From the NCBI RefSeq assembly GCF_004005845.1, contig NZ_SADE01000002.1, positions 1,240,421-1,304,420 of the forward strand: a DNA stretch of 64,000 nucleotides. The letters are read 5' to 3'. Below the pieces are notes generated by a model that made no database searches, was not told the DNA's origin, and saw nothing but the letters and a program-made list of their open reading frames with translations. Positions 1 through 64,000 of this stretch are shown here, in pieces (the stretch's first letter is position 1; every line of letters begins with the position of its first letter). Source of the DNA: Hwanghaeella grinnelliae (lineage in GTDB: Bacteria; Pseudomonadota; Alphaproteobacteria; UBA8366; Aestuariispiraceae). Made by a program: the position numbers and the translations under genes.

Positions 1-254
1 TCGATGACGTCGCCGACAGGGCCGTTCTCAAGGCGTTCGAACAGCGCTTTGCAGATAAGGGCTTCGACGCTGGCGTAGTGATAGGCTGTTGAATAGCGGT
101 TTCTGCCTGGGCCGATCGTATCGCTGTCGCTGATCGAGTCCTCGTAGAAGTTCTCGTCCCACCATGTCCCGCTCTCATACTGCCGACCGGGCCGGGCATA
201 GGATTGCCGCAAGACCTTCGCCATTCGCAACAGTTTCACAATTTGCTTTTTCAT
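1..254 (-). CDS. Partial protein, probable class I SAM-dependent methyltransferase (N-terminus only)
   Basis: An open frame runs from an ATG at 254 on the minus strand out of the left window edge, giving about 84 residues without a stop. The protein starts MKKQIVKLLRMAKVLRQ and later contains GRNRYSTAYHYASVEALIC followed by LENGPVGDVI. I infer that the segment around YHYASVEA and the following hydrophobic stretch lead into the glycine-rich SAM-binding motif of a class I methyltransferase, because several such families carry a similar 'HYASVE' segment just before motif I. The motif itself lies outside the window. The ribosome binding site is weak, and ATG 11 codons further in is an alternative start. 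That it codes is supported by the long clean frame and ordinary codon use; the function is uncertain. Confidence 0.5.
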   Translation of the reverse strand, partial: MKKQIVKLLRMAKVLRQSYARPGRQYESGTWWDENFYEDSISDSDTIGPGRNRYSTAYHYASVEALICKALFERLENGPVGDVI

Positions 255-559
255 CTGGGACTGGCCGGACCGGGAATCTCGTTAATATTGACGGCGTGCT
301 TGGACATCGAATCAGCTCTCGCATGCTTCGTCGAGATATATTCGTGCGGGGGCTGATGATCGCCGTGTTGTTCGATTAGATGAGTCTTCCGTCGACCGCC
401 ACCGCCTCGTGGACGGTTCGATCAGGAAGGCGGACCCGGCCTCGCCGGTTTGGACCTGTTTGCCGGTTAGGGATGGCATCATGCGGTGGGGGCTGTCCGG
501 TCGATCTATTGCCCGTCACATGCCGGGAATCCAATCATGCGGCCGGTACTTTCGCTTTC
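255..559. other. Intergenic gap, nothing recognised
   Basis: About 300 bases between the partial methyltransferase-like gene, which is transcribed leftward, and the stop of the small ORF at 560-805. Short frames occur on both strands, but none has a convincing start, ribosome binding site or recognisable protein. Presumably it holds the promoter of the leftward gene. Confidence 0.4.
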
Positions 560-805
560 TTACTGGATGCTCTTATCCGTCAGCGGGATCGCCATGTTCT
601 TACTGGCCAGGGCGACGATTTCGTCGATCGACAAGTCCTCATCCACCCCGTCCAGGCATACGGCGATGCGGTCGGTATAGGCCTCGTAGATCTTTTCCGC
701 CGCCCGGCATTCATAAACCGGGACATAGCGGTAAACCTGATTGATCGGCTGGAAAGTGGCCGACGGGGTCGGATCAATCAGCAGCACCAAAAGCGCAAGC
801 TCCAT
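560..805 (-). CDS. Small protein of unknown function, 81 aa
   Basis: The frame could open further upstream, but an ATG at 805 is preceded at good spacing by GGAGG (near 812-816), so I place the start there. The protein begins MELALLVLLIDPTPSATFQP, which could be a short hydrophobic export or anchor segment. A more polar part follows, with two cysteines (YVPVYECRAAEKIY and IAVCLDGVDEDL). I do not recognise a family. The acidic 'DGVDEDLSIDEIVALA' stretch predicts a helix. It is separated from the DUF2339 gene by 134 bases and read in the same direction, so co-transcription is possible. The strong ribosome binding site makes it likely to be a real gene. Confidence 0.5.
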   Translation of the reverse strand: MELALLVLLIDPTPSATFQPINQVYRYVPVYECRAAEKIYEAYTDRIAVCLDGVDEDLSIDEIVALASKNMAIPLTDKSIQ

Positions 806-939
806 AACAAACCTCCATTTCCCGTCCCCTCTTCTTGGAGGATAGCGCACGTCGTGCGCATTTTGAAGAAAAATGTCATGAGTTTGTCACAATGTCGGCC
901 GGACCCGAGATTGGCTGACATGGTTTGGCAGCGGCCGCC

Positions 940-3705
940 TCACTTGAAGAAGCGCTGATACAGGAAGCCGATCCCGACCAGACTGAAGCCAAGGCCCAGG
1001 AAGGAAATCACCCGGTACAGCCCGTCCAGGTCGCCCATATCCACCAGGAAGACCTTCGCCGTCGTCAGCAAAACCAGCCCCAGGCCGACCCGGCGCAGTA
1101 TCCGCCGGTCGCGGATCAAACCCAGGATCAAGGCGGGGGCGGCGCAGAGCAGCCAGATGATGGAATAGGTGTACAGCTCCGCTTCCGTCGTCGGGCCGAT
1201 ATCCAGCCGCGTGCCGTGGAAGGCGTGCCGGACTTCCATATTGATCCACAGGAAAGCCAGTCCGGCGGCGGCGAATGCAAGTATGCGGGCCAGTGCCCGC
1301 TCCCCGCCCCATTGGGCCAGATAGGCGAGCACCGCGACGATCATGGCGGGAGCCAGATAAGCGATCAACAACGTGTTGATAAAGGTCGAACTCCCGACCG
1401 CTTCACCCGTGAACGGTCCCATCAGCAGGACCTGAAGCCCGACCACGGCAGCCCCGCCCAATCCCAAGAACAGTCGGGACGCGATGCGGTGCAGGGCCCG
1501 GGGGCGGACGATGTTGCGGTAATACAAAGCCGTGCCGGAGATCAGCCAGTTCAAGCTGTGCAGGCTGACCTCGATCAGCGTCAGACGGTTCGGCCATTCC
1601 GTGGCGGTGCCGAAAAATTCGCGGATTTCCAGACTGACGGTCGCGGAGGCAAGCGCGATGGCGCCAGATTCCAGCAATCCGACCAGGGTGTCGTCCTTCT
1701 GCCTGCGGAACAGCCGGGCCGCCCCTGCAAGGGCCATGGCCGGAAGACCGTAGCTATACAGAATCCAGACCGCGTCGCTTTCCACGACAGACAAGGTGAA
1801 GGGGATCTGGTTCAGCATGGCGAGACGCCCGATCACGACGGCCGCGACGATCGCGGATGCGGGGCGCAGATAGGCAATCTCGAACCTGCCATTCACCCAG
1901 GCGGCGGCCAGGATCATGAAAGACAGCGCGATAGTCAGCCAGGACCCGTCCAGCAGGATGGTCAGGGACAGCGCAATCGCTGAAAGAGCCGCCAGGGCAT
2001 ATAGCCCGACCACGCTTTCCATGAAGGGGTCGCTGCGGCGGCGAGCGGCCTGGCTGGTCGCGGCGATCGCCCCACATGCCAGGGCCATGGCGATGCCCGA
2101 CCACAGGGTTTGCGGCAAAAGCGTCGACAGTTTGGCATAGGCCAGGAACAGGGTGGCCAAAGGAACGACGCCCGAGATCGCGGCCCATAGGTCCCGCCGC
2201 CCATTTCGGTAGATCCCGGCGAATCCCAGGATGGCGAACCAAATCCCGGCGGCTGCGGCCGCAAAGCCAAAGGCTTGGAATTCGGGGGAGAAGGGAATCT
2301 GCGCCAGTTCGGCCGTGTTGCTGGTGTCAAACAGGCTCAACCCGAAATATCCGACTTGGTTCGGAACGATCCAAGTGAACAGGCCCGCCAGTGCCAGGCC
2401 GGCGCTGATCGGCAGCAAGGCGTCCAGGATCCGCGCCCGGAAGGCGGTGCCGCCCAGTATCGCGACCACCAATCCGGCGAACAGAACCGCGCCGCTGTCG
2501 TGCGACATTCGCATAAGGGCGAATACCGTCATGCCCGCCAGGCAGACGCCCGCAAGGGTCACCATGTGCTGGATCGGGGCGAGTGCGCCGATATCGAGGG
2601 GGTGCGACGGCGTTCGTCGCGGTGACCCCAAACTATCGCCGGGTCGGCAGGCCACGGTGATCGCGAAGACTGCAACCATGTGCAGGTAAAGCGGCAACAT
2701 GGATTGATCCGCTGCGCCGCCTACGATCCACAGAAACTGCCAGCCGGACATGCCCAGAAGCGTGATACTCGCCAACCACCACCAATCCTTATACCGGACG
2801 ATGGCGAAAGCCGCGCCGGCAATAAAGGTCAGGTAGGAAAACAGGGCCCAGGCCGAAGGGCTGTCCGAATGGACCAGGGCGGGAATGGCCAAACCGCCGA
2901 TGACGCCCAGGATCGCGACAAAATGGCCCTGCAACAGGGAAAGACCCAAGGCGAGGGTGCACACCCCCGCCATGGCGGCGAAGGCGAAAAGCGGTGAAAT
3001 CAGGCCGTAAAGGGCATAACCGGCATAAAGGCTGCCGAAGGCGGTGGCGACACCGGCGCCGGTCAGGGCCGGCGGCACGTAGTCGGCGCGCTTTGCAGGT
3101 TCGTCGCTGCGGTCGGTCTCCCGCTGGGCCGTTTTCTGTCGAACCCATTCGCCGCCGATCACCAGCGCGATGCTCAGAATCAGCCCGGTGGCGATGCGCA
3201 TGGCGGGGGTGAGCAGGCCGTTATCGATGCTGTATTTGACCAGGAACACGCCCCCCAGCGCGATGGTCAATCCACCCAGCCAAACCAGCCATTTCGTGGC
3301 GAAGTTCCGTTCACCATCGGCGCCGTCTTGCGTGCCGTCTTCCCGCGTTTCGTCTGCGCGTGCGGCAGTCGCGGGTTGCGGCGCCGGTTCGGTTGTCGGC
3401 CCAACTGGCGACCCAATTGGCGGCCCAACTGGCGATTTTGGCACTGATTGAGGTTCCGGTACCGGGATGGGGGCGGGGTCCGGCTTTTGCCGCGGTTCCG
3501 GGTCGGGCGTCTCTTCGGGCGCAGGGTCGGCTTCGGGGGCGTCGCCTTCCATCTGCCGAAGCGAGACTGTTTCCAGCCGGCGCTTCACCTCGGCAATCTC
3601 ATCGCGAAGTTTGCCGATGCGCGTATGGGCGGTGATCGCGATGATCGGCGTGGCCACAATCGAAAGCCCTGCCGCGAGCAAGAGCAAAACGAGACTGTCA
3701 AACAT
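940..3705 (-). CDS. DUF2339 family large polytopic membrane protein, 921 aa
   Basis: It matches the DUF2339 family in its build. There is one N-terminal membrane segment (about residues 5-25), then a charged helix (about 32-52), then a long linker rich in proline and acidic residues (about 53-125) with a small internal repeat of the PVGPPIG type. About twenty or more hydrophobic segments follow to the C-terminus. The conserved start of the membrane part is WLVWLGGLTIALGGVFLVKY. Members of this family are inner-membrane proteins without an established biochemical role; some are suspected of acting in envelope or polysaccharide functions. The gene is monocistronic or leads the small downstream ORF. 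Its promoter region carries two identical operator-like repeats (3723-3771), so expression is probably switched by a specific repressor that is not encoded next to it. Confidence 0.85.
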   Translation of the reverse strand: MFDSLVLLLLAAGLSIVATPIIAITAHTRIGKLRDEIAEVKRRLETVSLRQMEGDAPEADPAPEETPDPEPRQKPDPAPIPVPEPQSVPKSPVGPPIGSPVGPTTEPAPQPATAARADETREDGTQDGADGERNFATKWLVWLGGLTIALGGVFLVKYSIDNGLLTPAMRIATGLILSIALVIGGEWVRQKTAQRETDRSDEPAKRADYVPPALTGAGVATAFGSLYAGYALYGLISPLFAFAAMAGVCTLALGLSLLQGHFVAILGVIGGLAIPALVHSDSPSAWALFSYLTFIAGAAFAIVRYKDWWWLASITLLGMSGWQFLWIVGGAADQSMLPLYLHMVAVFAITVACRPGDSLGSPRRTPSHPLDIGALAPIQHMVTLAGVCLAGMTVFALMRMSHDSGAVLFAGLVVAILGGTAFRARILDALLPISAGLALAGLFTWIVPNQVGYFGLSLFDTSNTAELAQIPFSPEFQAFGFAAAAAGIWFAILGFAGIYRNGRRDLWAAISGVVPLATLFLAYAKLSTLLPQTLWSGIAMALACGAIAATSQAARRRSDPFMESVVGLYALAALSAIALSLTILLDGSWLTIALSFMILAAAWVNGRFEIAYLRPASAIVAAVVIGRLAMLNQIPFTLSVVESDAVWILYSYGLPAMALAGAARLFRRQKDDTLVGLLESGAIALASATVSLEIREFFGTATEWPNRLTLIEVSLHSLNWLISGTALYYRNIVRPRALHRIASRLFLGLGGAAVVGLQVLLMGPFTGEAVGSSTFINTLLIAYLAPAMIVAVLAYLAQWGGERALARILAFAAAGLAFLWINMEVRHAFHGTRLDIGPTTEAELYTYSIIWLLCAAPALILGLIRDRRILRRVGLGLVLLTTAKVFLVDMGDLDGLYRVISFLGLGFSLVGIGFLYQRFFK

Positions 3706-3722
3706 GACGCTTCCCCGACTTT

Positions 3723-3771
3723 AATGAACATCGTTCAATAAATAGGCATTAAATGAACATCGTTCAATAAA
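3723..3771 (-). promoter_or_regulatory. Promoter with tandem 20-bp operator-like repeats for the DUF2339 gene
   Basis: The 20-mer AATGAACATCGTTCAATAAA occurs twice, at 3723-3742 and 3752-3771. The offset is 29 bp, close to three helical turns. Each copy has inverted arms TGAAC/GTTCA around a 3-bp centre, the typical shape of a TetR-type operator. On the minus strand a -35 TTGAAC (3767-3762) lies inside the upstream copy. A -10 TATTTA (3744-3739) follows after a 17-bp spacer and overlaps the edge of the other copy. The DUF2339 start codon is about 35 bp downstream. The repressor is unknown; this layout fits repression by occlusion. Confidence 0.6.
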
Positions 3772-3826
3772 ATAATTGATTTTACCGATCCGCAACCGTC
3801 CGGCCCGCCTGGAAAATGGGAAAGGA

Positions 3827-4354
3827 TTAGTTTTCCGAGAGGTAGACCTTCGCCAAACCCTCATGATAGTGGCGCCAGTTCTCGTCGATGAAGCCACGCT
3901 CAACATCCCGTACCTCGCGGACGGGTTTGGCGGGGACGCCGGCCCAAAGCTCGCCGGACTTCACCCGCTTGCCCGGAGAGATGACGGCGCCGGCGGCCAC
4001 GACCGCGCCGGATTCCACATGCGCGCCGTCCAGAACCTTGGACCCGATCCCGACCATGCAATCGTCTTCCAAAACACAACCGTGCAGCATTACCCCATGG
4101 CCGACGGTAACGCGCTTGCCGATAAGGGTGGGGAATTTCCCTTCGAAGACATGGACGACGGTGCCGTCCTGGATATTCGTGTCCTCGCCGACCTCGATAT
4201 AATGATCGTCGCCGCGCAGCACGCAGGAAAACCAAACGCTGCTGCGGTCGCCCAGGCGGACATCGCCGATGATTGCGGCCGTCGGGGCGATGAAAACGTC
4301 TTTCCCGATCGTGGGCGATACGCCCTTGAACGGCATGATGACGGGTTTGGACAC
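3827..4354 (-). CDS. Gamma-carbonic anhydrase family protein, 175 aa
   Basis: The protein has the repeated hexapeptide pattern of a left-handed beta-helix. Examples are PTAAIIGDVRLGDRSSVWF, VGEDTNIQDGTVVHV and KRVTVGHGVMLHGC. The histidines in VVHV and VGHGVMLHGC are the expected metal ligands of gamma-class carbonic anhydrases, and a C-terminal amphipathic helix closes the molecule. Length is normal for the family. Such proteins bind zinc or iron as trimers; many have weak or no hydratase activity and some act as respiratory complex I subunits or acyltransferase relatives. I chose a GTG start at 4354 because AAGGAGG lies six bases upstream and the protein then begins VSKPVIMPFKG, as in relatives. 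A longer frame to 4570 lacks family similarity. It is transcribed divergently from the Lrp-type gene. Confidence 0.85.
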   Translation of the reverse strand: MSKPVIMPFKGVSPTIGKDVFIAPTAAIIGDVRLGDRSSVWFSCVLRGDDHYIEVGEDTNIQDGTVVHVFEGKFPTLIGKRVTVGHGVMLHGCVLEDDCMVGIGSKVLDGAHVESGAVVAAGAVISPGKRVKSGELWAGVPAKPVREVRDVERGFIDENWRHYHEGLAKVYLSEN

Positions 4355-4468
4355 GGCGTTCCTCCTTGCGAAACCAGGGTTCGTCTTCTCGTTGGGGAAA
4401 ACTGGCACCGTAAAAAGGGGGCTGCAAGCGGACTGGTTGTGCGCGACGGGCTCGGTTAATCTCGGGCC

Positions 4469-4930
4469 ATGAGCACGCTCGACGATATGGACCGGAAAAT
4501 TCTCGCCATCCTGCAACAACAGGCGGATATCCCCATTGCCCAATTGGCGGAACGGGTCGGCATGTCGCAAAGCCCCTGTTGGCGGCGGGTGAAGAAACTG
4601 CGCGACGATGGGGTGATCACCGGCCAGGTCGCCCTGGTCGATCCGAAAAGCGCGGGGCTCAGTTTGACAGTGCTGGCCACTGTTTCACTCAACGATCATC
4701 ACGACGAAACGGTCGCCGCGTTCGAACGCGCGCTGGAAACCTGGCCGGAGGTGATGGAATGCCACGCGGTTTCCGGCGACCGGGATTATCACCTGCGCAT
4801 CGTCGCCGCGGATATGGAAGGCTACGAGCGCTTCCTGTCCGGCCGCTTGCTGAAGCTGAAACAGGTAGCCTCGGTCAATTCCCGTTTCTCGCTCCGCCGG
4901 GTCAAATACGCGACGGCCTTGCCGGTATGA
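4469..4930 (+). CDS. Lrp/AsnC family transcriptional regulator, 153 aa
   Basis: An N-terminal winged helix-turn-helix (about residues 5-55, with the recognition region IAQLAERVGMSQSPCWRRVKKL) is followed by the RAM ligand-binding domain (about 65-145, including GDRDYHLRIVAADMEGYERF). Length is typical. Proteins of this family form octamer-like rings that sense amino acids. Its stop codon (4928-4930) directly abuts the stop of the indolepyruvate oxidoreductase gene on the other strand. Lrp-type regulators commonly lie next to genes of aromatic or branched-chain amino acid catabolism, so I infer that it controls the convergent oxidoreductase and may sense an aromatic amino acid. No binding site could be assigned. 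Confidence 0.9.
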   Translation: MSTLDDMDRKILAILQQQADIPIAQLAERVGMSQSPCWRRVKKLRDDGVITGQVALVDPKSAGLSLTVLATVSLNDHHDETVAAFERALETWPEVMECHAVSGDRDYHLRIVAADMEGYERFLSGRLLKLKQVASVNSRFSLRRVKYATALPV

Positions 4931-7900
4931 TCATTCGGCGGCGAACTGGAAGGCGGGTTCGGGTGGGTTCCGATAGGTGTCTTCAAGCGCATCCCATTCC
5001 GGCATAACGGTTTTCAGGGCGCGCTCTTTCACCGGTCCGAAGCCGCGAATTTCCATTGGCAGGCTGAGAAGCGCCAGCGCCGCGTCCCGATTTTCCGGGG
5101 TCAGGGTTGCGGCGATTTCGTCGAGTGTGGCCTCGAAACGCTGGATCAGCGCGCGTTCCGTCCTGCGTTCCGGGGGATACCCGAAAGGATCGGCCCAACT
5201 GCCGCGCAGGCCCTTCAACCGCGCCAAGCCCTTCATTGCCGGGCGCAGCCAGGGGCCGAAACGGCGTTTCGCCGGCTCCTCGCCATTGGGCCCGGGCCTG
5301 CTCAGTCCCGGTGGGGCGAGATGATAGGCGATCTTGTAATCGCCCTCGAACTGCGCGGCGAGGCGGGCTTCGAAATCGCTTTCCGTGAACAGGCGCGCGA
5401 CCTCGTATTCGTCCTTATAGGCCATCAGCTTGAACAGCGACCGGGAAGCGGCTTCGGTTAGTTCCGTCTTTCCGTTCAAAGACTTCTCGGCCTTTCGAAG
5501 ATTTTCGATCCGGGCCACGAAACGATCCGCATAGGCCGCGTTCTGGTAGCCGGTCAGGAAATCGACACGCCTTGCGATGATCTCGTCCAGGCTTTCGGCG
5601 GGCTTGAAGCGGCCGCGATCTTCTCCATCGGCCAGCAGGTCGCGCACCGCGTCGGGATCGGCAGCGAGCAGACGGCCCCAGCCGAAGACGCGCTTGTTCG
5701 CCGCCACCGCGACGCCGTTCAACTCGATTGCGCGGGTCAGTGCGGGCAGGGAGACCGGAATTTCACCCTTCTGCCAAGCATAGCCCAGCATCAGAATATT
5801 CGCCCCGATGGAGTCGCCCATCAGGGTCAAAGCCGCCTTGGTCGCGTTCAGGCTGTCGACCCCGGCTTCGCCCAAAACATGATACAGAATATCCAGCATC
5901 ATATCCGGTTTCTGTATCGCTTTCGGATCCTTCAAAAAGGCGGCCGTGTGGATCGTCTGGCTGTTGGCGATGACCCGTGATTTTTCCGGATCGAGCGTCG
6001 CGATCGCTTCCGGCGAGGTGCCGACGACGAGGTCGCAGGCGAGTAACAGGTCGGCCTGTTTCGGCTCAATACGAACCTGGTTCAGTTTCGTGCCGCGCGC
6101 GCCGATGCGAACATGGCTCAACACCGCGCCGCCTTTTTGCGCGAAGCCCATGAAGTCGAGCACGCTGGCCGGGCGGCCTTCCAGATGCGCGGCCATGGTG
6201 ATCAGCGCGCCGACCGTGACGACGCCCGTTCCGCCGACGCCGGCAACCAGGATCTCGCTGGGTTTGTTTGCCAATTCATGTTCCCGCATCACAGGCAGGG
6301 GCAATGCGTCCAACCGGGCCGCAATATCCGCGCCGGATTTGCGGCGTAGCTGGCCGCCTTCGACAGTCACGAAACTGGGGCAGAAGCCGTTTTGGCAGGA
6401 ATAGTCCTTGTTGCAGCTGGACTGATCGATTTCCCGTTTGGTGCCGAATTCGGTTTCCAGCGGCGCGACGGAAAGGCAATTGGATTTCACGCCGCAATCG
6501 CCGCAGCCCTCGCAGACGAGGTCGTTGATGACCACACGTTTCGCCGGATCCGGAAAGTCGCCTTTCTTGCGGCGCCGCCGCTTTTCGGTCGCACAGGTCT
6601 GGTCGTAGATCAGGGCGGAGACGCCGCCAACCGTGCACAGGTCCCGCTGCACGGCATCCAATTCGGCGCGGTCGTGAACCGGAACGTCGGAAAAGCCGCC
6701 ATAGCGCGCGGTGTCGTCCGTGACGATCTCGATCCGTTCCACGCCTTCCGCGCGCAACTGGTTGACGATTTGCGGAACGCTCAGCGTCCCGTCCACCGGT
6801 TGGCCGCCGGTCATCGCGACCGCGTCGTTATAGAGGATCTTGTAGGTGATGTTGGCCTTCGCAGCGACCGCCTGGCGGATCGCCATCAAGCCGGAATGGT
6901 AATAAGTGCCGTCCCCCAGGTTCTGAAAGACATGTTTGGTTTTGGTGAACGGGGCGAGGCCGATCCAGTTCACGCCTTCGCCGCCCATCTGGGTCAGGCC
7001 AGAGGTTTCGCGGTCCATCCAGTTGGCCATGAAATGACAGCCGATCCCGGCATAGGCCTTCGACCCGTCGGGCACCTTAGTCGAGGTGTTGTGCGGGCAG
7101 CCGGAACAGAAATACGGCATGCGTTTGGCCGCGCCGTTGATCCCGGCCAGGGAGGCTGCCTCAGGCCCTTTTGGCGCCAGGCCGGCACGGACCAGGCGGG
7201 CGCCTGCCTGAAGAAAGGGCGCGGTCGCATCCAGAAATTCGGCGAGGGAGCGGGCCAGGCGCGCTGGGCGCATTTCCCCACAGCCGGGCAGGAAGGCCGC
7301 GCCGTCCGGGTGGTTCTTGCCCCAAAGGCGGGGCCGGCGATCCGCGGGGGCGTTGTAGAATTGGTCCTTGATCTGGCCTTCCACGACGGGGCCCTTTTCC
7401 TCCACGACGAGAAGGTCGGACAGGCCGGTGCAGAAGTCTTCCATCGCGACCGGTTCGATCGGGAAGGTCAGGCCTAGTTTCCGGACCCGGATACCCGCGT
7501 CCTTTAGCGCCGTTTCGTCCAGCCCCAGCAGGCGCAGCGCTTCCATCAGGTCGAGATGCGCCTTGCCGGCCGTGACGATGCCGAGCGTCGCGTCGGGTTT
7601 GTCGACAATCGCACGGTCGATGGCAAAGACCTCTCGATTCGCGCGGACGAAAGCGCGCACGGCTTGCAGCTTGAAGCGCAGCCGTTCCTCGATCGCCAAA
7701 CTCGGCAAGTCGCCGTTCCGGTAGTGCAAGCCGCCTGGTGGCGGAACGAAATCCGCAGGCTCCAAGAAGGCAGGCATGGTTTCGGGCAGGGCGATGGAAG
7801 TTGCGCTTTCGACGGTTTCGGAAATCGCCTTGAAGCCGATCCAGGCGCCGGTGAAGCGGCTCAATGCCCAGCCGAAAAGGCCGAAGCTCAGATACTCCTC

Positions 7901-8473
7901 CACGCTCGCCGGGTTCAAGACCGGCATGGACCAGGCCATCAGTGCCTGATCGCTTTGATGCGGCATAGAGGAGGAGACAACGCCATGGTCGTCGCCGCAG
8001 ACGACGAGCACGCCGCCATGCGGGGAAGATCCGAAGGCGTTGCCGTGTTTTAGGGCGTCACCGGATCGGTCGACGCCCGGTCCTTTGCCGTACCAAAGGC
8101 CGAACACGCCGTCGACGGTGGCCGATCCTTCGGTTTCCACCTGTTGCGTGCCCATGATTGCCGTGGCGGCCAGGTCTTCGTTGATCGCCGGCTGAAAGTG
8201 GATGTTCAGCGGTTCGAGATGTTTCTTTGCTTGCCACAAGGCTTGGTCGTACATGCCGAGCGGTGATCCGCGATAGCCGGAAATGAACCCGGCCGTGTTG
8301 AGCCCCTTCGCCCGGTCGGCGAGCGCCTGCAACATCGGCAGTCGGACGAGCGCTTGCGTCCCGGTCAGGAAAACGCGGCCGGAGGCGCGCGTGTACCGAT
8401 CATCCAGGGAATAGCCTTGGTCAATATTGGTCACGGTATTGACGTTGGTTTTGCCGGACGGGGAAAAGGACAC
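4931..8473 (-). CDS. Indolepyruvate:ferredoxin oxidoreductase, fused alpha-gamma type, 1180 aa
   Basis: This is the single-chain aerobic-proteobacterial version of the enzyme. It oxidatively decarboxylates aryl pyruvates (from Phe, Tyr, Trp) to aryl-acetyl-CoA and reduces ferredoxin. An N-terminal pyrimidine-type TPP domain (about 30-380) is followed by a pyrophosphate-type TPP domain with CSGCPHNTSTK (near 460). An iron-sulfur region (about 650-715) comes next with CEGCGDCG, SNCL, SSCNKDYSCQNGFCP. The gamma domain starts at ILVAGVGGTGVVTVG (about 745), and an all-helical C-terminal extension ends the chain. The start is GTG at 8473 with AGGAGA in front. The gene stands alone, convergent with the Lrp-type regulator with no bases between the stops. 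It probably serves degradation of aromatic amino acids. The closest ferredoxin-linked partners are the FprA-type reductase and KorAB near 45-50 kb. Confidence 0.92.
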   Translation of the reverse strand: MSFSPSGKTNVNTVTNIDQGYSLDDRYTRASGRVFLTGTQALVRLPMLQALADRAKGLNTAGFISGYRGSPLGMYDQALWQAKKHLEPLNIHFQPAINEDLAATAIMGTQQVETEGSATVDGVFGLWYGKGPGVDRSGDALKHGNAFGSSPHGGVLVVCGDDHGVVSSSMPHQSDQALMAWSMPVLNPASVEEYLSFGLFGWALSRFTGAWIGFKAISETVESATSIALPETMPAFLEPADFVPPPGGLHYRNGDLPSLAIEERLRFKLQAVRAFVRANREVFAIDRAIVDKPDATLGIVTAGKAHLDLMEALRLLGLDETALKDAGIRVRKLGLTFPIEPVAMEDFCTGLSDLLVVEEKGPVVEGQIKDQFYNAPADRRPRLWGKNHPDGAAFLPGCGEMRPARLARSLAEFLDATAPFLQAGARLVRAGLAPKGPEAASLAGINGAAKRMPYFCSGCPHNTSTKVPDGSKAYAGIGCHFMANWMDRETSGLTQMGGEGVNWIGLAPFTKTKHVFQNLGDGTYYHSGLMAIRQAVAAKANITYKILYNDAVAMTGGQPVDGTLSVPQIVNQLRAEGVERIEIVTDDTARYGGFSDVPVHDRAELDAVQRDLCTVGGVSALIYDQTCATEKRRRRKKGDFPDPAKRVVINDLVCEGCGDCGVKSNCLSVAPLETEFGTKREIDQSSCNKDYSCQNGFCPSFVTVEGGQLRRKSGADIAARLDALPLPVMREHELANKPSEILVAGVGGTGVVTVGALITMAAHLEGRPASVLDFMGFAQKGGAVLSHVRIGARGTKLNQVRIEPKQADLLLACDLVVGTSPEAIATLDPEKSRVIANSQTIHTAAFLKDPKAIQKPDMMLDILYHVLGEAGVDSLNATKAALTLMGDSIGANILMLGYAWQKGEIPVSLPALTRAIELNGVAVAANKRVFGWGRLLAADPDAVRDLLADGEDRGRFKPAESLDEIIARRVDFLTGYQNAAYADRFVARIENLRKAEKSLNGKTELTEAASRSLFKLMAYKDEYEVARLFTESDFEARLAAQFEGDYKIAYHLAPPGLSRPGPNGEEPAKRRFGPWLRPAMKGLARLKGLRGSWADPFGYPPERRTERALIQRFEATLDEIAATLTPENRDAALALLSLPMEIRGFGPVKERALKTVMPEWDALEDTYRNPPEPAFQFAAE

Positions 8474-8690
8474 GAAAATCTCCTAGTATTCTACGGTGAT
8501 TTCCTTCCAGTTTATGACCGGACCAGCGGCAATTTCTTGCTGAGTTTGGCGCGGAATCGGCAAAAATCGAAAAATAATACCGAAAATGGTTCGGTAAAGG
8601 GTAAAAAAAACCCATACTTCTTCAGCTTGCCAAACCCGGTGCCGAAAGGTTTGCTCGACGAGACGATGTCCAGGAGCGGGGAACGGGCCT

Positions 8691-9845
8691 ATGCGGGCGA
8701 AAGCACTTAAACGGATCGGCATTGGATTGGCGATTATCGTTGTGCTGGCGGGTGGGGTTTTGATTGCGGCGCGGACATTGGACCCGATCAATGTCTATTA
8801 CAAACGGCTGAAAGCGTCGTCGCCTTACCAGTATGAGGAAATCAACCCAGACCTGCTCAAGACCGACCCTGCGGCCCTGATAACGATCGATACCGCAGAG
8901 GACGTGGCGGCGGCGCGGCAGGCGCTGTTGGGCTGGATATACGGTACCGATCCGGCGGAACGCCGGGTGGCGAAGCTGTACTATCCCCGCGCCGGTTGGT
9001 CGCATGCGTCTGAAATATTGGACTGGGACGGGCTTGGCGGTGTGGCGCAGTACTACATCAATGTTCGGCCTGACCTGATTTCCTACGCCTATTTATTGAC
9101 GCCGCTGGATGGGAACAGCGGTCCGGGTGCGGGCAAGGCGGTCATTTACCACAACGGCATGGCTTCGACTTTCGTTGCGGCACGGGATTGGCTGGAACCC
9201 CTATTGAAGCAAGGATGGACGGTTCTTGCCTTCAACCAGTTGGGCTATGGCGAAAGCGCCCGCGAACTACATTGCGACAAACAAGCGGACGGTAGCGCGG
9301 TTCCCGAGGGTGTTCCATGCCTCGCCAATCTTCAGCTTGACTTGGCGCAGCTCGACACGCCGGTTGCGCTGCATGTGGAACCTGTGCTGGCCGGCGTGGA
9401 CCTTTTGAAGGGGTTGGGTTTCGCACAGATTGACGCCCTGGGATTTTCCGCCGGGGCTGCGACGGTCACCTTCGCCGCGGCGATCGACCCCCGGCTGCGC
9501 CGAACCGTCGCCGCCGCGGGGATCCTGCCGCCCTATCTTCGCGAAGGTCAGGATGAACTGTTCGGCATCGCCAGGGAATTGGCAGAAAGCGGGCCGATCT
9601 CTTTCCTGGATCTGTTCATTCTGGCCGGCGCCGGCGAGGGACGGGCCTATCATCAGCTTTTCAACCGCTACGACCGCTGCTGCTACCGGAATGTGAAGGG
9701 CAGACATTACGAGGAAGTGGTAAAAAAGGCCTTGGCCGGTGCTGGGGAAGGTGGACAGTTCACTGTCACCATCGATGAAAGCCATGCCCGGCATGCGATT
9801 TCATCCGGTGGTGCTCGAGCGGTCATCGACTTTCTCACCGATTGA
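8691..9845 (+). CDS. Membrane-anchored alpha/beta hydrolase, 384 aa
   Basis: An N-terminal hydrophobic segment (about residues 8-27) anchors or exports the protein. The hydrolase fold follows: the HNG segment (VIYHNGMASTF) looks like the oxyanion-hole region, and ALGFSAGAAT is the nucleophile elbow with Ser in a G-x-S-x-G context. The C-terminal DESHARHAISSGGARAVIDFL supplies the likely catalytic His. A lid-like region with a Cys pair (NRYDRCCYRNVKG) lies between them. It resembles secreted lipase/esterase-like proteins, but the substrate cannot be told. A Cys pair REL-HC...VPC could form a disulfide, in line with a periplasmic location. The ATG at 8691 has only a weak purine-rich ribosome binding site. 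It is divergent from the indolepyruvate oxidoreductase, sharing a 217-bp gap. Confidence 0.7.
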   Translation: MRAKALKRIGIGLAIIVVLAGGVLIAARTLDPINVYYKRLKASSPYQYEEINPDLLKTDPAALITIDTAEDVAAARQALLGWIYGTDPAERRVAKLYYPRAGWSHASEILDWDGLGGVAQYYINVRPDLISYAYLLTPLDGNSGPGAGKAVIYHNGMASTFVAARDWLEPLLKQGWTVLAFNQLGYGESARELHCDKQADGSAVPEGVPCLANLQLDLAQLDTPVALHVEPVLAGVDLLKGLGFAQIDALGFSAGAATVTFAAAIDPRLRRTVAAAGILPPYLREGQDELFGIARELAESGPISFLDLFILAGAGEGRAYHQLFNRYDRCCYRNVKGRHYEEVVKKALAGAGEGGQFTVTIDESHARHAISSGGARAVIDFLTD

Positions 9846-9849
9846 CCGG

Positions 9850-9870
9850 GCCGACGGTTGACCGGTCGGC
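9850..9870 (+). terminator. Hairpin after the alpha/beta hydrolase gene
   Basis: Arms GCCGAC (9850-9855) and GTCGGC (9865-9870) enclose a smaller GGT/ACC stem, four bases after the hydrolase stop. There is no clean T-run behind it, so termination is possible but not certain. Confidence 0.35.
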
Positions 9871-10015
9871 GTGTTGCACCAATTATATTCAAGTTTACTA
9901 AATATTAATTTGTTCAGTGCCTGGGTATTTTTATCGCGGAGCTGTGGGAAGCGATCTTCCGTCGGGCATTGGCGGATGTCGGCGTCGTACTTTGCATAAT
10001 TTAAGGGGATGTCGG

Positions 10016-11968
10016 ATGCGGAACTTGAGTATTCTGAAACAAGTACTTTCGATCGTGGGATTGGCCGTTCTCGGCTTCCTTATCGTCGGCGGCGTGTATT
10101 TCTGGAGCGACGCAAAGGTCAGTGCGGAACGAGAAATCGCTGAGGCGGCGGGCGCCCGCATTTCGATCGTTCAATCGGTGCAGTACCTGTTCTTGAACGC
10201 GCGGCGACGCGAAAAGGACTTTCTTCTCAGGCGTGATGAAAAATACGCGACGCAACTCGACGCGGTGGTCGCCGCAATTCACGACGATTTGGACCGGCTT
10301 GAAAAATTGGGGGTGCCATCCGCGGTCGCCACCAATATCAGGGCGGTGAACGATGGTATCAACACTTATCATGAACGGTTCAAACACGTCGCGGCGGATG
10401 TGATCGCAATCGGCTTGACCGAGGAAGACGGGTTGCGCGGTAAGTTGCGGTCGGCCGTGCACAATGTGGAAGAGCGGCTCAACGAGTCCGGCAACCCGGA
10501 TATGGTTGTCAAAATGCTGATGATGCGCCGGCACGAAAAGGATTTTTTGCTTCGTATCGACCCCAAATATATAGGCCGGATTGATGATCGCCGAGGCGAA
10601 CTGCGGGCCTTGTTGGACGCATCGGACATGAACGCTGCAACGCGGACCGAGATCGAAGAATTGATGACTGTCTATGTTTCCTCTTTTAAGGAACTGGCGG
10701 CATTGATCCTCGATCTTGATGAAAAGACAGGCGGCCTTTCCGATGTTTTTGCCGAAATCGAACCGATCATGCAGAGCATCGCCGACACCATAAACGCCGA
10801 CGGGACGGCTGCGATCGCGAAGGCGGACCAGGTGGTCGAACAGACCAAGGTGGTCATTCCCGCGTCGATTGCCGTTGTAACGCTTGTCGCCGCTTTTGCC
10901 GGGTTTGGCGTCGCACGGACAATCAACAATCCGATTCTGTCTATGACCGCCACAATGGGGCAGTTGGCCGATGGGAAACGGGACGTAGACGTCCCTGCGA
11001 CGGATTACGGCAATGAAATAGGACGTATGGCGCATTCGGTGGTGAGCTTCCGCGACTCACTGATAAAAGCCGACCGGCTGGCCGAGGAACAGCGCAAAGC
11101 GCAGCAGTTGGAAGTTGAGCGCGCGGACAGGCTGATGAAAAGAACCGCCGAGTTTGATGCCTTGATACAAGGCATCCTTGCGGAAGTCGCCACGGCGATC
11201 ACCCAAATGGGAAATACAGCAGGAAAGATGGACCAGGCGTCGTCGGACGTTCAATCCCAAGCGGCGACCGTCGCCGCGTCTTCGTCGGAAAGTGCGATGA
11301 ACGTGCAAACCGTTGCCGCCGCGACAGAAGAACTCTCCGCATCCATTGTCGAAATCGGCAGCCAGATCCAGAACGCGGCGCAGATATCGCGCTCGGCGGT
11401 GGGTCAGGCAGAGTCGTCGGTGCAGACCGTGACGAGCCTGGAGACCGCGGTTGCGCAGATCAGCGAAGTCGTCGATTTGATTAAGGACATCGCGGAGCAA
11501 ACAAATCTGCTTGCCCTGAACGCCACGATTGAGGCCGCCCGCGCAGGCGATGCCGGCAAGGGCTTTGCCGTGGTGGCCAACGAGGTGAAGTCGCTTTCGG
11601 CTGAAACGGCAAAGGCGACGGAGCAGATTGAACGCCAGATCGCTGCGGTTCAGTCCGCCACCGGGACGACGGTGACAAGTATCACGGCCTTCTCGAAAAC
11701 GATCAACGAGGTCAACCAGATTTCGGCTGCGGTGGCCGCAGCGATCGAAGAACAGACCGCGGCCACGAATGAGATATCCCGAAATGTGGAAGAGGCATCC
11801 GTGGCTGTGGAAGACGTCAGCAAGAACATACAATATGTAAGCGAAAGCGCCGAAGTGACGAAGGCTGCGGCTGGTGACGTTCGGAATGCGTCGGATTCTA
11901 TCGGCGACCAGTCCGGTAAAATGACCAGTTCAATCGCCACCTTCCTTAAGGACGTCCGCGACATCTGA
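10016..11968 (+). CDS. Methyl-accepting chemotaxis protein with HBM-type sensor domain, 650 aa
   Basis: A transmembrane chemoreceptor: TM1 about residues 9-30, periplasmic helical domain about 31-278, TM2 about 280-300, HAMP about 300-352, and a long cytoplasmic signalling domain. The signalling tip reads [20 protein letters not shown] with [15 protein letters not shown] after it. The sensor carries two copies of the helical-bimodular (HBM) signature, [10 protein letters not shown] near 63-72 and [10 protein letters not shown] near 171-180. The HBM domain is a double four-helix bundle known in receptors for organic acids. I start at ATG 10016 because AAGGGGA lies just upstream and TM1 then begins at once; the frame remains open 33 codons further up. 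It converges on a second receptor gene, 60 bases away. No C-terminal CheR/CheB pentapeptide is visible. Confidence 0.9.
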
Positions 11969-12028
11969 CAGCGATACGCATCATGCGTTGCTGTTGGAAG
12001 CCGTGCGGACGTCCCTACACCCTGTTCG

Positions 12029-13756
12029 TCAGGCGGCTCGGATCCGGTTGGCCAGATCGACAACCTGCTGGCTCAGTTCACTGGAATCCTGATCCATCGT
12101 TTCCGACGCAGTCAGCAATTCGCGCGCTTGTGCATTCGTATCCGTCGCGGACTGCGCCACGCCGGCAATGTTCGACGTGACGTCCTCGGTGCCGCTGGCG
12201 GCCTCTTCCACGTTGCGGGCGATTTCCTGAGTCGCGGCGCCTTGTTCTTCGACGGCAGCGGCGATGCCGTTGGTCGTGTTGCTGATTTCTTCAATCACCT
12301 TGCCGATCGCGTTGATCGCGTGGATGGCCTCGTTGGTTGCGGACTGGATCTCGGCGACTTGCGACGAAATTTCCCCGGTCGCGCTGGCTGTCTGTGTCGC
12401 GAGGCTTTTGACCTCCGACGCGACGACGGCGAAACCCTTGCCCGCCTCGCCGGCGCGTGCCGCCTCGATCGTGGCGTTCAGGGCCAGCAGATTTGTTTGC
12501 TCGGCGATATCGCTGATCAGCGAAACGGCTGCGTTAATCTGCCCCGCGGCGCGCGCAAGGTCCTGGACTTTGGAATTGGTTTTCTCGACTTCCTCGACAG
12601 CGCGACGCGCAACTTCCGTGGAATGGACGACCTGACGGCTGATTTCCGAAACGGTTGCCGCCAATTCCTCGGCTGCAGCAGCAACGGTTTGAACGTTTGC
12701 CGATGCTTCCTCGGAGGCGCTGGCGACCATACTGGACTGGCTCGACGCCTGATCTGCGTTCGAGCTCAACTGTTGCGCCGAACCTTTGACCTGCGTTGCG
12801 CCGGCCGCCATGCGCTGGGCGATGCCGCCAATGTTGTTTTCGATCTGTGCGGCGACATCGGCCAGCATCGTGGCGCGGTCCTCGGCGGCTTTGCGGTCCG
12901 CTTCTTCCTGCAACGCTTTCAGGCGTTTCACTTCTATGGCGTTGTCGCGGAAAACCTGTACGGCACGGGCCATCTCACCCACTTCGTCACGGTTTTCGGT
13001 ATAGTCGATTTCCACATCCGTATCGTCCGCGGCCAAACGGCCCATCACCTGCGTGATTTGCGCGACCGGCCTTGCAATCGAACGGCCGATGAAGAAAGCG
13101 GCGAGGATCCCGAAGATGGTACCGGCAACCGCACTGCCGATAAGCAGTTGTATGCCGAGCTTTTCGTCCTCTTCCGCCTTCAGCGCGGCGGCGGCGGTGA
13201 AGCGATCCAACTGGCCCTGCACTTCCGCCAATTCGCGGTTCAATTCCTGCTGTTCCTTTGCCGTATCCGCGGCGATTTCCGTTGCGGTTTCCACATCACC
13301 AGAAATCAGCAGCTGGAGTGCTTTTTCGCCATGCTCTTCATAGACGAGGTGTTCTTTTCCGATCCGGTCCAATTGCGTGACGAGGTTCTCGAATTCCCGA
13401 CGCGACTCAGGCGTTGAAGCCTGTTCAAGGGCCATGGACGCCATGTTGAGCGCTTGCTTCAGTTCGGCATCCACCTTGTGTCCCAAATCCGTGAAACTTT
13501 TCAAAAGCGTGTTCGTATCGGCCGGGTTAAGATCTCCGGTTCCCTTGGCCAGCAAAACAGCCTGTTCGAGTTGATGGACACTGATCGTTGAAACGATCTC
13601 TGTCAGCGGAATGTCGCGATGGGCGATTTCCGTAACCTCTTTGCCGATCTTGTGCATTTTCCAAATGCCGATACCTGAAACTGAGGCAATAGTCGCCAAC
13701 AGCAAGCCTGCCATGGCATAAATGCGGATGGACACGCGGAAATTTGAAGCTCTCAT
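12029..13756 (-). CDS. Methyl-accepting chemotaxis protein with four-helix-bundle sensor, 575 aa
   Basis: TM1 at about residues 12-31 is followed by a helical periplasmic domain of about 170 residues, the size of a single 4HB_MCP bundle. TM2 is at about 207-228, followed by HAMP and the signalling domain. The signalling tip ([20 protein letters not shown]) and flanking methylation helices are intact. The ATG at 13756 has AAGGGAG in front. It is transcribed toward the preceding receptor gene and follows a third receptor gene on the same strand across a 395-bp gap. The ligand cannot be inferred. Confidence 0.9.
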
Positions 13757-14151
13757 CGTACCAGCTCCCTTTCAGGGTATGACTTTATAATTAATAGGCG
13801 CAGTGCAGTTCGGCTCCGCCGCTTTAATGTGTACGTGTGTAGGCGAATACATCTTCGCGCTTAACCCTCGAATGGGGGGGAATTCGGCCGATATTTGAGC
13901 CATTTCAGCTCGCCCAGCATCGATTGTGTGGCGTGATTGCGACATGCTCCAGTAAGCGTCACCGCCAGATCTTGCCGTTTTCGGCACTTTGCGCGGCGCA
14001 AGGCGCGATTTGTCCGCCTTGTCGGTGCGGACCGCGATCAACCCGTCCGCCTCTCCTGCGGCAGATTGATCGCCTCGAGATTCCCTACGGCCGCCCAGGC
14101 GGGCTTGTCGAAGTCGCATCTGGCTTCGATCCTTTCGTGCCTTACCAACGG
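13757..14151. other. Intergenic gap between two chemoreceptor genes
   Basis: About 395 bases between the stop of the PAS-type receptor and the start of the 4HB receptor, both on the minus strand. The part next to the 4HB start is AT-rich and should hold its promoter. The rest is GC-rich, with short frames on both strands that show no recognisable protein. It may be the remnant of a gene, but I cannot name one. Confidence 0.35.
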
Positions 14152-15654
14152 CTATTTCGTGTTGGATTCTAGAAAATCGCTGACGCGGCTGCGCAGGGTT
14201 TCCGCCTGGATAGACAATTCGCCCGCGGCGGCATTTGTTTGCGATGCAGCCGAACCGGACTCCGCCGAAGCTTCCGTAACATTCGCGATGTTCTGGCTTA
14301 CCTCGTTGGTTGCGGCGTTCTGCTGTTCGACCGCGCTTGCAATAGCCCCGGCCATCTGGGCGATTTCGTTCACCAGGTCGATGATGCCGGCAATGGCATC
14401 GACGGCGTCCTTGGTCTCGGCCTGGATTTGCTTGATCTCGGACGAAATCTCTTCGGTCGCTTTCGCGGTCTGGGTCGACAGGGATTTGACTTCGTTGGCG
14501 ACCACGGCGAAGCCTTTGCCGGCTTCGCCGGCGCGCGCAGCCTCGATCGTGGCGTTCAAAGCCAGTAGATTGGTCTGGCTTGCGATTTCGTTGATCACGC
14601 TGATGATATTGCCGATATCTTCCGCTTTTCGCTGCAAGGTGGCGACGCGTTCATTCGATGTCCTTGCCGCATCAACCGCCCGTTCCACCGAGGCATTCGT
14701 CCGCTGGGTCTGCGAGGATATTTCCTTGATCGACGAGCTCAATTCTTCGGCGGAAGCGGCGACTGCCTGGGCCTGGGAATTCGTTTCCTCGGCCGACGAC
14801 GCCATGGACTGAGAGGTGCTGAGAAGTTCGGTGGCGGCTGACGACACGGTATCCGCGACGTTTTCGAGATCTTCCGCCAAGCTCTGCTGGGCGTTCATGC
14901 TTTCGGTAATGTCGACCGCGTTTTTCACCACCTTGTAGGGTTTGCCATCAAGCCCCAGGACCGGATTGTAGGCTGCTTGAATCCAGACCGTCTTTCCTTG
15001 CTTGTTCAGGCGCGGAAATTTGCCCGACTGGAATTTCCCGGCGCGGAGATTTTCCCAAAAGGCTGCGTATTCGGGGCTTTTTGCGTATTCCGGCGAGGCG
15101 AACATGCTGTGGTGCTGGCCTTCGACTTCCGACAACGTATACCCGACCACGTTCAGAAAGTTCCGGTTGGCGGTTCTGATCGTGCCGTCCAGTTCGAATT
15201 CGATTAAGCCTTGCGATGTGCCGATGCCTTCCAGCGTCGCCATATTGTCCAGGGCGGCGATTTTTTGTTCGGTGATGTCGATCGCATTCTTGACGACCTT
15301 GACCACCTTGCCGCTTCGGTCGAGAACCGGATTATAGGCTGCCTGAAGCCAGACGGTTTCGCCCTGTTTGTTCAGGCGCGGAAACTCTCCGGCCTGAAAC
15401 TTACCGGCTTTCAGATTGTCCCAAAATTGACGGTATTCGGGGCTTTTGGCGAATTCCGGATCCGCGAAGATGCTATGATTCTTGCCGCGGACCTCTGAAA
15501 GCTCGTAGCCGACGGCTTTGAGGAAATTCTCATTCGCGGTGATGATGGTTCCATCCAGCTCGAAATGGATGAGCCCTTGGGAGGCCCCAATCGCGTCGAG
15601 CAAGGCTTGGGAGTCGCGGGCTGAAGTCCCGGCAGTAGCAAAATTTCCGAACAC
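14152..15654 (-). CDS. Soluble PAS-PAS methyl-accepting chemotaxis protein, 500 aa
   Basis: No membrane segment is present. Two closely related PAS domains (about residues 18-125 and 138-248) each contain matching stretches: NFL-VGY-LSEV-G--HS-FA-PE-AKSPEY, and [19 protein letters not shown] followed by [10 protein letters not shown] or [10 protein letters not shown]. They arose by an internal duplication. This PAS subtype is known from Aer-like and bacterial receptors that bind haem or flavin, but no cofactor ligand is evident. The signalling domain follows (about 260-500) with the usual tip, [21 protein letters not shown] cytoplasmic receptor of this kind usually senses an intracellular or redox signal. 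The start is GTG at 15654 with GAGGAAG upstream. Confidence 0.88.
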
Positions 15655-16225
15655 AGTGTGCTTCCTCTTTCAGGTGCGCTTGAAATACATTCGATTACGA
15701 TGCCGCGCTTATTTCACTTCAGCCGTACTCAAGTAATCCCCATTTGAGGGTGCAACGGTGGCCGTTCCACTCAGTTGTGACCGGCTAAGTTGTTCGGTGT
15801 CCGCGATTGCGTCGGGCTAGGTTTGCGCACCCGCAATCGGTCAGGACAGTTCAATATTTTGAACACTTGTGACGCCTTCCCCTATTCAACATGCCAACCT
15901 CGTACGTAAGAATGACGACGCTGGATCACGGAAACTCGACGATTATTGCCGTCTTGGCTGGTAGCATCGTAGTTAATTAATTAACAAAGGGTTAATCGAT
16001 AATCGACAAATATCCACAAAAATGGTGTTAATATGCAAATATGGCATCGAGTTTCGGTATAAAATACTAGTTAAAGTTACTTATTAGGAAGGGATTCAAG
16101 ATAGGTGAATTTGAGGATTACTGTCGGAGGGCGGCAAAAACACTATAATATTCGTATATCATAATACCTTGGTGTTAGGGCGTGCGTCCGGCCGCTCATG
16201 GGCGCGGTGACAACCCTTCACAATG
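15655..16225. other. Intergenic gap, partly AT-rich
   Basis: About 570 bases between the PAS chemoreceptor start and the stop of the AEC permease gene, both on the minus strand. The middle (about 15960-16170) is markedly AT-rich, contains the palindrome GTTAATTAATTAAC, and has no coding frame. The receptor promoter should lie near 15660-15760. I see no RNA gene and no clear terminator. Confidence 0.4.
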
Positions 16226-17167
16226 TCAAACTGTCGGTGGAAAAATCGCGTAGAAGACCGAAATAGTGGCTACCGAGGCGATCGTGCTGATCAATATGAC
16301 CGATGAGGTCCGCTGCACATACAGCCCGTAGGACAGCGAAAGCACGAAGCTGCCCGCGCCGGTCGGCAGGGTTGCCATCAGGATGGCGACCTTGGCCCAA
16401 AGCGGGTCGACCGGGAAAAGCCATAACATGAATAGGGCGGTGACCAAGGGTTGGACCGCAAGCTTCACGACGGTCATGACGGTGACTTCGCCCAATCCTT
16501 CCCGCAACGGCTTTCCGACGAGGAACAGGCCGATGGCGAACAGGGCGCAGGGGCCGGCGGCTGCGCCGAGGATGGAACAGAAGGTCTCGGCGGGGGCGGG
16601 CAGGGGAAGACCTGACATGGCCCATAGCAGACCGAGTACCGGGGCGATCAGCATGGGGTTGCGGATCAGCGCCAGGAAGACCTTCCGCAGAACCGGGCCC
16701 AATCCTTCCGCCTTACCGGCGCCGACCTCGATCATCACGATGGCCGCGCCGACGATCAGGGCTGTATAGATCACCGTGATGAAGATGGCCGGGAAGACCG
16801 CTTCCGCCCCATAGGTCGCCAGCGCCAGGGGAATGCCCATATAGCCGGCATTGCCGTAGACCGTATTCATGCCGTGCATGGTCGCTTCCGCAAGGCCGCG
16901 CCCGAAAGCGAACTTGGCCAGCAGCATCGACGCCGCCCAGACCGCGGCGAGGGAAAGCATGAAGCCGATCAGGAAATCGGCGCGGACCACGGTGCCGATC
17001 TCGACCGTGGCCATGGCCTTGAACAACAGAACGGGCAGGGCGACCCAATAAACGAAACGGTTCAGCGCCTCGCTGCTGGCGTCTCCCAACAAGCCGCGGC
17101 GCCCGGCGATATAGCCGGCGGCGATGATCCCGAAAACGGGCAGGACAACGTTGAAGATCGGTTCCAT
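16226..17167 (-). CDS. AEC (auxin efflux carrier) family permease, 313 aa
   Basis: About ten hydrophobic segments in two halves form the usual layout of this family. The start MEPIFNVVLPVFGIIAAGYIAGRRGLL and the sequence RFVYWVALPVLLFKAMA are typical. A second half begins near VIMIEVGAGKAEG and continues LRNPMLIAPVLGLLWAM. AEC permeases move organic anions such as malonate, malate or auxin-like acids; the substrate here is unknown. I start at ATG 17167, where relatives begin. An in-frame ATG at 17182 would add five residues, and neither has a strong ribosome binding site. It lies 107 bases beyond the VanZ-like gene on the same strand; co-transcription is uncertain. Confidence 0.85.
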   Translation of the reverse strand: MEPIFNVVLPVFGIIAAGYIAGRRGLLGDASSEALNRFVYWVALPVLLFKAMATVEIGTVVRADFLIGFMLSLAAVWAASMLLAKFAFGRGLAEATMHGMNTVYGNAGYMGIPLALATYGAEAVFPAIFITVIYTALIVGAAIVMIEVGAGKAEGLGPVLRKVFLALIRNPMLIAPVLGLLWAMSGLPLPAPAETFCSILGAAAGPCALFAIGLFLVGKPLREGLGEVTVMTVVKLAVQPLVTALFMLWLFPVDPLWAKVAILMATLPTGAGSFVLSLSYGLYVQRTSSVILISTIASVATISVFYAIFPPTV

Positions 17168-17274
17168 GCGGCGCGGCACCATTGTTTCAGGACTTTGCGG
17201 CGCAAAATAACCGCAAACGCGGCAATCTCAATTCGCAATCTCAAACCGCGGCCCCAATTTTGGGCACGGGACAC

Positions 17275-17634
17275 CTATTGTGCCGGCGGCGACAATCGCC
17301 TCAAGACCAGCCAGGACAGGCCCAGGCCGATCAGAACGCCCGTGGTATTCGCGAAAACGTCCCAGCCGCTCATCATCCGTCCGGGGATGAAGGATTGGGC
17401 GATTTCGATGGCGATGCCATAGACGACAATCGCAGCGGCGAGCATCAAAGGGCCGGGCCTGTCGCGGTAACCGATCCGTCCCGCCGCGGTCAGCGCCGCA
17501 TAGGCGACGAAATGTTCGATCTTGTCCGACGCACCGGATTGCACGGCGAACTGCAACGGCAACAGGGACAACACGGTAACGGCCGCAAGGACAAGCCAGA
17601 AGCCCAACCTGGCGGCAAGGGATAACCAATGCAT
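17275..17634 (-). CDS. VanZ-like family membrane protein, 119 aa
   Basis: Four hydrophobic segments with the short motif set of VanZ-like proteins: KIEHFVAYAALTAAG after the first loop, then EIAQSFIPGRMMSGWDVFANTTGVLIG. The EIAQ-FIPGR-x-x-x-xD-x-xAN-x-G pattern is the family signature. VanZ itself gives low-level teicoplanin resistance, but most short homologues in alphaproteobacteria are of unknown role and stand alone, as here. The start ATG at 17634 lies 51 bases downstream of the glycerol kinase stop (17686), on the same strand. It could therefore be read through from the glp genes, without an obvious functional link. Confidence 0.8.
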   Translation of the reverse strand: MHWLSLAARLGFWLVLAAVTVLSLLPLQFAVQSGASDKIEHFVAYAALTAAGRIGYRDRPGPLMLAAAIVVYGIAIEIAQSFIPGRMMSGWDVFANTTGVLIGLGLSWLVLRRLSPPAQ

Positions 17635-17685
17635 GCTGTGACGTCCCGATTGCGGTCGTGGTGGATGCGGCGGCGGGATACTGCG

Positions 17686-19182
17686 TCAGGCAGGCTTGGC
17701 GGACAAGGTGCTACGGACCGCCTGGCGCCATAGGCCGTAGCGCCGCTCCCGCTCATCGCCCGGCATTGCGGGTTCGAAACGCCGTTCCAATGCCCAGCTT
17801 TCCGCGAAGACGTCGGGCGGGGGATAGAAGCCCGCCTGCAGTCCCGCCAGATAACCCGCGCCCAGCGCCGTCGTTTCCAGGACGGCCGGCCGATCGACCG
17901 GGGCGTTCAGCGTGTCGGCTAGCCGCTGCATGGTCCAGTCGGAGGCGACCATGCCGCCATCGACCCGCAGCACCGTATCGGCGGATGACGTCCAATCGCC
18001 GCGCATCGCTTCGATCAGGTCGCGGGTTTGGAAACAGACGCTTTCCAGGGCGGCGAGGGAGAGTTCCGCCGGCCCGGTGCCGCGCGTCAACCCGAACAGC
18101 GCGCCGCGGCAGTCCGCGTCCCAATACGGTGCGCCCATGCCGGTGAAGGCGGGCACAAGGATGACGTCCTGTTCCGGGTCCGCCTTTGCGGCGCGGTCGC
18201 CCGATTCCGCGGCGTCCCGCAGAATCCCCAATCCGTCGCGCAGCCATTGAACCGCGGCGCCGGCGACGAAAATCGAGCCTTCCAGCGCATAGGTCGTTTC
18301 CCCGTTCAACCGGTAGGCGATGGTGGTCAGCAGCCGGTTCTTGGACGTGACCGGGTCCGTGCCCGTATTCAAAAGCGCGAAACAGCCTGTGCCGTAGGTG
18401 GATTTGGCCATGCCGGGCCGGAAACAGGCCTGGCCGACCGTTGCTGCCTGCTGGTCGCCGGCGATGCCCAGCACCGGGATCGGCGCGCCGAACAGGTCGG
18501 GCAAGGTCGTGCCGAACTGGGCGGCGGAATCCAAAACCTCGGGCAGAAGGGACCGGGGCACGCGGATCAGGTCCAGCAGTTCGTCGTCCCAGCGGTTTTC
18601 GCGGATATTGTACAGCATGGTGCGGCTGGCATTGGTGGCGTCGGTCGCATGCACCTTGCCGCCGGTCAAATGCCAGAGCAGGTAGCTGTCGACCGTGCCG
18701 AAGGCGAGTTCGCCGCGTTCCGCCGCGTCCCTTGCGCCGGGCACTTCGTCCAGGATCCAGGCGGCCTTGGTGCCTGAGAAATAGGGATCCAAAAGCAGGC
18801 CGGTCCTTTCGGTCACCAGCGCTTCGTGACCAGCGGCCTTCAGTGTGGCGCAGGTCTCGGCGGTGCGGCGGTCCTGCCAGACGATGGCGCGGTGGATGGG
18901 CTTGCCGGTTTTGCGGTCCCAGACCAGTGTGGTTTCGCGCTGATTGGTGATGCCGATGGCGGCGATGTCGCCCGCCGTGGCGCCGGCCTGTTTCATCGCC
19001 GTGCGGCAGGTCGACAATGTCGTGCGCCACAGGTCGTCGGCCTCGTGCTCGACCCAGCCGGATCGCGGGAAATGCTGATCGAATTCTTCCTGGGCGATGG
19101 CGGCGACTGCGACATTCTCGTCAAAGAGGATCGCCCGGCTGGATGTCGTGCCCTGATCGATCGCCAATACGAATTTACCCAC
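17686..19182 (-). CDS. glpK: Glycerol kinase, 498 aa
   Basis: FGGY-family kinase that converts glycerol and ATP to sn-glycerol 3-phosphate. The N-terminus [18 protein letters not shown] is the phosphate-binding loop of the family, followed by [11 protein letters not shown] and [20 protein letters not shown]. The glycerol-binding WQDRRTAE and the late ATP-site segment [14 protein letters not shown] are also present. Length is standard (about 500). The start is GTG at 19182 with GGGAGG ahead. It follows glpD at an 82-bp gap on the same strand and completes the glpR-glpD-glpK unit, which pairs with the divergent glycerol ABC transporter. That uptake is by ABC transporter rather than a GlpF facilitator fits the lack of a facilitator gene here. 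Confidence 0.96.
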
Positions 19183-19264
19183 CTGTAACCTCCCCAGCTT
19201 ACTCTTCTATTGGACCTGCGGCTCGACCCGGTCGCGCTCTTTAGTCGGCGCTGCAAGGCCAGGG

Positions 19265-20776
19265 TCAAACGGTAGCGGCCCGGTGGTTTTTCATCCAGTC
19301 CGAAACGCCGCGACGCTCCTCTTCGGTCAGGCGCAGGCCCAGTTTGGACCGGCGCCACAGCAGATCGTCGCCATCGACCGCCCATTCCTCGGCCATCAGA
19401 TAGGCGACCTCACGCGCGTATAGATCCGCCCCGAAATGCTGGCCCAGATCCTCAAGCGAGGTCGCATCGCCGAGCACCGAAGCCGCACGCGTCCCATAGG
19501 CATGGACGAGGCGGGCCGCGGTCTTGGGCGCCAGGAAAGGGTAAGTGTCGCGCAAGCCGTCAATCAATGCGGGATGCGACCCGACGGGGAAGTCGCCGCC
19601 GGGCAGGGCGGCGCCCGCGGTCCAGGTCCGGCCCATTTCCGGCAAATAGGGTTTCAGCTTGGCGAGCGCTTCCTCCGCCAAATGGCGATAGGTGGTGATC
19701 TTGCCGCCGAAGATGTTCAGCAGGGCCGCTTCGCCCGCCCGCGCGTGCAGGTCCAAAACGAAATCGCGGGTTGCCGTCTGCGCCGCGCTGGCGCCGTCGT
19801 CATAGAGCGGACGCACACCGGAATAGGTCCAAACCACGTCGTCGGGATGGATCGGATCGGCGAAATAGGCGCTCGCGGCTTCGCAAAGATAGGCGATTTC
19901 CCCATCAGAGATGCGCACGTCCTTCGGGTCTTCGGTGAAATCCACATCCGTGGTGCCGATCAGGGTGAAATCCTGCTCGTATGGAATGGCGAAGATGATG
20001 CGCCCGTCCGCGTTCTGAAAGATATAGGCGCGGTCGTGATCGTATTTCCGGGGAATGACGATATGGCTTCCCTTCACCAGCCGGACGGACGCCTTGCTGT
20101 TGACCCCGATGCTGCGGGACAGAACCTCCGCAACCCAGGGGCCGGCGGCGTTCACCAAGGCTTTGGCGCGGATGGTCCGGTCGGTTCCGGTGGTTTCGTC
20201 ATGCAGGGTGACGGCCCAGACGCCGCCCTCCCGCTTGGCGCCGGTCACCGAGGTCCGCGTCAGAATATCGGCCCCCCGATCGGCGGCGTCGACGGCGTTC
20301 AGCGCCACCAGGCGCGCATCGTCGACCCAACAGTCGGAATATTCAAAGGCCTTGGTAAAGCTGTCGCGCAAGGGGCGTCCGGCATCGTCTTTCCGCAAAT
20401 CGAGTGTCCGGCTTCCGGGCAGGATCTTCCGGCCGCCCAGATGATCGTACAGGAACAGTCCCAGACGGATCAGCCAAGCCGGGCGCAGCCCGCTGTGATG
20501 GGGCAGAACGAAGCGCAGCGGCCAGGCGATATGAGGCACCATGGACAGCAGAACTTCGCGTTCCTTCAGGGATTCACGCACCAATCCGAATTCGTAGTGT
20601 TCCAGATAACGCAGCCCGCCATGAATCAGTTTGGTCGAGGCGGAGGAGGTTCCGATCGCCAGATCGCGCTGTTCCGCCAGTAGAACATTCAGACCCCGTC
20701 CCGCGGCGTCGCGTGCGATACCGCAGCCGTTCACGCCGCCGCCGATGATCGCGATATCATAGATCTGCTCTATCAC
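19265..20776 (-). CDS. glpD: Aerobic glycerol-3-phosphate dehydrogenase, 503 aa
   Basis: Flavoenzyme that oxidises sn-glycerol 3-phosphate to dihydroxyacetone phosphate and passes electrons to the quinone pool at the inner membrane. The FAD-binding GGGVNGCGIARDAAGRG is at the N-terminus, followed by SSASTKLIHGGLRYLE, the family signature. GTTDVDF and the C-terminal helical domain (about 390-500) are present. Length is standard for GlpD. The start is GTG at 20776. The gap in front of it (20777-20879) carries a DeoR-type operator that also occurs before glpV, so it is probably repressed by GlpR in the absence of glycerol 3-phosphate. Confidence 0.95.
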   Translation of the reverse strand: MIEQIYDIAIIGGGVNGCGIARDAAGRGLNVLLAEQRDLAIGTSSASTKLIHGGLRYLEHYEFGLVRESLKEREVLLSMVPHIAWPLRFVLPHHSGLRPAWLIRLGLFLYDHLGGRKILPGSRTLDLRKDDAGRPLRDSFTKAFEYSDCWVDDARLVALNAVDAADRGADILTRTSVTGAKREGGVWAVTLHDETTGTDRTIRAKALVNAAGPWVAEVLSRSIGVNSKASVRLVKGSHIVIPRKYDHDRAYIFQNADGRIIFAIPYEQDFTLIGTTDVDFTEDPKDVRISDGEIAYLCEAASAYFADPIHPDDVVWTYSGVRPLYDDGASAAQTATRDFVLDLHARAGEAALLNIFGGKITTYRHLAEEALAKLKPYLPEMGRTWTAGAALPGGDFPVGSHPALIDGLRDTYPFLAPKTAARLVHAYGTRAASVLGDATSLEDLGQHFGADLYAREVAYLMAEEWAVDGDDLLWRRSKLGLRLTEEERRGVSDWMKNHRAATV

Positions 20777-20830
20777 CTGGGGGTCCCCACCTGAAAGTCG
20801 CGCTGCACTGCATCATGATATGCGTGTTTG

Positions 20831-20844
20831 CGAAAGAAAACGAA
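20831..20844 (-). promoter_or_regulatory. Probable GlpR operator before glpD
   Basis: On the minus strand TTCGTTTTCTTTCG is found here, preceded by further TTTCG units (the run of TTTCG repeats spans about 20831-20855). The same 14-mer stands in the promoter of glpV at 21751-21764. Repeated TTTCG half-sites are typical operators of DeoR-family repressors. The site is about 55 bp upstream of the glpD start codon. Confidence 0.6.
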
Positions 20845-20879
20845 AGCGAAACGAATATAGCGCCGCCTTCGCTGGGATT

Positions 20880-21650
20880 TCAAGACTCTCGGGCGACCAA
20901 AATCTGCACCCCAGCTTCCGTGCACATATCGGAAATCGGCTTGGGCGGCGGCGCATCGGTGACGAATGTATTGATATGGGAGATATGGCCGATCCGGACC
21001 GAAGCGGACCGCCCGAACTTGCTGCCATCGGCCACGAGAATGGTGTGGCGCGCGTTTTCGATGATCGCCTGGGCGACTTTCACCTCGCGGTAGTCATAGT
21101 CCAGCAAGGTCCCGTCGGCATCGATGGCCGACACGCCGATGACCGCGAAATCGACCTTGAACTGGCGTATGAAATCAACCGCGGCCTCCCCGACGATGCC
21201 GCCGTCCGAATGCCGCACGACACCGCCGGCGACGATGATCTCGCAGTCGGGGCTGACGCTTAAGATATTGACAACATTTATATTATTCGTAATCACCATC
21301 AATCCGCGTTTGTCTCGCAGCGCCTGGGCCACCTGTTCGGTCGTGGTGCCGATATTGATCAGGATGGTGCAGTCATCGGGGATGATCGAGGCGGTCGCGA
21401 GCCCGATCTTCTGTTTTTCATCGACGGCCAGGCGGCGCCTTGCATCGTATCCGAAATTGGAAACCCCCGCGGCGACGACCGCGCCGCCATGGACGCGCCC
21501 CAAAAGCCCTTGTGCGCACAGATCGTTAAGGTCCTTGCGGATCGTTTGCGGTGTCACGTCGAAGGTTGTTGCCAGATCCTCGACCATCACGCGGCCGGAG
21601 CTGCGCGCGAGGGCGAGAATATCGATCTGTCTTGGCGTCAAAGGTTCCAT
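20880..21650 (-). CDS. glpR: DeoR-family transcriptional regulator, glycerol repressor, 256 aa
   Basis: The N-terminal DeoR helix-turn-helix (about residues 5-58, LTPRQIDILALARSSGRVMVE to TPQTIRKDLNDLCAQGLLGRVHGG) is followed by the sugar-phosphate-sensing domain (about 75-235). The effector region includes INIGTTTEQVAQAL and ISAIDADGTLLDYDYREVKVAQAI. The family responds to phosphorylated sugars or glycerol 3-phosphate. Its place upstream of glpD-glpK and divergent from the transporter makes glycerol 3-phosphate the likely inducer. Matching motifs in both control regions support direct control of both arms, and autoregulation is possible from the shared 165-bp gap. Confidence 0.9.
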   Translation of the reverse strand: MEPLTPRQIDILALARSSGRVMVEDLATTFDVTPQTIRKDLNDLCAQGLLGRVHGGAVVAAGVSNFGYDARRRLAVDEKQKIGLATASIIPDDCTILINIGTTTEQVAQALRDKRGLMVITNNINVVNILSVSPDCEIIVAGGVVRHSDGGIVGEAAVDFIRQFKVDFAVIGVSAIDADGTLLDYDYREVKVAQAIIENARHTILVADGSKFGRSASVRIGHISHINTFVTDAPPPKPISDMCTEAGVQILVARES

Positions 21651-21744
21651 CGGCTCCTACCTATATCCCTCAAACCGCCTGGTGCGGTAGTTCAGGATGG
21701 ATAATGTGAACGCATATGTGAAAATAAGACATTAGCATTTTCGG

Positions 21745-21774
21745 TTGACGTTCGTTTTCTTTCGAATGAATATT
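21745..21774 (+). promoter_or_regulatory. glpV promoter with operator in the spacer
   Basis: A -35 TTGACG (21745-21750) and a -10-like AATATT (21769-21774) are separated by 18 bp. The spacer contains TTCGTTTTCTTTCG (21751-21764), identical to the motif before glpD. A repressor bound there would block RNA polymerase. The glpV start is 42 bp downstream, after GGGAGGAAA. Confidence 0.6.
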
Positions 21775-21815
21775 AGTTCCGCAAGGTACATAAAAAGTTT
21801 CTCGGGAGGAAACCA

Positions 21816-23552
<1,737 letters not shown>

Positions 23553-23560
23553 GCGCGCGG

Positions 23561-23627
23561 TTTAGGATCTCCCAGTATCCGGATGCACACATTCCTTCGG
23601 GAAAAGGTGCATCCGGACGGTCCTAAA
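23561..23627 (+). other. Strong nested intercistronic hairpin between glpV and glpS
   Basis: Three nested stems: TTTAGGA/TCCTAAA (23561-23567 and 23621-23627); the perfect 11-bp TCCGGATGCAC/GTGCATCCGGA (23578-23588 and 23607-23617); and TTCC/GGAA around a TTCG tetraloop (23592-23603). It starts eight bases after the glpV stop and lacks a T-run. I infer an mRNA-stabilising and partial attenuating element, as known behind malE and other binding-protein genes. The remainder of the 265-bp gap shows nothing else. Confidence 0.65.
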
Positions 23628-23817
23628 GGGGGCGTGAACCCCGGCGGGCCGCCAATGCAGTATCGGCGGGGCGTTCATCCACCAGCCGAGATGTGAGGAT
23701 CCCTCGTCAGCCGGCCCGGATCGCGGACACCCGTTCCGGGCCGGTTCGACAGGGCTCAAGATTTTCGCGCCAAGCCCTTATGGGCAGCGCGAGCAGATGT
23801 GAAGAGTGCCGCCGGCA

Positions 23818-24900
23818 ATGACGCTCGAACTCCGCCAAATCGAAAAGACCCTGGGCACGGATGTGCATATTCATCCGACCGACCTCGTCCTGGAAGCGGG
23901 CGGGTTCAATATTCTGCTGGGCACGACGCTTTCGGGGAAGACGACCCTGATGCAGTTGATGGCGGGACTGGACCGGCCAACCGGCGGGACGCTGCATTTC
24001 AACGGCAAGGACGTGACCGGCATGCGGGTGCAGAACCGCAATGTCAGCATGGTCTACCAGCAGTTCATCAACTACCCGAATTTCACGGTGTATGAGAATA
24101 TCGCCTCGCCGCTACGCGTGGCGCGGATGCCGGATGCGGAGATAAAGAAACGCGTCGGCGCGATGGCGGACTTGATGCGCTTGTCGCCCATGCTGGACCG
24201 GAAACCGGCGGAACTGTCGGGCGGACAGCAGCAACGCACGGCGCTGGCCCGCGCGCTGGTCAAGGATTCCGAATTGGTCCTGCTGGACGAGCCGCTGGCG
24301 AATCTGGATTTCAAACTGCGCGAGGAATTGCGCGAGGAATTGCCGAAGCTGTTCGCCGACCGGAATTGCATCGTGGTCTATGCCACGACGGAACCGATTG
24401 AGGCCCTGTTGCTGGGCGGGTCGACGGCAACCTTGCATGAAGGCCGCGTTACCCAATTCGGCCCGACCGGCGATGTTTATCGCAATCCGAAGGATGTGAT
24501 CAGCGCCCAGGTCTTTTCGGAACCGCCGATGAACACGGCGACGGTGCGAAAGGTCGGCGACCGGGTCGATCTGGGCGGCATCGCCTATTGGCCCTGCCCG
24601 GCGGTCCTGTCGGACAAGCCGGATGGAGATTATCAGATCGGCCTGCGCCCGCATCACGTGACACCGGCGGCAAACACGCCCGATGGAGCACAGGACGGCT
24701 GCGTAAAAATATCGGGCGAAGTGCTGGTGACGGAATTGAGCGGGTCCGAAAGCACCGTCCATTTCAAGGTTGGGCCGGAGGTCTGGGTCTCACTCGCCCA
24801 TGGCATTCATTCCTTCGGCGTGGGGGAGGTGGCGGACCTGCAAGCCGATCTTTCCCGCGCCTTCTATTTCGGGGCCGACGGCGCCCTGATTTCATCGTAG
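23818..24900 (+). CDS. glpS: Glycerol ABC transporter, ATP-binding protein GlpS, 360 aa
   Basis: ABC ATPase of the CUT1/MalK type: nucleotide-binding domain about residues 1-230, then a regulatory OB-fold-like domain to the end. The Walker A is GTTLSGKTT (35-43), the signature LSGGQQQR (133-140) is canonical, and the Walker B is LVLLDEP (153-159). The usual H-loop histidine is replaced by Thr (VVYATTEP, residue 191). Its partner GlpT has the reverse pattern, with a normal H-loop and a degenerate signature. I start at ATG 23818, where relatives begin; an in-frame GTG 12 bases earlier is the alternative. It is followed by glpT after 12 bases. Confidence 0.92.
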   Translation: MTLELRQIEKTLGTDVHIHPTDLVLEAGGFNILLGTTLSGKTTLMQLMAGLDRPTGGTLHFNGKDVTGMRVQNRNVSMVYQQFINYPNFTVYENIASPLRVARMPDAEIKKRVGAMADLMRLSPMLDRKPAELSGGQQQRTALARALVKDSELVLLDEPLANLDFKLREELREELPKLFADRNCIVVYATTEPIEALLLGGSTATLHEGRVTQFGPTGDVYRNPKDVISAQVFSEPPMNTATVRKVGDRVDLGGIAYWPCPAVLSDKPDGDYQIGLRPHHVTPAANTPDGAQDGCVKISGEVLVTELSGSESTVHFKVGPEVWVSLAHGIHSFGVGEVADLQADLSRAFYFGADGALISS

Positions 24901-24912
24901 GGGAGATCCAGG

Positions 24913-26001
24913 ATGGCACGGATCACGCTCGATAAACTCGGACATTCCTACATGGAAAACCCGGTCGCGGATGCGGATTGGGCGTTGAAACAGGTGGATA
25001 TCACCTGGGACGACGGCGGCGCCTATGCGCTGCTGGGACCAAGCGGCTGCGGGAAGACCACCTTGCTGAACATCATCTCGGGCCTGTTGCGTCCATCGCA
25101 GGGCAGGGTGCTTTTCGACGATGACGACGTCACGGCGCTCAGCCCCGACCAACGACATATCGCCCAGGTGTTCCAGTTCCCGGTCGTCTACGACACGATG
25201 ACGGTTTACGAAAACCTGGCCTTTCCCTTGCGCAACCGGGGCGTGGACAGTGCGACCACGGACAAGCGCGTGCGCGAAATCGCCGAGTTCATCGACATGA
25301 CGCACCGGCTGGACGACCGCGCCAAGGGGCTGACCGCGGACGGTAAGCAGAAAATTTCGCTGGGCCGTGGCTTGGTGCGCACGGATGTCAACGTGATCAT
25401 GTTCGACGAACCGCTGACCGTGATCGACCCGCATTTGAAATGGGAATTGCGGTCCAAGCTGAAGGAGCTGCATCAGCGTGTCGGACGCACCATGATCTAT
25501 GTGACCCATGACCAGACCGAGGCGCTTACCTTCGCCGACAAAGTCGTGGTGATGAACGAGGGTGAGGTTGTTCAGATCGGTACGCCGGTCGATTTGTTCG
25601 AACGCCCGCAGCATACCTTCGTCGGTCATTTCATCGGCTCGCCCGGTATGAATGTGCTGCCCTGCACGGTCGATGGCGGGAAGGTTTATCTGGGCGGTAA
25701 TCAGATTGCGGTGGCGAACGACGCCGCTCAGGGCGGCGGCACGGCTGAGATCGGTGTCCGGCCCGAATTCGTAAGCTTCGCCGATAACGGCTTGCCGGCA
25801 ACGGTGGTCAAGGTCAGCGATGCCGGGCGGCATAAGATTGTCGAGACGCGCTGCGCCGACCAGACCCTGCGCATGCTAATTAGTGAGGGGGTCGAGATCC
25901 CGGCGGACGGTGTGAAGCTTGCCTTCGATACGGCGAATACACGGCTTTATACCGATGGCTGGCTGGCGGGCAGTCGATCAGCCGGGGGAGAGGGGCGATG
26001 A
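24913..26001 (+). CDS. glpT: Glycerol ABC transporter, ATP-binding protein GlpT, 362 aa
   Basis: Second ABC ATPase of the transporter (not the glycerol-3-phosphate antiporter that shares the symbol). The Walker A GPSGCGKTT (42-50) is canonical, as are the Walker B VIMFDEP (161-167) and the H-loop YVTHDQTEA (His199). The ABC signature is lost: where LSGGQ is expected it reads LTADGKQ (140-146), and the D-loop reads VIDPH rather than NLD. A C-terminal regulatory domain follows from about 240. In a GlpS/GlpT heterodimer only one composite ATP site would be complete. Its stop overlaps the glpP start by four bases (25998-26001), which indicates translational coupling. Confidence 0.92.
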   Translation: MARITLDKLGHSYMENPVADADWALKQVDITWDDGGAYALLGPSGCGKTTLLNIISGLLRPSQGRVLFDDDDVTALSPDQRHIAQVFQFPVVYDTMTVYENLAFPLRNRGVDSATTDKRVREIAEFIDMTHRLDDRAKGLTADGKQKISLGRGLVRTDVNVIMFDEPLTVIDPHLKWELRSKLKELHQRVGRTMIYVTHDQTEALTFADKVVVMNEGEVVQIGTPVDLFERPQHTFVGHFIGSPGMNVLPCTVDGGKVYLGGNQIAVANDAAQGGGTAEIGVRPEFVSFADNGLPATVVKVSDAGRHKIVETRCADQTLRMLISEGVEIPADGVKLAFDTANTRLYTDGWLAGSRSAGGEGR

Positions 26002-26861
26002 ACAAAACGGTCAATCAAAAGGCCTGGCTGTTCGTCCTGCCGGTCTTCATTCTGGTCGCCTTCAACGCCGTCATCCCGCTGATGACCGTGGTGAACTATT
26101 CGGTTCAGGAAACCTTCGGCGACAATACATTCTTCTGGTCCGGCGTGCTGTGGTTCACGGAAATCCTGCAATCCGAACGCTTCCATGACAGCCTGGGCCG
26201 GCAGATGATTTTCACTTTCTCAATCCTGGCGATTGAGGTGCCGTTGGGCGTGGCCATCGCGCTGACCATGCCGCGCAAGGGGGCCTGGGTGCCGGTCTGC
26301 CTGGTGTTGATGGCGCTGCCGCTATTGATTCCGTGGAACGTGGTGGGCGCGATGTGGAACATCTTCGCCCTGCCGGATATCGGTTTGCTGGGCTATGGGC
26401 TCAACGCGATGGGTTTCGACTACAACTTTACGCGCCAGATCGGCGATGCCTGGTTCACGCTGATCCTGATGGATGTCTGGCATTGGACCTCGCTGGTGGT
26501 GCTGCTGGCCTATGCCGGGTTGGTGTCGATCCCGGACGCCTATTATCAGGCGGCGAAGATTGACGGGGCCGGGGCCTTCGCCATCTTCCGTTACATACAA
26601 TTGCCGAAGATGAAGCGGGTTCTGACCATCGCCGTGCTGCTGCGCTTCATGGACAGTTTTATGGTCTATACCGAAGCGGTGGTGCTGACCGGCGGCGGGC
26701 CGGGGAATTCGACCACGCTGCTCTCCATCGATCTGGTGAAGATCGCGCTGGGTCAGTTCGATCTGGGGCCGGCGGCGGCGATGTCGATCATCTATTTCCT
26801 GATCATCCTGGCGCTCAGCTGGGTGTTCTACACGCTGATGATGCGGAATGAAGAGAGCTAG
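25998..26861 (+). CDS. glpP: Glycerol ABC transporter, permease GlpP, 287 aa
   Basis: MalF-like inner-membrane permease with about six membrane helices. The EAA loop that docks on the ATPases is visible as YYQAAKIDGAGAFAIFRYI near residues 183-202. The protein lacks the large periplasmic insert of MalF and is of standard length for CUT1 permeases. Its ATG overlaps the glpT stop. It forms the heterodimeric channel with GlpQ. Confidence 0.93.
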   Translation: MNKTVNQKAWLFVLPVFILVAFNAVIPLMTVVNYSVQETFGDNTFFWSGVLWFTEILQSERFHDSLGRQMIFTFSILAIEVPLGVAIALTMPRKGAWVPVCLVLMALPLLIPWNVVGAMWNIFALPDIGLLGYGLNAMGFDYNFTRQIGDAWFTLILMDVWHWTSLVVLLAYAGLVSIPDAYYQAAKIDGAGAFAIFRYIQLPKMKRVLTIAVLLRFMDSFMVYTEAVVLTGGGPGNSTTLLSIDLVKIALGQFDLGPAAAMSIIYFLIILALSWVFYTLMMRNEES

Positions 26862-26873
26862 GGGATCAGAAAT

Positions 26874-27671
<798 letters not shown>

Positions 27672-27689
27672 GGAAGGGAGGGAATAGAA

Positions 27690-27974
27690 ATGCTGGACCT
27701 CACCTGGATGGCCTGGACCTGGCCGACGACCCTGTTCTTCGTGTTCATCGCGCTCTGCCTGACCGCCATGACGGTCTGGGAATTGAAATCCCCCGGCGGC
27801 GGCCCGCGCCGCGGCATCCTCACGCTGGAAACAACACGCGGCGACCGGTTGTTCATCTCCCTCCTGGGCAGCGCCTTCATCCACCTAGCCTGGCTCGGCC
27901 TCATCGGCGACCCGCTCTGGGCTGCGACGATCATCTCCGTCGTCTATGCGGGGGCGGTGTTTCGGTGGGTGTGA
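27690..27974 (+). CDS. glpU: GlpU, DUF2160 family small membrane protein, 94 aa
   Basis: Small protein with three hydrophobic segments (about residues 8-28, 46-65, 72-92) and the conserved PGGGPRRGIL-LETTRGDRLFISL loop. It belongs to DUF2160, found almost only in glycerol ABC transporter operons, where it is named GlpU and is thought to help the transport complex. The ribosome binding site is GGGAGGGAA. It is the last gene of the operon. A second copy of its last 28 codons lies at 29995-30081, fused to a fragment of sthA. Confidence 0.88.
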   Translation: MLDLTWMAWTWPTTLFFVFIALCLTAMTVWELKSPGGGPRRGILTLETTRGDRLFISLLGSAFIHLAWLGLIGDPLWAATIISVVYAGAVFRWV

Positions 27975-27986
27975 AGTCGGGGACCC

Positions 27987-28298
27987 TTACTCCTGACCTG
28001 CAAGAATAGTCTCCCAGTTTCTGCCGCCGTAGAACAGACGCAGGATCACTACGCGTTCTTCCTCGACAGTAAAGGCAATGGAAACGCGCTTCTCAAAACC
28101 AACGATCCGTAAGCCTGGGCGAATGTCGTTTCTTGCTCGGCCGCGTTCACTGGCGTTTCGGAAGCTTTGGCAATAGGCTTCAAGCCGGTCGATGTAGCCT
28201 AAGGCGACGCTTGTCCCAGCCACTTCAGCTAACCGATCATAGAGACGAAGCAGATCATCCCGTGCCTCTGGCGAAATGACGACATTCCGTGTTTTCAC
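27987..28298 (-). CDS. parE: ParE/RelE-family toxin, 103 aa
   Basis: Type II toxin of the ParE/RelE superfamily. The N-terminal helix pair contains VISPEARDDLLRLYDRLAEVAG, and the strands RPGLRIVGFEKRVSIAFTV and VVILRLFYGGRNWETIL follow the family pattern, ending in the typical 'ILR-FYGGR-WE' motif. ParE members poison DNA gyrase, whereas RelE members cleave mRNA on the ribosome; the RelE catalytic residues are not evident. Its start overlaps the parD stop by four bases, the usual antitoxin-first order. It lies 12 bases after glpU on the opposite strand. Confidence 0.85.
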   Translation of the reverse strand: MKTRNVVISPEARDDLLRLYDRLAEVAGTSVALGYIDRLEAYCQSFRNASERGRARNDIRPGLRIVGFEKRVSIAFTVEEERVVILRLFYGGRNWETILAGQE

Positions 28299-28576
28299 AC
28301 CGCCTTGTCCGCACGCTTCGCATGACGCTTGCGAACCTCTGCGAAGGCATCCGCCGTCGGAATTGCCCGAGAGGGATCCTCGTGCATGGCGTCATAAACC
28401 GGCGCGACCTCTTCGCGCAGCCATCTCTCGACGGCAGCGTCCCGTTCCTGCAAGGCGCGCAACCCGGCGCGTACAACCTCACTGGCGGATGCATAAGCAC
28501 CGGAGGATACCAACTCATCGACGAAATCCGCATGCTCTGCGGGCAGGCTGATTGTGCGTTTCTGAATTCTGGACAT
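28295..28576 (-). CDS. parD: ParD-family antitoxin, 93 aa
   Basis: Ribbon-helix-helix antitoxin of the ParD/CC2985 type. The DNA-binding N-terminus is IQKRTISLPAEHADFVDELV with SGAYASASEVVRAGLRAL behind it, and an acidic, extended C-terminus wraps the toxin. The start ATG at 28576 has AAGGAG nine bases upstream. A perfect inverted repeat (28613-28629) lies in its promoter and is probably the operator for autoregulation by the ParD-ParE complex. The pair is the first cargo after glpU in the accessory region. Confidence 0.86.
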   Translation of the reverse strand: MSRIQKRTISLPAEHADFVDELVSSGAYASASEVVRAGLRALQERDAAVERWLREEVAPVYDAMHEDPSRAIPTADAFAEVRKRHAKRADKAV

Positions 28577-28612
28577 GTTCCAAATCTCCTTGCGAGAGCA
28601 GAATAGCACGAG

Positions 28613-28650
28613 GTATGAATAAATCATACTGCGATTTGTGCGGCGACCAA
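28613..28650 (-). promoter_or_regulatory. parDE promoter and operator
   Basis: A perfect inverted repeat GTATGA-5-TCATAC occupies 28613-28629. On the minus strand -35 TTGGTC (28650-28645) and -10 TATGAT (28628-28623) are 16 bp apart, and the -10 overlaps one half-site. This matches autoregulation by a ribbon-helix-helix antitoxin. Confidence 0.5.
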
Positions 28651-28697
28651 TCAAGACGACGGCTGCTACCAAAGCCAATTTGGGACAATGCTTTGCA

Positions 28698-29201
28698 ATG
28701 AGACTGAACACAAAAATGAGAGATCTGCTGCACGGCGTTCAACCGGCAAACTTAGTCATTTCCCCTTCTCTCCAATTGCTTCTGGACGAAGGATTTCTTT
28801 GGCGGGGTGGTGCCTGTTTGTTAGCGCATTTTGCAGATGGTCAAAGGAACTTTCGCCCGAACGACTACCAAGATTTAACAGGCTACGAATGTGCCGTGAA
28901 CTCGCTGCATATTGAGGACTATGCGACAACAGACGTTGTTGCCCAAACTTATATGTTTGTTGAGCAACTGGTGGGCATGTGGAACCGGACACATACAGAT
29001 GAAAAGGCCAGAGTGATTGTCACAAGTGACGAAGGAGATGTCGTGGTGAAAATGCATACCATCAGAATTGGGGAAGAGTACCTTGCTGCCGACTTGGAAG
29101 GTTACTTGGATGCCGTGTTGGAAGTGGACACGACTGACGAACTGGAAAATGAAGACAGCTTGTTAGACTTCGCCCGCAGCATGAATACGAAGAAAATATA
29201 A
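28698..29201 (+). CDS. Protein of unknown function, 167 aa, lower GC than surroundings
   Basis: A clean frame with clearly more A/T in third positions than the glp genes, which suggests foreign origin. The protein is acidic and soluble, with no membrane segment or signal peptide. It carries hydrophobic-core stretches such as GYECAVNSLHIEDYATTDVV and a very acidic C-terminal part (LEVDTTDELENEDSLLDFA). I know no family for it. The start is unsure: ATG at 28698 or 28716, neither with a strong ribosome binding site. It is divergent from parDE and convergent with the next gene. An immunity or antitoxin-like role would fit the setting but is not shown. Confidence 0.5.
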   Translation: MRLNTKMRDLLHGVQPANLVISPSLQLLLDEGFLWRGGACLLAHFADGQRNFRPNDYQDLTGYECAVNSLHIEDYATTDVVAQTYMFVEQLVGMWNRTHTDEKARVIVTSDEGDVVVKMHTIRIGEEYLAADLEGYLDAVLEVDTTDELENEDSLLDFARSMNTKKI

Positions 29202-29325
29202 TGACAAGTGTCGCGACGGCGATACCTGTAACACGGCGTTCTCTATCCTCGGCTTCGGTTCTGGGTTCCGTTTTTGCTTCGCCTTATTAATGCACTGTCA
29301 CCGGATTATTAGACAGACGACTTGT

Positions 29326-29838
29326 CTAGATTTGGGTCAGCCGGAGAAAGGCGTCCTCTTTCCATTCGGTTTCTATGAGATTGACGTCCAGCCCGTTCGT
29401 AATAGAGAGAAAATGCCCCGCGTCGGTGAAGGCTACTCCCCCTAAAGCCCACCAATCATAGTCATTGAGGGTGTGCTGCAGTTCGACGCACCACACATTT
29501 TCGATTTCGAAGTCTTCGTAAACAGCAAATTTCCGAAGCTCGAAGCGTTCGTCTCCATACCAACTCACGCGGTCGTCTAATTTCACAGTGTCGGTGGTAA
29601 CCGAAAATTCCTCGAGTTTTTGGGCGCAAAGTTCGATTTGGCATGCGTCGGTGACAACAATCACTGGAGCATCCAGCCAATACTCGCCGTATTCCAGGCT
29701 CCAAACACACCAAACATCGAGAATTTTTTGACCTGACAAAGAACGCAGAAATGATCCGTTCCTGGATACGAAATCATCAACGTTATCCAGGAACTGCGGT
29801 TTGTAGTTCCTCAGGCCCCGTTCGTAGTCCTCTTCCAT
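29326..29838 (-). CDS. Protein of unknown function, 170 aa, lower GC than surroundings
   Basis: A soluble acidic protein rich in Trp and Tyr (for example SLEYGEYWLDAPVIVV and TLNDYDWWALGGVAF), without membrane segments. The base composition is again lower in GC than the flanks. Small, acidic, tryptophan-rich orphan proteins of this size are common among immunity proteins of polymorphic toxin systems, but no toxin gene is present, so this is only a thought. The ATG at 29838 has a weak ribosome binding site. It ends the first cargo segment; the sthA-like fragment starts 33 bases beyond its start codon. Confidence 0.5.
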   Translation of the reverse strand: MEEDYERGLRNYKPQFLDNVDDFVSRNGSFLRSLSGQKILDVWCVWSLEYGEYWLDAPVIVVTDACQIELCAQKLEEFSVTTDTVKLDDRVSWYGDERFELRKFAVYEDFEIENVWCVELQHTLNDYDWWALGGVAFTDAGHFLSITNGLDVNLIETEWKEDAFLRLTQI

Positions 29839-29870
29839 CTCGCGAGCCTATTGCTTTAGCCCATAGTTGC

Positions 29871-30000
29871 CTACGCCTTTTTTGGCATCCTGCTCCACGC
29901 ATCCAGCGCCGCGATTTTGTAGGCTTCGGCGAGGGTCGGGTAGTTGAAAGTGTTCCCGACGAAATATTCCAGCGTGCCATTCAGGTTCAGGACCGCCTGG
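29871..30000 (-). pseudogene. Fragment: duplicated 3' end of sthA
   Basis: This stretch aligns without gaps to 33001-33130, the last 43 codons of sthA, including a stop codon at the same place. By hand I count 114 of 130 identical bases. The reading frame is intact (…TFNYPTLAEAYKIAALDAW then SRMPKKA and stop), and 11 of the 16 differences fall in third codon positions. The copy therefore diverged while still part of a working gene. It ends abruptly at the sequence GCCTGG, where the glpU-like fragment takes over. Confidence 0.85.
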
Positions 30001-30081
30001 CTCGGCCTCATCGGCGACCCGCTCTGGGTGGCGACGATTATCTCCGTCGTCTATGCGGGGGCGGTGTTTCGGTGGGTGTGA
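29995..30081 (+). pseudogene. Fragment: duplicated 3' end of glpU
   Basis: This stretch repeats the glpU 3' end (about 27888-27974) up to and including the stop codon, with three base differences by hand count after the shared GCCTGG. It has no start and is fused to the sthA-like fragment, overlapping it by the six-base GCCTGG. Beyond the stop codon the sequence differs from that behind glpU. Confidence 0.85.
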
Positions 30082-30091
30082 GGGGCAGACC

Positions 30092-31396
30092 TCATTGTGG
30101 GACGCGTAGATCGTCAAAAAAGGCAACGACACGATCGGCAGCGACGCGCCACCTGGTAATCTGTTCTAGAGGAAGGAAGAAGGAATACGCCATATGGTCT
30201 TCTTCCACGCGGATCTGGCAAAGCCGGTCCTCCCAGGCGCCGCGTAAGCAATTCAAAACGACACGTCGCCCTGAAACCGGGTCAATCCCGGCGACAACGA
30301 CGCCTTGGCCGCTTTTCAGAACATCGATGTCCATTGCCGATACTTCCTGGACTCTATCAAGCGATAGCGCGTCATCGGGAATGCGGGCGGGGCGGACGTT
30401 GTATCGAATTTCCAAAAGGTCGTCGAAGAACCGGGCGCGGTCACGGGTCCCTATGAGCATGTCGCTGCGCACGGCTAGAGAATTGGGGGTGACGATTGGC
30501 AAAAACTCGGGCGGTACAGAGTATAGATGCGGTCCGACGGCGACGCGCTGAATGTCGATTATCTCTGTTCTCAACGCATCGGCAAAGTCCGTGCGTGGGA
30601 AGCAACTCCCGATATTGCCGTGCCGGCCGTTTCGGTAGAATTCTTGCTTGCGAATAGACCAGTTGCCGACGATCCGGACCATGTCGTCATCGCGCACCAT
30701 CAATGTCAAATGGGGAGACCGGTACCCCTTTTTCAAAGAGAAGAAACCGAGTTGGGCGATTGAGGACAGGGCCTTTTCCCTATGGTTGGTGGCAAGACAC
30801 CAGGGCTGGCCGTCGGCGATCTCGACCGCTTGCGTGAGTATTCGTGATGGTTGCTCCTTCCCGACCAGCGCAACGATGGACAAACACATGCAGGCAGTGG
30901 CGCCGATAACCGAGAATCGAAAGCGCCGGATAGCGGCAAATCCGGCCGCTGATAGACAACCGGCCAACACAATGCCGAAATCGAGCGGTCGACCCAATGC
31001 ACTGCCACCAAGTATGTTGGCTAGAAGGATGGCGAGCGTAAGGCCCACAACAGCCCCGGTGGCCACAAGAATTCCGAAGTCGATTGCGGCGCGCCAGCAG
31101 GTTTCAGGACCCTTGATCGATGCAGATGTGAGCCGTCCCCTCGCCGTTGCAACGATCAACCGTAGCGCTAATGCAGCCAGCACTATGATGCATAAGAGCA
31201 CCAAAATGGCATTGCCGACAAAATAACCGAAATTTTGGTCCGACCAACGCACTGGGCCAAAGAGCAGCGATGCGGCGACAAACGCAATCACGGACAAGAC
31301 CGCAGCACGCCACATCAGGAAGAGCTGCATGAGGGGGGAAATCAGGCCCAATACCAGAGCGGATATCGTGCAAGCATCTGCCAACTCTTGGGCCAT
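30092..31396 (-). CDS. Membrane protein of unknown function, 434 aa
   Basis: The N-terminal half has about six hydrophobic segments (about residues 10-28, 30-46, 57-83, 104-128, 140-158, 163-180). The C-terminal half (about 185-434) is soluble and, by topology, could be periplasmic. It contains strand-like stretches such as HLTLMVRDDDMVRIVGNWSI and two or more cysteines. I recognise no family. Codon use is like that of the flanking core genes. Its stop lies ten bases past the glpU-like fragment, at the start of the second cargo segment. The next gene at 31547 is divergent. Confidence 0.6.
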   Translation of the reverse strand: MAQELADACTISALVLGLISPLMQLFLMWRAAVLSVIAFVAASLLFGPVRWSDQNFGYFVGNAILVLLCIIVLAALALRLIVATARGRLTSASIKGPETCWRAAIDFGILVATGAVVGLTLAILLANILGGSALGRPLDFGIVLAGCLSAAGFAAIRRFRFSVIGATACMCLSIVALVGKEQPSRILTQAVEIADGQPWCLATNHREKALSSIAQLGFFSLKKGYRSPHLTLMVRDDDMVRIVGNWSIRKQEFYRNGRHGNIGSCFPRTDFADALRTEIIDIQRVAVGPHLYSVPPEFLPIVTPNSLAVRSDMLIGTRDRARFFDDLLEIRYNVRPARIPDDALSLDRVQEVSAMDIDVLKSGQGVVVAGIDPVSGRRVVLNCLRGAWEDRLCQIRVEEDHMAYSFFLPLEQITRWRVAADRVVAFFDDLRVPQ

Positions 31397-31546
31397 CGTA
31401 AGCGGTCTTTGATTGATATGGGCGTGAACACGGAAAGATGGTAGATTTTCTAGGGCAACAATGTGTCACAATTAGGGCTGGTTCCACACCTTTGGCGCGT
31501 GTCGGTTCGACGGTGCTTCACTGAGCACGTGAAAGGGTTGATCGCT

Positions 31547-31912
31547 ATGTTTGGTAAAATCGGAAATGCAGTCTTCAAAGGCGCGGTCTTTGCCTGTATC
31601 GCCTATGTCGCCGTCGTTCTTTCCAGCATTCCTGCTTCCCTGCTGCTTCCGTCGTTCGAAGAAGTCACAACCCAGCGCGCCACGAGTTGTTATTGGACAA
31701 ATGCCATGCTTGTCTTTGTCGAATGCGGAAGCGCTGTGGAGGCCGGGGTGTGGAAGAGTGCCTATTACAACGCCTGGACGATGGCCATCTACAGCCCCTT
31801 CATCGCCATGAGCTCGATCAAGGCGTTCGTTCAGGTGCTGCTGGCCTATGCGCCTGCCGTGTTTCTGCTCTATGTGCTCATCCGCATCATCAAACGGACG
31901 TGGTCGCGGTGA
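31547..31912 (+). CDS. Small membrane protein of unknown function, 121 aa
   Basis: Two clear hydrophobic segments, KGAVFACIAYVAVVLSSIPA near residues 9-30 and a C-terminal one near 92-115. A third, weaker stretch between them includes AYYNAWTMAIYSPFIAMS. Two cysteines (TSCYW and FVECGS) sit in the loop. I start at ATG 31547, which has a GAAAGGG sequence upstream; the frame is open 28 codons earlier but that part lacks a ribosome binding site. No family is recognised. It is convergent with the GST gene. Confidence 0.5.
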   Translation: MFGKIGNAVFKGAVFACIAYVAVVLSSIPASLLLPSFEEVTTQRATSCYWTNAMLVFVECGSAVEAGVWKSAYYNAWTMAIYSPFIAMSSIKAFVQVLLAYAPAVFLLYVLIRIIKRTWSR

Positions 31913-31972
31913 GGATCTGGCATCCTGCCGGTGATACGAACGCCGGCCGGGTGGCGGGATTGGGACGTTCCT

Positions 31973-32569
31973 TCAAGGGACGCCATTGCGGCAATGCTGC
32001 GAAAAACCGGGACGGGAAGACAGGCGATCCATCCAGGCTGCGATAGCCGGCAGGGCGGGGCGGTCCATCGGGGTCCGCTCCCAGCGGTTGGTGGAGAGCG
32101 CGAGCACGATATCGGCGAGGGTGAAATCGCCACCGGCGGCATAGGCGCCGGTGGAACTGAGCCGGTCCTCCAGAATGCGCATCTGCTTGGTCCAGTCGCG
32201 GATGCTGGCGTCCTGCACGGCGGGGTCGGCGAAGTCGGGATGGTTGCGGACGCGGCCCATGAAGACGCCGCGCCAGGCGGTGTTCAGGTCGCTCGCCTGC
32301 CAGTCCATCCAGCTTTCAACCTGGGCGCGGGCGGCGGGTGTTTCGGGCAGCAGGTCGTGCCGACCTTCGCGCGCGGCGAGATAGCGGCAGATCGTGTTCG
32401 ATTCGGTCAAGACAAGGCCGCCGTCGACCAGCACCGGAACCAGTCCTTTGGGATTGAGCGCGCGGATGTCCGTGTCCGTCTCGTCATGCGCGGGGGTAAG
32501 CCCCAGTTCCGCGCAGGTCCACAAGACCTTGCGGACATTGATCGAAGACGACCGGCCCAGGAGTTTCAT
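31973..32569 (-). CDS. Glutathione S-transferase family protein, 198 aa
   Basis: An N-terminal thioredoxin-like domain (about residues 1-78) holds the glutathione site: GRSSSINVRKV with a candidate catalytic serine, the cis-Pro segment GLVPVLVDGG, and the ES motif LTESNTICRYLA. The helical C-terminal domain (about 88-198) contains FTLADIVLALSTNRW, the N-capping-box region of the GST fold. Length is normal. The reaction and substrate cannot be told; such single GSTs are often of broad detoxifying function. It lies in the second cargo segment between glpU and sthA. Confidence 0.9.
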   Translation of the reverse strand: MKLLGRSSSINVRKVLWTCAELGLTPAHDETDTDIRALNPKGLVPVLVDGGLVLTESNTICRYLAAREGRHDLLPETPAARAQVESWMDWQASDLNTAWRGVFMGRVRNHPDFADPAVQDASIRDWTKQMRILEDRLSSTGAYAAGGDFTLADIVLALSTNRWERTPMDRPALPAIAAWMDRLSSRPGFSQHCRNGVP

Positions 32570-32609
32570 GGTGGAGTGACCCTTGGTTTTATGGCGACGC
32601 GGTGCGTCC

Positions 32610-32987
32610 CTAGTTCTTGGCCGGTGTACTGGGGTCGTAGCGCCGGCTGAGCCGTTTCAAAATCATCCGGTCCACGAAATAGGCAGCGTAGCAGAGAACA
32701 ATGAAAATCGGGCCGACCAGATACCTGTCCGGGTCGCTGAGGAACAATGTCGAAAGAGAATAGTACAACACCGGTACAGCGAACGGTGCCGAAAAAAGCA
32801 AAACAAGCCGAAGCGGCGACACGCCCCATTTCCACGCGAGTTTGACGGAGCTGTAGACCAGCCATGCAAAGATGATCGGTAGAAGGACTGACATAATAGC
32901 GCTGAAAAAAGACTTCGCTCCATCATCGTCAGCGAGAGCTGGAAAGGGCGCGACCAGCATGGCGGCCAGAAAAGCGAACTGAAGCAT
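32610..32987 (-). CDS. Small membrane protein with signal peptide-like start, 125 aa
   Basis: The N-terminus MLQFAFLAAMLVAPFPALADD looks like a signal peptide with cleavage after ALA. Three further hydrophobic segments follow (about residues 30-48, 58-76, 85-105) and a basic C-terminus (MILKRLSRRYDP). No family recognised. The start at 32987 is 14 bases beyond the sthA stop codon on the same strand, so it may be translated from the sthA message. There is no strong ribosome binding site. Confidence 0.5.
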   Translation of the reverse strand: MLQFAFLAAMLVAPFPALADDDGAKSFFSAIMSVLLPIIFAWLVYSSVKLAWKWGVSPLRLVLLFSAPFAVPVLYYSLSTLFLSDPDRYLVGPIFIVLCYAAYFVDRMILKRLSRRYDPSTPAKN

Positions 32988-33000
32988 TGCGGACACGCGG

Positions 33001-34398
33001 CTATCCCTTCCTCGGCATCCTATTCCACGCATCCAACGCGGCGATTTTGTAGGCTTCGGCCAGGGTCGGGTAGTTGAAGGTGTTTTCCACGAAGTATTCC
33101 AGCGTGCCTTTCAGGTTCAGGACCGCCTGGCCGATATGGATCAGCTCGGTCGCGCCTTCGCCGACGATATGGACGCCCAGCAGGCGGTGGGTCTTGATGG
33201 AGAAGATCATTTTCATCATGCCGCTGTCCAAGCCCATGATATGGCCGCGGGAGGTTTCCCGGAACCGGGCGATGCCGCATTCATAGGGTATGCCGCGTTC
33301 TTCGACTTCCTCCTCGGTCATGCCGCAGGTGGAAATCTCCGGCACGGCGTAAATGCCATAGGGGAAATATTCCGGCGGCTTCTGCGCTTTCTCCCCCAGC
33401 GCGTGGCAGGCGGCGATGCGCCCCTGTTCCATCGAGGTGGAGGCGAGGCTGGGAAAGCCGATGACGTCGCCGGCGGCATAGACATGGGGGACCTCGGTCT
33501 GGAAAGTCGCCGGGTTGACCTTGATGCGCCCGCGATGGTCGACCGTCAGGCCGACGGCGTCCAGGTTAAGACTGTCGGTCGCGCCCATCCTGCCCGCCGC
33601 GAACAGGACCATGTCGGACTTGCACACCCGGCCGCCTTCCAGATGGGTGATGCATTGGCCGTCTTCCCGCGTCACTTTCACCACGGCCTTGCCCATGCGG
33701 AGTGTGACGCCGCGGTCGCGCAGTTGGTGGGTGAAATCCTCGATCAATTCCCGGTCGATGAAATCCAGCATCGTATCCCGCGGTTCGATCAGGGTGGCCG
33801 GGACGTCGAGCGCGGAGAAGATCGTCGCGTATTCGACGCCGATGACGCCGGCGCCGATCACCACGATCGACCGGGGAATTCGGTTCACGTCCAACACGTC
33901 GTCGCTGTCGAGCACGTTTTCACCGTCGAAGGGCACCCAGTCCGGTCGGAACGGGTTGGTGCCGACGCAGAGCAGGAAGGCCTTGGCGCTGACCAGATGC
34001 CGCTCGCCGTCCTCGCCGGTCACTTCCACGGTGTGGGGGTCGGTGAAGCGGGCCGCGCCCATGATTGTATCCACGTGGTTGCGGGCGAATTGATGCTCCA
34101 GAACCTCGACTTCATGGTCCAGTGTCTTCAGCAGCCGGTGGCGCAGATCGTCGGAGGAAATGTCCTGCTTCACCCGATAGGCCCGGCCATAGAAGCCGCG
34201 CTCGCGCCAGCCCGACAGGTTCAGCACCGTCTCCCGCAAGGTCTTGGACGGGATGGTGCCGGTATGGACCGAAACGCCGCCCACGCGCCGGCCTTTTTCC
34301 ACAACCAGCGCGTTTCGGCCGAACTTGGCCGCCTGAATGGCCGCGCGCCGCCCGGCCGGGCCGCTGCCCACCACGATCAAATCATATTCGGCTTGCAT
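33001..34398 (-). CDS. sthA: Soluble (Si-specific) NAD(P)+ transhydrogenase, 465 aa
   Basis: Flavoprotein of the pyridine nucleotide-disulfide family that equilibrates NADH and NADPH in the cytoplasm. The FAD site is DLIVVGSGPAGRRAAIQAAK, the NAD(P) site IVVIGAGVIGVEYATIFSAL, and the second FAD segment VYAAGDVIGFPSLASTSMEQG. Where dihydrolipoamide dehydrogenases have the redox-active Cys pair, it reads GGVSVHTGTIPSKTLRE. Both cysteines are missing, as expected for transhydrogenase-like members. Length is standard. The ATG at 34398 follows AGGGGAAAAG. The last 43 codons exist a second time, at 29871-30000. Confidence 0.9.
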   Translation of the reverse strand: MQAEYDLIVVGSGPAGRRAAIQAAKFGRNALVVEKGRRVGGVSVHTGTIPSKTLRETVLNLSGWRERGFYGRAYRVKQDISSDDLRHRLLKTLDHEVEVLEHQFARNHVDTIMGAARFTDPHTVEVTGEDGERHLVSAKAFLLCVGTNPFRPDWVPFDGENVLDSDDVLDVNRIPRSIVVIGAGVIGVEYATIFSALDVPATLIEPRDTMLDFIDRELIEDFTHQLRDRGVTLRMGKAVVKVTREDGQCITHLEGGRVCKSDMVLFAAGRMGATDSLNLDAVGLTVDHRGRIKVNPATFQTEVPHVYAAGDVIGFPSLASTSMEQGRIAACHALGEKAQKPPEYFPYGIYAVPEISTCGMTEEEVEERGIPYECGIARFRETSRGHIMGLDSGMMKMIFSIKTHRLLGVHIVGEGATELIHIGQAVLNLKGTLEYFVENTFNYPTLAEAYKIAALDAWNRMPRKG

Positions 34399-34769
34399 CT
34401 TTTCCCCTGCTTTCGTGCCGGCCGTGTCATTCCCCAGATAGGCATATCGCGATGCATATCATTCCGCACTTCCGCCTGTATATCCGACCAGACTAACCGG
34501 AAGCTTGCCAAATTGCGCCGGTTTTATTCCAGCGGCGATCCAACCCGTGCCGGTTTTACCAGACGCGGCCGATATAGGGCGATTATACTATGACTATACT
34601 GCGACAATACTGCTATGGGCCCGCTTAAGTGCAGTTGACACAAGGCGCTGTCATGTCATGCTGGTATTCGAATTCGGGCGGCGAAACGATCCGGATCGTC
34701 ATTGCGGGTTTACAGTAACAACAAATCACGCAACGGGTGCGGCGGAAGACCGCGTCCGGGTTGAGGGGC
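34399..34769. other. Divergent control region between sthA and the Anbu operon
   Basis: About 370 bases without a gene. For sthA a perfect TATAAT lies on the minus strand at 34587-34582, in a short AT-rich stretch with near repeats of the ACTATACTG type. For the plus-strand operon a TTGACA at 34635-34640 is a possible -35, but no good -10 follows. Nothing else is recognised. Confidence 0.35.
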
Positions 34770-36191
34770 ATGGTACTCGCGAAAGCTTTCGATGAAATGA
34801 CGCTTGCAGGCGGCGCTTGCCGCGACGCCTACAAGGGGCTTTCCCAATGGCTTCAATGGACGCCGACCGATTTCCTTCGGATGAAGCGCCAGGAAGCCGA
34901 TGTTTTATTCCGGCGACTGGGGATTACCTTTGCCGTCTATGGCGAAGGGGGCGATCCGGAACGGCTGATTCCGTTCGACATTATTCCGCGCGTCCTGTCT
35001 GCGCCGGAATGGCAGCGGATGGAAGACGGCCTGCGTCAGCGGGTCAAAGCGCTGAACATGTTCCTGAACGACGTTTATCACGACCAGGAAATTCTGAAGG
35101 CCGGGATCATCCCCGAAAAGCTGGTCCTGAATAACTCCTCCTACCTGCCGGAAATGCAGGGGGTGGACGTTCCGGGCAATGTCTACAGCCATATCGCCGG
35201 GATCGACATGGTCCGGGTCGGTGAGGACGATTTTTACGTTCTGGAAGACAATTGCCGCACGCCGTCTGGTGTTTCCTACATGCTGGAAAACCGGGAAGTG
35301 ATGATGCGCCTGTTCCCCGCCCTATTCGCGGAACACCGGATCGCGCCGGTCGACAGCTATGGCGATGCGCTTCTGGATACGCTGAAGGAATGCGCGCCGC
35401 CGAAAACGACGGGGGACCCGACCGTCGTGGTCCTGACGCCGGGCATCTATAACAGCGCCTATTTCGAGCATTCCTTCCTGGCCGACCAAATGGGTGTGGA
35501 ACTGGTCGAGGGGCCGGACCTGTTCGTCGATGACGGCAAGGTGTTCATGCGCACCACCCAAGGGCCGCAGAAGGTCGACGTCATCTATCGGCGGATCGAC
35601 GACACATTCCTGGATCCGCTGACCTTCGACCCGAATTCCGTGCTGGGCGTGCCGGGCATCATGAACGCCTACCGGTCCGGCCAGGTGACGCTGGCGAATG
35701 CGGTCGGGGCGGGGATCGCCGACGACAAGGCGATCTATACCTATGTGCCCGACATGATAAAATTCTATCTGGGCGAAGAACCGATTCTGAAAAACGTCCC
35801 GACCTATAAATGCGGGGAAGCGGACGACCTGGCCTATGTTCTCGACAATCTGGCGGAGCTGGTGGTCAAGGAAGTCCACGGGTCCGGCGGTTACGGCATG
35901 CTTGTCGGCCCGGCGGCCAGCAAGCAGGAGCGCGAGGACTATGCCGAACGCCTGAAGGCCGCGCCGGACGAGTTCATCGCCCAGCCGACATTGGCGTTGA
36001 GTACCTGCCCGACCTTCGTGGAATCCGGCGTCGCACCCCGCCATGTGGACTTTCGGCCCTTCGTGCTGTCCGGCAAGGATATCCGGATGGTGAAGGGCGG
36101 TTTGACCCGGGTCGCCTTGCGCGACGGTTCGCTCGTGGTGAATTCAAGCCAGGGCGGCGGGACCAAGGACACTTGGGTCTTGGAAGAATAA
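34770..36191 (+). CDS. Circularly permuted ATP-grasp protein of the Anbu operon, 473 aa
   Basis: Matches the COG2308 type of circularly permuted ATP-grasp proteins. Conserved pieces are FDEMTLAGGACRDAYKGLSQWL at the start, RVKALNMFLNDVYHDQEIL, and the ATP-grasp region DDFYVLEDNCRTPSGVSYMLENR. HGSGGYGMLVGP and FVLSGKDIRMVKGGLTRVAL come later. It is expected to ligate an amino group to a carboxylate with ATP, giving a peptide or amide bond; the substrate is not known. It is the first gene of four that always travel together: ATP-grasp, alpha-E, transglutaminase, Anbu. The start at ATG 34770 is preceded by GAGGGG; an in-frame GTG at 34737 is less likely. Confidence 0.92.
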   Translation: MVLAKAFDEMTLAGGACRDAYKGLSQWLQWTPTDFLRMKRQEADVLFRRLGITFAVYGEGGDPERLIPFDIIPRVLSAPEWQRMEDGLRQRVKALNMFLNDVYHDQEILKAGIIPEKLVLNNSSYLPEMQGVDVPGNVYSHIAGIDMVRVGEDDFYVLEDNCRTPSGVSYMLENREVMMRLFPALFAEHRIAPVDSYGDALLDTLKECAPPKTTGDPTVVVLTPGIYNSAYFEHSFLADQMGVELVEGPDLFVDDGKVFMRTTQGPQKVDVIYRRIDDTFLDPLTFDPNSVLGVPGIMNAYRSGQVTLANAVGAGIADDKAIYTYVPDMIKFYLGEEPILKNVPTYKCGEADDLAYVLDNLAELVVKEVHGSGGYGMLVGPAASKQEREDYAERLKAAPDEFIAQPTLALSTCPTFVESGVAPRHVDFRPFVLSGKDIRMVKGGLTRVALRDGSLVVNSSQGGGTKDTWVLEE

Positions 36192-36255
36192 TGCGCGTTT
36201 CATCGGATAAGCGGGGCAGCCGCCCCGCTACAAAACGGGAGTTGATCGAAGATCC

Positions 36256-37206
36256 ATGCTGAGCCGCACCGCCAATAATCTCTACTGGCTGAGCCGCTAT
36301 ATGGAGCGGGCCGAAAACTTTGCGCGCATCCTGGAGGTCGCCGACCGGATGAGCATGATGCCGGGGGCCGCCTCCGACGCGCAGCAGTCCGAATGGTGGT
36401 CGACCCTGATGACGTCCGGCTGCGCCGAGGCTTTCGAGGAGTCAGGGCTGCGCGTCGAAGGACCGATGGTCACCGAATTTCTGGCCCGCAATCCGGAGAA
36501 CCCGTCCAGCATTTATTCCAGCATTCGTCAGGCGCGTGAGAACGGCCGTGCCGTGCGGACCAGCCTGACCATGGAAATGTGGGAATGCTTGAACGACACC
36601 TGGCTCAGTTTCGATCAACGCTGGACGGATGCGCGCCGCTACGGCGAATTGCGGTCCTTCCTGGATTGGATCAAGGAGAGGTCCACCGTTTTTCGGGGCG
36701 GCCTGTACGGCACGATGCTGCGGGATGATGCCTTCGATTTTGCGCGTCTCGGCACCTATGTGGAACGTGCGGACAACACAGCGCGAATCCTGGATGTGAA
36801 ATACCACGTCCTCCTCCCGGAAGGGGAGGAAGTGGGCGGCGGCGTCGATTATTTCCAATGGACCAGCCTGCTGCGGGCCTTCTCGGCGCTCGGCAGTTAC
36901 CACTACCTGTATCGGGAAAACCCGAAGCCTTGGAAAATCGCCGAGTTGATGATTCTGCGACGGGAGATGCCGCGTTCGTTGATCGGGTGTTACCAACAGA
37001 CCGTCTCGCATTTGGATAGGCTGGCGGAGGCTTACGGATCGCGGCATGAATGCCACCGGATCGCCGGGCAGGTCTATTCCCAACTGCAATTCGCGGATGC
37101 GAATGATATTTTCCAAAGCGGGCTTCACGAGTTTCTGTCCGATTTTATTGTCCGGAACAACCGACTCGGTAATGAAGTAGCCCGCAGCTATATGTTCTTG
37201 GGCTAA
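36256..37206 (+). CDS. Alpha-E domain-containing protein of the Anbu operon, 316 aa
   Basis: All-helical protein of the COG2307 (alpha-E) family. The opening MLSRTANNLYWLSRYMERAENFARI is the family hallmark. Later GLYGTMLRDDAFDFARLGTYVERADNTARILDVKY repeats the same 'YVERADNTARILDV' theme in the second half of the protein, which suggests internal duplication. No catalytic residue is known. The family may act as a partner of the ATP-grasp enzyme encoded 64 bases upstream; in some bacteria both are fused into one chain. Confidence 0.93.
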   Translation: MLSRTANNLYWLSRYMERAENFARILEVADRMSMMPGAASDAQQSEWWSTLMTSGCAEAFEESGLRVEGPMVTEFLARNPENPSSIYSSIRQARENGRAVRTSLTMEMWECLNDTWLSFDQRWTDARRYGELRSFLDWIKERSTVFRGGLYGTMLRDDAFDFARLGTYVERADNTARILDVKYHVLLPEGEEVGGGVDYFQWTSLLRAFSALGSYHYLYRENPKPWKIAELMILRREMPRSLIGCYQQTVSHLDRLAEAYGSRHECHRIAGQVYSQLQFADANDIFQSGLHEFLSDFIVRNNRLGNEVARSYMFLG

Positions 37207-37270
37207 CGCGCCCCGCTTCCGCGGGTGGCCGCGGATTAGCCCACTGAAATTTGTATCGGGGGCTGGATTC

Positions 37271-38089
37271 TTGTTGATATCCGTTAAGCATGAAACGCGG
37301 TACCGGTATGAAACGCCGGCCGCTTATACGATACAAAGCCTGAAGCTGACCCCGCAGAACACAAGCGGGCAACACGTTCTATCTTGGTCGCTGGATTGCG
37401 GTCAGGATGCGACGATCCCGTCTTTCGTCGATTCCTTCGGCAACCTTACCCATACTTTCGTGATCAACCGCGAGCATAGCGATGTCCTGATCCGGGTCAC
37501 CGGGAAGGTGGAAACCACCGATGTTTCCGGCATCATTGCCGGCCCCCACGACCCGTTTCCCTTGGTCGCCTATCTGCGGGAAACCGAACTGACACAGCCG
37601 AACGAAGCCTTGGAGGATCTCGCTTGGAGCGTGGCGGAGGGCGGCAAGCCACTGGACCTCGCCCATGCGCTGATGGCGGCGGTGCGGGACCGGATCGACT
37701 ATCAGGAAGGCGAGACACAGGTCGAAACCACCGCGGCGCAGGCATTGGCGCAGGGGTCGGGCGTCTGCCAGGATCACGCCCATGCCTTTATATGCTGCGC
37801 GCGGGTCAGGGGGATCCCCGCCCGCTATGTTTCGGGATATCTTCAGGCCAGCGACAACATGGATGAAGTTTATGAGGCGGGGCACGCCTGGGCGGAAGCC
37901 TATATCGAGGACCTCGGCTGGGTCGGTTTCGACGTCGCGAACCGAATTTGCCCGAGCGAAAGCCACTTGCGCGTCGCCGTAGGATTAGATTACCGCGAAG
38001 CAGCACCTATTCGAGGTTTGCGCCTCGGCGGTGGTGCTGAAAAGCTGGACGTAACCGTCCGGGTCGTGCAGGAGAATATCCAACAGTGA
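37271..38089 (+). CDS. Transglutaminase-like cysteine protease family protein, 272 aa
   Basis: An N-terminal beta domain (about residues 1-120, beginning HETRYRYETPAAYTIQSLKLTPQ) is typical of bacterial transglutaminase-like proteins of the COG1305 type. The catalytic core follows with Cys in QGSGVCQDHAHAFICCARV, His in EAGHAWAEAYIEDLGWVGFD, and Asp just after it (D-V-A-N-R). The triad is complete. It lacks a signal peptide, so it acts in the cytoplasm, possibly as a peptidase or amidase on the product of the neighbouring ATP-grasp enzyme. It is the third gene of the operon. Confidence 0.92.
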   Translation: MLISVKHETRYRYETPAAYTIQSLKLTPQNTSGQHVLSWSLDCGQDATIPSFVDSFGNLTHTFVINREHSDVLIRVTGKVETTDVSGIIAGPHDPFPLVAYLRETELTQPNEALEDLAWSVAEGGKPLDLAHALMAAVRDRIDYQEGETQVETTAAQALAQGSGVCQDHAHAFICCARVRGIPARYVSGYLQASDNMDEVYEAGHAWAEAYIEDLGWVGFDVANRICPSESHLRVAVGLDYREAAPIRGLRLGGGAEKLDVTVRVVQENIQQ

Positions 38090-38137
38090 AAATTAACAGC
38101 GACGGATGATCAGGGAGGCCTTCAGGGGCGTGCCGCG

Positions 38138-38905
38138 ATGACGTATTGCATCGGTCTCTACATGAATGACGGTATGGTGATGCTGGCAGATACGCGCACG
38201 AATGCCGGCGTCGATAACATTTCCACATTCAGGAAACTTACCGTCTGGGAAGAACCCGGCGACCGGGTCATGGCCCTGATGACGGCCGGGAACCTCGCCG
38301 TTTCGCAGGCGGTGGTGAACCTGCTGCATGAGGGGATCGAATTCTGCGACTTGTCCAAGTCGAAGGAATGCTCGACGGAAACTTTGCTGACGGTCCCGTC
38401 GATGTTTCAGGCGGCGCAGCTGGTCGGTGCAGCCGTCCGGGAGGTTTATAAGACCGACGGCAAGGCCTTGCAGGCACAATCGGCCAATTTCGATGTCTCC
38501 ATGATCCTGGGCGGGCAGATCAAGGGCCGCCGTATGCGCCTTTTCCAGATCTACAGCGCCGGTAATTTCATCGAAGCGACCGAAGACACCCCCTTCTTCC
38601 AGATCGGCGAGAACAAATACGGCAAGCCTATCCTGGACCGGGCCTTCACCTATCAGACCGATCTTGCGACGGCGGTGAAATTGTCCTTCGTCAGCATGGA
38701 TTCCACGTTGCGAAGCAATATGTCGGTCGGCATGCCTTTGGACATGATGGTCTATAAGAAAGACAGTATTGCGGTTGAAACGCGGCGCCGGATCGAACCT
38801 GACGATCAGTATTTTTCGTCGATCAGTCAGGTCTGGGGCAGTCATCTTCGCGAGGCGCAGGCTTCCCTGCCGAATCCCCCCTGGTTGAACGGCAAGGTCA
38901 GCTGA
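38138..38905 (+). CDS. anbu: Anbu (proteasome/HslV-like peptidase), 255 aa
   Basis: Proteasome-type Ntn-hydrolase of the Anbu lineage (peptidase clan PB, COG3484). After removal of the first Met, the chain begins with Thr1 (TYCIGL), the catalytic nucleophile. Asp17 in LADTR and Lys32 in TFRKL follow at the spacing seen in proteasome beta subunits. Further hallmarks are MTAGNLAVSQAVVNLL and YGKPILDRA. It is longer than HslV, as usual for Anbu. Published Anbu structures are open, lock-washer-like rings without a known ATPase partner. It closes the four-gene operon. The substrate is unknown; a role in nitrogen or stress metabolism has been suggested for the family. Confidence 0.92.
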   Translation: MTYCIGLYMNDGMVMLADTRTNAGVDNISTFRKLTVWEEPGDRVMALMTAGNLAVSQAVVNLLHEGIEFCDLSKSKECSTETLLTVPSMFQAAQLVGAAVREVYKTDGKALQAQSANFDVSMILGGQIKGRRMRLFQIYSAGNFIEATEDTPFFQIGENKYGKPILDRAFTYQTDLATAVKLSFVSMDSTLRSNMSVGMPLDMMVYKKDSIAVETRRRIEPDDQYFSSISQVWGSHLREAQASLPNPPWLNGKVS

Positions 38906-39039
38906 CGTCAACAGCGTCTGAATGGGTATTTTTCTGCCCTGTTCCGGCGGCCATCATGCGCGCCAGTGACGAAAAATTAACCTTCGCGGTATTATAGTCG
39001 GTCTATTCGACAATCTGGCTGCTTGGCGTCCTATTGAGG

Positions 39040-39071
39040 GCGCAACTTATGCGCGGCCTTTTTTATTTTTT
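39040..39071 (+). terminator. Rho-independent terminator, possibly of a small RNA
   Basis: Stem GCGCA/TGCGC (39040-39044 and 39050-39054) with a five-base loop, followed by GGCC and a T-rich run (39059-39071). It ends either the Anbu operon, whose last stop is 135 bases upstream, or a short RNA started from the AT-rich part near 38970-39000. It stands just before the histidine kinase gene. Confidence 0.6.
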
Positions 39072-39109
39072 CCTGATAGACCAGCACCGTTACAGGGTAT
39101 CCTTTCATT

Positions 39110-41194
39110 ATGAAGGCGTTGCGCGGAAACAGTTTCGTTCCGAACGGGAATGCTGCCTTGCTATTGATCGCGGGGATCGTCGCGCTTGGGATCATTGGGC
39201 TAGGCGCCTATGTCGAGCGCTTGAAAACGGAGCAATTGCGGTATGAGGAACGGTCGGGCGTCGTCGACCGATTGGCGAATATTCGCACGCGGTTGGAAGG
39301 CGCCATCAGTGACAGTGTCGGCCGCGTCGAGGGGGTCGTCGCCTATATCGAACGGAATCCCGACCTGACCGAGGAGGACTATTCCGCCTTCGTATCGCGC
39401 CTGATTACCGACCGCAGCCAAATCCTGAATGTTGCCGCCGCACCGGGCCTCGTCGTCGAATACGTCTTCCCGAAAGAAGGAAACGAAGCCGTCATCGGCT
39501 TGGACTATCGGCGTACGCCGGCCCAATGGCAGGCCGCGCGCCGCGCTTTCGAGACGGGCCGATTGTCGATGGCAGGCCCGGTTGACCTCGTCCAGGGCGG
39601 CACCGGTTTCATCGCAAGGGCGCCTGTTTTTGTGGAGCGTGAGGGAAATTCCTTCTGGGGCCTGGTTTCCGCCGTCATCGATACTGATCTGGTCTATGAT
39701 TTCGCCGGATTGAACGACCCCGACCTGGATCTGGACATAGCGATCCGCGGGCGCGATGCCATGGGCCGAAGCGGCGGGGTATTCTTCGGTTCGGTGGCTG
39801 ATCTGGGCATCAATCCGGTGGAGTTGGATGTAACGGTTCCAAACGGAAAATGGGTGCTGATCGCGACACCGAAGGCTGGTTGGTATGCGCGCGAATTCTG
39901 GGACCATCTTGAAGTCTTTGTGGCGGCCGGGTTCGCCACGCTTCTAATCTTGCTGACCATTGCGTTCACCTATCATCGGAAAACCCGACGCGTCTTGCGG
40001 CAACGGTTGGAGAACCTCTCTCGCGCGGTCGATCAAAGCAGCGCAGGATTGGTCATCGCATCGGCTCGCGGCTACGTCGTCTATGCAAATCCCGGTTTTC
40101 TGGGCATGTCGCAGCAAACGGAAGCGGAAACGGTGGGAAGCCATGTCCGCACGCTGTTCAACGAAGGGGACCTGCCGGTCGGGTTTCGGGCCCTGTGGCG
40201 TAGCGTTCTTGCCGGGAACGATTGGCAAGGGGAACAGCAGAACTGGCGCAAGGATGGGACGCCCTATTGGGAATCGATTGCGATCTCCCCGGTAAAGAAC
40301 GCCCAAGGGGAAACGGCCGATGTCCTGATCGTGAAGAACGACATTTCCGACAAGAAAAACTTCGAAGAAGCGTTGGTACGCGCAAAATTGGGCGCCGAGG
40401 CGGCGAACCGCTCGAAATCTCAGTTCCTGGCCAGCATGAGCCACGAATTACGCACGCCGTTGAACGCGATCCTGGGATTTGCCCAGATGCTGGCAATGAA
40501 CCTCGACCATTCGCTGAGTGAGCGCCACCACTCTTATGTCGACAACATCGTCGCTGCCGGGAAGCATTTGCTCGATCTTGTGAACGATATTCTGGACCTT
40601 GCCAGGGTCGAGGCCGATCGCATGCCGCTTGAGCTTGAGATCGTCGATCTGAATGCACTCGTCCAAGACTGCGTCGACCTGACAAGGACGGCGGCGGACA
40701 CGCGGGGCGTTACGATTCAGGATAGCATCAGCGCCGGCCCGGCTGTTTCCGTCGCTGCCGATCCTCTTCGACTGAAACAGGTGCTGTTGAACCTGATGTC
40801 CAACGCGGTGAAGTACAACCGGGACGGTGGGCGGGTCGACCTTGCGTGCCGGCAGGCGGATGACGGCATGGTCCGAATTTCGGTCGCCGATACCGGCTTG
40901 GGTATTGCACGTCGTGACAGGGATGCGGTTTTCGAGATGTTCCATCGCTTGAACGCTGATCCGTCACTTGCGCAGGACGGGACGGGGATCGGGCTGACTG
41001 TCAGTAAGATCTTGGTCGAACGCATGGATGGCCGGATCGGTTTCGACAGCGAGGAAGGCAATGGCAGCACCTTCTGGATAGAACTGCCGCTAGATCTGCC
41101 GGAAGCCGAAACCGCGCCCGCCCGGGAATCCGACCTGGATACGGTGGTCGCCATCAACGATCTTTCCAAGAGCCGCCGCCAAAAAGCGGGATGA
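39110..41194 (+). CDS. CHASE-PAS sensor histidine kinase, 694 aa
   Basis: Membrane-bound kinase. TM1 is at about residues 14-34, and a periplasmic CHASE domain at about 75-265 contains YIERNPDLTEEDYSAFVSRL and VVEYVFPKEGNEAVIGLDY. TM2 is at about 275-297 and a PAS domain at about 312-425. The HisKA region has the phospho-acceptor in SQFLASMSHELRTPLNAILG. The ATPase domain has LLNLMSNAVKYN (N box), ADTGLGI (G1) and DGTGIGLT (G2). CHASE domains bind small extracellular molecules such as cytokinin-like adenines or unknown peptides. There is no receiver domain and no response regulator gene next to it, so it is an orphan kinase. Its stop is two bases from that of the convergent secreted-protein gene. 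Confidence 0.92.
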   Translation: MKALRGNSFVPNGNAALLLIAGIVALGIIGLGAYVERLKTEQLRYEERSGVVDRLANIRTRLEGAISDSVGRVEGVVAYIERNPDLTEEDYSAFVSRLITDRSQILNVAAAPGLVVEYVFPKEGNEAVIGLDYRRTPAQWQAARRAFETGRLSMAGPVDLVQGGTGFIARAPVFVEREGNSFWGLVSAVIDTDLVYDFAGLNDPDLDLDIAIRGRDAMGRSGGVFFGSVADLGINPVELDVTVPNGKWVLIATPKAGWYAREFWDHLEVFVAAGFATLLILLTIAFTYHRKTRRVLRQRLENLSRAVDQSSAGLVIASARGYVVYANPGFLGMSQQTEAETVGSHVRTLFNEGDLPVGFRALWRSVLAGNDWQGEQQNWRKDGTPYWESIAISPVKNAQGETADVLIVKNDISDKKNFEEALVRAKLGAEAANRSKSQFLASMSHELRTPLNAILGFAQMLAMNLDHSLSERHHSYVDNIVAAGKHLLDLVNDILDLARVEADRMPLELEIVDLNALVQDCVDLTRTAADTRGVTIQDSISAGPAVSVAADPLRLKQVLLNLMSNAVKYNRDGGRVDLACRQADDGMVRISVADTGLGIARRDRDAVFEMFHRLNADPSLAQDGTGIGLTVSKILVERMDGRIGFDSEEGNGSTFWIELPLDLPEAETAPARESDLDTVVAINDLSKSRRQKAG

Positions 41195-41196
41195 AG

Positions 41197-42189
41197 CTAG
41201 TTGGAAACGCCGGCGATGGTCACATCCCGCATGGCAAAATCGCCGCCCCTGTTCAGAACAGCAAAACCATCGAACGATTCCCGAAAACTGCGATCGGTGA
41301 CGGCGATGACCGCTTGCCCGTCAATATGAATTGTCATCCCGCCGTCCTGGTCACGGGTCCAGTTCAATTGATGCGCTTGCCCGTCGGTTAAATCATTTGC
41401 CAGGCGCGCCCCGTCGATCGTGGAGACACCGCGGGATGATACTTTGAGCAGTTGCAGACTGCGGTCCGCGGCAATGTAGGAAAGACGGTAACCGCTGCTT
41501 GCTGTCGCGCCCTGATAGGGCCCCAGTTCAAAGCCTTCTTCCGTCCCGTTGACGAGGGGGCGAAGGGAAAAGGTCACGTCTATCGAAAATGCGTTGCTGA
41601 TCGGAAGGGCAGCCTGAACCGCCGCAAATTGCGCCTGCCCGGATGATTGCTGTTGGGTGCCGCTACCCTGACTGCCTGACTGGTTTCCCGACTGGCTGCC
41701 CTGCAACGCACCTTGCAGCAACGCACCCAACAGGGCCTTGCCGATATCTTTCTCGTCCTTGCTTTGCGATCCGGACTGCGCCGATTGGTTCGTCGCGTTA
41801 GGCTCAATGACGGACCGCAGGCCATGCCGCCAATCGATCAGGAACTCGCCGGCCGTTACCTGCCAAGGCGGGTCGGGCTGAGGCCCGCGGGCCGAGAAGT
41901 CGTCTTGAAGCAGGATGTCCGACCAGGGTCTGTCGTATTTGCCGATGACGGTTTGCAGGTCGCGCAGGAACCAAGGGTCGATCAGGCGCTCCCGCTCACC
42001 TTTTTCCAGCAATGCATTCAATTCATCGACCAGGGCGCGGGTAGAGTCCGCCTGACTGTTGGGTGCCGGACCATTGGGCGCCTGGCCAAAACTGCCTGTC
42101 TGCGAAAAGGCGTTCGGGGTGTTTGCGACAAAGGCCGCGCAGAAAAACAAACCGAGCAGAAGAGGTCTCTTGCCGAACGCTTTCATCAT
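41197..42189 (-). CDS. Secreted protein of unknown function with glutamine-rich linker, 330 aa
   Basis: The start ATG at 42189 has AGGAGGAAA right in front, so the longer open frame is not used. A signal peptide (PLLLGLFFCAAFVANTPNAFSQ) is followed by a helical section and then DPPWQVTAGEFLIDWRHGLRS. A linker made of Q, S, G and N follows (about residues 185-215). The C-terminal part has sequence like VTFSLRPLVNGTEEGFELGPY, HQLNWTRDQDGGMTIHIDGQAV and FDGFAVLNRGGDFAMRDVTIAG. These are beta-sandwich patterns of LamG/concanavalin-type domains, so carbohydrate or surface binding is possible. No precise family is recognised. It is divergent from the RraA-like gene. Confidence 0.65.
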   Translation of the reverse strand: MMKAFGKRPLLLGLFFCAAFVANTPNAFSQTGSFGQAPNGPAPNSQADSTRALVDELNALLEKGERERLIDPWFLRDLQTVIGKYDRPWSDILLQDDFSARGPQPDPPWQVTAGEFLIDWRHGLRSVIEPNATNQSAQSGSQSKDEKDIGKALLGALLQGALQGSQSGNQSGSQGSGTQQQSSGQAQFAAVQAALPISNAFSIDVTFSLRPLVNGTEEGFELGPYQGATASSGYRLSYIAADRSLQLLKVSSRGVSTIDGARLANDLTDGQAHQLNWTRDQDGGMTIHIDGQAVIAVTDRSFRESFDGFAVLNRGGDFAMRDVTIAGVSN

Positions 42190-42322
42190 TGTTTCCTCCT
42201 GAAACGCGGAATGGCATCTTGCGCAACCCATGGGCTTGGCGCAACGCTGGGCCGGGTAAAAGATAACGAAAACGCCGGGGGTTCGTGCGAAGCGCAGACG
42301 GCGGAAGGGAAGGAAATCCATC

Positions 42323-43009
42323 ATGATTAAAGAAAAGCCGATTCTGACCATTCGACGGGAGTTTCCGAGACCCGATCCGGCCCTGGTTGACGCTCTGCGC
42401 GGCGCGATGACCGGGCATGTCGTGGATAGTATGTCCGGGCGTGGCGCCTTGGACTACCGGATCAAGCCGGTCGAGGCGGCGCGGAGTTCGATTTGCGGTG
42501 TGGCGCTGACCGTGAAGGCGGCGCCTGGGGACAATATGGCGGTGAACGGCGCGCTCGATGTCGCCAAACCGGGCGATATCGTCGTCTGCGCCACCGACAG
42601 CTTTGTAGAAACGGCGGTTGTGGGCGATCTGCTGCTTGGCATGTTGAAGAATGCCGGTGCCGCCGCCTTCGTGACGGATGGGCTGGTCCGGGACTTGAAG
42701 GATGTGCGCGGCGTGGGGCTGCCGGTTTTCGCCATGGGGGCAAATCCCAATTCGCCGACCGGTGGTGGAACCGGGTCTGTCGGATTGCCGATTATGATCG
42801 GCGGGGTTCATGTCGAGCCCGGCGATGTCATCATCGGTGACGAGGACGGGGTGGTGGTCGTGCCGCAGGCGGATTTGCCGCAAGTGTTGGAAACGATCAA
42901 GGAAGTAAGGGCGCTGGAAGCCGAAGCGGAAGCCAAGGTGAAGGCCGGCCAAGACCGCTCGCCGAAGTTCACGGCTTTGCAGGAAGCCGGCAAAGTTTTG
43001 GAAATTTAA
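42323..43009 (+). CDS. RraA-like family protein, probable class II pyruvate aldolase/oxaloacetate decarboxylase, 228 aa
   Basis: Resembles the RraA/HMG-aldolase family. The core VKAAPGDNMAVNGALD and VVCATDSFVETAVVGDLLLG is followed by FVTDGLVRDLKD. A D-X20-R-D arrangement is present: GDLLLG…GLVRD, with a further Asp two residues on. That is the divalent-metal and pyruvate site of 4-hydroxy-4-methyl-2-oxoglutarate aldolases and oxaloacetate decarboxylases, so I favour an enzyme over the RNase E inhibitor RraA. The C-terminus is extended by an acidic and alanine-rich helix. The start at 42323 has GGAAGGAAA upstream. It is convergent with the cupin gene, four bases between stops. Confidence 0.82.
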   Translation: MIKEKPILTIRREFPRPDPALVDALRGAMTGHVVDSMSGRGALDYRIKPVEAARSSICGVALTVKAAPGDNMAVNGALDVAKPGDIVVCATDSFVETAVVGDLLLGMLKNAGAAAFVTDGLVRDLKDVRGVGLPVFAMGANPNSPTGGGTGSVGLPIMIGGVHVEPGDVIIGDEDGVVVVPQADLPQVLETIKEVRALEAEAEAKVKAGQDRSPKFTALQEAGKVLEI

Positions 43010-43013
43010 TTCT

Positions 43014-43697
43014 TTAGCCGGCCTCGGGTGGCTGGGGGTCCTCGGCAAGGTGCCCTGTTTTAATCCAGAACAAGGCACCGCCGGGGCCTGCCTTTGCCAA
43101 GAAATCGCTCCCCCTGGGCAGGCGTAGCCATGTGTTCCGGGGCAGTTCTTCCGACCCTTCCGTCAGGCTGCCTTCAAGAACCAGAAGTTCCAGACCGCCT
43201 GGCGCGCCCCTGTCGACGCTCGCCTCCGGGGCCCATCTTTCCATCCGCACATCTTCCATTGCGTCCTTATACAGCGGCAGCAATTCCACGCCCGGTTCCC
43301 CGACCGAGGCCAGGAATTGTTCGTCAGCGGTCTGCTTGCGGATATAGGTTCGGTCGTCGGCATCGAATTGCCACAGTTTGACGAAGATGGTGCAGCCCTC
43401 ATCGGACCGGGGCGTGTGGCTGGAGGTCGGCGGATTACGGATGTAACTGCCCACCGGAAAATCGCCATAGTCGTCCTGAAAAACGCCGTCTAGCACCAGG
43501 AATTCCTCGCCCCCGGCATGGGTATGTGCGGAAAAGGAACTGTTGGGCGCATACCGTACGATACTCGTTGCCCGCGCGACTTCGTCACCGATCCTGTCCA
43601 GCATCCGCCGGTCTACGCCCTGCATGGGTGAGGGGACCCAGTCCATGTCGTCGGTGCGCAGGGCGACCCGTTCGCCAAAATTGGTGTTCACTTCCAT
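43014..43697 (-). CDS. Double cupin protein, ChrR-like, 227 aa
   Basis: Two cupin folds in tandem. The first carries the metal-binding set HTHAGGEEFLVLDG and a later His in TSSHTPRSDEGC (about residues 55-105). The second (about 150-220) has GGLELLVLEG but lacks the histidines, so only the first is likely to bind metal. The layout recalls the cupin part of ChrR anti-sigma factors, but the N-terminal zinc-binding anti-sigma domain is missing and no sigma factor gene is near. It may be a stand-alone metalloenzyme such as a dioxygenase-like cupin. A role together with the convergent RraA-like enzyme is conceivable. Confidence 0.78.
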   Translation of the reverse strand: MEVNTNFGERVALRTDDMDWVPSPMQGVDRRMLDRIGDEVARATSIVRYAPNSSFSAHTHAGGEEFLVLDGVFQDDYGDFPVGSYIRNPPTSSHTPRSDEGCTIFVKLWQFDADDRTYIRKQTADEQFLASVGEPGVELLPLYKDAMEDVRMERWAPEASVDRGAPGGLELLVLEGSLTEGSEELPRNTWLRLPRGSDFLAKAGPGGALFWIKTGHLAEDPQPPEAG

Positions 43698-44100
43698 GGT
43701 GCTTCCTCATTCTTCGCTGCACCGGCCGGGGCCCGTGACGGCTGGTCTTCGGCCAGCAATGCCGCTGCCCATCCGTGATCTAAGTTGGGCCGCGCCGCGG
43801 GATTTTCGACCCATGGCGCATCGTTCAATAGGGTGCTTTCGGTCACGATGGTTTTGCTGCCTAGGATAGCGCCGCAATCCAGCAAGGGGAACCGCCCTGC
43901 AGGCCTTCGGCGCCGGCTTGGCGTGCCGGACCGATATGGGGGAATGTGGTGAGGTGGTGGGCGAGGGACGCGACCCTTCTTGCCTATCGCCCTGGGAAAG
44001 GTTTTCCCCCAGCAAGGATGCCATTTTCCAAGCCATTGAAATAAATAGAAAAATGGTTGGCACGAAGCCTGCTACTGCTGCCGGTAGGAGGCCTCTGTCC
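43698..44100. other. Gap between the cupin gene and the 165-aa gene
   Basis: About 400 bases. On the minus strand a 65-codon frame (43688-43885, starting with TTG) ends by overlapping the cupin start codon region by ten bases. It has no recognised similarity and no good ribosome binding site, so I leave it as doubtful. The rest is probably the divergent promoter region. Confidence 0.3.
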
Positions 44101-44598
44101 ATGAAGCTCGATACACTTCTTTCCGTCCTGAAACGGTCGCCGCAAGACGAGGCGGGAAGCACCAATGCGGATGTCAGCTCCGCCAGTCCGATCCGGCTGG
44201 TGATGCCGGACGCACCGCGTCCGAAGCCGGCCGATGCAATGCCGTCACCGGGCGATCCCGTGGATACGGTGAAGATCAGTGTTCAGGCGACCTACCTTCT
44301 GGCGGCTTCTCAATTCGATCCCCGCGCTATTACGGGATCGGAAACCAAGCGTTTGGCGGACCAGCTCTATGAGGGCGGGGCAATCAGCAGCCGTGACCGG
44401 AACGTCCTCGCCGATGGCCCGCGGGACACCGCGACAACCCTGCCCAAAAGCCCGAATGAAAGTCGCGACGTGCTTTCCGATTTCCAAGCGCAACTGGCCG
44501 AGGACATCGGCCGTAGCGATCTGCGCTCGATCGACGACAGCACGCGGGCCGTCACCATTCTCGGCCGGGTCGCCAGCATCCGTGAAGCCATAGCCTGA
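44101..44598 (+). CDS. Protein of unknown function, 165 aa
   Basis: ATG at 44101 is preceded by AGGAGG at nine bases, so the start is well supported. The N-terminal third is disordered and rich in Ser, Ala and Pro. The rest (about 58-165) is helical: VDTVKISVQATYLLAAS, then ITGSETKRLADQLYEGGAIS, and at the end LRSIDDSTRAVTILGRVAS. There is no signal peptide or membrane segment. The pattern of a flexible start and small helical body recalls secretion- or flagella-associated proteins, but I cannot place it in a family. A weak hairpin (about 44609-44638) follows the stop. Confidence 0.6.
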   Translation: MKLDTLLSVLKRSPQDEAGSTNADVSSASPIRLVMPDAPRPKPADAMPSPGDPVDTVKISVQATYLLAASQFDPRAITGSETKRLADQLYEGGAISSRDRNVLADGPRDTATTLPKSPNESRDVLSDFQAQLAEDIGRSDLRSIDDSTRAVTILGRVASIREAIA

Positions 44599-44692
44599 TT
44601 GGGCGACATTAGCAGCACTCTCCGGCATTCGGTGCTAAAATACTGAAATCGTTAAATAATTAATTGCGGTGATTCCAAACTCGGTACAGGAT

Positions 44693-44730
44693 TTTCCCTG
44701 GGGACGATGTGTTCCCCGTGGACAGGGAAA
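44693..44730 (+). other. Hairpin leader just upstream of usg
   Basis: Arms TTTCCCTG (44693-44700) and CAGGGAAA (44723-44730) are fully complementary. An inner GGGA/TCCC stem lies within (44701-44704 and 44713-44716). The structure ends about 12 bases before the ribosome binding site GGAGG of usg. It may control translation or protect the message. Confidence 0.5.
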
Positions 44731-44754
44731 CAGTATGAGATTGGAGGTGCATCC

Positions 44755-45048
44755 ATGACCACTGCGCATACGGAAACCGCAGACCGTTACATTCTTGCCC
44801 GGCAAATGGCGGGTTACCGCCTGACAACGGCCGAAATCCTCTACCACATGCCGGACCATCCCAACCTGCTTCAAACATATCTTTGGCAGGAATTGGATAT
44901 CGCCCCGAAATTCCCCATCCTCAAAAAGTTTCTCGACTTCTGGGATTCAAACCTCGATGGCAAATTGCACTCGGTGCAAGTCGCGCATAAGGGCATCGTC
45001 AGCCCCACGACCTATCGCTATGCCGACGGTGTCATGTCGCTGCACTAG
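44755..45048 (+). CDS. usg: Usg family protein, 97 aa
   Basis: Small protein typical of alphaproteobacteria. The core is YRLTTAEILYHMPDHPNLLQTYLWQELDIAPKFP joined to LKKFLDFWDSNLDGKLHSVQV, which is nearly the family consensus. In other genomes usg often precedes trpF, but its role is unknown. Here the next gene downstream is an FprA-type reductase instead. The start ATG at 44755 has GGAGG at good distance, with a stable hairpin before it. Confidence 0.9.
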   Translation: MTTAHTETADRYILARQMAGYRLTTAEILYHMPDHPNLLQTYLWQELDIAPKFPILKKFLDFWDSNLDGKLHSVQVAHKGIVSPTTYRYADGVMSLH

Positions 45049-45073
45049 CCGCTTTTCTCAAACCACGCTCAAT

Positions 45074-45105
45074 GGCCCTACCGGACCCTCGGTTCCGGTA
45101 GGGCC
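45074..45105 (+). terminator. Perfect 11-bp hairpin behind usg
   Basis: GGCCCTACCGG (45074-45084) and CCGGTAGGGCC (45095-45105) form a perfect stem with a ten-base loop, 25 bases after the usg stop. There is no long T-run, so it may be a weak or Rho-assisted terminator in either direction. Confidence 0.5.
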
Positions 45106-45240
45106 TTGGCGCGTGCCGTTCTCGCTACCGAACCTCAAGGAATCGTGCTCTCATCCCCGTAATGGTCGCGGGGCGACTATCCACCGGCCGTCGACAGGCG
45201 GAATAGGCGGAAGGCCCAAAAGTGCCAACCGGGGGAAATC

Positions 45241-46581
45241 ATGTCGCGCGTGAAGGTCGCGGTCATCGGGTCCGGCCCAAGCGGTTTCTACGCCGTTAGT
45301 GCGTTGCTGAAGCAATGCGGGGACCCCGTTGTCGACATCATCGAACGGCTGCCGACCCCTTTCGGTTTGATCCGCGCGGGCGTTGCCCCGGATCACCAGA
45401 CCACCAAGAACGTCGTTCGCGCCTATAGCAAAACCGCCGCAGAGGCCGGTGTCTCGTATTTCGGCAATGTCAGCGTCGGCAAGGATGTCTCCCTGGCGGA
45501 ATTGCGGGAATTATACGACGCGGTGATCCTGGCCGTCGGCGCGCCGGCCGATCGCAAGCTGGACATACCGGGTATCGACAAACCGGGCGTATACGGGTCT
45601 GCTGAATTTGTTGGCTGGTACAACGGCCATCCGGACTATGTCGACCTGGATCCCGACCTGAACACGGAACGGGTGGTGGTCATCGGGAACGGGAACGTGG
45701 CGATCGATGTCGCGCGCGTTCTCGTAAAAAGTCCTGAGGAAATGGCGGCTAGCGACCTTCCCGGTCCTGTCGCGGATGTGATCCATCGCGCGCCGATCAA
45801 GGATGTCGTGGTCGTCGGGCGGCGCGGACCCGGCGATGCGAAATTCACGAATGTCGAATTGCGGGAGATGCGGGACCTGGACCAGGCCGTTTCCATTGTC
45901 CGGCACGAACACTTGCCCGACGAGTTGCCGGACGCGGTGGAAGGACGGGACCGTCGCGTGCGGGAAAAGAACCTGCAGACCATGGAAGCCTTTGCCGAAC
46001 CGGGCGACGACCAGGTAGCGGGGGCGGAGAAACGGGTCCTTTTTGAATTCTATGCTTCACCCGTCGAGGTTTTGGGGGAAGGACGCGTGGAAGGCGTGCG
46101 CTTCGAACGGACCGAGGTGTCGGAGGGCGGAAGCGTCCGCGGCACCGGGGCGTATTTCACCATTCTCTGCGGCTTGGTCGTGACCGCGGTGGGATACCGG
46201 ACGCGCAGCTTCGAAGGGGTCGATTTCGATGCGAAGTCCGGTGCGATCCTGAACAAGGACGGGCAGGTCGCGGGCAATCTATATGCGGTGGGCTGGGCCA
46301 AGCGCGGCCCCAGCGGCGTGATCGGCAGTTCCAAGCGCGACGGGGATGAGGTCGCGCGAATGATCACCGAGGCCTTCGCGCGGGAAGAAAATCCGGAAAA
46401 GCCGGGGCATGAGGGGTTGAAGCGCCTGTTGCAAGCGCGGAAGGTCGCTTACGTGGACTTCGGCGATTGGCAAAAATTGGATGCGGCGGAGGTGGCCCGG
46501 GCGGCTTCTTCCGAAGCACCGCGGGAAAAGTTCCTTTCCGTCGCGGAAATGCTGGCCGCTATCGGGCCGAAATCCGGCTAG
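45241..46581 (+). CDS. Ferredoxin-NADP reductase, FprA/adrenodoxin reductase type, 446 aa
   Basis: Flavoenzyme that moves electrons between NADP(H) and ferredoxin. The FAD site is VAVIGSGPSGFYAVSALLK, followed by the adrenodoxin-reductase signature ERLPTPFGLIRAGVAPDHQ-TKNV. The NADP site is VVVIGNGNVAIDVARVLV, then VVVGRRGPGDAKFTNVELREM. The C-terminal part GWAKRGPSGVIGSSKRDGDE is also conserved in the family. It stands directly before korA-korB, whose reaction makes reduced ferredoxin, so the reductase probably serves that system. There is no ferredoxin gene in the window. Confidence 0.9.
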   Translation: MSRVKVAVIGSGPSGFYAVSALLKQCGDPVVDIIERLPTPFGLIRAGVAPDHQTTKNVVRAYSKTAAEAGVSYFGNVSVGKDVSLAELRELYDAVILAVGAPADRKLDIPGIDKPGVYGSAEFVGWYNGHPDYVDLDPDLNTERVVVIGNGNVAIDVARVLVKSPEEMAASDLPGPVADVIHRAPIKDVVVVGRRGPGDAKFTNVELREMRDLDQAVSIVRHEHLPDELPDAVEGRDRRVREKNLQTMEAFAEPGDDQVAGAEKRVLFEFYASPVEVLGEGRVEGVRFERTEVSEGGSVRGTGAYFTILCGLVVTAVGYRTRSFEGVDFDAKSGAILNKDGQVAGNLYAVGWAKRGPSGVIGSSKRDGDEVARMITEAFAREENPEKPGHEGLKRLLQARKVAYVDFGDWQKLDAAEVARAASSEAPREKFLSVAEMLAAIGPKSG

Positions 46582-46656
46582 GCCATTTTCGTGGAAGGTG
46601 CTGTTTCCACTTGAAACTACGGGGTGACCGTATAACTCAAGACGCCCGTGTTGTAA

Positions 46657-46690
46657 GGCGAAACACCGATTTCTTCGCGGTGTTCACGCC
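46657..46690 (+). other. Hairpin in the korA leader region
   Basis: GGCG/CGCC (46657-46660 and 46687-46690) enclose AACACCG/CGGTGTT (46662-46668 and 46678-46684) with a nine-base loop. It lies 76 bases after the reductase stop and 115 bases before korA. There is no T-run; it could be a terminator of the reductase gene or part of a korAB leader. Confidence 0.4.
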
Positions 46691-46805
46691 TGAAATGCCT
46701 CGAAGCGGCTTGAACGGCCAACCCTGGGGGGCTATGCGAAGCGCGAATGACTGAATGTTTCCGCCGGACCCGGACGGTGTGAGGGCGGATAAAAGGAGTA
46801 TGATC

Positions 46806-48671
46806 ATGGACGGTGCCGCCGTCACTCAGACATCGGAACATGCGCATCTGGTCGCGGAAGCCGCGGTTGTCCGCTTTGCCGGCGATAGCGGTGACGGAAT
46901 GCAGCTTACGGGCGGGCGCTTTACGCTGGCGACCGCGCTGGCCGGAAACGATCTGGCGACCTTCCCTGATTTTCCCGCCGAAATCCGCGCGCCGATCGGC
47001 ACGACCTTCGGCGTGTCCGCCTTCCAGATCAATTTCGGTGGCCGCAAGATCAAGACCGTCGGCGATCAGCTGGACGTCCTCGTCGCGATGAACCCAGCGG
47101 CCTTGAAGGTCAATCTGGACGATTTGAAGGCGGGCGGGCTGATCATCGCCGATAACGGCACCTTCAACGACAAGAACCTGCGCAAGGCGGGTTACGAGGA
47201 AAACCCCCTCGAAAACGGCAGCCTTGCGAATTTCAAACTGCTTTCCGTCGACATGTCGAAGATGACGCTGGAAGCGGTGAAGGAATTCGGCGTCACCAAT
47301 AAGGAAGGGCTGCGCACTAAGAATATGTGGGCGCTGGGCCTGATCTATTGGATGTATGACCGCGAGCGCGCGGAAACCATCGCCTGGTTGCAGCAAAAAT
47401 TCGCCAAGCGCGAGGATATCGCGTCGGCCAACGTCGCCGCCCTGAATGCCGGCCATGCGTTCGGCGAGACGATCGAACAGCAATCCGAGATCCGTCCCGT
47501 TCACGTGCCGCCCGCGCCGATCGATGCGGGCCTTTACCGCGCTGTGACCGGGACCCAGGCGGTGGCCTGGGGACTGACGGCGGGCGCCATGCTGGCCAAT
47601 CAGCGCATGGTCTTTTGTTCCTATCCGATCACGCCGGCCTCTGCGCTGCTGCACACCCTGGCGGAATTGCGGCATTACAATGTGGAGACGTTCCAGGCCG
47701 AGGACGAGATCGCGGCCGTCTGCGCCGCGCTCGGCGCGTCTTATGCGGGTTCCATCGGCGTGACCTCCAGTTCCGGTCCCGGCGTTGCTTTGAAAACGGA
47801 AGCGCTGGGCCTTGGTATTTCCACCGAACTGCCGCTGGTCGTCGTCAATTCGCAGCGTGGCGGTCCGTCGACCGGCCTGCCGACCAAGACCGAACAGTCC
47901 GACCTGTTCCAATCGGTCTGGGGCCGTAACGGCGATGCCCCGCTCTGCGTGCTTGCCACCCGCTCGCCCAGCGATTGCTTCGAGACGGCGGTGGAAGCGG
48001 TCCGCATCGCGATCAAGTTCATGACGCCGGTCATCCTGCTGACCGACGGGTTCCTGGCCAACGCCTCGGAACCCTGGCAGATCCCGGATCTGACGAAGAT
48101 GGAGCCTTTCCCGACGCAATTCGCGACCGACCCGGAAGGCTTTGAGCCTTTCTCCCGCAATCCGGACACCCTGGCGCGACCCTGGGCCAAGCCCGGCACG
48201 CCCGGCCTGGAACACCGCATCGGCGGGATCGAGAAGCAGGACGGCAGCGGCCATATCTCCTACGATCCGCAAAACCATCACAAGATGACGATGCTGCGGG
48301 CGGAAAAGATTCAGCGCATCGCCGGCGACGTTCCCGAACAGGCCGTCGATCTGGGCACCACGACCGGCAAGCTCGCCGTCGTCGGTTGGGGGTCCACCTA
48401 TGGGCCGATCAGCCGTGCCGTCACGGTCGCGCGTGCGGAAGGACTGGATGTCAGCCATATCCATCTGCGCCATATCTGGCCGCTGCCGCGGAACCTGAAG
48501 GACCTGCTGTCGGGATATGAGCAGATCCTGGTGCCGGAAATGAATACAGGCCAGTTGGTGAAGTTGCTGCGGGCGGAATATCTGCTGCCGGCCGAAGGCC
48601 TGAACAAGATCTCGGGACAGCCGTTCAAGGTGGCCGAGCTCGACGCCGCGATCCGCGCGCGTTTGAGCTGA
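46806..48671 (+). CDS. korA: 2-oxoglutarate (2-oxoacid):ferredoxin oxidoreductase, fused gamma-alpha subunit, 621 aa
   Basis: The gamma domain (about residues 20-200, starting VVRFAGDSGDGMQLTGGRFT) is fused in front of the alpha TPP-pyrimidine domain (about 215-600). The latter carries YPITPASALLHTLAELRH, FQAEDEIAAVCAALGASYAG and TSSSGPGVALKTEALGLG. With KorB it forms the enzyme that converts 2-oxoglutarate, CoA and oxidised ferredoxin to succinyl-CoA, CO2 and reduced ferredoxin, in place of or beside the dehydrogenase complex. The ATG at 46806 has AAGGAG seven bases upstream; an ATG six bases earlier is too close to it. korB follows after 32 bases. Confidence 0.93.
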   Translation: MDGAAVTQTSEHAHLVAEAAVVRFAGDSGDGMQLTGGRFTLATALAGNDLATFPDFPAEIRAPIGTTFGVSAFQINFGGRKIKTVGDQLDVLVAMNPAALKVNLDDLKAGGLIIADNGTFNDKNLRKAGYEENPLENGSLANFKLLSVDMSKMTLEAVKEFGVTNKEGLRTKNMWALGLIYWMYDRERAETIAWLQQKFAKREDIASANVAALNAGHAFGETIEQQSEIRPVHVPPAPIDAGLYRAVTGTQAVAWGLTAGAMLANQRMVFCSYPITPASALLHTLAELRHYNVETFQAEDEIAAVCAALGASYAGSIGVTSSSGPGVALKTEALGLGISTELPLVVVNSQRGGPSTGLPTKTEQSDLFQSVWGRNGDAPLCVLATRSPSDCFETAVEAVRIAIKFMTPVILLTDGFLANASEPWQIPDLTKMEPFPTQFATDPEGFEPFSRNPDTLARPWAKPGTPGLEHRIGGIEKQDGSGHISYDPQNHHKMTMLRAEKIQRIAGDVPEQAVDLGTTTGKLAVVGWGSTYGPISRAVTVARAEGLDVSHIHLRHIWPLPRNLKDLLSGYEQILVPEMNTGQLVKLLRAEYLLPAEGLNKISGQPFKVAELDAAIRARLS

Positions 48672-48703
48672 CTTCCGGGCAACCCGATCTTACGGAGAAG
48701 ACG

Positions 48704-49726
48704 ATGACCAATCAGACTGTGCCGGAAAAGCTCCAGCCGAAAGATTTCGCTTCGGATCAGGAAGTGCGCTGGTGCCCCGGCTGTGGCGACTACGCCATCC
48801 TGAAGGCGGTGCATAAGACGCTTGCCGAGATTGGCGCGACGGTCGAAGGGACCGTCTTCGTCAGCGGCATCGGCTGCGCCGCGCGGTTCCCATACTACAT
48901 GTCGACCTATGGCTTCCACACGATCCACGGCCGCGCCGCCGCGGTGGCCACGGGGGTCAAACTGGCCAATCCGGACCTAGATATCTGGGTTGTCGGCGGG
49001 GACGGCGATTCATTGTCGATCGGCGGCAACCATCTGATGCATGCGTTGCGCCGAAACATCGACATGAACTACCTGCTGTTCAATAACGAGATTTACGGTC
49101 TGACCAAAGGGCAATATTCCCCGACCAGCCGGATCGGCACTAAGTCGCCCTCGACGCCGACGGGTTCGATCGACACGCCGGTCAATGCGGCCGCCTTCGC
49201 GCTAGGTTGCGGTGCGCGCTTCGTGGCGCGGTCCGGTGACATCATGCAGGCGCATCTGGTGCAGACCCTGACCAAGGCGCATGGCCATAAGGGCATGAGC
49301 TTTGTCGAGATCATGCAGAATTGCATCGTCTACAACGACAATGTGTTCGGGCACTTCATGGAAAAGAAGGTCCAGAAAGACGCGCAGATCCTGCTGGAGC
49401 ACGGCCAGCCCTTGCGCTTCGGCGCGGACGGTCAGAAAGGCCTTGTTCTGGACCCCAAGACCCTGTCGCTGAAGGTCGCCACCGTGGGTGAGGACGCGAC
49501 GGAAGACGATATTCTGGTCCATGATGAAACCAACGCCGTGCTGGCCGGCCTGTTGGCGCGAATGGAACCGCCGCATTTCCCGGTCGCGATGGGCGTGCTG
49601 TACAACAATCCGGCTGCGCAGACCTATGACCAGGAAATGAAAACCCAGATGGCGGCGGCCACATCCGAAAGCCAGGGCAAACTGGAAGACTTGTTGACCC
49701 GCGGGCATACCTGGACGGTAAGCTGA
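48704..49726 (+). CDS. korB: 2-oxoglutarate (2-oxoacid):ferredoxin oxidoreductase, beta subunit, 340 aa
   Basis: TPP-binding subunit. CPGCGDYAIL near the start and a Cys later (SGIGCAARFP) match the ligand set of the single iron-sulfur cluster. The TPP and magnesium motif is VVGGDGDSLSIGGNHLMHAL, followed by FNNEIYGLTKGQYSPTS. Both are conserved in two-subunit oxygen-tolerant KOR enzymes. No ferredoxin domain is fused. Start ATG at 48704 has CGGAGAAG ahead. Transcribed with korA. Confidence 0.94.
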   Translation: MTNQTVPEKLQPKDFASDQEVRWCPGCGDYAILKAVHKTLAEIGATVEGTVFVSGIGCAARFPYYMSTYGFHTIHGRAAAVATGVKLANPDLDIWVVGGDGDSLSIGGNHLMHALRRNIDMNYLLFNNEIYGLTKGQYSPTSRIGTKSPSTPTGSIDTPVNAAAFALGCGARFVARSGDIMQAHLVQTLTKAHGHKGMSFVEIMQNCIVYNDNVFGHFMEKKVQKDAQILLEHGQPLRFGADGQKGLVLDPKTLSLKVATVGEDATEDDILVHDETNAVLAGLLARMEPPHFPVAMGVLYNNPAAQTYDQEMKTQMAAATSESQGKLEDLLTRGHTWTVS

Positions 49727-49814
49727 CCGGTGCGTCCGGCTAGCCGGACGTTTCGGATGGTTGCGGCACTGTGTCCGTCTTGCGGGCTGGGTAGCACCGG
49801 ATAATCTGCGCGCC

Positions 49815-50891
49815 ATGACAACGGCATTCCCAAAGGCGGCGAGCAGCGCCAATCCTCCTTCCCCCTCGTCGGACTCGGCCAGGGCTGTTGGCCTGTGGCT
49901 TCTGGTCTGTTGCGTGATGGTTTTCGCGATGATGCTGATCGGCGCGGTGACCCGATTGACCGAATCCGGCCTCAGCATGGTCGAATGGCGTCCGCTGATC
50001 GGCGCCCTGCCGCCGATGACCGAGGCGGAATGGCAGCGCGTTTTCGACCTGTACCGGCAAACCTCGGAATACAGGATCGACAATGCCGGCATGTCGCTGG
50101 CCGAATTCCAATCGATTTTCTGGTGGGAATTCATTCACCGTCTTTGGGGCCGAACGATCGGCTTGGTTTTCGCCCTGCCGTTCTTCTTCTTCCTGGCGAC
50201 GCGCCGGATACCGACGGGCTATGCAAAACATCTGGTGATCTTGCTGTTCCTGGGCGGATTGCAGGGTGTGATCGGATGGTGGATGGTCAAAAGCGGCTTT
50301 GTGGACCGTTCGGATGTCAGCCAATACCGGCTTGCCGTCCATCTGGGCATGGCCTTTTTCATCCTGGCCTATCTGCTTTGGCTGGCGCTGGGATTGCTCT
50401 GGCCCGTGCCGCAGGACCGGCCGCCGGCGCCGCGCGGTGTGCGTCGGCTGGGGGCCTATTGCCATGCGGTGATCTTCATCACGGTTATGAGTGGCGCCTT
50501 GGTGGCTGGGCTGAATGCAGGGCTGCTGTACAATGACTGGCCGCTGATGGGCGGGAACTTTATTCCGGAAGACATCGCGGCCTTGTCGCCTGCTTGGCTG
50601 AACATTTTCGAGAATGAAGGCACGGTGCAGTTCGACCACCGGATCATGGCCTATCTTACCCTGACCGTGGTATCGCTCACCTGGATCTTCTCCCGGCGCG
50701 CCCCGCTTGCGCCGCGCGCCAGGCTTTCGGTCAACTGCCTTGCCGCCATGGTCTGGATCCAGGCGGGACTTGGCATTTCCACCTTGGTCTTGATGGTGCC
50801 CCTGCCGCTCGCCGTATTGCATCAAGCTGGTGCCGCGACCAGTTTTTGCCTGTCCATCTGGGTGATGAAGGAACTGCGCGGCGCCCGATAG
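49815..50891 (+). CDS. ctaA: Haem A synthase, COX15/CtaA type, 358 aa
   Basis: Eight predicted membrane helices in two similar halves. Four haem-ligand histidines sit in the known places: EFIHRLWGR, LAVHLGMAF, QFDHRIMAY and VLHQAGAAT. RLTESGLSMVEWRPLIGALPP after the first helix is the family signature. The enzyme oxidises the C8 methyl of haem O to the formyl of haem A, needed for aa3-type cytochrome oxidase, so the organism respires oxygen. It starts at ATG 49815, where relatives begin; a TTG further up is unlikely. It is convergent with the soluble chemoreceptor gene. Confidence 0.93.
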   Translation: MTTAFPKAASSANPPSPSSDSARAVGLWLLVCCVMVFAMMLIGAVTRLTESGLSMVEWRPLIGALPPMTEAEWQRVFDLYRQTSEYRIDNAGMSLAEFQSIFWWEFIHRLWGRTIGLVFALPFFFFLATRRIPTGYAKHLVILLFLGGLQGVIGWWMVKSGFVDRSDVSQYRLAVHLGMAFFILAYLLWLALGLLWPVPQDRPPAPRGVRRLGAYCHAVIFITVMSGALVAGLNAGLLYNDWPLMGGNFIPEDIAALSPAWLNIFENEGTVQFDHRIMAYLTLTVVSLTWIFSRRAPLAPRARLSVNCLAAMVWIQAGLGISTLVLMVPLPLAVLHQAGAATSFCLSIWVMKELRGAR

Positions 50892-50930
50892 CGGACGCCG
50901 CGCCCCGTTCCTGCGCGTCGGAGCCCCCGG

Positions 50931-52757
50931 TCAGAGGTTGTACCCGACCCGGAAGCCACCCCAATGTTTGCCGTTGATGTGGATCGGCACCGACAGATCC
51001 TTCATCAGAACATAGTTTCCGCCGCCCATGTCGCGCAGATAGGACTGGACCAGATAGGGCGCGGTGTTTCGGCCGGCCGCCAGACCCGTCCGGTCGCTGA
51101 ATATCCGGTGGTTCCGGCAATTCGCCGCGTTCCAGACCGGATCATCCGGGCGCTGAGGATGGCAGTATTTCAGATTATGGGTCGGCAGATACCCGTTCCG
51201 GTCGACCGCCGCGCTGAAGATGATTGCATCATGGCTGTCGGTCGCGGGTTCCTGAATTGCCGGCAATTCCTTGTCCGTGAAGGCGGTGAACCGCGTCAGG
51301 TGCTGTACCGGATTGCTGCCTTCGACCAGCTTATACTCCTCGTCGAAGAAATCGTCTTCCGACATTTGCCCGCTGTCCACGGCGCGCTGGAACACCTCTT
51401 GAACCTGTCGCGCCGCCGCCGTGGCAATGGCGATCACCGGCTGGTCGGGTGCAATGCTCTGTTCCGCAAACGTGTTGATCTGACGATCTGACTGGTCGTT
51501 CCGGTCGATCAGAAAACGATGCCCGCCATTTTCCAACCCGGCCAATCGGCCGCGCAATACGCCGACCGCCGGAATTTCGACCGAAATGGTCTCACCCTGT
51601 AACGCCGCGAGCCGGTCGCAATGGATAATCGCACCGTCCATGGTGAGGTCGTAGACGCCGCACGGAATGGCTTCACCAGTCACTTCGACCGTCCCGGTCA
51701 GCGAGAACGGGATGTCGATTTCATTGTCCTTGTGCCCCTCACGGGTCGCCGCGATGGCGACACGCAGCCGTTCGCCCAATGCTGCGATATGCTGTGCCAT
51801 TTCCGTCGTCGTGGTCTGCTGCGTGCCGCTAAGTTCCTCCGCGATGGAGGCCTGGCCCGCAACCTGGCTGACGCTTTCCGCAAGGTGCCCGACGATGGAG
51901 ACCGTTTCGTTCGCCGTGCGGCCGATACTCGAAATGGCTTCGTGCTGCTCGGCGACCGCCTGTTCCACTTCCCCCGAATTGCCGGCGACACCGTTGATCG
52001 CGTCTCCGATACCGGAAATTGCCGAAACGGCGGCCTCGGTCACGTTCTGGATTTCGGCGATCTGGTCGGCGATTTCCTTGGTCGCGTCGGCCGTCTGGCC
52101 GGCAAGCGCCTTCACCTCGTTGGCGACAACGGCAAAGCCGCGCCCGGCCTCTCCGGCGCGCGCCGCCTCAATCGTGGCATTTAAGGCCAACAGGTTGGTT
52201 TGATTGGCAATATCCTGAATCAATTTGACGATATCGCCGATCCGGTTGGACGCCTGCGCCATCCGCCCGACGACCTGGGACGCTTCTTCAACCCGCGCCA
52301 CGGCGGCATTTGTTTGTGTTAGTGCCGAGGAAACCTTGGATGAAATCGTTTCGGCGGACTGGTTCAGCGTGTCGGCCATGGTGGAAACGGTGCTGGCGTC
52401 TGCAACGGTGGTCTCCGCGTCCCGTTCCAGTGTTTCGACCAGCCCGTGAACCTGGCGGATTGCATCCCGCATGTCGCTTGAAACTTCATTCGCCTTGTCG
52501 CCGCCGGCCTTGACCTGCTGGACGGTGCCCTCCATTTCCCCGGCCAAAGCATCGGCCAAGGTCAACAGTTCCCGCCTTTGCCAATACGCGTCCTGGCGTG
52601 CCTTTGTCAGGGCATCCGGCGGCTCGGCGGTATCACCCGAAGGCGCTAATGCCTCCGAAGCGGGCGGGTTGTCGCCTGCTGAATTCCGAGTACCCGACTC
52701 CGTCCCCCCGTGACTTGATGCCCCCTTACCGCGATCGGCCTTCATGAATCCGAGCAT
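50931..52757 (-). CDS. Soluble methyl-accepting chemotaxis protein with PilZ-like insert and C-terminal sensor domain, 608 aa
   Basis: No membrane segment. The MCP signalling domain (about residues 60-330, tip [20 protein letters not shown]) comes first. A PilZ-like beta domain follows (about 340-425, with [10 protein letters not shown] and RGRLAGL). The C-terminal sensor part (about 430-608) contains [34 protein letters not shown] and [14 protein letters not shown]. The latter type recurs at the C-terminus of soluble receptors and looks like a Cache-related domain. PilZ domains bind cyclic di-GMP. Here the usual D-x-S-x-x-G reads D-L-T-M-D-G and the R-x-x-x-R site is R-E-G-H-K, so binding is uncertain. 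The neighbour on the other side of the 512-bp gap is a GGDEF-EAL protein, which fits a cyclic-di-GMP link. Confidence 0.88.
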
Positions 52758-53269
52758 TTTTACATCCTACCCAGTGTGATTTTCTCCTGTTCGGAAAGGG
52801 AAACAGTTGGCCGCATATACGGCGCGTGAAAGGAACCGATTCTTCTTGGTGTTGTTTTCCAACTGCTTGGATCTGCGTCCATTTTTCGCCGGGAATACCG
52901 ATTTTCATCCGTTTCAACTTCTGCTGTTTCTTATTGGCTACTTTAGTAGTCCTTGTATTTGCCTTCCCTAATTGCGGGCATCTTGTGGGTGGATTGAAAC
53001 AATTTCAAACATGATTCACCGCTTGTTTACGTTTTAGGGTGAAAATCAGGAAGAGTAGGGGAAATCCTGCGGGAAAGTGCACCGAAGTGTGACAGCGGTC
53101 ATACGTCGAATACTTACTTCAGGCCGACCCTGGTTACAGAATTGGTGAACCGGCACGATTTACTAATATCAGTGGAATCTTTTATGTGGTTCCATGTGAA
53201 CGAGTGACGCGCCGTTTCTTTTGGGGGAAGTCCCGATGACCGTGGACTTAGGCCGAGCCAAGGGTTTTG
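52758..53269. other. Divergent promoter region between the PilZ chemoreceptor and the GGDEF-EAL gene
   Basis: About 510 bases, more AT-rich than the flanks. No convincing gene: a 62-codon frame at 52826-53014 encodes a hydrophobic, cysteine-rich peptide without a ribosome binding site. I see no clear promoter consensus, RNA gene or repeat. Confidence 0.4.
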
Positions 53270-55027
53270 ATGAGTAGAACGACACCTACTCAGCATCCCG
53301 GCGGTTCGGTTATATTGACCGATGTTTTTGGCGACTCGCGGGTACGGCGTCGCACCGCACAGGACCGTCCGGAACCTGTCCGGGACGGCAATTTGCTGCG
53401 TGCGGCTTTGGCTTCGTCGGGCGATATCGGTTACGTCTGGGACCTTGTGGACGACTCCATCCAATGGCTTGGCGATACGTTCCCCGTCTTCGGTCCGACA
53501 CGGTCGGATTCGATCAGGGACGGTGAAGCCTTCAACGAATGCATTAATGTCGAAGATCTATCGAAGCGGCTGCAAAGCCTGAGCCGTCACTTGCAAGCCG
53601 GGGAAGCGTTCGACTGCGAATACCGCCTGCGCCGGGAAGACGGAGAGTTTGTCTGGGTTCACGACAAAGGCCGCGCGGATCTCGACGAAAATGGTATTCC
53701 TGTCCGTCTGGCTGGTATTTTGCGCCCGATTAATCGCCGTAAACAGCAGGAAACCTTGCTGGAGCGACGCGCCAGTTATGACGAATTGACCGGGCATCTG
53801 AACAAGACACGGCTTCATGAGGCCCTTCAGAACGCGTTTTCCTACAACAAACGCTACAACGTTCCGGGTGGTTATCTGGCCATCGGTATCGACAAATTGT
53901 CGATGGTCAACGAAGCCTATGGGCATAAAATTGCGGATGCATTGATTGTCGGCGTCGGGCATCGCATCGAACGGTCGCTGCGCGTGACGGACCAAATCGG
54001 GCGACTGGGCGGGGACCGGTTCGGCGTCGTGCTCGGCCAATGCGACGAAGCGGGCATGGTGACCGCGGCGGAAAAGATCCTGGAAGCACTGCGCGCCAAT
54101 CCGATTGAAACGCCGAATGGTAGAATTCATGTGACAGTCTCGATCGGCGGCGCGGTTTTCCCCGGCCTGATCCAGACCGCTCAGGAGGCCATGACCGCGG
54201 CCGAGAGTGCGTTGCAGGGCGCCAAGGCCAATGGCCGGAACTGCTTTATCTCCTACGAATTGTCCGAAGAACAGCGCCGCGTCCGCCGTGAGAACATGGA
54301 TATGGGCGAACGGATCATGCAGGCGCTGGAGGAAGACCAGATCATCTTCGCCTATCAGCCGGTCGTGGATAGCCGAACGAAGGAAATCTCCTACTACGAG
54401 ACTTTGCTTCGGATGAAGGACCCGTCGGGCGATATTGTGAGCGCCGGCGCATTCGTGCCGGTCGCTGAGAAACTGGGCATCATGCGGTTCCTGGATCACC
54501 GGGCGCTTGAAATCGCGTTGGACGACCTGGGACGATATCCGGATGTGACGCTTGCGCTCAATATATCCAGCCTGACGGTTACCGACCAATCATGGCTCAG
54601 GACCTTGGTCAGCCGGATTACCAGCAAACCCAGCATCGCGGAACGCTTGATCGTTGAGATTACCGAGACCGCGGCTTTGGAAGATTTTGAGGTTTCCGCC
54701 CGGTTCGTCTCCGCCGTCCGCGCAATGGGCTGCAAGGTCGCCTTGGACGATTTCGGCAGCGGCTATACCAGTTTTCGCCATATGAAAGCCTTGACCGTCG
54801 ATGTCGTGAAAATCGATGGGGCCTTCATCAAGGACGTCCATACGAATATGGACAACCAGCTATTCGTCCGGACTTTGCTTGGATTGGCGGACGGTTTCGG
54901 TTTGAAAACCGTGGCAGAATGCGTCGAAACCGAAGATGAAGTCCGCATCCTATGCGATGAGGGCGCCGATTTTCTGCAGGGTTGGTATTTCGGACGGCCT
55001 GAACTGGACCCGCCTTGGCGTACCTGA
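53270..55027 (+). CDS. PAS-GGDEF-EAL protein, probable cyclic-di-GMP phosphodiesterase, 585 aa
   Basis: A PAS domain (about residues 45-155, with HVHDKG-type strand VWVHDKGRADLDENG) is followed by a GGDEF domain (about 168-330) and an EAL domain (about 348-583). The cyclase motif reads GGDRF instead of GGDEF, so the cyclase half is probably inactive and may act as a GTP sensor. The EAL half keeps its key residues: E in YYETLLRM, N in ALNISSL, E in EITETAAL, DD in ALDDFGSGY, K in VVKIDGAF, and Q in FLQGWYFG. I therefore expect phosphodiesterase activity. ATG at 53270 is chosen over the TTG directly before it. No membrane segment. Confidence 0.9.
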   Translation: MSRTTPTQHPGGSVILTDVFGDSRVRRRTAQDRPEPVRDGNLLRAALASSGDIGYVWDLVDDSIQWLGDTFPVFGPTRSDSIRDGEAFNECINVEDLSKRLQSLSRHLQAGEAFDCEYRLRREDGEFVWVHDKGRADLDENGIPVRLAGILRPINRRKQQETLLERRASYDELTGHLNKTRLHEALQNAFSYNKRYNVPGGYLAIGIDKLSMVNEAYGHKIADALIVGVGHRIERSLRVTDQIGRLGGDRFGVVLGQCDEAGMVTAAEKILEALRANPIETPNGRIHVTVSIGGAVFPGLIQTAQEAMTAAESALQGAKANGRNCFISYELSEEQRRVRRENMDMGERIMQALEEDQIIFAYQPVVDSRTKEISYYETLLRMKDPSGDIVSAGAFVPVAEKLGIMRFLDHRALEIALDDLGRYPDVTLALNISSLTVTDQSWLRTLVSRITSKPSIAERLIVEITETAALEDFEVSARFVSAVRAMGCKVALDDFGSGYTSFRHMKALTVDVVKIDGAFIKDVHTNMDNQLFVRTLLGLADGFGLKTVAECVETEDEVRILCDEGADFLQGWYFGRPELDPPWRT

Positions 55028-55073
55028 AGGGTTCAGCCGGACCCAACGGATTAGGTCGCCTCTAAAGACACCA

Positions 55074-55090
55074 GCCCGTTTGTGACGGGC
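55074..55090. terminator. Small GC-rich hairpin between convergent genes
   Basis: GCCCGT (55074-55079) and ACGGGC (55085-55090) form a six-bp stem between the stops of the GGDEF-EAL gene and phaR. It could end transcription from either side; no long T-run is seen. Confidence 0.4.
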
Positions 55091-55186
55091 CGGCTTCAGA
55101 TTCCCTGGTTTTGAATGTCCGGCTGACTAATCCGATTAGTTCCCAAGGCTTTTTCCAAAAGGTTGGAGCCCTGAAAAGCGGTCCAA

Positions 55187-55795
55187 TCAGGAAGACTTCT
55201 CGCCGATTTTCTTTAACTGCTGCTGCATCGCATCGATCTGCTTTTGTAGCGCTTCGATATCGGATGCCGATTTGCCGCTGTCGGTTTGGGGGGCGCTGCT
55301 TTGCTCACCCCCGGCAGCGCCTGTCCCATCGGCGCCCGGCGCGAAAAGCTGCATCGTGCGCTCGAACATCGCCAGGTTCTGCTTGCTCATTTCCTCGAAC
55401 TGGCCGAACGGGAAGACGGATCCGAAGGTGTCTTCCATATAGTGGCGCATCTTCTCCTGATTTTCCGAGAAGGACTTCATCGAGAAGTCGAGGTATTTGG
55501 GCAGCAGCATCTGCTGCATGTTGTCGCCGTAAAAGCTGATCAATTGGCGCAGGAAGCCGATCGGCAGAAGGTTCTGTCCCTTGGACTCTTCCTCGACGAT
55601 GATCTGCGTCAGGACGGAACGTGTGATTTCGTCCCCTGACTTTGCGTCGAAGACGGCGAAATCGACCCCGTCCTTCACCATCTGACATAGATGATCCAAG
55701 GTGACGTAACTGCTTGTCGCCGTGTTATAAAGCCGCCGGTTGGCGTATTTTTTGATTTTTATGGGCGCCTTGGCGCCGGACGCTTCTTCAGACAT
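55187..55795 (-). CDS. phaR: Polyhydroxyalkanoate synthesis repressor PhaR, 202 aa
   Basis: The N-terminal DNA- and PHB-binding domain starts IKIKKYANRRLYNTATSSYVTL and continues LCQMVKDGVDFAVFDAKSG-EITRSVLTQIIVEEE, the family consensus. A second conserved helical region (GFLRQLISFYGDNMQQMLLPKYLDFSM) follows. The C-terminus is a Gln-rich coiled coil (IEALQKQIDAMQQQLKKIG). PhaR represses phasin and its own gene until PHA granules titrate it. It is divergent from the phaC pair, which fits control of the storage-polymer locus. Confidence 0.95.
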   Translation of the reverse strand: MSEEASGAKAPIKIKKYANRRLYNTATSSYVTLDHLCQMVKDGVDFAVFDAKSGDEITRSVLTQIIVEEESKGQNLLPIGFLRQLISFYGDNMQQMLLPKYLDFSMKSFSENQEKMRHYMEDTFGSVFPFGQFEEMSKQNLAMFERTMQLFAPGADGTGAAGGEQSSAPQTDSGKSASDIEALQKQIDAMQQQLKKIGEKSS

Positions 55796-56049
55796 ATCCT
55801 ACCCTCATCGCACCCCGAATTTATTCGGCGCCCATACATGTTGGGCCTTAGCATTCGCTAATCTCGCCGCGATCTCAGTGACAAAGCCGGGTTCAGACTT
55901 GTGCACTGCGTCGTCTTTGGCTATCGCACCTGCGAAGTAATCCTTTGAAAGCCATAGCAGAACTATGCTTGTTCGCCAAGCAATGGCGAGAATGATGAAA
56001 GTTGCACCGCGTCGTTGTTATCGTCGTTGGCGAATGCGAGTATCGAAAA

Positions 56050-56406
56050 ATGACGGAAACACCCGACCATAACGAACTTGCCAGACGCTATTTGGAACTG
56101 TGGCAGGAGCAGATTTCCGGCGCCGCGGGCGATCCGGCGGTCGCGGATGCCATGGCCCGCATGATGGCGGGATGGCAATCTGTCATGGGACAAACATTCG
56201 GGCAGCAATCGCCGGCGGGGCACGGCGAAGGAGAGGGGCATGGCGCCACTGGACGGAACGGCGATACCGGCACCGGCAAGACTGGGTCCGAGGCCGCTTC
56301 CGCTGCATCTGGCGGCGCCGATGATGCTATACGCCAGCTCCTTGAGCGCATTGCCGATCTTGAAAGGCGTGTGGAACAGCTCGAACACACCGGACGGAAG
56401 AAGTAG
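56050..56406 (+). CDS. Small coiled-coil protein upstream of and overlapping phaC, 118 aa
   Basis: N-terminal helices (HNELARRYLELWQEQISGAAG then AVADAMARMMAGWQSVMG) are followed by a Gly/Glu/Thr-rich flexible middle. A C-terminal heptad coiled coil follows (DDAIRQLLERIADLERRVEQLE). The design recalls a short PhaE- or phasin-like partner of PHA synthase, and similar small genes precede this phaC type in relatives, as far as I recall. The last 167 bases overlap the start of phaC in another frame. ATG at 56050 has only a weak ribosome binding site; an upstream start in frame at 56002 is less likely. The name and function are inference. Confidence 0.6.
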   Translation: MTETPDHNELARRYLELWQEQISGAAGDPAVADAMARMMAGWQSVMGQTFGQQSPAGHGEGEGHGATGRNGDTGTGKTGSEAASAASGGADDAIRQLLERIADLERRVEQLEHTGRKK

Positions 56407-57577
56407 CGACAACAGAAGCGCTGGTGCCGGGCCTGAATGGGCCGATGCGCTGTCGGCCATGATGACGTCGGCGCCTTTCGCAATGGCGTCCGCCTTTCCC
56501 GAATCCAAATTGCCGGCCATGCAGACGATCGCGGCCCAGTGCGAGTTGGCGGATCTTGTTGCATCGATTGACTTGGAATTCCGAGGCCAGCTCGGCCAAA
56601 TGCTGGACGGGATACTGTCCTACCATCATCACGGCTATCGACGGGATCTGACCGACCCGCCTGCGGTTTGGCGCCAGGGCTCCACCAGTCTGCACCGTTA
56701 TGCCCCGCCCGGATCGGGCATGCCGGTGCTGATCGTGCCGTCGCTGGTCAACAAATCCTACATTCTTGATCTGAACAGTCAGGGCAGTTTTTGCCGCAGC
56801 TTGGCGGCGCAAGGACTGGTGCCTTACTTGGTGGATTGGGGCGAACCGGGCACGGAGGAGGCGGAATTCGGTCTGACCGAATATGTGGTCCGGCTGCATG
56901 CCATGCTGGATGCCGTGGAAGACGAGAACGGCAGGGGCGGCCCTGTCGCCATGGTCGGATATTGTATGGGGGGGCTGCTTGCCCTGCCGCTGGCAATCGA
57001 ACGGCAGGACAGGATCGGGAAGTTGGTGCTGATGGCGACGCCCTGGGATTTCCATTCCGGCAAGGCGCCTGGGCCAAACGCATCCAGGATGCTGGTTTCG
57101 GCCTGCGAGCCGGCCCTGTCCCTGTTCGGCAAGCTGCCTGTCGACTGTGTTCAGGCGATGTTTGCGGCCATCGACCCTTTGAACGCTTTCAGGAAGTTCC
57201 AGTACTTCGCCCGGCTAGATCCGGCTTCGGCCAAGGCAAACCGGTTCGTGGCGCTGGAAGATTGGTTGAATGACGGTGTGTCGCTGACGGCGCGGGTCGC
57301 GCGGGAGACATTGGGCGGTTGGTATGCCGAAAATCGGACGGCCGGTCTGAAATGGGACGTCGGCGGGGATACGGTCAATCCGGCCGACTTCCATGGCGAA
57401 ACACTTGTGGTAATTCCGAAATCGGACCGGATCGTTCCGCCGGAAAGCGCCCTGGCGATCACGGAGCTTTTGGAAGACGTGCGGCTTTTGCGGCCCGCAC
57501 TGGGACATATCGGCATGATGTCGGGCCGCCGCGCGGTGGAGTTATGGGACCGCGTTACCCGTTTCCTTCAGGCCTGA
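56240..57577 (+). CDS. phaC: PHA synthase-like alpha/beta hydrolase PhaC, 445 aa
   Basis: The catalytic Cys242 sits in MVGYCMGGLLALPL, the G-x-C-x-G box of PHA synthases. Further hallmarks are VPSLVNKSYILDL near 167-179 and VDWGEPG near 198-204. The late Asp is in IPKSDRIVPP and the His in ALGHIGMMSGRRAV. It is shorter than class I synthases (about 580) and belongs to the compact type of alphaproteobacteria, which polymerises 3-hydroxyacyl-CoA. The start ATG at 56240 has a strong AAGGAG and gives the N-terminus LGPRPLPLHL that I recall from this type. It lies inside the preceding gene. A start at 56453 or 56456 would avoid the overlap but lose about 72 residues. Confidence 0.85.
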   Translation: MAPLDGTAIPAPARLGPRPLPLHLAAPMMLYASSLSALPILKGVWNSSNTPDGRSSDNRSAGAGPEWADALSAMMTSAPFAMASAFPESKLPAMQTIAAQCELADLVASIDLEFRGQLGQMLDGILSYHHHGYRRDLTDPPAVWRQGSTSLHRYAPPGSGMPVLIVPSLVNKSYILDLNSQGSFCRSLAAQGLVPYLVDWGEPGTEEAEFGLTEYVVRLHAMLDAVEDENGRGGPVAMVGYCMGGLLALPLAIERQDRIGKLVLMATPWDFHSGKAPGPNASRMLVSACEPALSLFGKLPVDCVQAMFAAIDPLNAFRKFQYFARLDPASAKANRFVALEDWLNDGVSLTARVARETLGGWYAENRTAGLKWDVGGDTVNPADFHGETLVVIPKSDRIVPPESALAITELLEDVRLLRPALGHIGMMSGRRAVELWDRVTRFLQA

Positions 57578-57769
57578 CCGCCGCCTGTTCCGCCGAATAC
57601 GTCGTATTCCGGTAACAATATCCTTATTCATCCGCAAAGCGGCCGTTGTTGTCGCCAATGTATGGGGGCGATATAGTCCCTTCTAATGGTGCGCTGCAAA
57701 ACAGTCGGCGCGTAAGCATCCGATGCGGCAAAGCCTTTGCCGCGGCAGGTTCAGCGAGGAGGGATTAAG

Positions 57770-58945
57770 ATGACCGAGGTCGTTATTACAGGTGCGGCTA
57801 GGACGCCGGTTGGTGCATTCAATGGGGGGCTCAGTTCGGTTCCCGCGTCCTATTTGGGATCCATTGCGATCAAAGAAGCGATGTCGCGGGCCGGTGTTTC
57901 ACCGGAAGATGTTGACGAAGCAATCCTAGGCCAGATTCTGATCGCGGCACAGGGGCAGAACCCGGCGCGCCAAGCCGCGGTGGATGCCGGCATCCCGGTC
58001 GAAAAGACAGCCTATCAGGTCAATCAGCTTTGTGGTTCCGGCTTGCGCACCGTCGCGCTGGGCAGCCAGGCGATCAAAACAGGCGACAGCAAGATTGTCG
58101 TCGCTGGCGGCCAGGAAAGCATGAGTCAGGCGCCGCATGCCGCCTATCTGCGCAGCGGCCAGAAAATGGGCGACCTCAACTTCGTCGATACGATGATCAA
58201 GGATGGATTGTGGTGCGCCTTCAACGGCTATCACATGGGCAATACGGCCGAAAACGTCGCCAATCAGTGGCAGTTGACCCGAGACCAACAGGATGAATTT
58301 GCCGCCTGGTCGCAGCAGAAGGCGGAAAAGGCCCAGAAGGAAGGCCGGTTGGCGGATGAAATCGTGCCGGTGACGATCAAGTCCCGCAAAAGCGAGGTCG
58401 TCGTCGATATGGACGAATACCCGAAACACGGCACGACCGTTGAAACATTGGGTAAGCTGCGTCCGGCCTTTGCCAAGGACGGCACGGTGACGGCGGGGAA
58501 TGCATCCGGCATCAACGACGGCGCGGCCGCCGTGGTCATGATGTCCGCCGAGGAAGCGGAAAAGCGCGGTTCCAAACCTTTGGCACGGATCGTTTCCTGG
58601 GCAACCGCCGGGGTCGACCCTGCGATCATGGGCACCGGACCGATTCCGTCATCCCGTTTGGCGTTGGAAAAGGCGGGTTGGTCGGTCGACGACCTCGATC
58701 TGGTGGAAGCGAATGAAGCTTTCGCGGCGCAGGCGCTGGCTGTGAACAAGGACCTGGGCTGGGACCCGGACATCGTCAATGTGAATGGTGGGGCGATTGC
58801 GCTGGGTCATCCGATCGGTGCGTCCGGCGCCCGTGTCCTGGTGACCCTGCTGCATGAAATGCAGAAACGCGATGCCAAAAAGGCTCTCGCGACGCTCTGC
58901 ATCGGCGGGGGCATGGGGATCGCCATGTGTCTGCAGCGGGATTGA
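57770..58945 (+). CDS. phaA: Acetyl-CoA C-acetyltransferase (beta-ketothiolase), 391 aa
   Basis: Thiolase that joins two acetyl-CoA to acetoacetyl-CoA, the first step of PHB synthesis. The acylated Cys lies in [18 protein letters not shown]. The second signature is [19 protein letters not shown] and the C-terminal one [12 protein letters not shown] with the base Cys. Length is standard. ATG at 57770 has GGAGGG in front; the frame is open 11 codons more. No acetoacetyl-CoA reductase (phaB) gene follows, so that step must be encoded elsewhere. It is 192 bases downstream of phaC and probably has its own promoter. Confidence 0.93.
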
Positions 58946-59203
58946 TCGAATCGGCGCCGCTTCGGCGGCGCCGAAACCCGCAGTAATCGGTGAATACTAG
59001 TATATTACCGCGTGTTTCAGAATCCGCGGGGCTTGGGAGGGTAATTTCCTTCCCATTTGTTGTTGGTTCCCAAAACTTTATATTTCTCAATGTTTTCGGG
59101 ATTGTGCGCCGCAGAATTTTTTTCGTGCCGGCCATGCAAAAAATGCAAATCAGACGACCAAAATCACTTGTGTTCGAATTGGCTTGCTGCCATATTGTGC
59201 ATC

Positions 59204-59261
59204 GCAACATGCTTCGCCTAGGCATGTTGCAACGCGGAATTGAGTTTTCTCAAAACGCGTT
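59204..59261 (+). ncRNA. Candidate structured RNA: two adjacent perfect hairpins
   Basis: GCAACATGC/GCATGTTGC (59204-59212 and 59222-59230) is followed at once by AACGCG/CGCGTT (59231-59236 and 59256-59261). The second stem encloses TTGAG/CTCAA with a TTTT loop (59240-59253). A textbook terminator stands 29 bases further on. The gap 58946-59432 has no convincing gene, so this may be the end of the phaA message or a separate small RNA. Confidence 0.45.
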
Positions 59262-59289
59262 CTGATTGGGCGTTTCCTCCCTGAACTTG

Positions 59290-59319
59290 GGCCGCGTTTT
59301 CGAACGCGGCCTTTTTTTT
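59290..59319 (+). terminator. Strong Rho-independent terminator
   Basis: GGCCGCGTT (59290-59298), loop TTCG, AACGCGGCC (59303-59311), then eight T (59312-59319). It terminates plus-strand transcription, from phaA or from a small RNA in the gap. Confidence 0.85.
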
Positions 59320-59432
59320 GGTGCAGACGGAGAAGACGGAAAAGGCCGATGCGGCCCGATACCGTAACCATCGGTATCGGCGCCTGGGCGCGGGTTTTCC
59401 TGTGGGGACTTTAAGGAACGAAGACGGTCGAC

Positions 59433-59924
59433 CTAGACGTGCAGCCAGTCCCCATGGCCGTTCCGGCAGGCCGTGTGGGTGGTGTGCTGGATTTCGCCGG
59501 CGATGTTGACCGTGCGTCGGTAATCCCGGCACAGCTTGCCGTCATTGGACAGGAACGTCCGCAGCGGGGTGATTGCCCCGCTATTGCCCGTATCGGGATT
59601 GTTCCAGGCGACGGTTTCGCCCGTCGGCTTGGCCGTCAGACCGTCATAGGTCGATTTGTTCATGCTGCGCAGGTCCAGCTGCGTCAGGCGGTCCGCCAGG
59701 ACATAGCCCGCGCCGGAACCGGCCGCGGCGCCGATCGCAAGGCCCAGCAACTGGCCGCTTCCGCTACCGAAGACTTCGTATCCAAGCGCCCCGCCCACGA
59801 TCGCGCCGGCGATGGCGCCTTGGGCCAGCTTGTCCTCCCGGCTGATCGTGCCAATACCGGTGCAGCCCTGCAGCAGGAAACACGCCATTCCTGCTGTGGC
59901 GAGGGTCTTTGATATCCGTTTCAT
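59433..59924 (-). CDS. Surface lipoprotein, RT0821/Lpp0805-like (17-kDa antigen type), 163 aa
   Basis: A lipoprotein signal peptide ends in CFLLQGC near residue 21. A glycine-zipper region follows (about 36-75, AIAGAIVGGALGYEVFGSG and LAIGAAAGSGAGYVL), as in outer-membrane 17-kDa antigens. The C-terminal part SNDGKLCRDYRRTVNIAGE and HTACRNGHGDWLHV is the conserved RT0821-type domain with two cysteines that could pair. The ATG at 59924 has AGGA in front. It is probably an outer-membrane lipoprotein of structural or unknown role. It is convergent with phaA across the terminator. Confidence 0.85.
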   Translation of the reverse strand: MKRISKTLATAGMACFLLQGCTGIGTISREDKLAQGAIAGAIVGGALGYEVFGSGSGQLLGLAIGAAAGSGAGYVLADRLTQLDLRSMNKSTYDGLTAKPTGETVAWNNPDTGNSGAITPLRTFLSNDGKLCRDYRRTVNIAGEIQHTTHTACRNGHGDWLHV

Positions 59925-60156
59925 CGCATATCGTCCTTTCCGGCCGTCCTTTCTGGGGCCGCAGCGCTTCTGCAATCGGCTGCGGACGCTCCAGAACTTC
60001 CAGAAGCAAGCTCCTAAAAGTCAATTTCTCACATGTCGACAGAAAATATGCAAAATGCCGGCCAATTGGGCCTGGTAAAGCCAAGTATGCGCGCTTCTAT
60101 CCCTTTGCCGGTGTATTCCCGCGCTATTTAGGGCCCTTATGATCTTACCGGTGATC

Positions 60157-61101
60157 CTATCGATGGTCTTGGGGCCAAAGTATGGTGATCGGCGTCTCGT
60201 CGCAGCGAATGGTGACGGGCAGAGTGCCCATGGGGTCGCCGTCGACCTGCACCGGATGCCCTTCCGGGCCGGTCAGGACGACTTCCTTTGCCTCTCGGAC
60301 AATGACATCGGGCAGAGTCGACAGTCGGTTGGTGAAAAGCGCCGCGGCGTAACGGATCATGGACCAGAACCCGCGTCCCTGCGGCGCGATGACGTAGAGC
60401 CGTCGGCTGCGGATATCCGCTTCCGGTGCGATGATGAACGGACCGGCATAGCGCTGCGCCCTGGTCACGATGATCAAATCCCCGGAAATCTCCGCGCCGT
60501 CGACAAGCGCGGTGATCGGTCCGCCCCATCTGGGTCGCAACAGTTCCTGAACCGCGGCGACCGCATAGGCCGCCTTGCCGATATAGCGTTTCACGGTGGA
60601 GGAGGTGCGCGCGACCACGCGGGCGTCGACCCCGGCGCTTACCATCAGTAGAAAGCGGCGGTTGTCGACCAGCCCGGCATAGCCGATTTTTTCGCGGGCG
60701 TTTACCGTGGCGCGGGCGGCGGCATGGGGACTGAAGCCCAGACCCAATTCCAGGGCCAGCACATTGGCGGTGCCAAGCGGCAGGACCGCCAGGCGGACGC
60801 CGCTGCCGGCCAAGCCGTCGGCCACCTCTCTGATGGTGCCGTCTCCGCCGGCTGCGACCACGGTTTCGACCTGACGGGGGTCGACTTCCGCGGCGATGAA
60901 GGTGGCGTCACCCGGGCCCGCCGTTTTTCGGACGATGATGCGCCGTCCCGTCTTCCGCAAAGCCCTTAGGTAAATACGCAGTTTGCTTCTTTGCCAGAAG
61001 CCAGCGACCGGATTGTGTATGACGAGGATAGTCAAATCGCCGGGTTGCGGTTCTGCCGCAGGGCGTGATTCGGTCTCAGCTTGGAGGGAACTAGCGTCCA
61101 T
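60157..61101 (-). CDS. Diacylglycerol kinase/YegS-LCB5 family lipid kinase, 314 aa
   Basis: The nucleotide site VVAAGGDGTIREVADGLAG with PLGTANVLALELGLG is the signature of DAGK-catalytic proteins. An N-terminal LTILVIHNPVAGFWQRSK precedes it, and a beta-sandwich C-terminal domain ends with VQVDGDPMGTLPVTI. It probably phosphorylates diacylglycerol or a similar lipid on the inner face of the cytoplasmic membrane. It is divergent from the PlcP-like gene across a 176-bp gap. PlcP releases diacylglycerol, which this enzyme could return to phosphatidate, so a linked function is likely. Confidence 0.88.
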   Translation of the reverse strand: MDASSLQAETESRPAAEPQPGDLTILVIHNPVAGFWQRSKLRIYLRALRKTGRRIIVRKTAGPGDATFIAAEVDPRQVETVVAAGGDGTIREVADGLAGSGVRLAVLPLGTANVLALELGLGFSPHAAARATVNAREKIGYAGLVDNRRFLLMVSAGVDARVVARTSSTVKRYIGKAAYAVAAVQELLRPRWGGPITALVDGAEISGDLIIVTRAQRYAGPFIIAPEADIRSRRLYVIAPQGRGFWSMIRYAAALFTNRLSTLPDVIVREAKEVVLTGPEGHPVQVDGDPMGTLPVTIRCDETPITILWPQDHR

Positions 61102-61277
61102 GATGCATTTTCTTGAAAATCCCGGGGACTATTCTTCGTTTGATTTCAGTAATGTTAATACAATGACGTAATTGTTAAGGTTCCAATAAGGCTTCGTTAC
61201 GACCGCTGAATTACTTATTCCCGTAACAATCTATCCGTATTCACTGCCTGAAATTCAACAGATCAAGGCAGCGGAAG

Positions 61278-62147
61278 ATGCATGGCCTTCGTGGAATTTC
61301 CAAGTATCGCAGTATTTGGATTTCGGACACGCACCTCGGCACGCGCGGATGCAAAGCCGACTATTTGCTCGATTTCCTGAAGCATACGCAATCCGAAAAA
61401 CTCTACCTAGTCGGCGATATCATAGACGGTTGGCGCCTCAAGCGGTCTTGGTATTGGAACGACACGCAAACCGCGGTGATCCAGGAAATTCTGAAGAAAA
61501 CACGAAACGGAACGGAAGTCATATACGTTCCCGGAAATCACGATGAAGTGCTGCGGGACTATCTGGGCCTGATCGTCGGCGGCGTAAAGGTGCGCGATCT
61601 AGTCGAACACGAAACCGCCGATGGGCGGCGCTTCCTGGTCATTCACGGCGATCAGTTCGACGGCGTCGTCCGCTACGCCAAGTGGCTCGCCCTGTTGGGC
61701 GACTGGGCCTACAACCTGCTGCTTTGGATGAACGATCATTTCAACAAGACCCGCAAACTGCTCGGCCTGCCGTATTGGTCACTGTCTGCCTATCTGAAAC
61801 ACAAGGTGAAGAACGCGGTCGAGTTCATCAGTTGCTTCGAAGAGGCGGTCGCCCACGAAGCCAAGAAGCGGAAGGCCGACGGCGTCATCTGCGGCCATAT
61901 CCACCATCCGGAAATCCGGCAGATCGACGGCATTCTGTACTGCAATGACGGGGATTGGGTCGAAAGCTGCACGGCGCTGATCGAAGAGGCCGACGGCAAG
62001 ATGGAAATCATCCATTGGGCGGATACCGCCGCCGTCGTCACATCTCGCCACCAGATCGCTCATGATCAACGGTCCCATGACCCTAGGGAAGGTGGCCGTG
62101 TGCCGTCCGGAAAGTCCACCAGTCCCGCAACGGCGCGGGCATCGTGA
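61278..62147 (+). CDS. plcP: PlcP-like metallophosphoesterase (also similar to LpxH), 289 aa
   Basis: Calcineurin-like phosphoesterase: SIWISDTHLGTRGC, LVGDIIDGW, VPGNHDEVLRDY, VIHGDQFD and GVICGHIHHPEI are the metal motifs in order. Genes of this type are often named UDP-2,3-diacylglucosamine hydrolase. The DTHLGTRGCKADYLLDFL start, the YNLLLWMN helix, and the glycosyltransferase gene next door fit PlcP, the phospholipase C-like enzyme. PlcP cuts membrane phospholipids to diacylglycerol under phosphate starvation in rhizobia and marine bacteria. It has a basic, disordered tail (about residues 258-289). I see no convincing Pho box in the 176 bases upstream. Confidence 0.8.
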   Translation: MHGLRGISKYRSIWISDTHLGTRGCKADYLLDFLKHTQSEKLYLVGDIIDGWRLKRSWYWNDTQTAVIQEILKKTRNGTEVIYVPGNHDEVLRDYLGLIVGGVKVRDLVEHETADGRRFLVIHGDQFDGVVRYAKWLALLGDWAYNLLLWMNDHFNKTRKLLGLPYWSLSAYLKHKVKNAVEFISCFEEAVAHEAKKRKADGVICGHIHHPEIRQIDGILYCNDGDWVESCTALIEEADGKMEIIHWADTAAVVTSRHQIAHDQRSHDPREGGRVPSGKSTSPATARAS

Positions 62148-62259
62148 TGACCGGCAGGGCCCGCGGTTGATCAATCTTCAGGGCGTAGAAAGCAACGCGA
62201 CGGTCGCCCGCAGCATTTTCCCGCATTCACTCACAATACAAAGTTGGTTCGACAGACCC

Positions 62260-63315
62260 ATGCGAATACTCATCGTTTCCGACGCGTGGACTCCGCAAAT
62301 AAACGGGGTTGTCCGCACCTATCAGCGCACCACGCGCGAACTCACCGAATTGGGGCATGTGGCGGAAGTCATCGGCCCGGATCGATTCAACACGATCCCA
62401 TGTCCCACCTATCCGGAAATCAAGCTGGCGATCGATGCCTGGTATCGGTTGGGCGGGATGATCCGCGATTTCGATCCGGACGCCATCCACATCGCCACGG
62501 AAGGTCCCTTGGGGTCGGCCGCCCGGCGGTTCTGCCTTAAGAACGACATACCGTTCAGCTCGTCCTTCCACACCCGGTTCCCGGAATATGTCGAAGCGCG
62601 CTGCGGGTTTCCCGCACGGTATACCTACGCCTGGATGCGCCGGTTTCACGCACCGTCGCAAGCCGTGATGGTGCCGACGGAATCGATGCGCCAAGCGTTG
62701 ATCGATCACGGTTTCACGAATACCCGAATTTGGGGCCGGGGCGTGGATACGCACATCTTCAAACCGGAGGGAGATCAAACAAACCGCGATTTTCTGGGGC
62801 TTCCACGCCCCATATACACCTATGTCGGGCGCGTGGCGGTGGAAAAGAATATCGGTCAGTTCCTCGACCTCGATCTGCAAGGAACCAAGCTTGTCGTTGG
62901 GGACGGCCCACAGTTGTCGGCTTTGCGCGCCAAGCATCCGGACGTCGTCTTCGTAGGCTCAAAGGAAGGTGAAGATCTGGTTCGCCATTATCAGGCCTCG
63001 GATGTTTTCGTTTTTCCAAGCCGCACGGACACGTTCGGTCTTGTGCTGATCGAAGCGTTGGCTTGCGGCGTGCCGGTTGCTGCTTTGCCGGTGACCGGCC
63101 CGATCGATGTCGTCGCGAACGGCCGAGTCGGCTACCTGGATGCCGACCTGACCCGTGCGGCGCAGAGCGCCCTGGCCCTATCCAGGGAGGCCTGTCGGGA
63201 CTATGCGCTGGGGTTTTCCTGGGAGCGCGCGGTTGGGCAGTTTTTGGAAGGCCTGTTCCCGTTTCATCCGGTGGAGAAGTTTCCCCTCGAACCGATGGAA
63301 AAACTGTCGCCGTAA
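62260..63315 (+). CDS. GT4-family glycosyltransferase, probable glycolipid synthase (Agt-like), 351 aa
   Basis: GT-B fold enzyme. MRILIVSDAWTPQINGVVRTY and IHIATEGPLGSAARRFCL form the acceptor half. The donor half has YVGRVAVEKNIGQFLDL, VGDGPQLSALRAKHPDVVFVG and the EX7E region FPSRTDTFGLVLIEALACG. It resembles the MgtA/SqdX/Agt group that glycosylates diacylglycerol. Next to plcP this suggests Agt, which makes glucosyl- or glucuronosyl-diacylglycerol as substitutes for phospholipids. I start at ATG 62260, where the fold begins; the frame remains open for 66 codons upstream, overlapping the plcP 3' end. Confidence 0.82.
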   Translation: MRILIVSDAWTPQINGVVRTYQRTTRELTELGHVAEVIGPDRFNTIPCPTYPEIKLAIDAWYRLGGMIRDFDPDAIHIATEGPLGSAARRFCLKNDIPFSSSFHTRFPEYVEARCGFPARYTYAWMRRFHAPSQAVMVPTESMRQALIDHGFTNTRIWGRGVDTHIFKPEGDQTNRDFLGLPRPIYTYVGRVAVEKNIGQFLDLDLQGTKLVVGDGPQLSALRAKHPDVVFVGSKEGEDLVRHYQASDVFVFPSRTDTFGLVLIEALACGVPVAALPVTGPIDVVANGRVGYLDADLTRAAQSALALSREACRDYALGFSWERAVGQFLEGLFPFHPVEKFPLEPMEKLSP

Positions 63316-63397
63316 AGCCGAATCCGGTTGATCCTGCGGACGTGACGCTCGGGTGGGTGCGTGGTATAGGGGCCCCCCGGCAGCATCAATAGCAGAT

Positions 63398-64000
63398 TTG
63401 GTCGAATTCTTGGCGCAGAACTCCGCTCGAGCAGGTTACGAAGACTCAACGCGCTCTTTGACGGGGCGTATTTGGCGTGAATATGTCAGCTCCTATCTGG
63501 GGATGTTGGCGTTGGCCGTGTTCTTCATGGTTTTGGTTGCCTTGGCGACCGCCGGCCAAGTCTATCTGGTCAAGCCGGCCTTCGATGAGTTGCTCGACAG
63601 CCGCGATACGTTTTGGGTTTGGGTCGTCCCGGTGGGGTTCGTCGCCGCGGGCCTGATCACCGGCGTGGCGAACATGGCGCAATCCCTGTTGATGCAGCGC
63701 ATCGGTCTGCGGGTTGTTCAGGCGATGCAGCAGCAGATGTTCTCGACGATCCTGCGGGCGGATCTCTCCTATCTGCAAGAAACCGGTACCAGCCGCCAAT
63801 TGTCGCGGTTCACGACGGATATGTATATGCTCCGTGACGTGGTGATCAAAGCCCTGACCGGCATCGGTCGGGATGTCTTGAAGGTGGTCGTTCTTTCCGG
63901 ACTGATGATTTACCAGAACTGGCAAATGGCGCTGGCCGCCCTGGTCTTCTTTCCTCTCTGCGTCTTTCCCATCGTCCGTATCGGCCGCTTGCTGCGCAAA
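63398..64000 (+). CDS. MsbA-like ABC exporter, N-terminal membrane domain (cut by window end)
   Basis: An open frame to the last base encodes the transmembrane half of an ABC exporter. TM1 reads MLALAVFFMVLVALATAGQV, followed by LVKPAFDELLDSRD, a second helix VPVGFVAAGLITGVANMAQ, and then the long cytoplasmic helices LRVVQAMQQQMFSTILRADLSYLQE and SRFTTDMYMLRDVV. The 'YL-KPAFDE-F' segment is typical of lipid A/lipid exporters of the MsbA group. The ATPase domain lies beyond the window. The start is not settled: TTG at 63398 keeps the amphipathic lead helix (GRIWREYVSSYLG), whereas the first ATG in frame at 63503 would lose it. It follows lipid genes. Confidence 0.8.
   Translation, partial: MVEFLAQNSARAGYEDSTRSLTGRIWREYVSSYLGMLALAVFFMVLVALATAGQVYLVKPAFDELLDSRDTFWVWVVPVGFVAAGLITGVANMAQSLLMQRIGLRVVQAMQQQMFSTILRADLSYLQETGTSRQLSRFTTDMYMLRDVVIKALTGIGRDVLKVVVLSGLMIYQNWQMALAALVFFPLCVFPIVRIGRLLRK

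What the first reader, a model, noticed from the sequence alone, without database searches (positions are those of the whole stretch)
27888..33130. Two different cargo cassettes of one convergent-gene hotspot joined in tandem through a hybrid sthA'/glpU' junction
At 29871-30081 the 3' end of sthA (minus strand, 130 bp) is fused directly to the 3' end of glpU (plus strand, about 85 bp); both parts include their stop codons. Both originals flank the region in the same orientation (glpU ends at 27974, sthA stop at 33001). The order is therefore glpU-end / cargo 1 (parDE and two low-GC orphans) / sthA-end' / glpU-end' / cargo 2 (434-aa membrane protein, 121-aa protein, GST, 125-aa protein) / sthA-end. 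The switch from sthA' to glpU' lies at GCCTGG, which both genes carry. The two cargoes look unrelated. In the sthA' copy 16 of 130 bases differ from sthA, 11 of them in third codon positions, while glpU' has about 3 differences. So sthA' diverged in a working gene of another lineage and is not a decaying recent duplicate. The simplest reading is that the glpU-sthA gap is an accessory-gene hotspot and an unequal recombination put a second allele beside the resident one.
Basis: partly seen in the sequence, partly recalled or inferred. Interest (0 to 1): 0.75.

Follow-up and report, generated by a model that had tools for sequence, protein, structure and literature searches.

The report
Two rival gene cassettes in tandem
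At one variable spot in a bacterial chromosome two different sets of extra genes, which would be expected to replace each other, sit side by side, joined through a scar made of the broken ends of the two neighbouring genes; this looks like a clear fossil of a known, rare kind of recombination and not a new kind of element.

Summary
At 29871-30081 a 131-bp copy of the sthA 3' end (88%) is fused to an 87-bp copy of the glpU 3' end (97%) at a shared GCCTGGC (7 bp). Similarity ends at the stop codon of each copy, and the two cargoes share no detectable sequence, so plain duplication plus drift fits badly. The only congener listed by the genome search has bioY between glpU and the same ATP-grasp gene, with neither sthA nor cargo there, so the variable interval is glpU to the ATP-grasp gene, not glpU-sthA. 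Best reading: two alleles of a minimal-mobile-element-like cassette site were joined additively by one microhomology join plus homologous recombination (homology-facilitated illegitimate recombination or a close variant). In 2.27 Mb of this genome (43%) the junction is the only reciprocal one among 49 repeat rows; one single gene-end scar was also seen. Strains with only one cargo could not be sought. Ordinary mechanism, unusually clean example.

The parts
27690..27974 (+). glpU, intact (94 aa, DUF2160), left edge of the variable interval
27987..28588 (-). cargo 1a: ParE toxin (27987-28298) and ParD antitoxin (28295-28588)
   Evidence: PF05016 and PF03693 above cut-off; TIGR02606 for ParD
28638..29201 (+). 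cargo 1b: orphan 187-aa ORF (alternative ATG start 28704, 165 aa)
   Evidence: no family; match in 3 of 289 class genomes, own included; 3 plasmid records of 72,556
29326..29838 (-). cargo 1c: orphan 170-aa ORF
   Evidence: no family above cut-off; 1 of 289 class genomes, the own one; 6 plasmid records, identity 27.5-32.9%
29871..30001 (-). sthA': severed copy of the sthA 3' end including stop codon
   Evidence: 88% to 33001-33131; three conserved residues changed
29995..30001 (.). join, GCCTGGC carried by both genes
   Evidence: overlap of 7 or more in 0.15% of the joins of present sthA and glpU sequence that were tried
29995..30081 (+). glpU': severed copy of the glpU 3' end including stop codon
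   Evidence: 97% to 27888-27974
30092..31396 (-). cargo 2a: 434-aa orphan, N-terminal part hydrophobic (by eye)
   Evidence: ORF; no family above cut-off; 1 of 289 class genomes, the own one; one plasmid record (Rhizobium) matching residues 260-433 at 39.7%
31547..31912 (+). cargo 2b: 121-aa orphan
   Evidence: ORF; no family (longer 149-aa form)
31973..32569 (-). cargo 2c: glutathione S-transferase (198 aa)
   Evidence: PF13409, PF13417, PF00043 above cut-off
32610..32987 (-). cargo 2d: 125-aa orphan
   Evidence: ORF; no family (140-aa form, one match below cut-off)
33001..34398 (-). sthA, intact Si-specific NAD(P)(+) transhydrogenase, 465 aa
   Evidence: NF003585 669.7 bits, cut-off 465
34737..36191 (+). 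circularly permuted ATP-grasp gene, right edge shared with the congener
   Evidence: PF14403 E 9.8e-170; L130 5960-7384 in the congener

Best explanation
The interval after glpU is a site where whole-gene cassettes are exchanged between relatives by recombination in the flanking genes, as in minimal mobile elements. Here an exchange was additive. One allele read glpU-cargo 1-sthA', another glpU'-cargo 2-sthA. One end of the incoming DNA was anchored by homology (most simply in glpU or upstream), the other end was joined illegitimately at a 7-bp sequence that lies up to 131 bp from the sthA end and 87 bp from the glpU end. The result keeps both cargoes, with both outer genes intact, and leaves a hybrid sthA'/glpU' scar, of which the sthA' part has since decayed. 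Shown: anatomy, join, absence of similarity beyond the stop codons, different content in the congener, altered sthA'. Inferred: the two parental alleles, which of them was resident, where the homologous crossover lay, whether the DNA came in linear or as a circle, and how it was delivered.
For: Anatomy and join. Similarity is high up to each stop codon and at shuffle level after it (next 300 bp: 148 and 127 of 300 shuffles score as high; first 30 nt 27% identical in both cases), and no blastn match between cargoes: the two units differed in cargo before or when they were joined. Congener: glpU-bioY-ATP-grasp; bioY was not found in the own genome (the tool warns that an empty answer without a control shows little). 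A 7-bp overlap lies within the 3-10 bp given for most HFIR joins (PMC3240628, passages) and is rare among joins of these two genes (0.15%). sthA' (16 of 131) and glpU' (3 of 87) differ in divergence (Fisher p 0.027), as two donors would allow. One other gene-end scar was seen in the 2.27 Mb scanned (DUF547 gene). A ComEC-family match is present; 10 of 14 control genomes have one too, so it only permits transformation.
Against: No genome with only cargo 1 or only cargo 2 was seen. The numbers of differences are small, so the two-donor argument is weak alone. HFIR generally deletes about as much resident DNA as it inserts (PMC3240628); here the loss would be at most about 198 bp of one glpU copy. 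In that paper's own E. coli conjugation events 3 of 4 joins had no homology and one had 1 nt. sthA' and sthA are sisters only with support 0.59 on 117 nt. Outside this genome sthA and glpU were not seen as neighbours, so the two parental alleles are inferred from this one sequence. In genus g5 the DNA after glpU is conserved between two species, so the place is not variable everywhere.
Confidence: 0.66

Rival explanations
1. The glpU-cargo-sthA segment was first tandemly duplicated in one genome at the same 7-bp microhomology; later ordinary homologous recombination with another strain replaced the cargo of one of the two units.
For: A tandem duplication between GCCTGGC in glpU and in sthA gives exactly this junction (anatomy). 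Tandem duplications with hybrid junctions are described in pneumococcus (PMC3784515, passages). Replacement limited to the intergenic part would end similarity at the stop codons, as seen.
Against: Needs two events and the survival of a duplication. The replacing crossover on the scar side would have to lie within 131 bp of sthA' or 87 bp of glpU', or reach across.
Confidence: 0.2
2. Plain tandem duplication of glpU-cargo 1-cargo 2-sthA followed by loss of different cargo halves in the two units and drift of the scar.
For: Explains the junction with one genome only; sthA' shows decay.
Against: glpU' is 97% identical up to the stop and then at shuffle level; independent losses would have to end at the stop codons. 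Third positions carry 11 of 16 differences, and four synonymous changes seem to lie on the branch of intact sthA (my polarising).
Confidence: 0.06
3. An unseen site-specific recombinase or mobile element inserts cassettes at convergent gene ends.
For: Additive order resembles cassette stacking; cargo 1 carries a toxin-antitoxin pair, which is common in mobile DNA (recalled).
Against: No integrase or transposase family among the cargo products (five of eight have no family at all); in the region searched the only direct repeats above 80% identity over 20 nt or more are the two gene-end copies and pieces of them; the other scar found uses an unrelated gene.
Confidence: 0.04
4. Assembly chimera of two strains.
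For: Only one assembly was seen, no reads.
Against: The contig has 1.36 Mb in an assembly of 7 contigs, completeness 97.85, contamination 0.02; the repeat copies differ by 12% and 3%, so they are no likely collapse point; sthA' has residues that are not expected in a working gene.
Confidence: 0.03

Closest known systems
Minimal mobile element (Saunders and Snyder 2002, seen only as a reference; definition read in passages of PMC3082526)
   Same: Different whole-gene cassettes between two conserved genes, incorporated by homologous recombination
   Different: Here two cassettes stand in tandem through an illegitimate join; strain-level exchange is inferred, and the shared flanks were seen in two genomes only
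Homology-facilitated illegitimate recombination (HFIR; PMC3240628, passages)
   Same: One homologous side, one illegitimate side with 3-10 bp microhomology in most cases
   Different: Nearly purely additive; the homologous side cannot be seen here
Displaced T6SS effector-immunity arrays of Vibrio cholerae (PMC5361080, passages)
   Same: A new module is added beside old genes, and in one case the 3' end of a displaced gene is shifted back and kept; a mechanism akin to HFIR is proposed
   Different: Effector-immunity modules; here the scar joins the 3' ends of two convergent genes and both outer genes stay whole
Transformation-made merodiploids of Streptococcus pneumoniae (PMC3784515, passages)
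   Same: Tandem arrangement with a hybrid junction, made by recombination of donor and host DNA
   Different: Those use repeats such as IS861 and duplicate the same genes; here 7 bp and two different cargoes
Insertion with long target duplication (recalled from Kobayashi and colleagues; only a search listing seen)
   Same: A long direct copy of flanking sequence borders the inserted genes (recalled)
   Different: Here two different flank copies abut each other

Membership tests
Minimal mobile element | different whole-gene cassettes between the same two conserved genes in different genomes | tested here: met
   glpU and the ATP-grasp gene flank bioY in G001 and both cargoes plus sthA in G000; two genomes only, of different species
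Minimal mobile element | incorporation by homologous recombination in the flanking genes | not testable with these tools
   needs strains of one species
Minimal mobile element | no mobility genes of its own (recalled feature) | tested here: met
   no such family; five of eight cargo products have no family, so a novel one is not excluded
HFIR product | illegitimate join with short (3-10 bp) microhomology | tested here: met
   GCCTGGC, 7 bp
HFIR product | homologous crossover at the other side of the insert | not testable with these tools
   no donor or recipient allele held
HFIR product | deletion of resident DNA of a size similar to the insert (general, not obligatory) | tested here: inconclusive
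   no resident allele to compare; from the anatomy the loss is at most about 198 bp of one glpU copy and both outer genes are intact, so the usual form is not seen; the event is called HFIR-like
Simple tandem duplication | the two units share sequence beyond the junction genes | tested here: not met
Site-specific (integrase) island | integrase gene and att sites | tested here: not met

The most novel reading that the evidence does not exclude
Convergent gene ends are a general entry point where replacement cassettes turn into additive tandem arrays: a short match inside the coding ends leaves both flanking genes whole, so selection preserves just these joins, and hybrid 3'/3' scars record past allele stacking genome-wide.
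Probability: 0.15. Interest if true: 0.6.

Novelty: new member of a known kind. Interest (0 to 1): 0.36.

Why it matters
It is a legible record of how a chromosome can keep two alternative accessory cassettes at a site where they would be expected to replace each other. Reciprocal gene-end scars of this kind can be searched for automatically and could give the rate of additive, illegitimate gains outside classical mobile elements in genera for which no transformation assay exists.

Tried and rejected
Structure of the two cargo 1 orphans: single-sequence AlphaFold models at mean pLDDT 45.7 (165-aa form) and 42.8 (170 aa), not used further. Defence-system reading of the cargoes: no PADLOC match for 8 of 8 products. 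Plasmid origin of the cargo: DNA search gave 44 plasmid records, none with 80% of the query; the 20 listed match only the GST, ParD or sthA' parts (24 not listed). A donor for sthA': 8 of 43 genomes of the order match; the best after itself is the intact sthA of the same genome (89%), then genus g5 at 80-85%. A terminator role of the scar: 10 terminator-like sites in 27600-33200 against 6.0 (sd 2.7) in shuffles, none within 29871-30081. Polarising glpU vs glpU': undecided; the relatives differ at both codons. Papers: the searches listed no title or abstract that describes a tandem of two alternative cassettes through a hybrid junction of both flanking gene ends; listings only, capped at 10 to 15 rows, and subscription papers are mostly not held.

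Rows dropped: one search returned 80 of 97 loci. One search kept sthA relatives of 64% identity or more (98 with the own gene). One search reduced them to 81 distinct relatives that hold the motif; one search used these plus the two own sequences (83). One search left out glpU relatives whose alignment had gaps or ended before residue 90. The repeat scan took direct repeats at E 1e-6 or better, starts at least 200 bp apart, in pieces of 45 kb.
Full report
What is there. The hybrid at 29871-30081 is real. Read on the + strand it is the reverse complement of the last 131 bases of sthA, then, through GCCTGGC shared by both genes, the last 87 bases of glpU. Both pieces keep their stop codons. The originals stand outside in the same orientation: glpU ends at 27974 and the sthA stop is at 33001. 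Between glpU and the scar lie a ParDE pair and two orphans; between the scar and sthA a 434-aa orphan, a 121-aa orphan, a GST and a 125-aa orphan.

Is it more than chance. I scanned 2.27 Mb of the same genome (all of contig C2, the first 913 kb of C1; 43% of the genome) for direct repeats in pieces of 45 kb. Of 49 rows (25 on C2, 24 on C1), a test of all pairs of rows finds one case in which the inner copies abut and the originals lie on opposite sides, this one. Overlaps of 7 bp or more occur at 0.15% of the joins tried between the present sthA and glpU.

The two units look like different alleles, not one duplicated unit. Similarity stops at the stop codons. The 300 bases after the glpU and glpU' stops, and after the sthA and sthA' stops, align no better than shuffled sequence (148 and 127 of 300 shuffles as good), the first 30 bases are 27% identical in both cases, and blastn finds nothing between the cargoes. 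A plain duplication followed by drift should leave shared sequence beyond the stops, above all next to glpU', which is still 97% identical.

Where the variable interval really is. The one congener that the genome search listed (G001) has, in order, the transport genes, glpU, a BioY gene and the ATP-grasp gene. No close sthA was found in that genome (best match 34%; a draft of 360 contigs, 94% complete, 7% contaminated). BioY was not found in the own genome (a search without a control of its own). So the interval that differs between the two species runs from the glpU stop to the ATP-grasp start, and sthA belongs to it. Of 14 family genomes, six have both glpU and a match of the ATP-grasp protein, and two of these six, both of this genus, have them adjacent. 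Four have both glpU and a close sthA (G000, G004, G009, G011; 72% identity or more), and only G000 has them adjacent. In none of 80 named sthA loci with up to 10 kb of flank (several shorter) did tblastn find a glpU. In genus g5 the sequence after glpU is conserved between G009 and G011, so variability at this place is not universal.

Has sthA' been a working gene. The count is right and unlikely under free drift (p 0.004). But comparison with 81 distinct relatives shows that sthA' has K->N where 77 of 81 have K (one has N), E->G where 73 have E and none G, and N->S where all 81 have N. Polarised against four genus g5 sequences, about eight differences fall on the sthA' side (three codons there change conserved residues), four, all synonymous, on the intact sthA, and four in the variable tail cannot be placed; this placing is my reading of the table. 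FastTree on 117 nt gives sthA' a branch of 0.097 and sthA one of 0.043; the two are sisters with support 0.59. A working allele of a related lineage that then lost its function and decayed fits both facts. The difference between 16 of 131 and 3 of 87 (Fisher p 0.027) suggests that the two copies need not have one age or one donor, but the numbers are small.

Mechanism. Two recombining alleles, glpU-cargo 1-sthA and glpU-cargo 2-sthA, one homologous exchange and one join at 7 bp give the arrangement in one step. That is homology-facilitated illegitimate recombination as defined in PMC3240628, where 3-10 bp of microhomology is reported for most earlier cases, while three of that paper's own four conjugation joins had none and one had 1 nt (passages). 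A circle closed at the same 7 bp and integrated by one crossover in glpU gives the same product and cannot be told apart here. A tandem duplication at the 7 bp followed by replacement of one cargo is the main rival. The genome has a ComEC-family match, as have 10 of 14 control genomes; this only allows transformation.

A second scar. At C1:121855-122043 lies a copy (86% over 190 columns) of the 3' part of the DUF547 gene C1:123651-124511, ending 20 bases short of its stop end, with a frameshift and a stop codon; a DctP-family gene (C1:122445-123497) lies between the two copies. It is a single scar, not a hybrid, and its own history was not traced, but it suggests that joins of this kind have been kept elsewhere in this genome.

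Compared with what is known. Interchangeable cassettes between conserved genes are minimal mobile elements (definition in PMC3082526, passages). Additive gain of modules with displaced remnants, attributed to a process akin to HFIR, is described for T6SS arrays (PMC5361080, passages). Hybrid junctions of tandem units are described in pneumococcal merodiploids (PMC3784515, passages). Dimorphic loci attributed to homology-assisted illegitimate recombination are described in E. coli (PMC2884548, passages). The present locus combines these; the listings did not show the combination. I file it as a clean new example of a known kind.

Limits. No strain-level genomes, no reads, one congener. The parental alleles are inferred. 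Five of eight cargo products have no known family; ParDE could help to keep cargo 1 in place, but this was not tested.

Noticed in passing
L262:7855-8043 (G000:C1:121855-122043), gene L262:9651-10511: Decayed copy (86%) of the 3' part of a DUF547 gene, with a frameshift and a stop, on the far side of a DctP-family gene: a second gene-end scar.
   Followed up: partly
L130:5003-5960 (G001:C135): In the congener a BioY gene occupies the glpU to ATP-grasp interval; no BioY was found in the window's own genome.
   Followed up: partly
G000:C1:812271-812311 and 824502-824542: A perfect 41-base direct repeat 12.2 kb apart, possibly the ends of an integrated element.
   Followed up: no
G000:C2:307080-307573 and 312066-312560: A 496-column direct repeat (87%) 5 kb apart, one copy overlapping the 5' part of a 377-aa ORF.
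   Followed up: no
window 28638-29201 and 29326-29838: Two orphans of lower G+C; distant matches (25-33%) on 9 plasmid records (Streptomyces, Niallia, Mycobacterium, Salmonella), and in 289 genomes of the class matches in two others for the first and none for the second.
   Followed up: partly
window 32610-33032: The longest frame of the 125-aa cargo gene starts inside the sthA 3' end (140 aa); the true start is unsettled.
   Followed up: no
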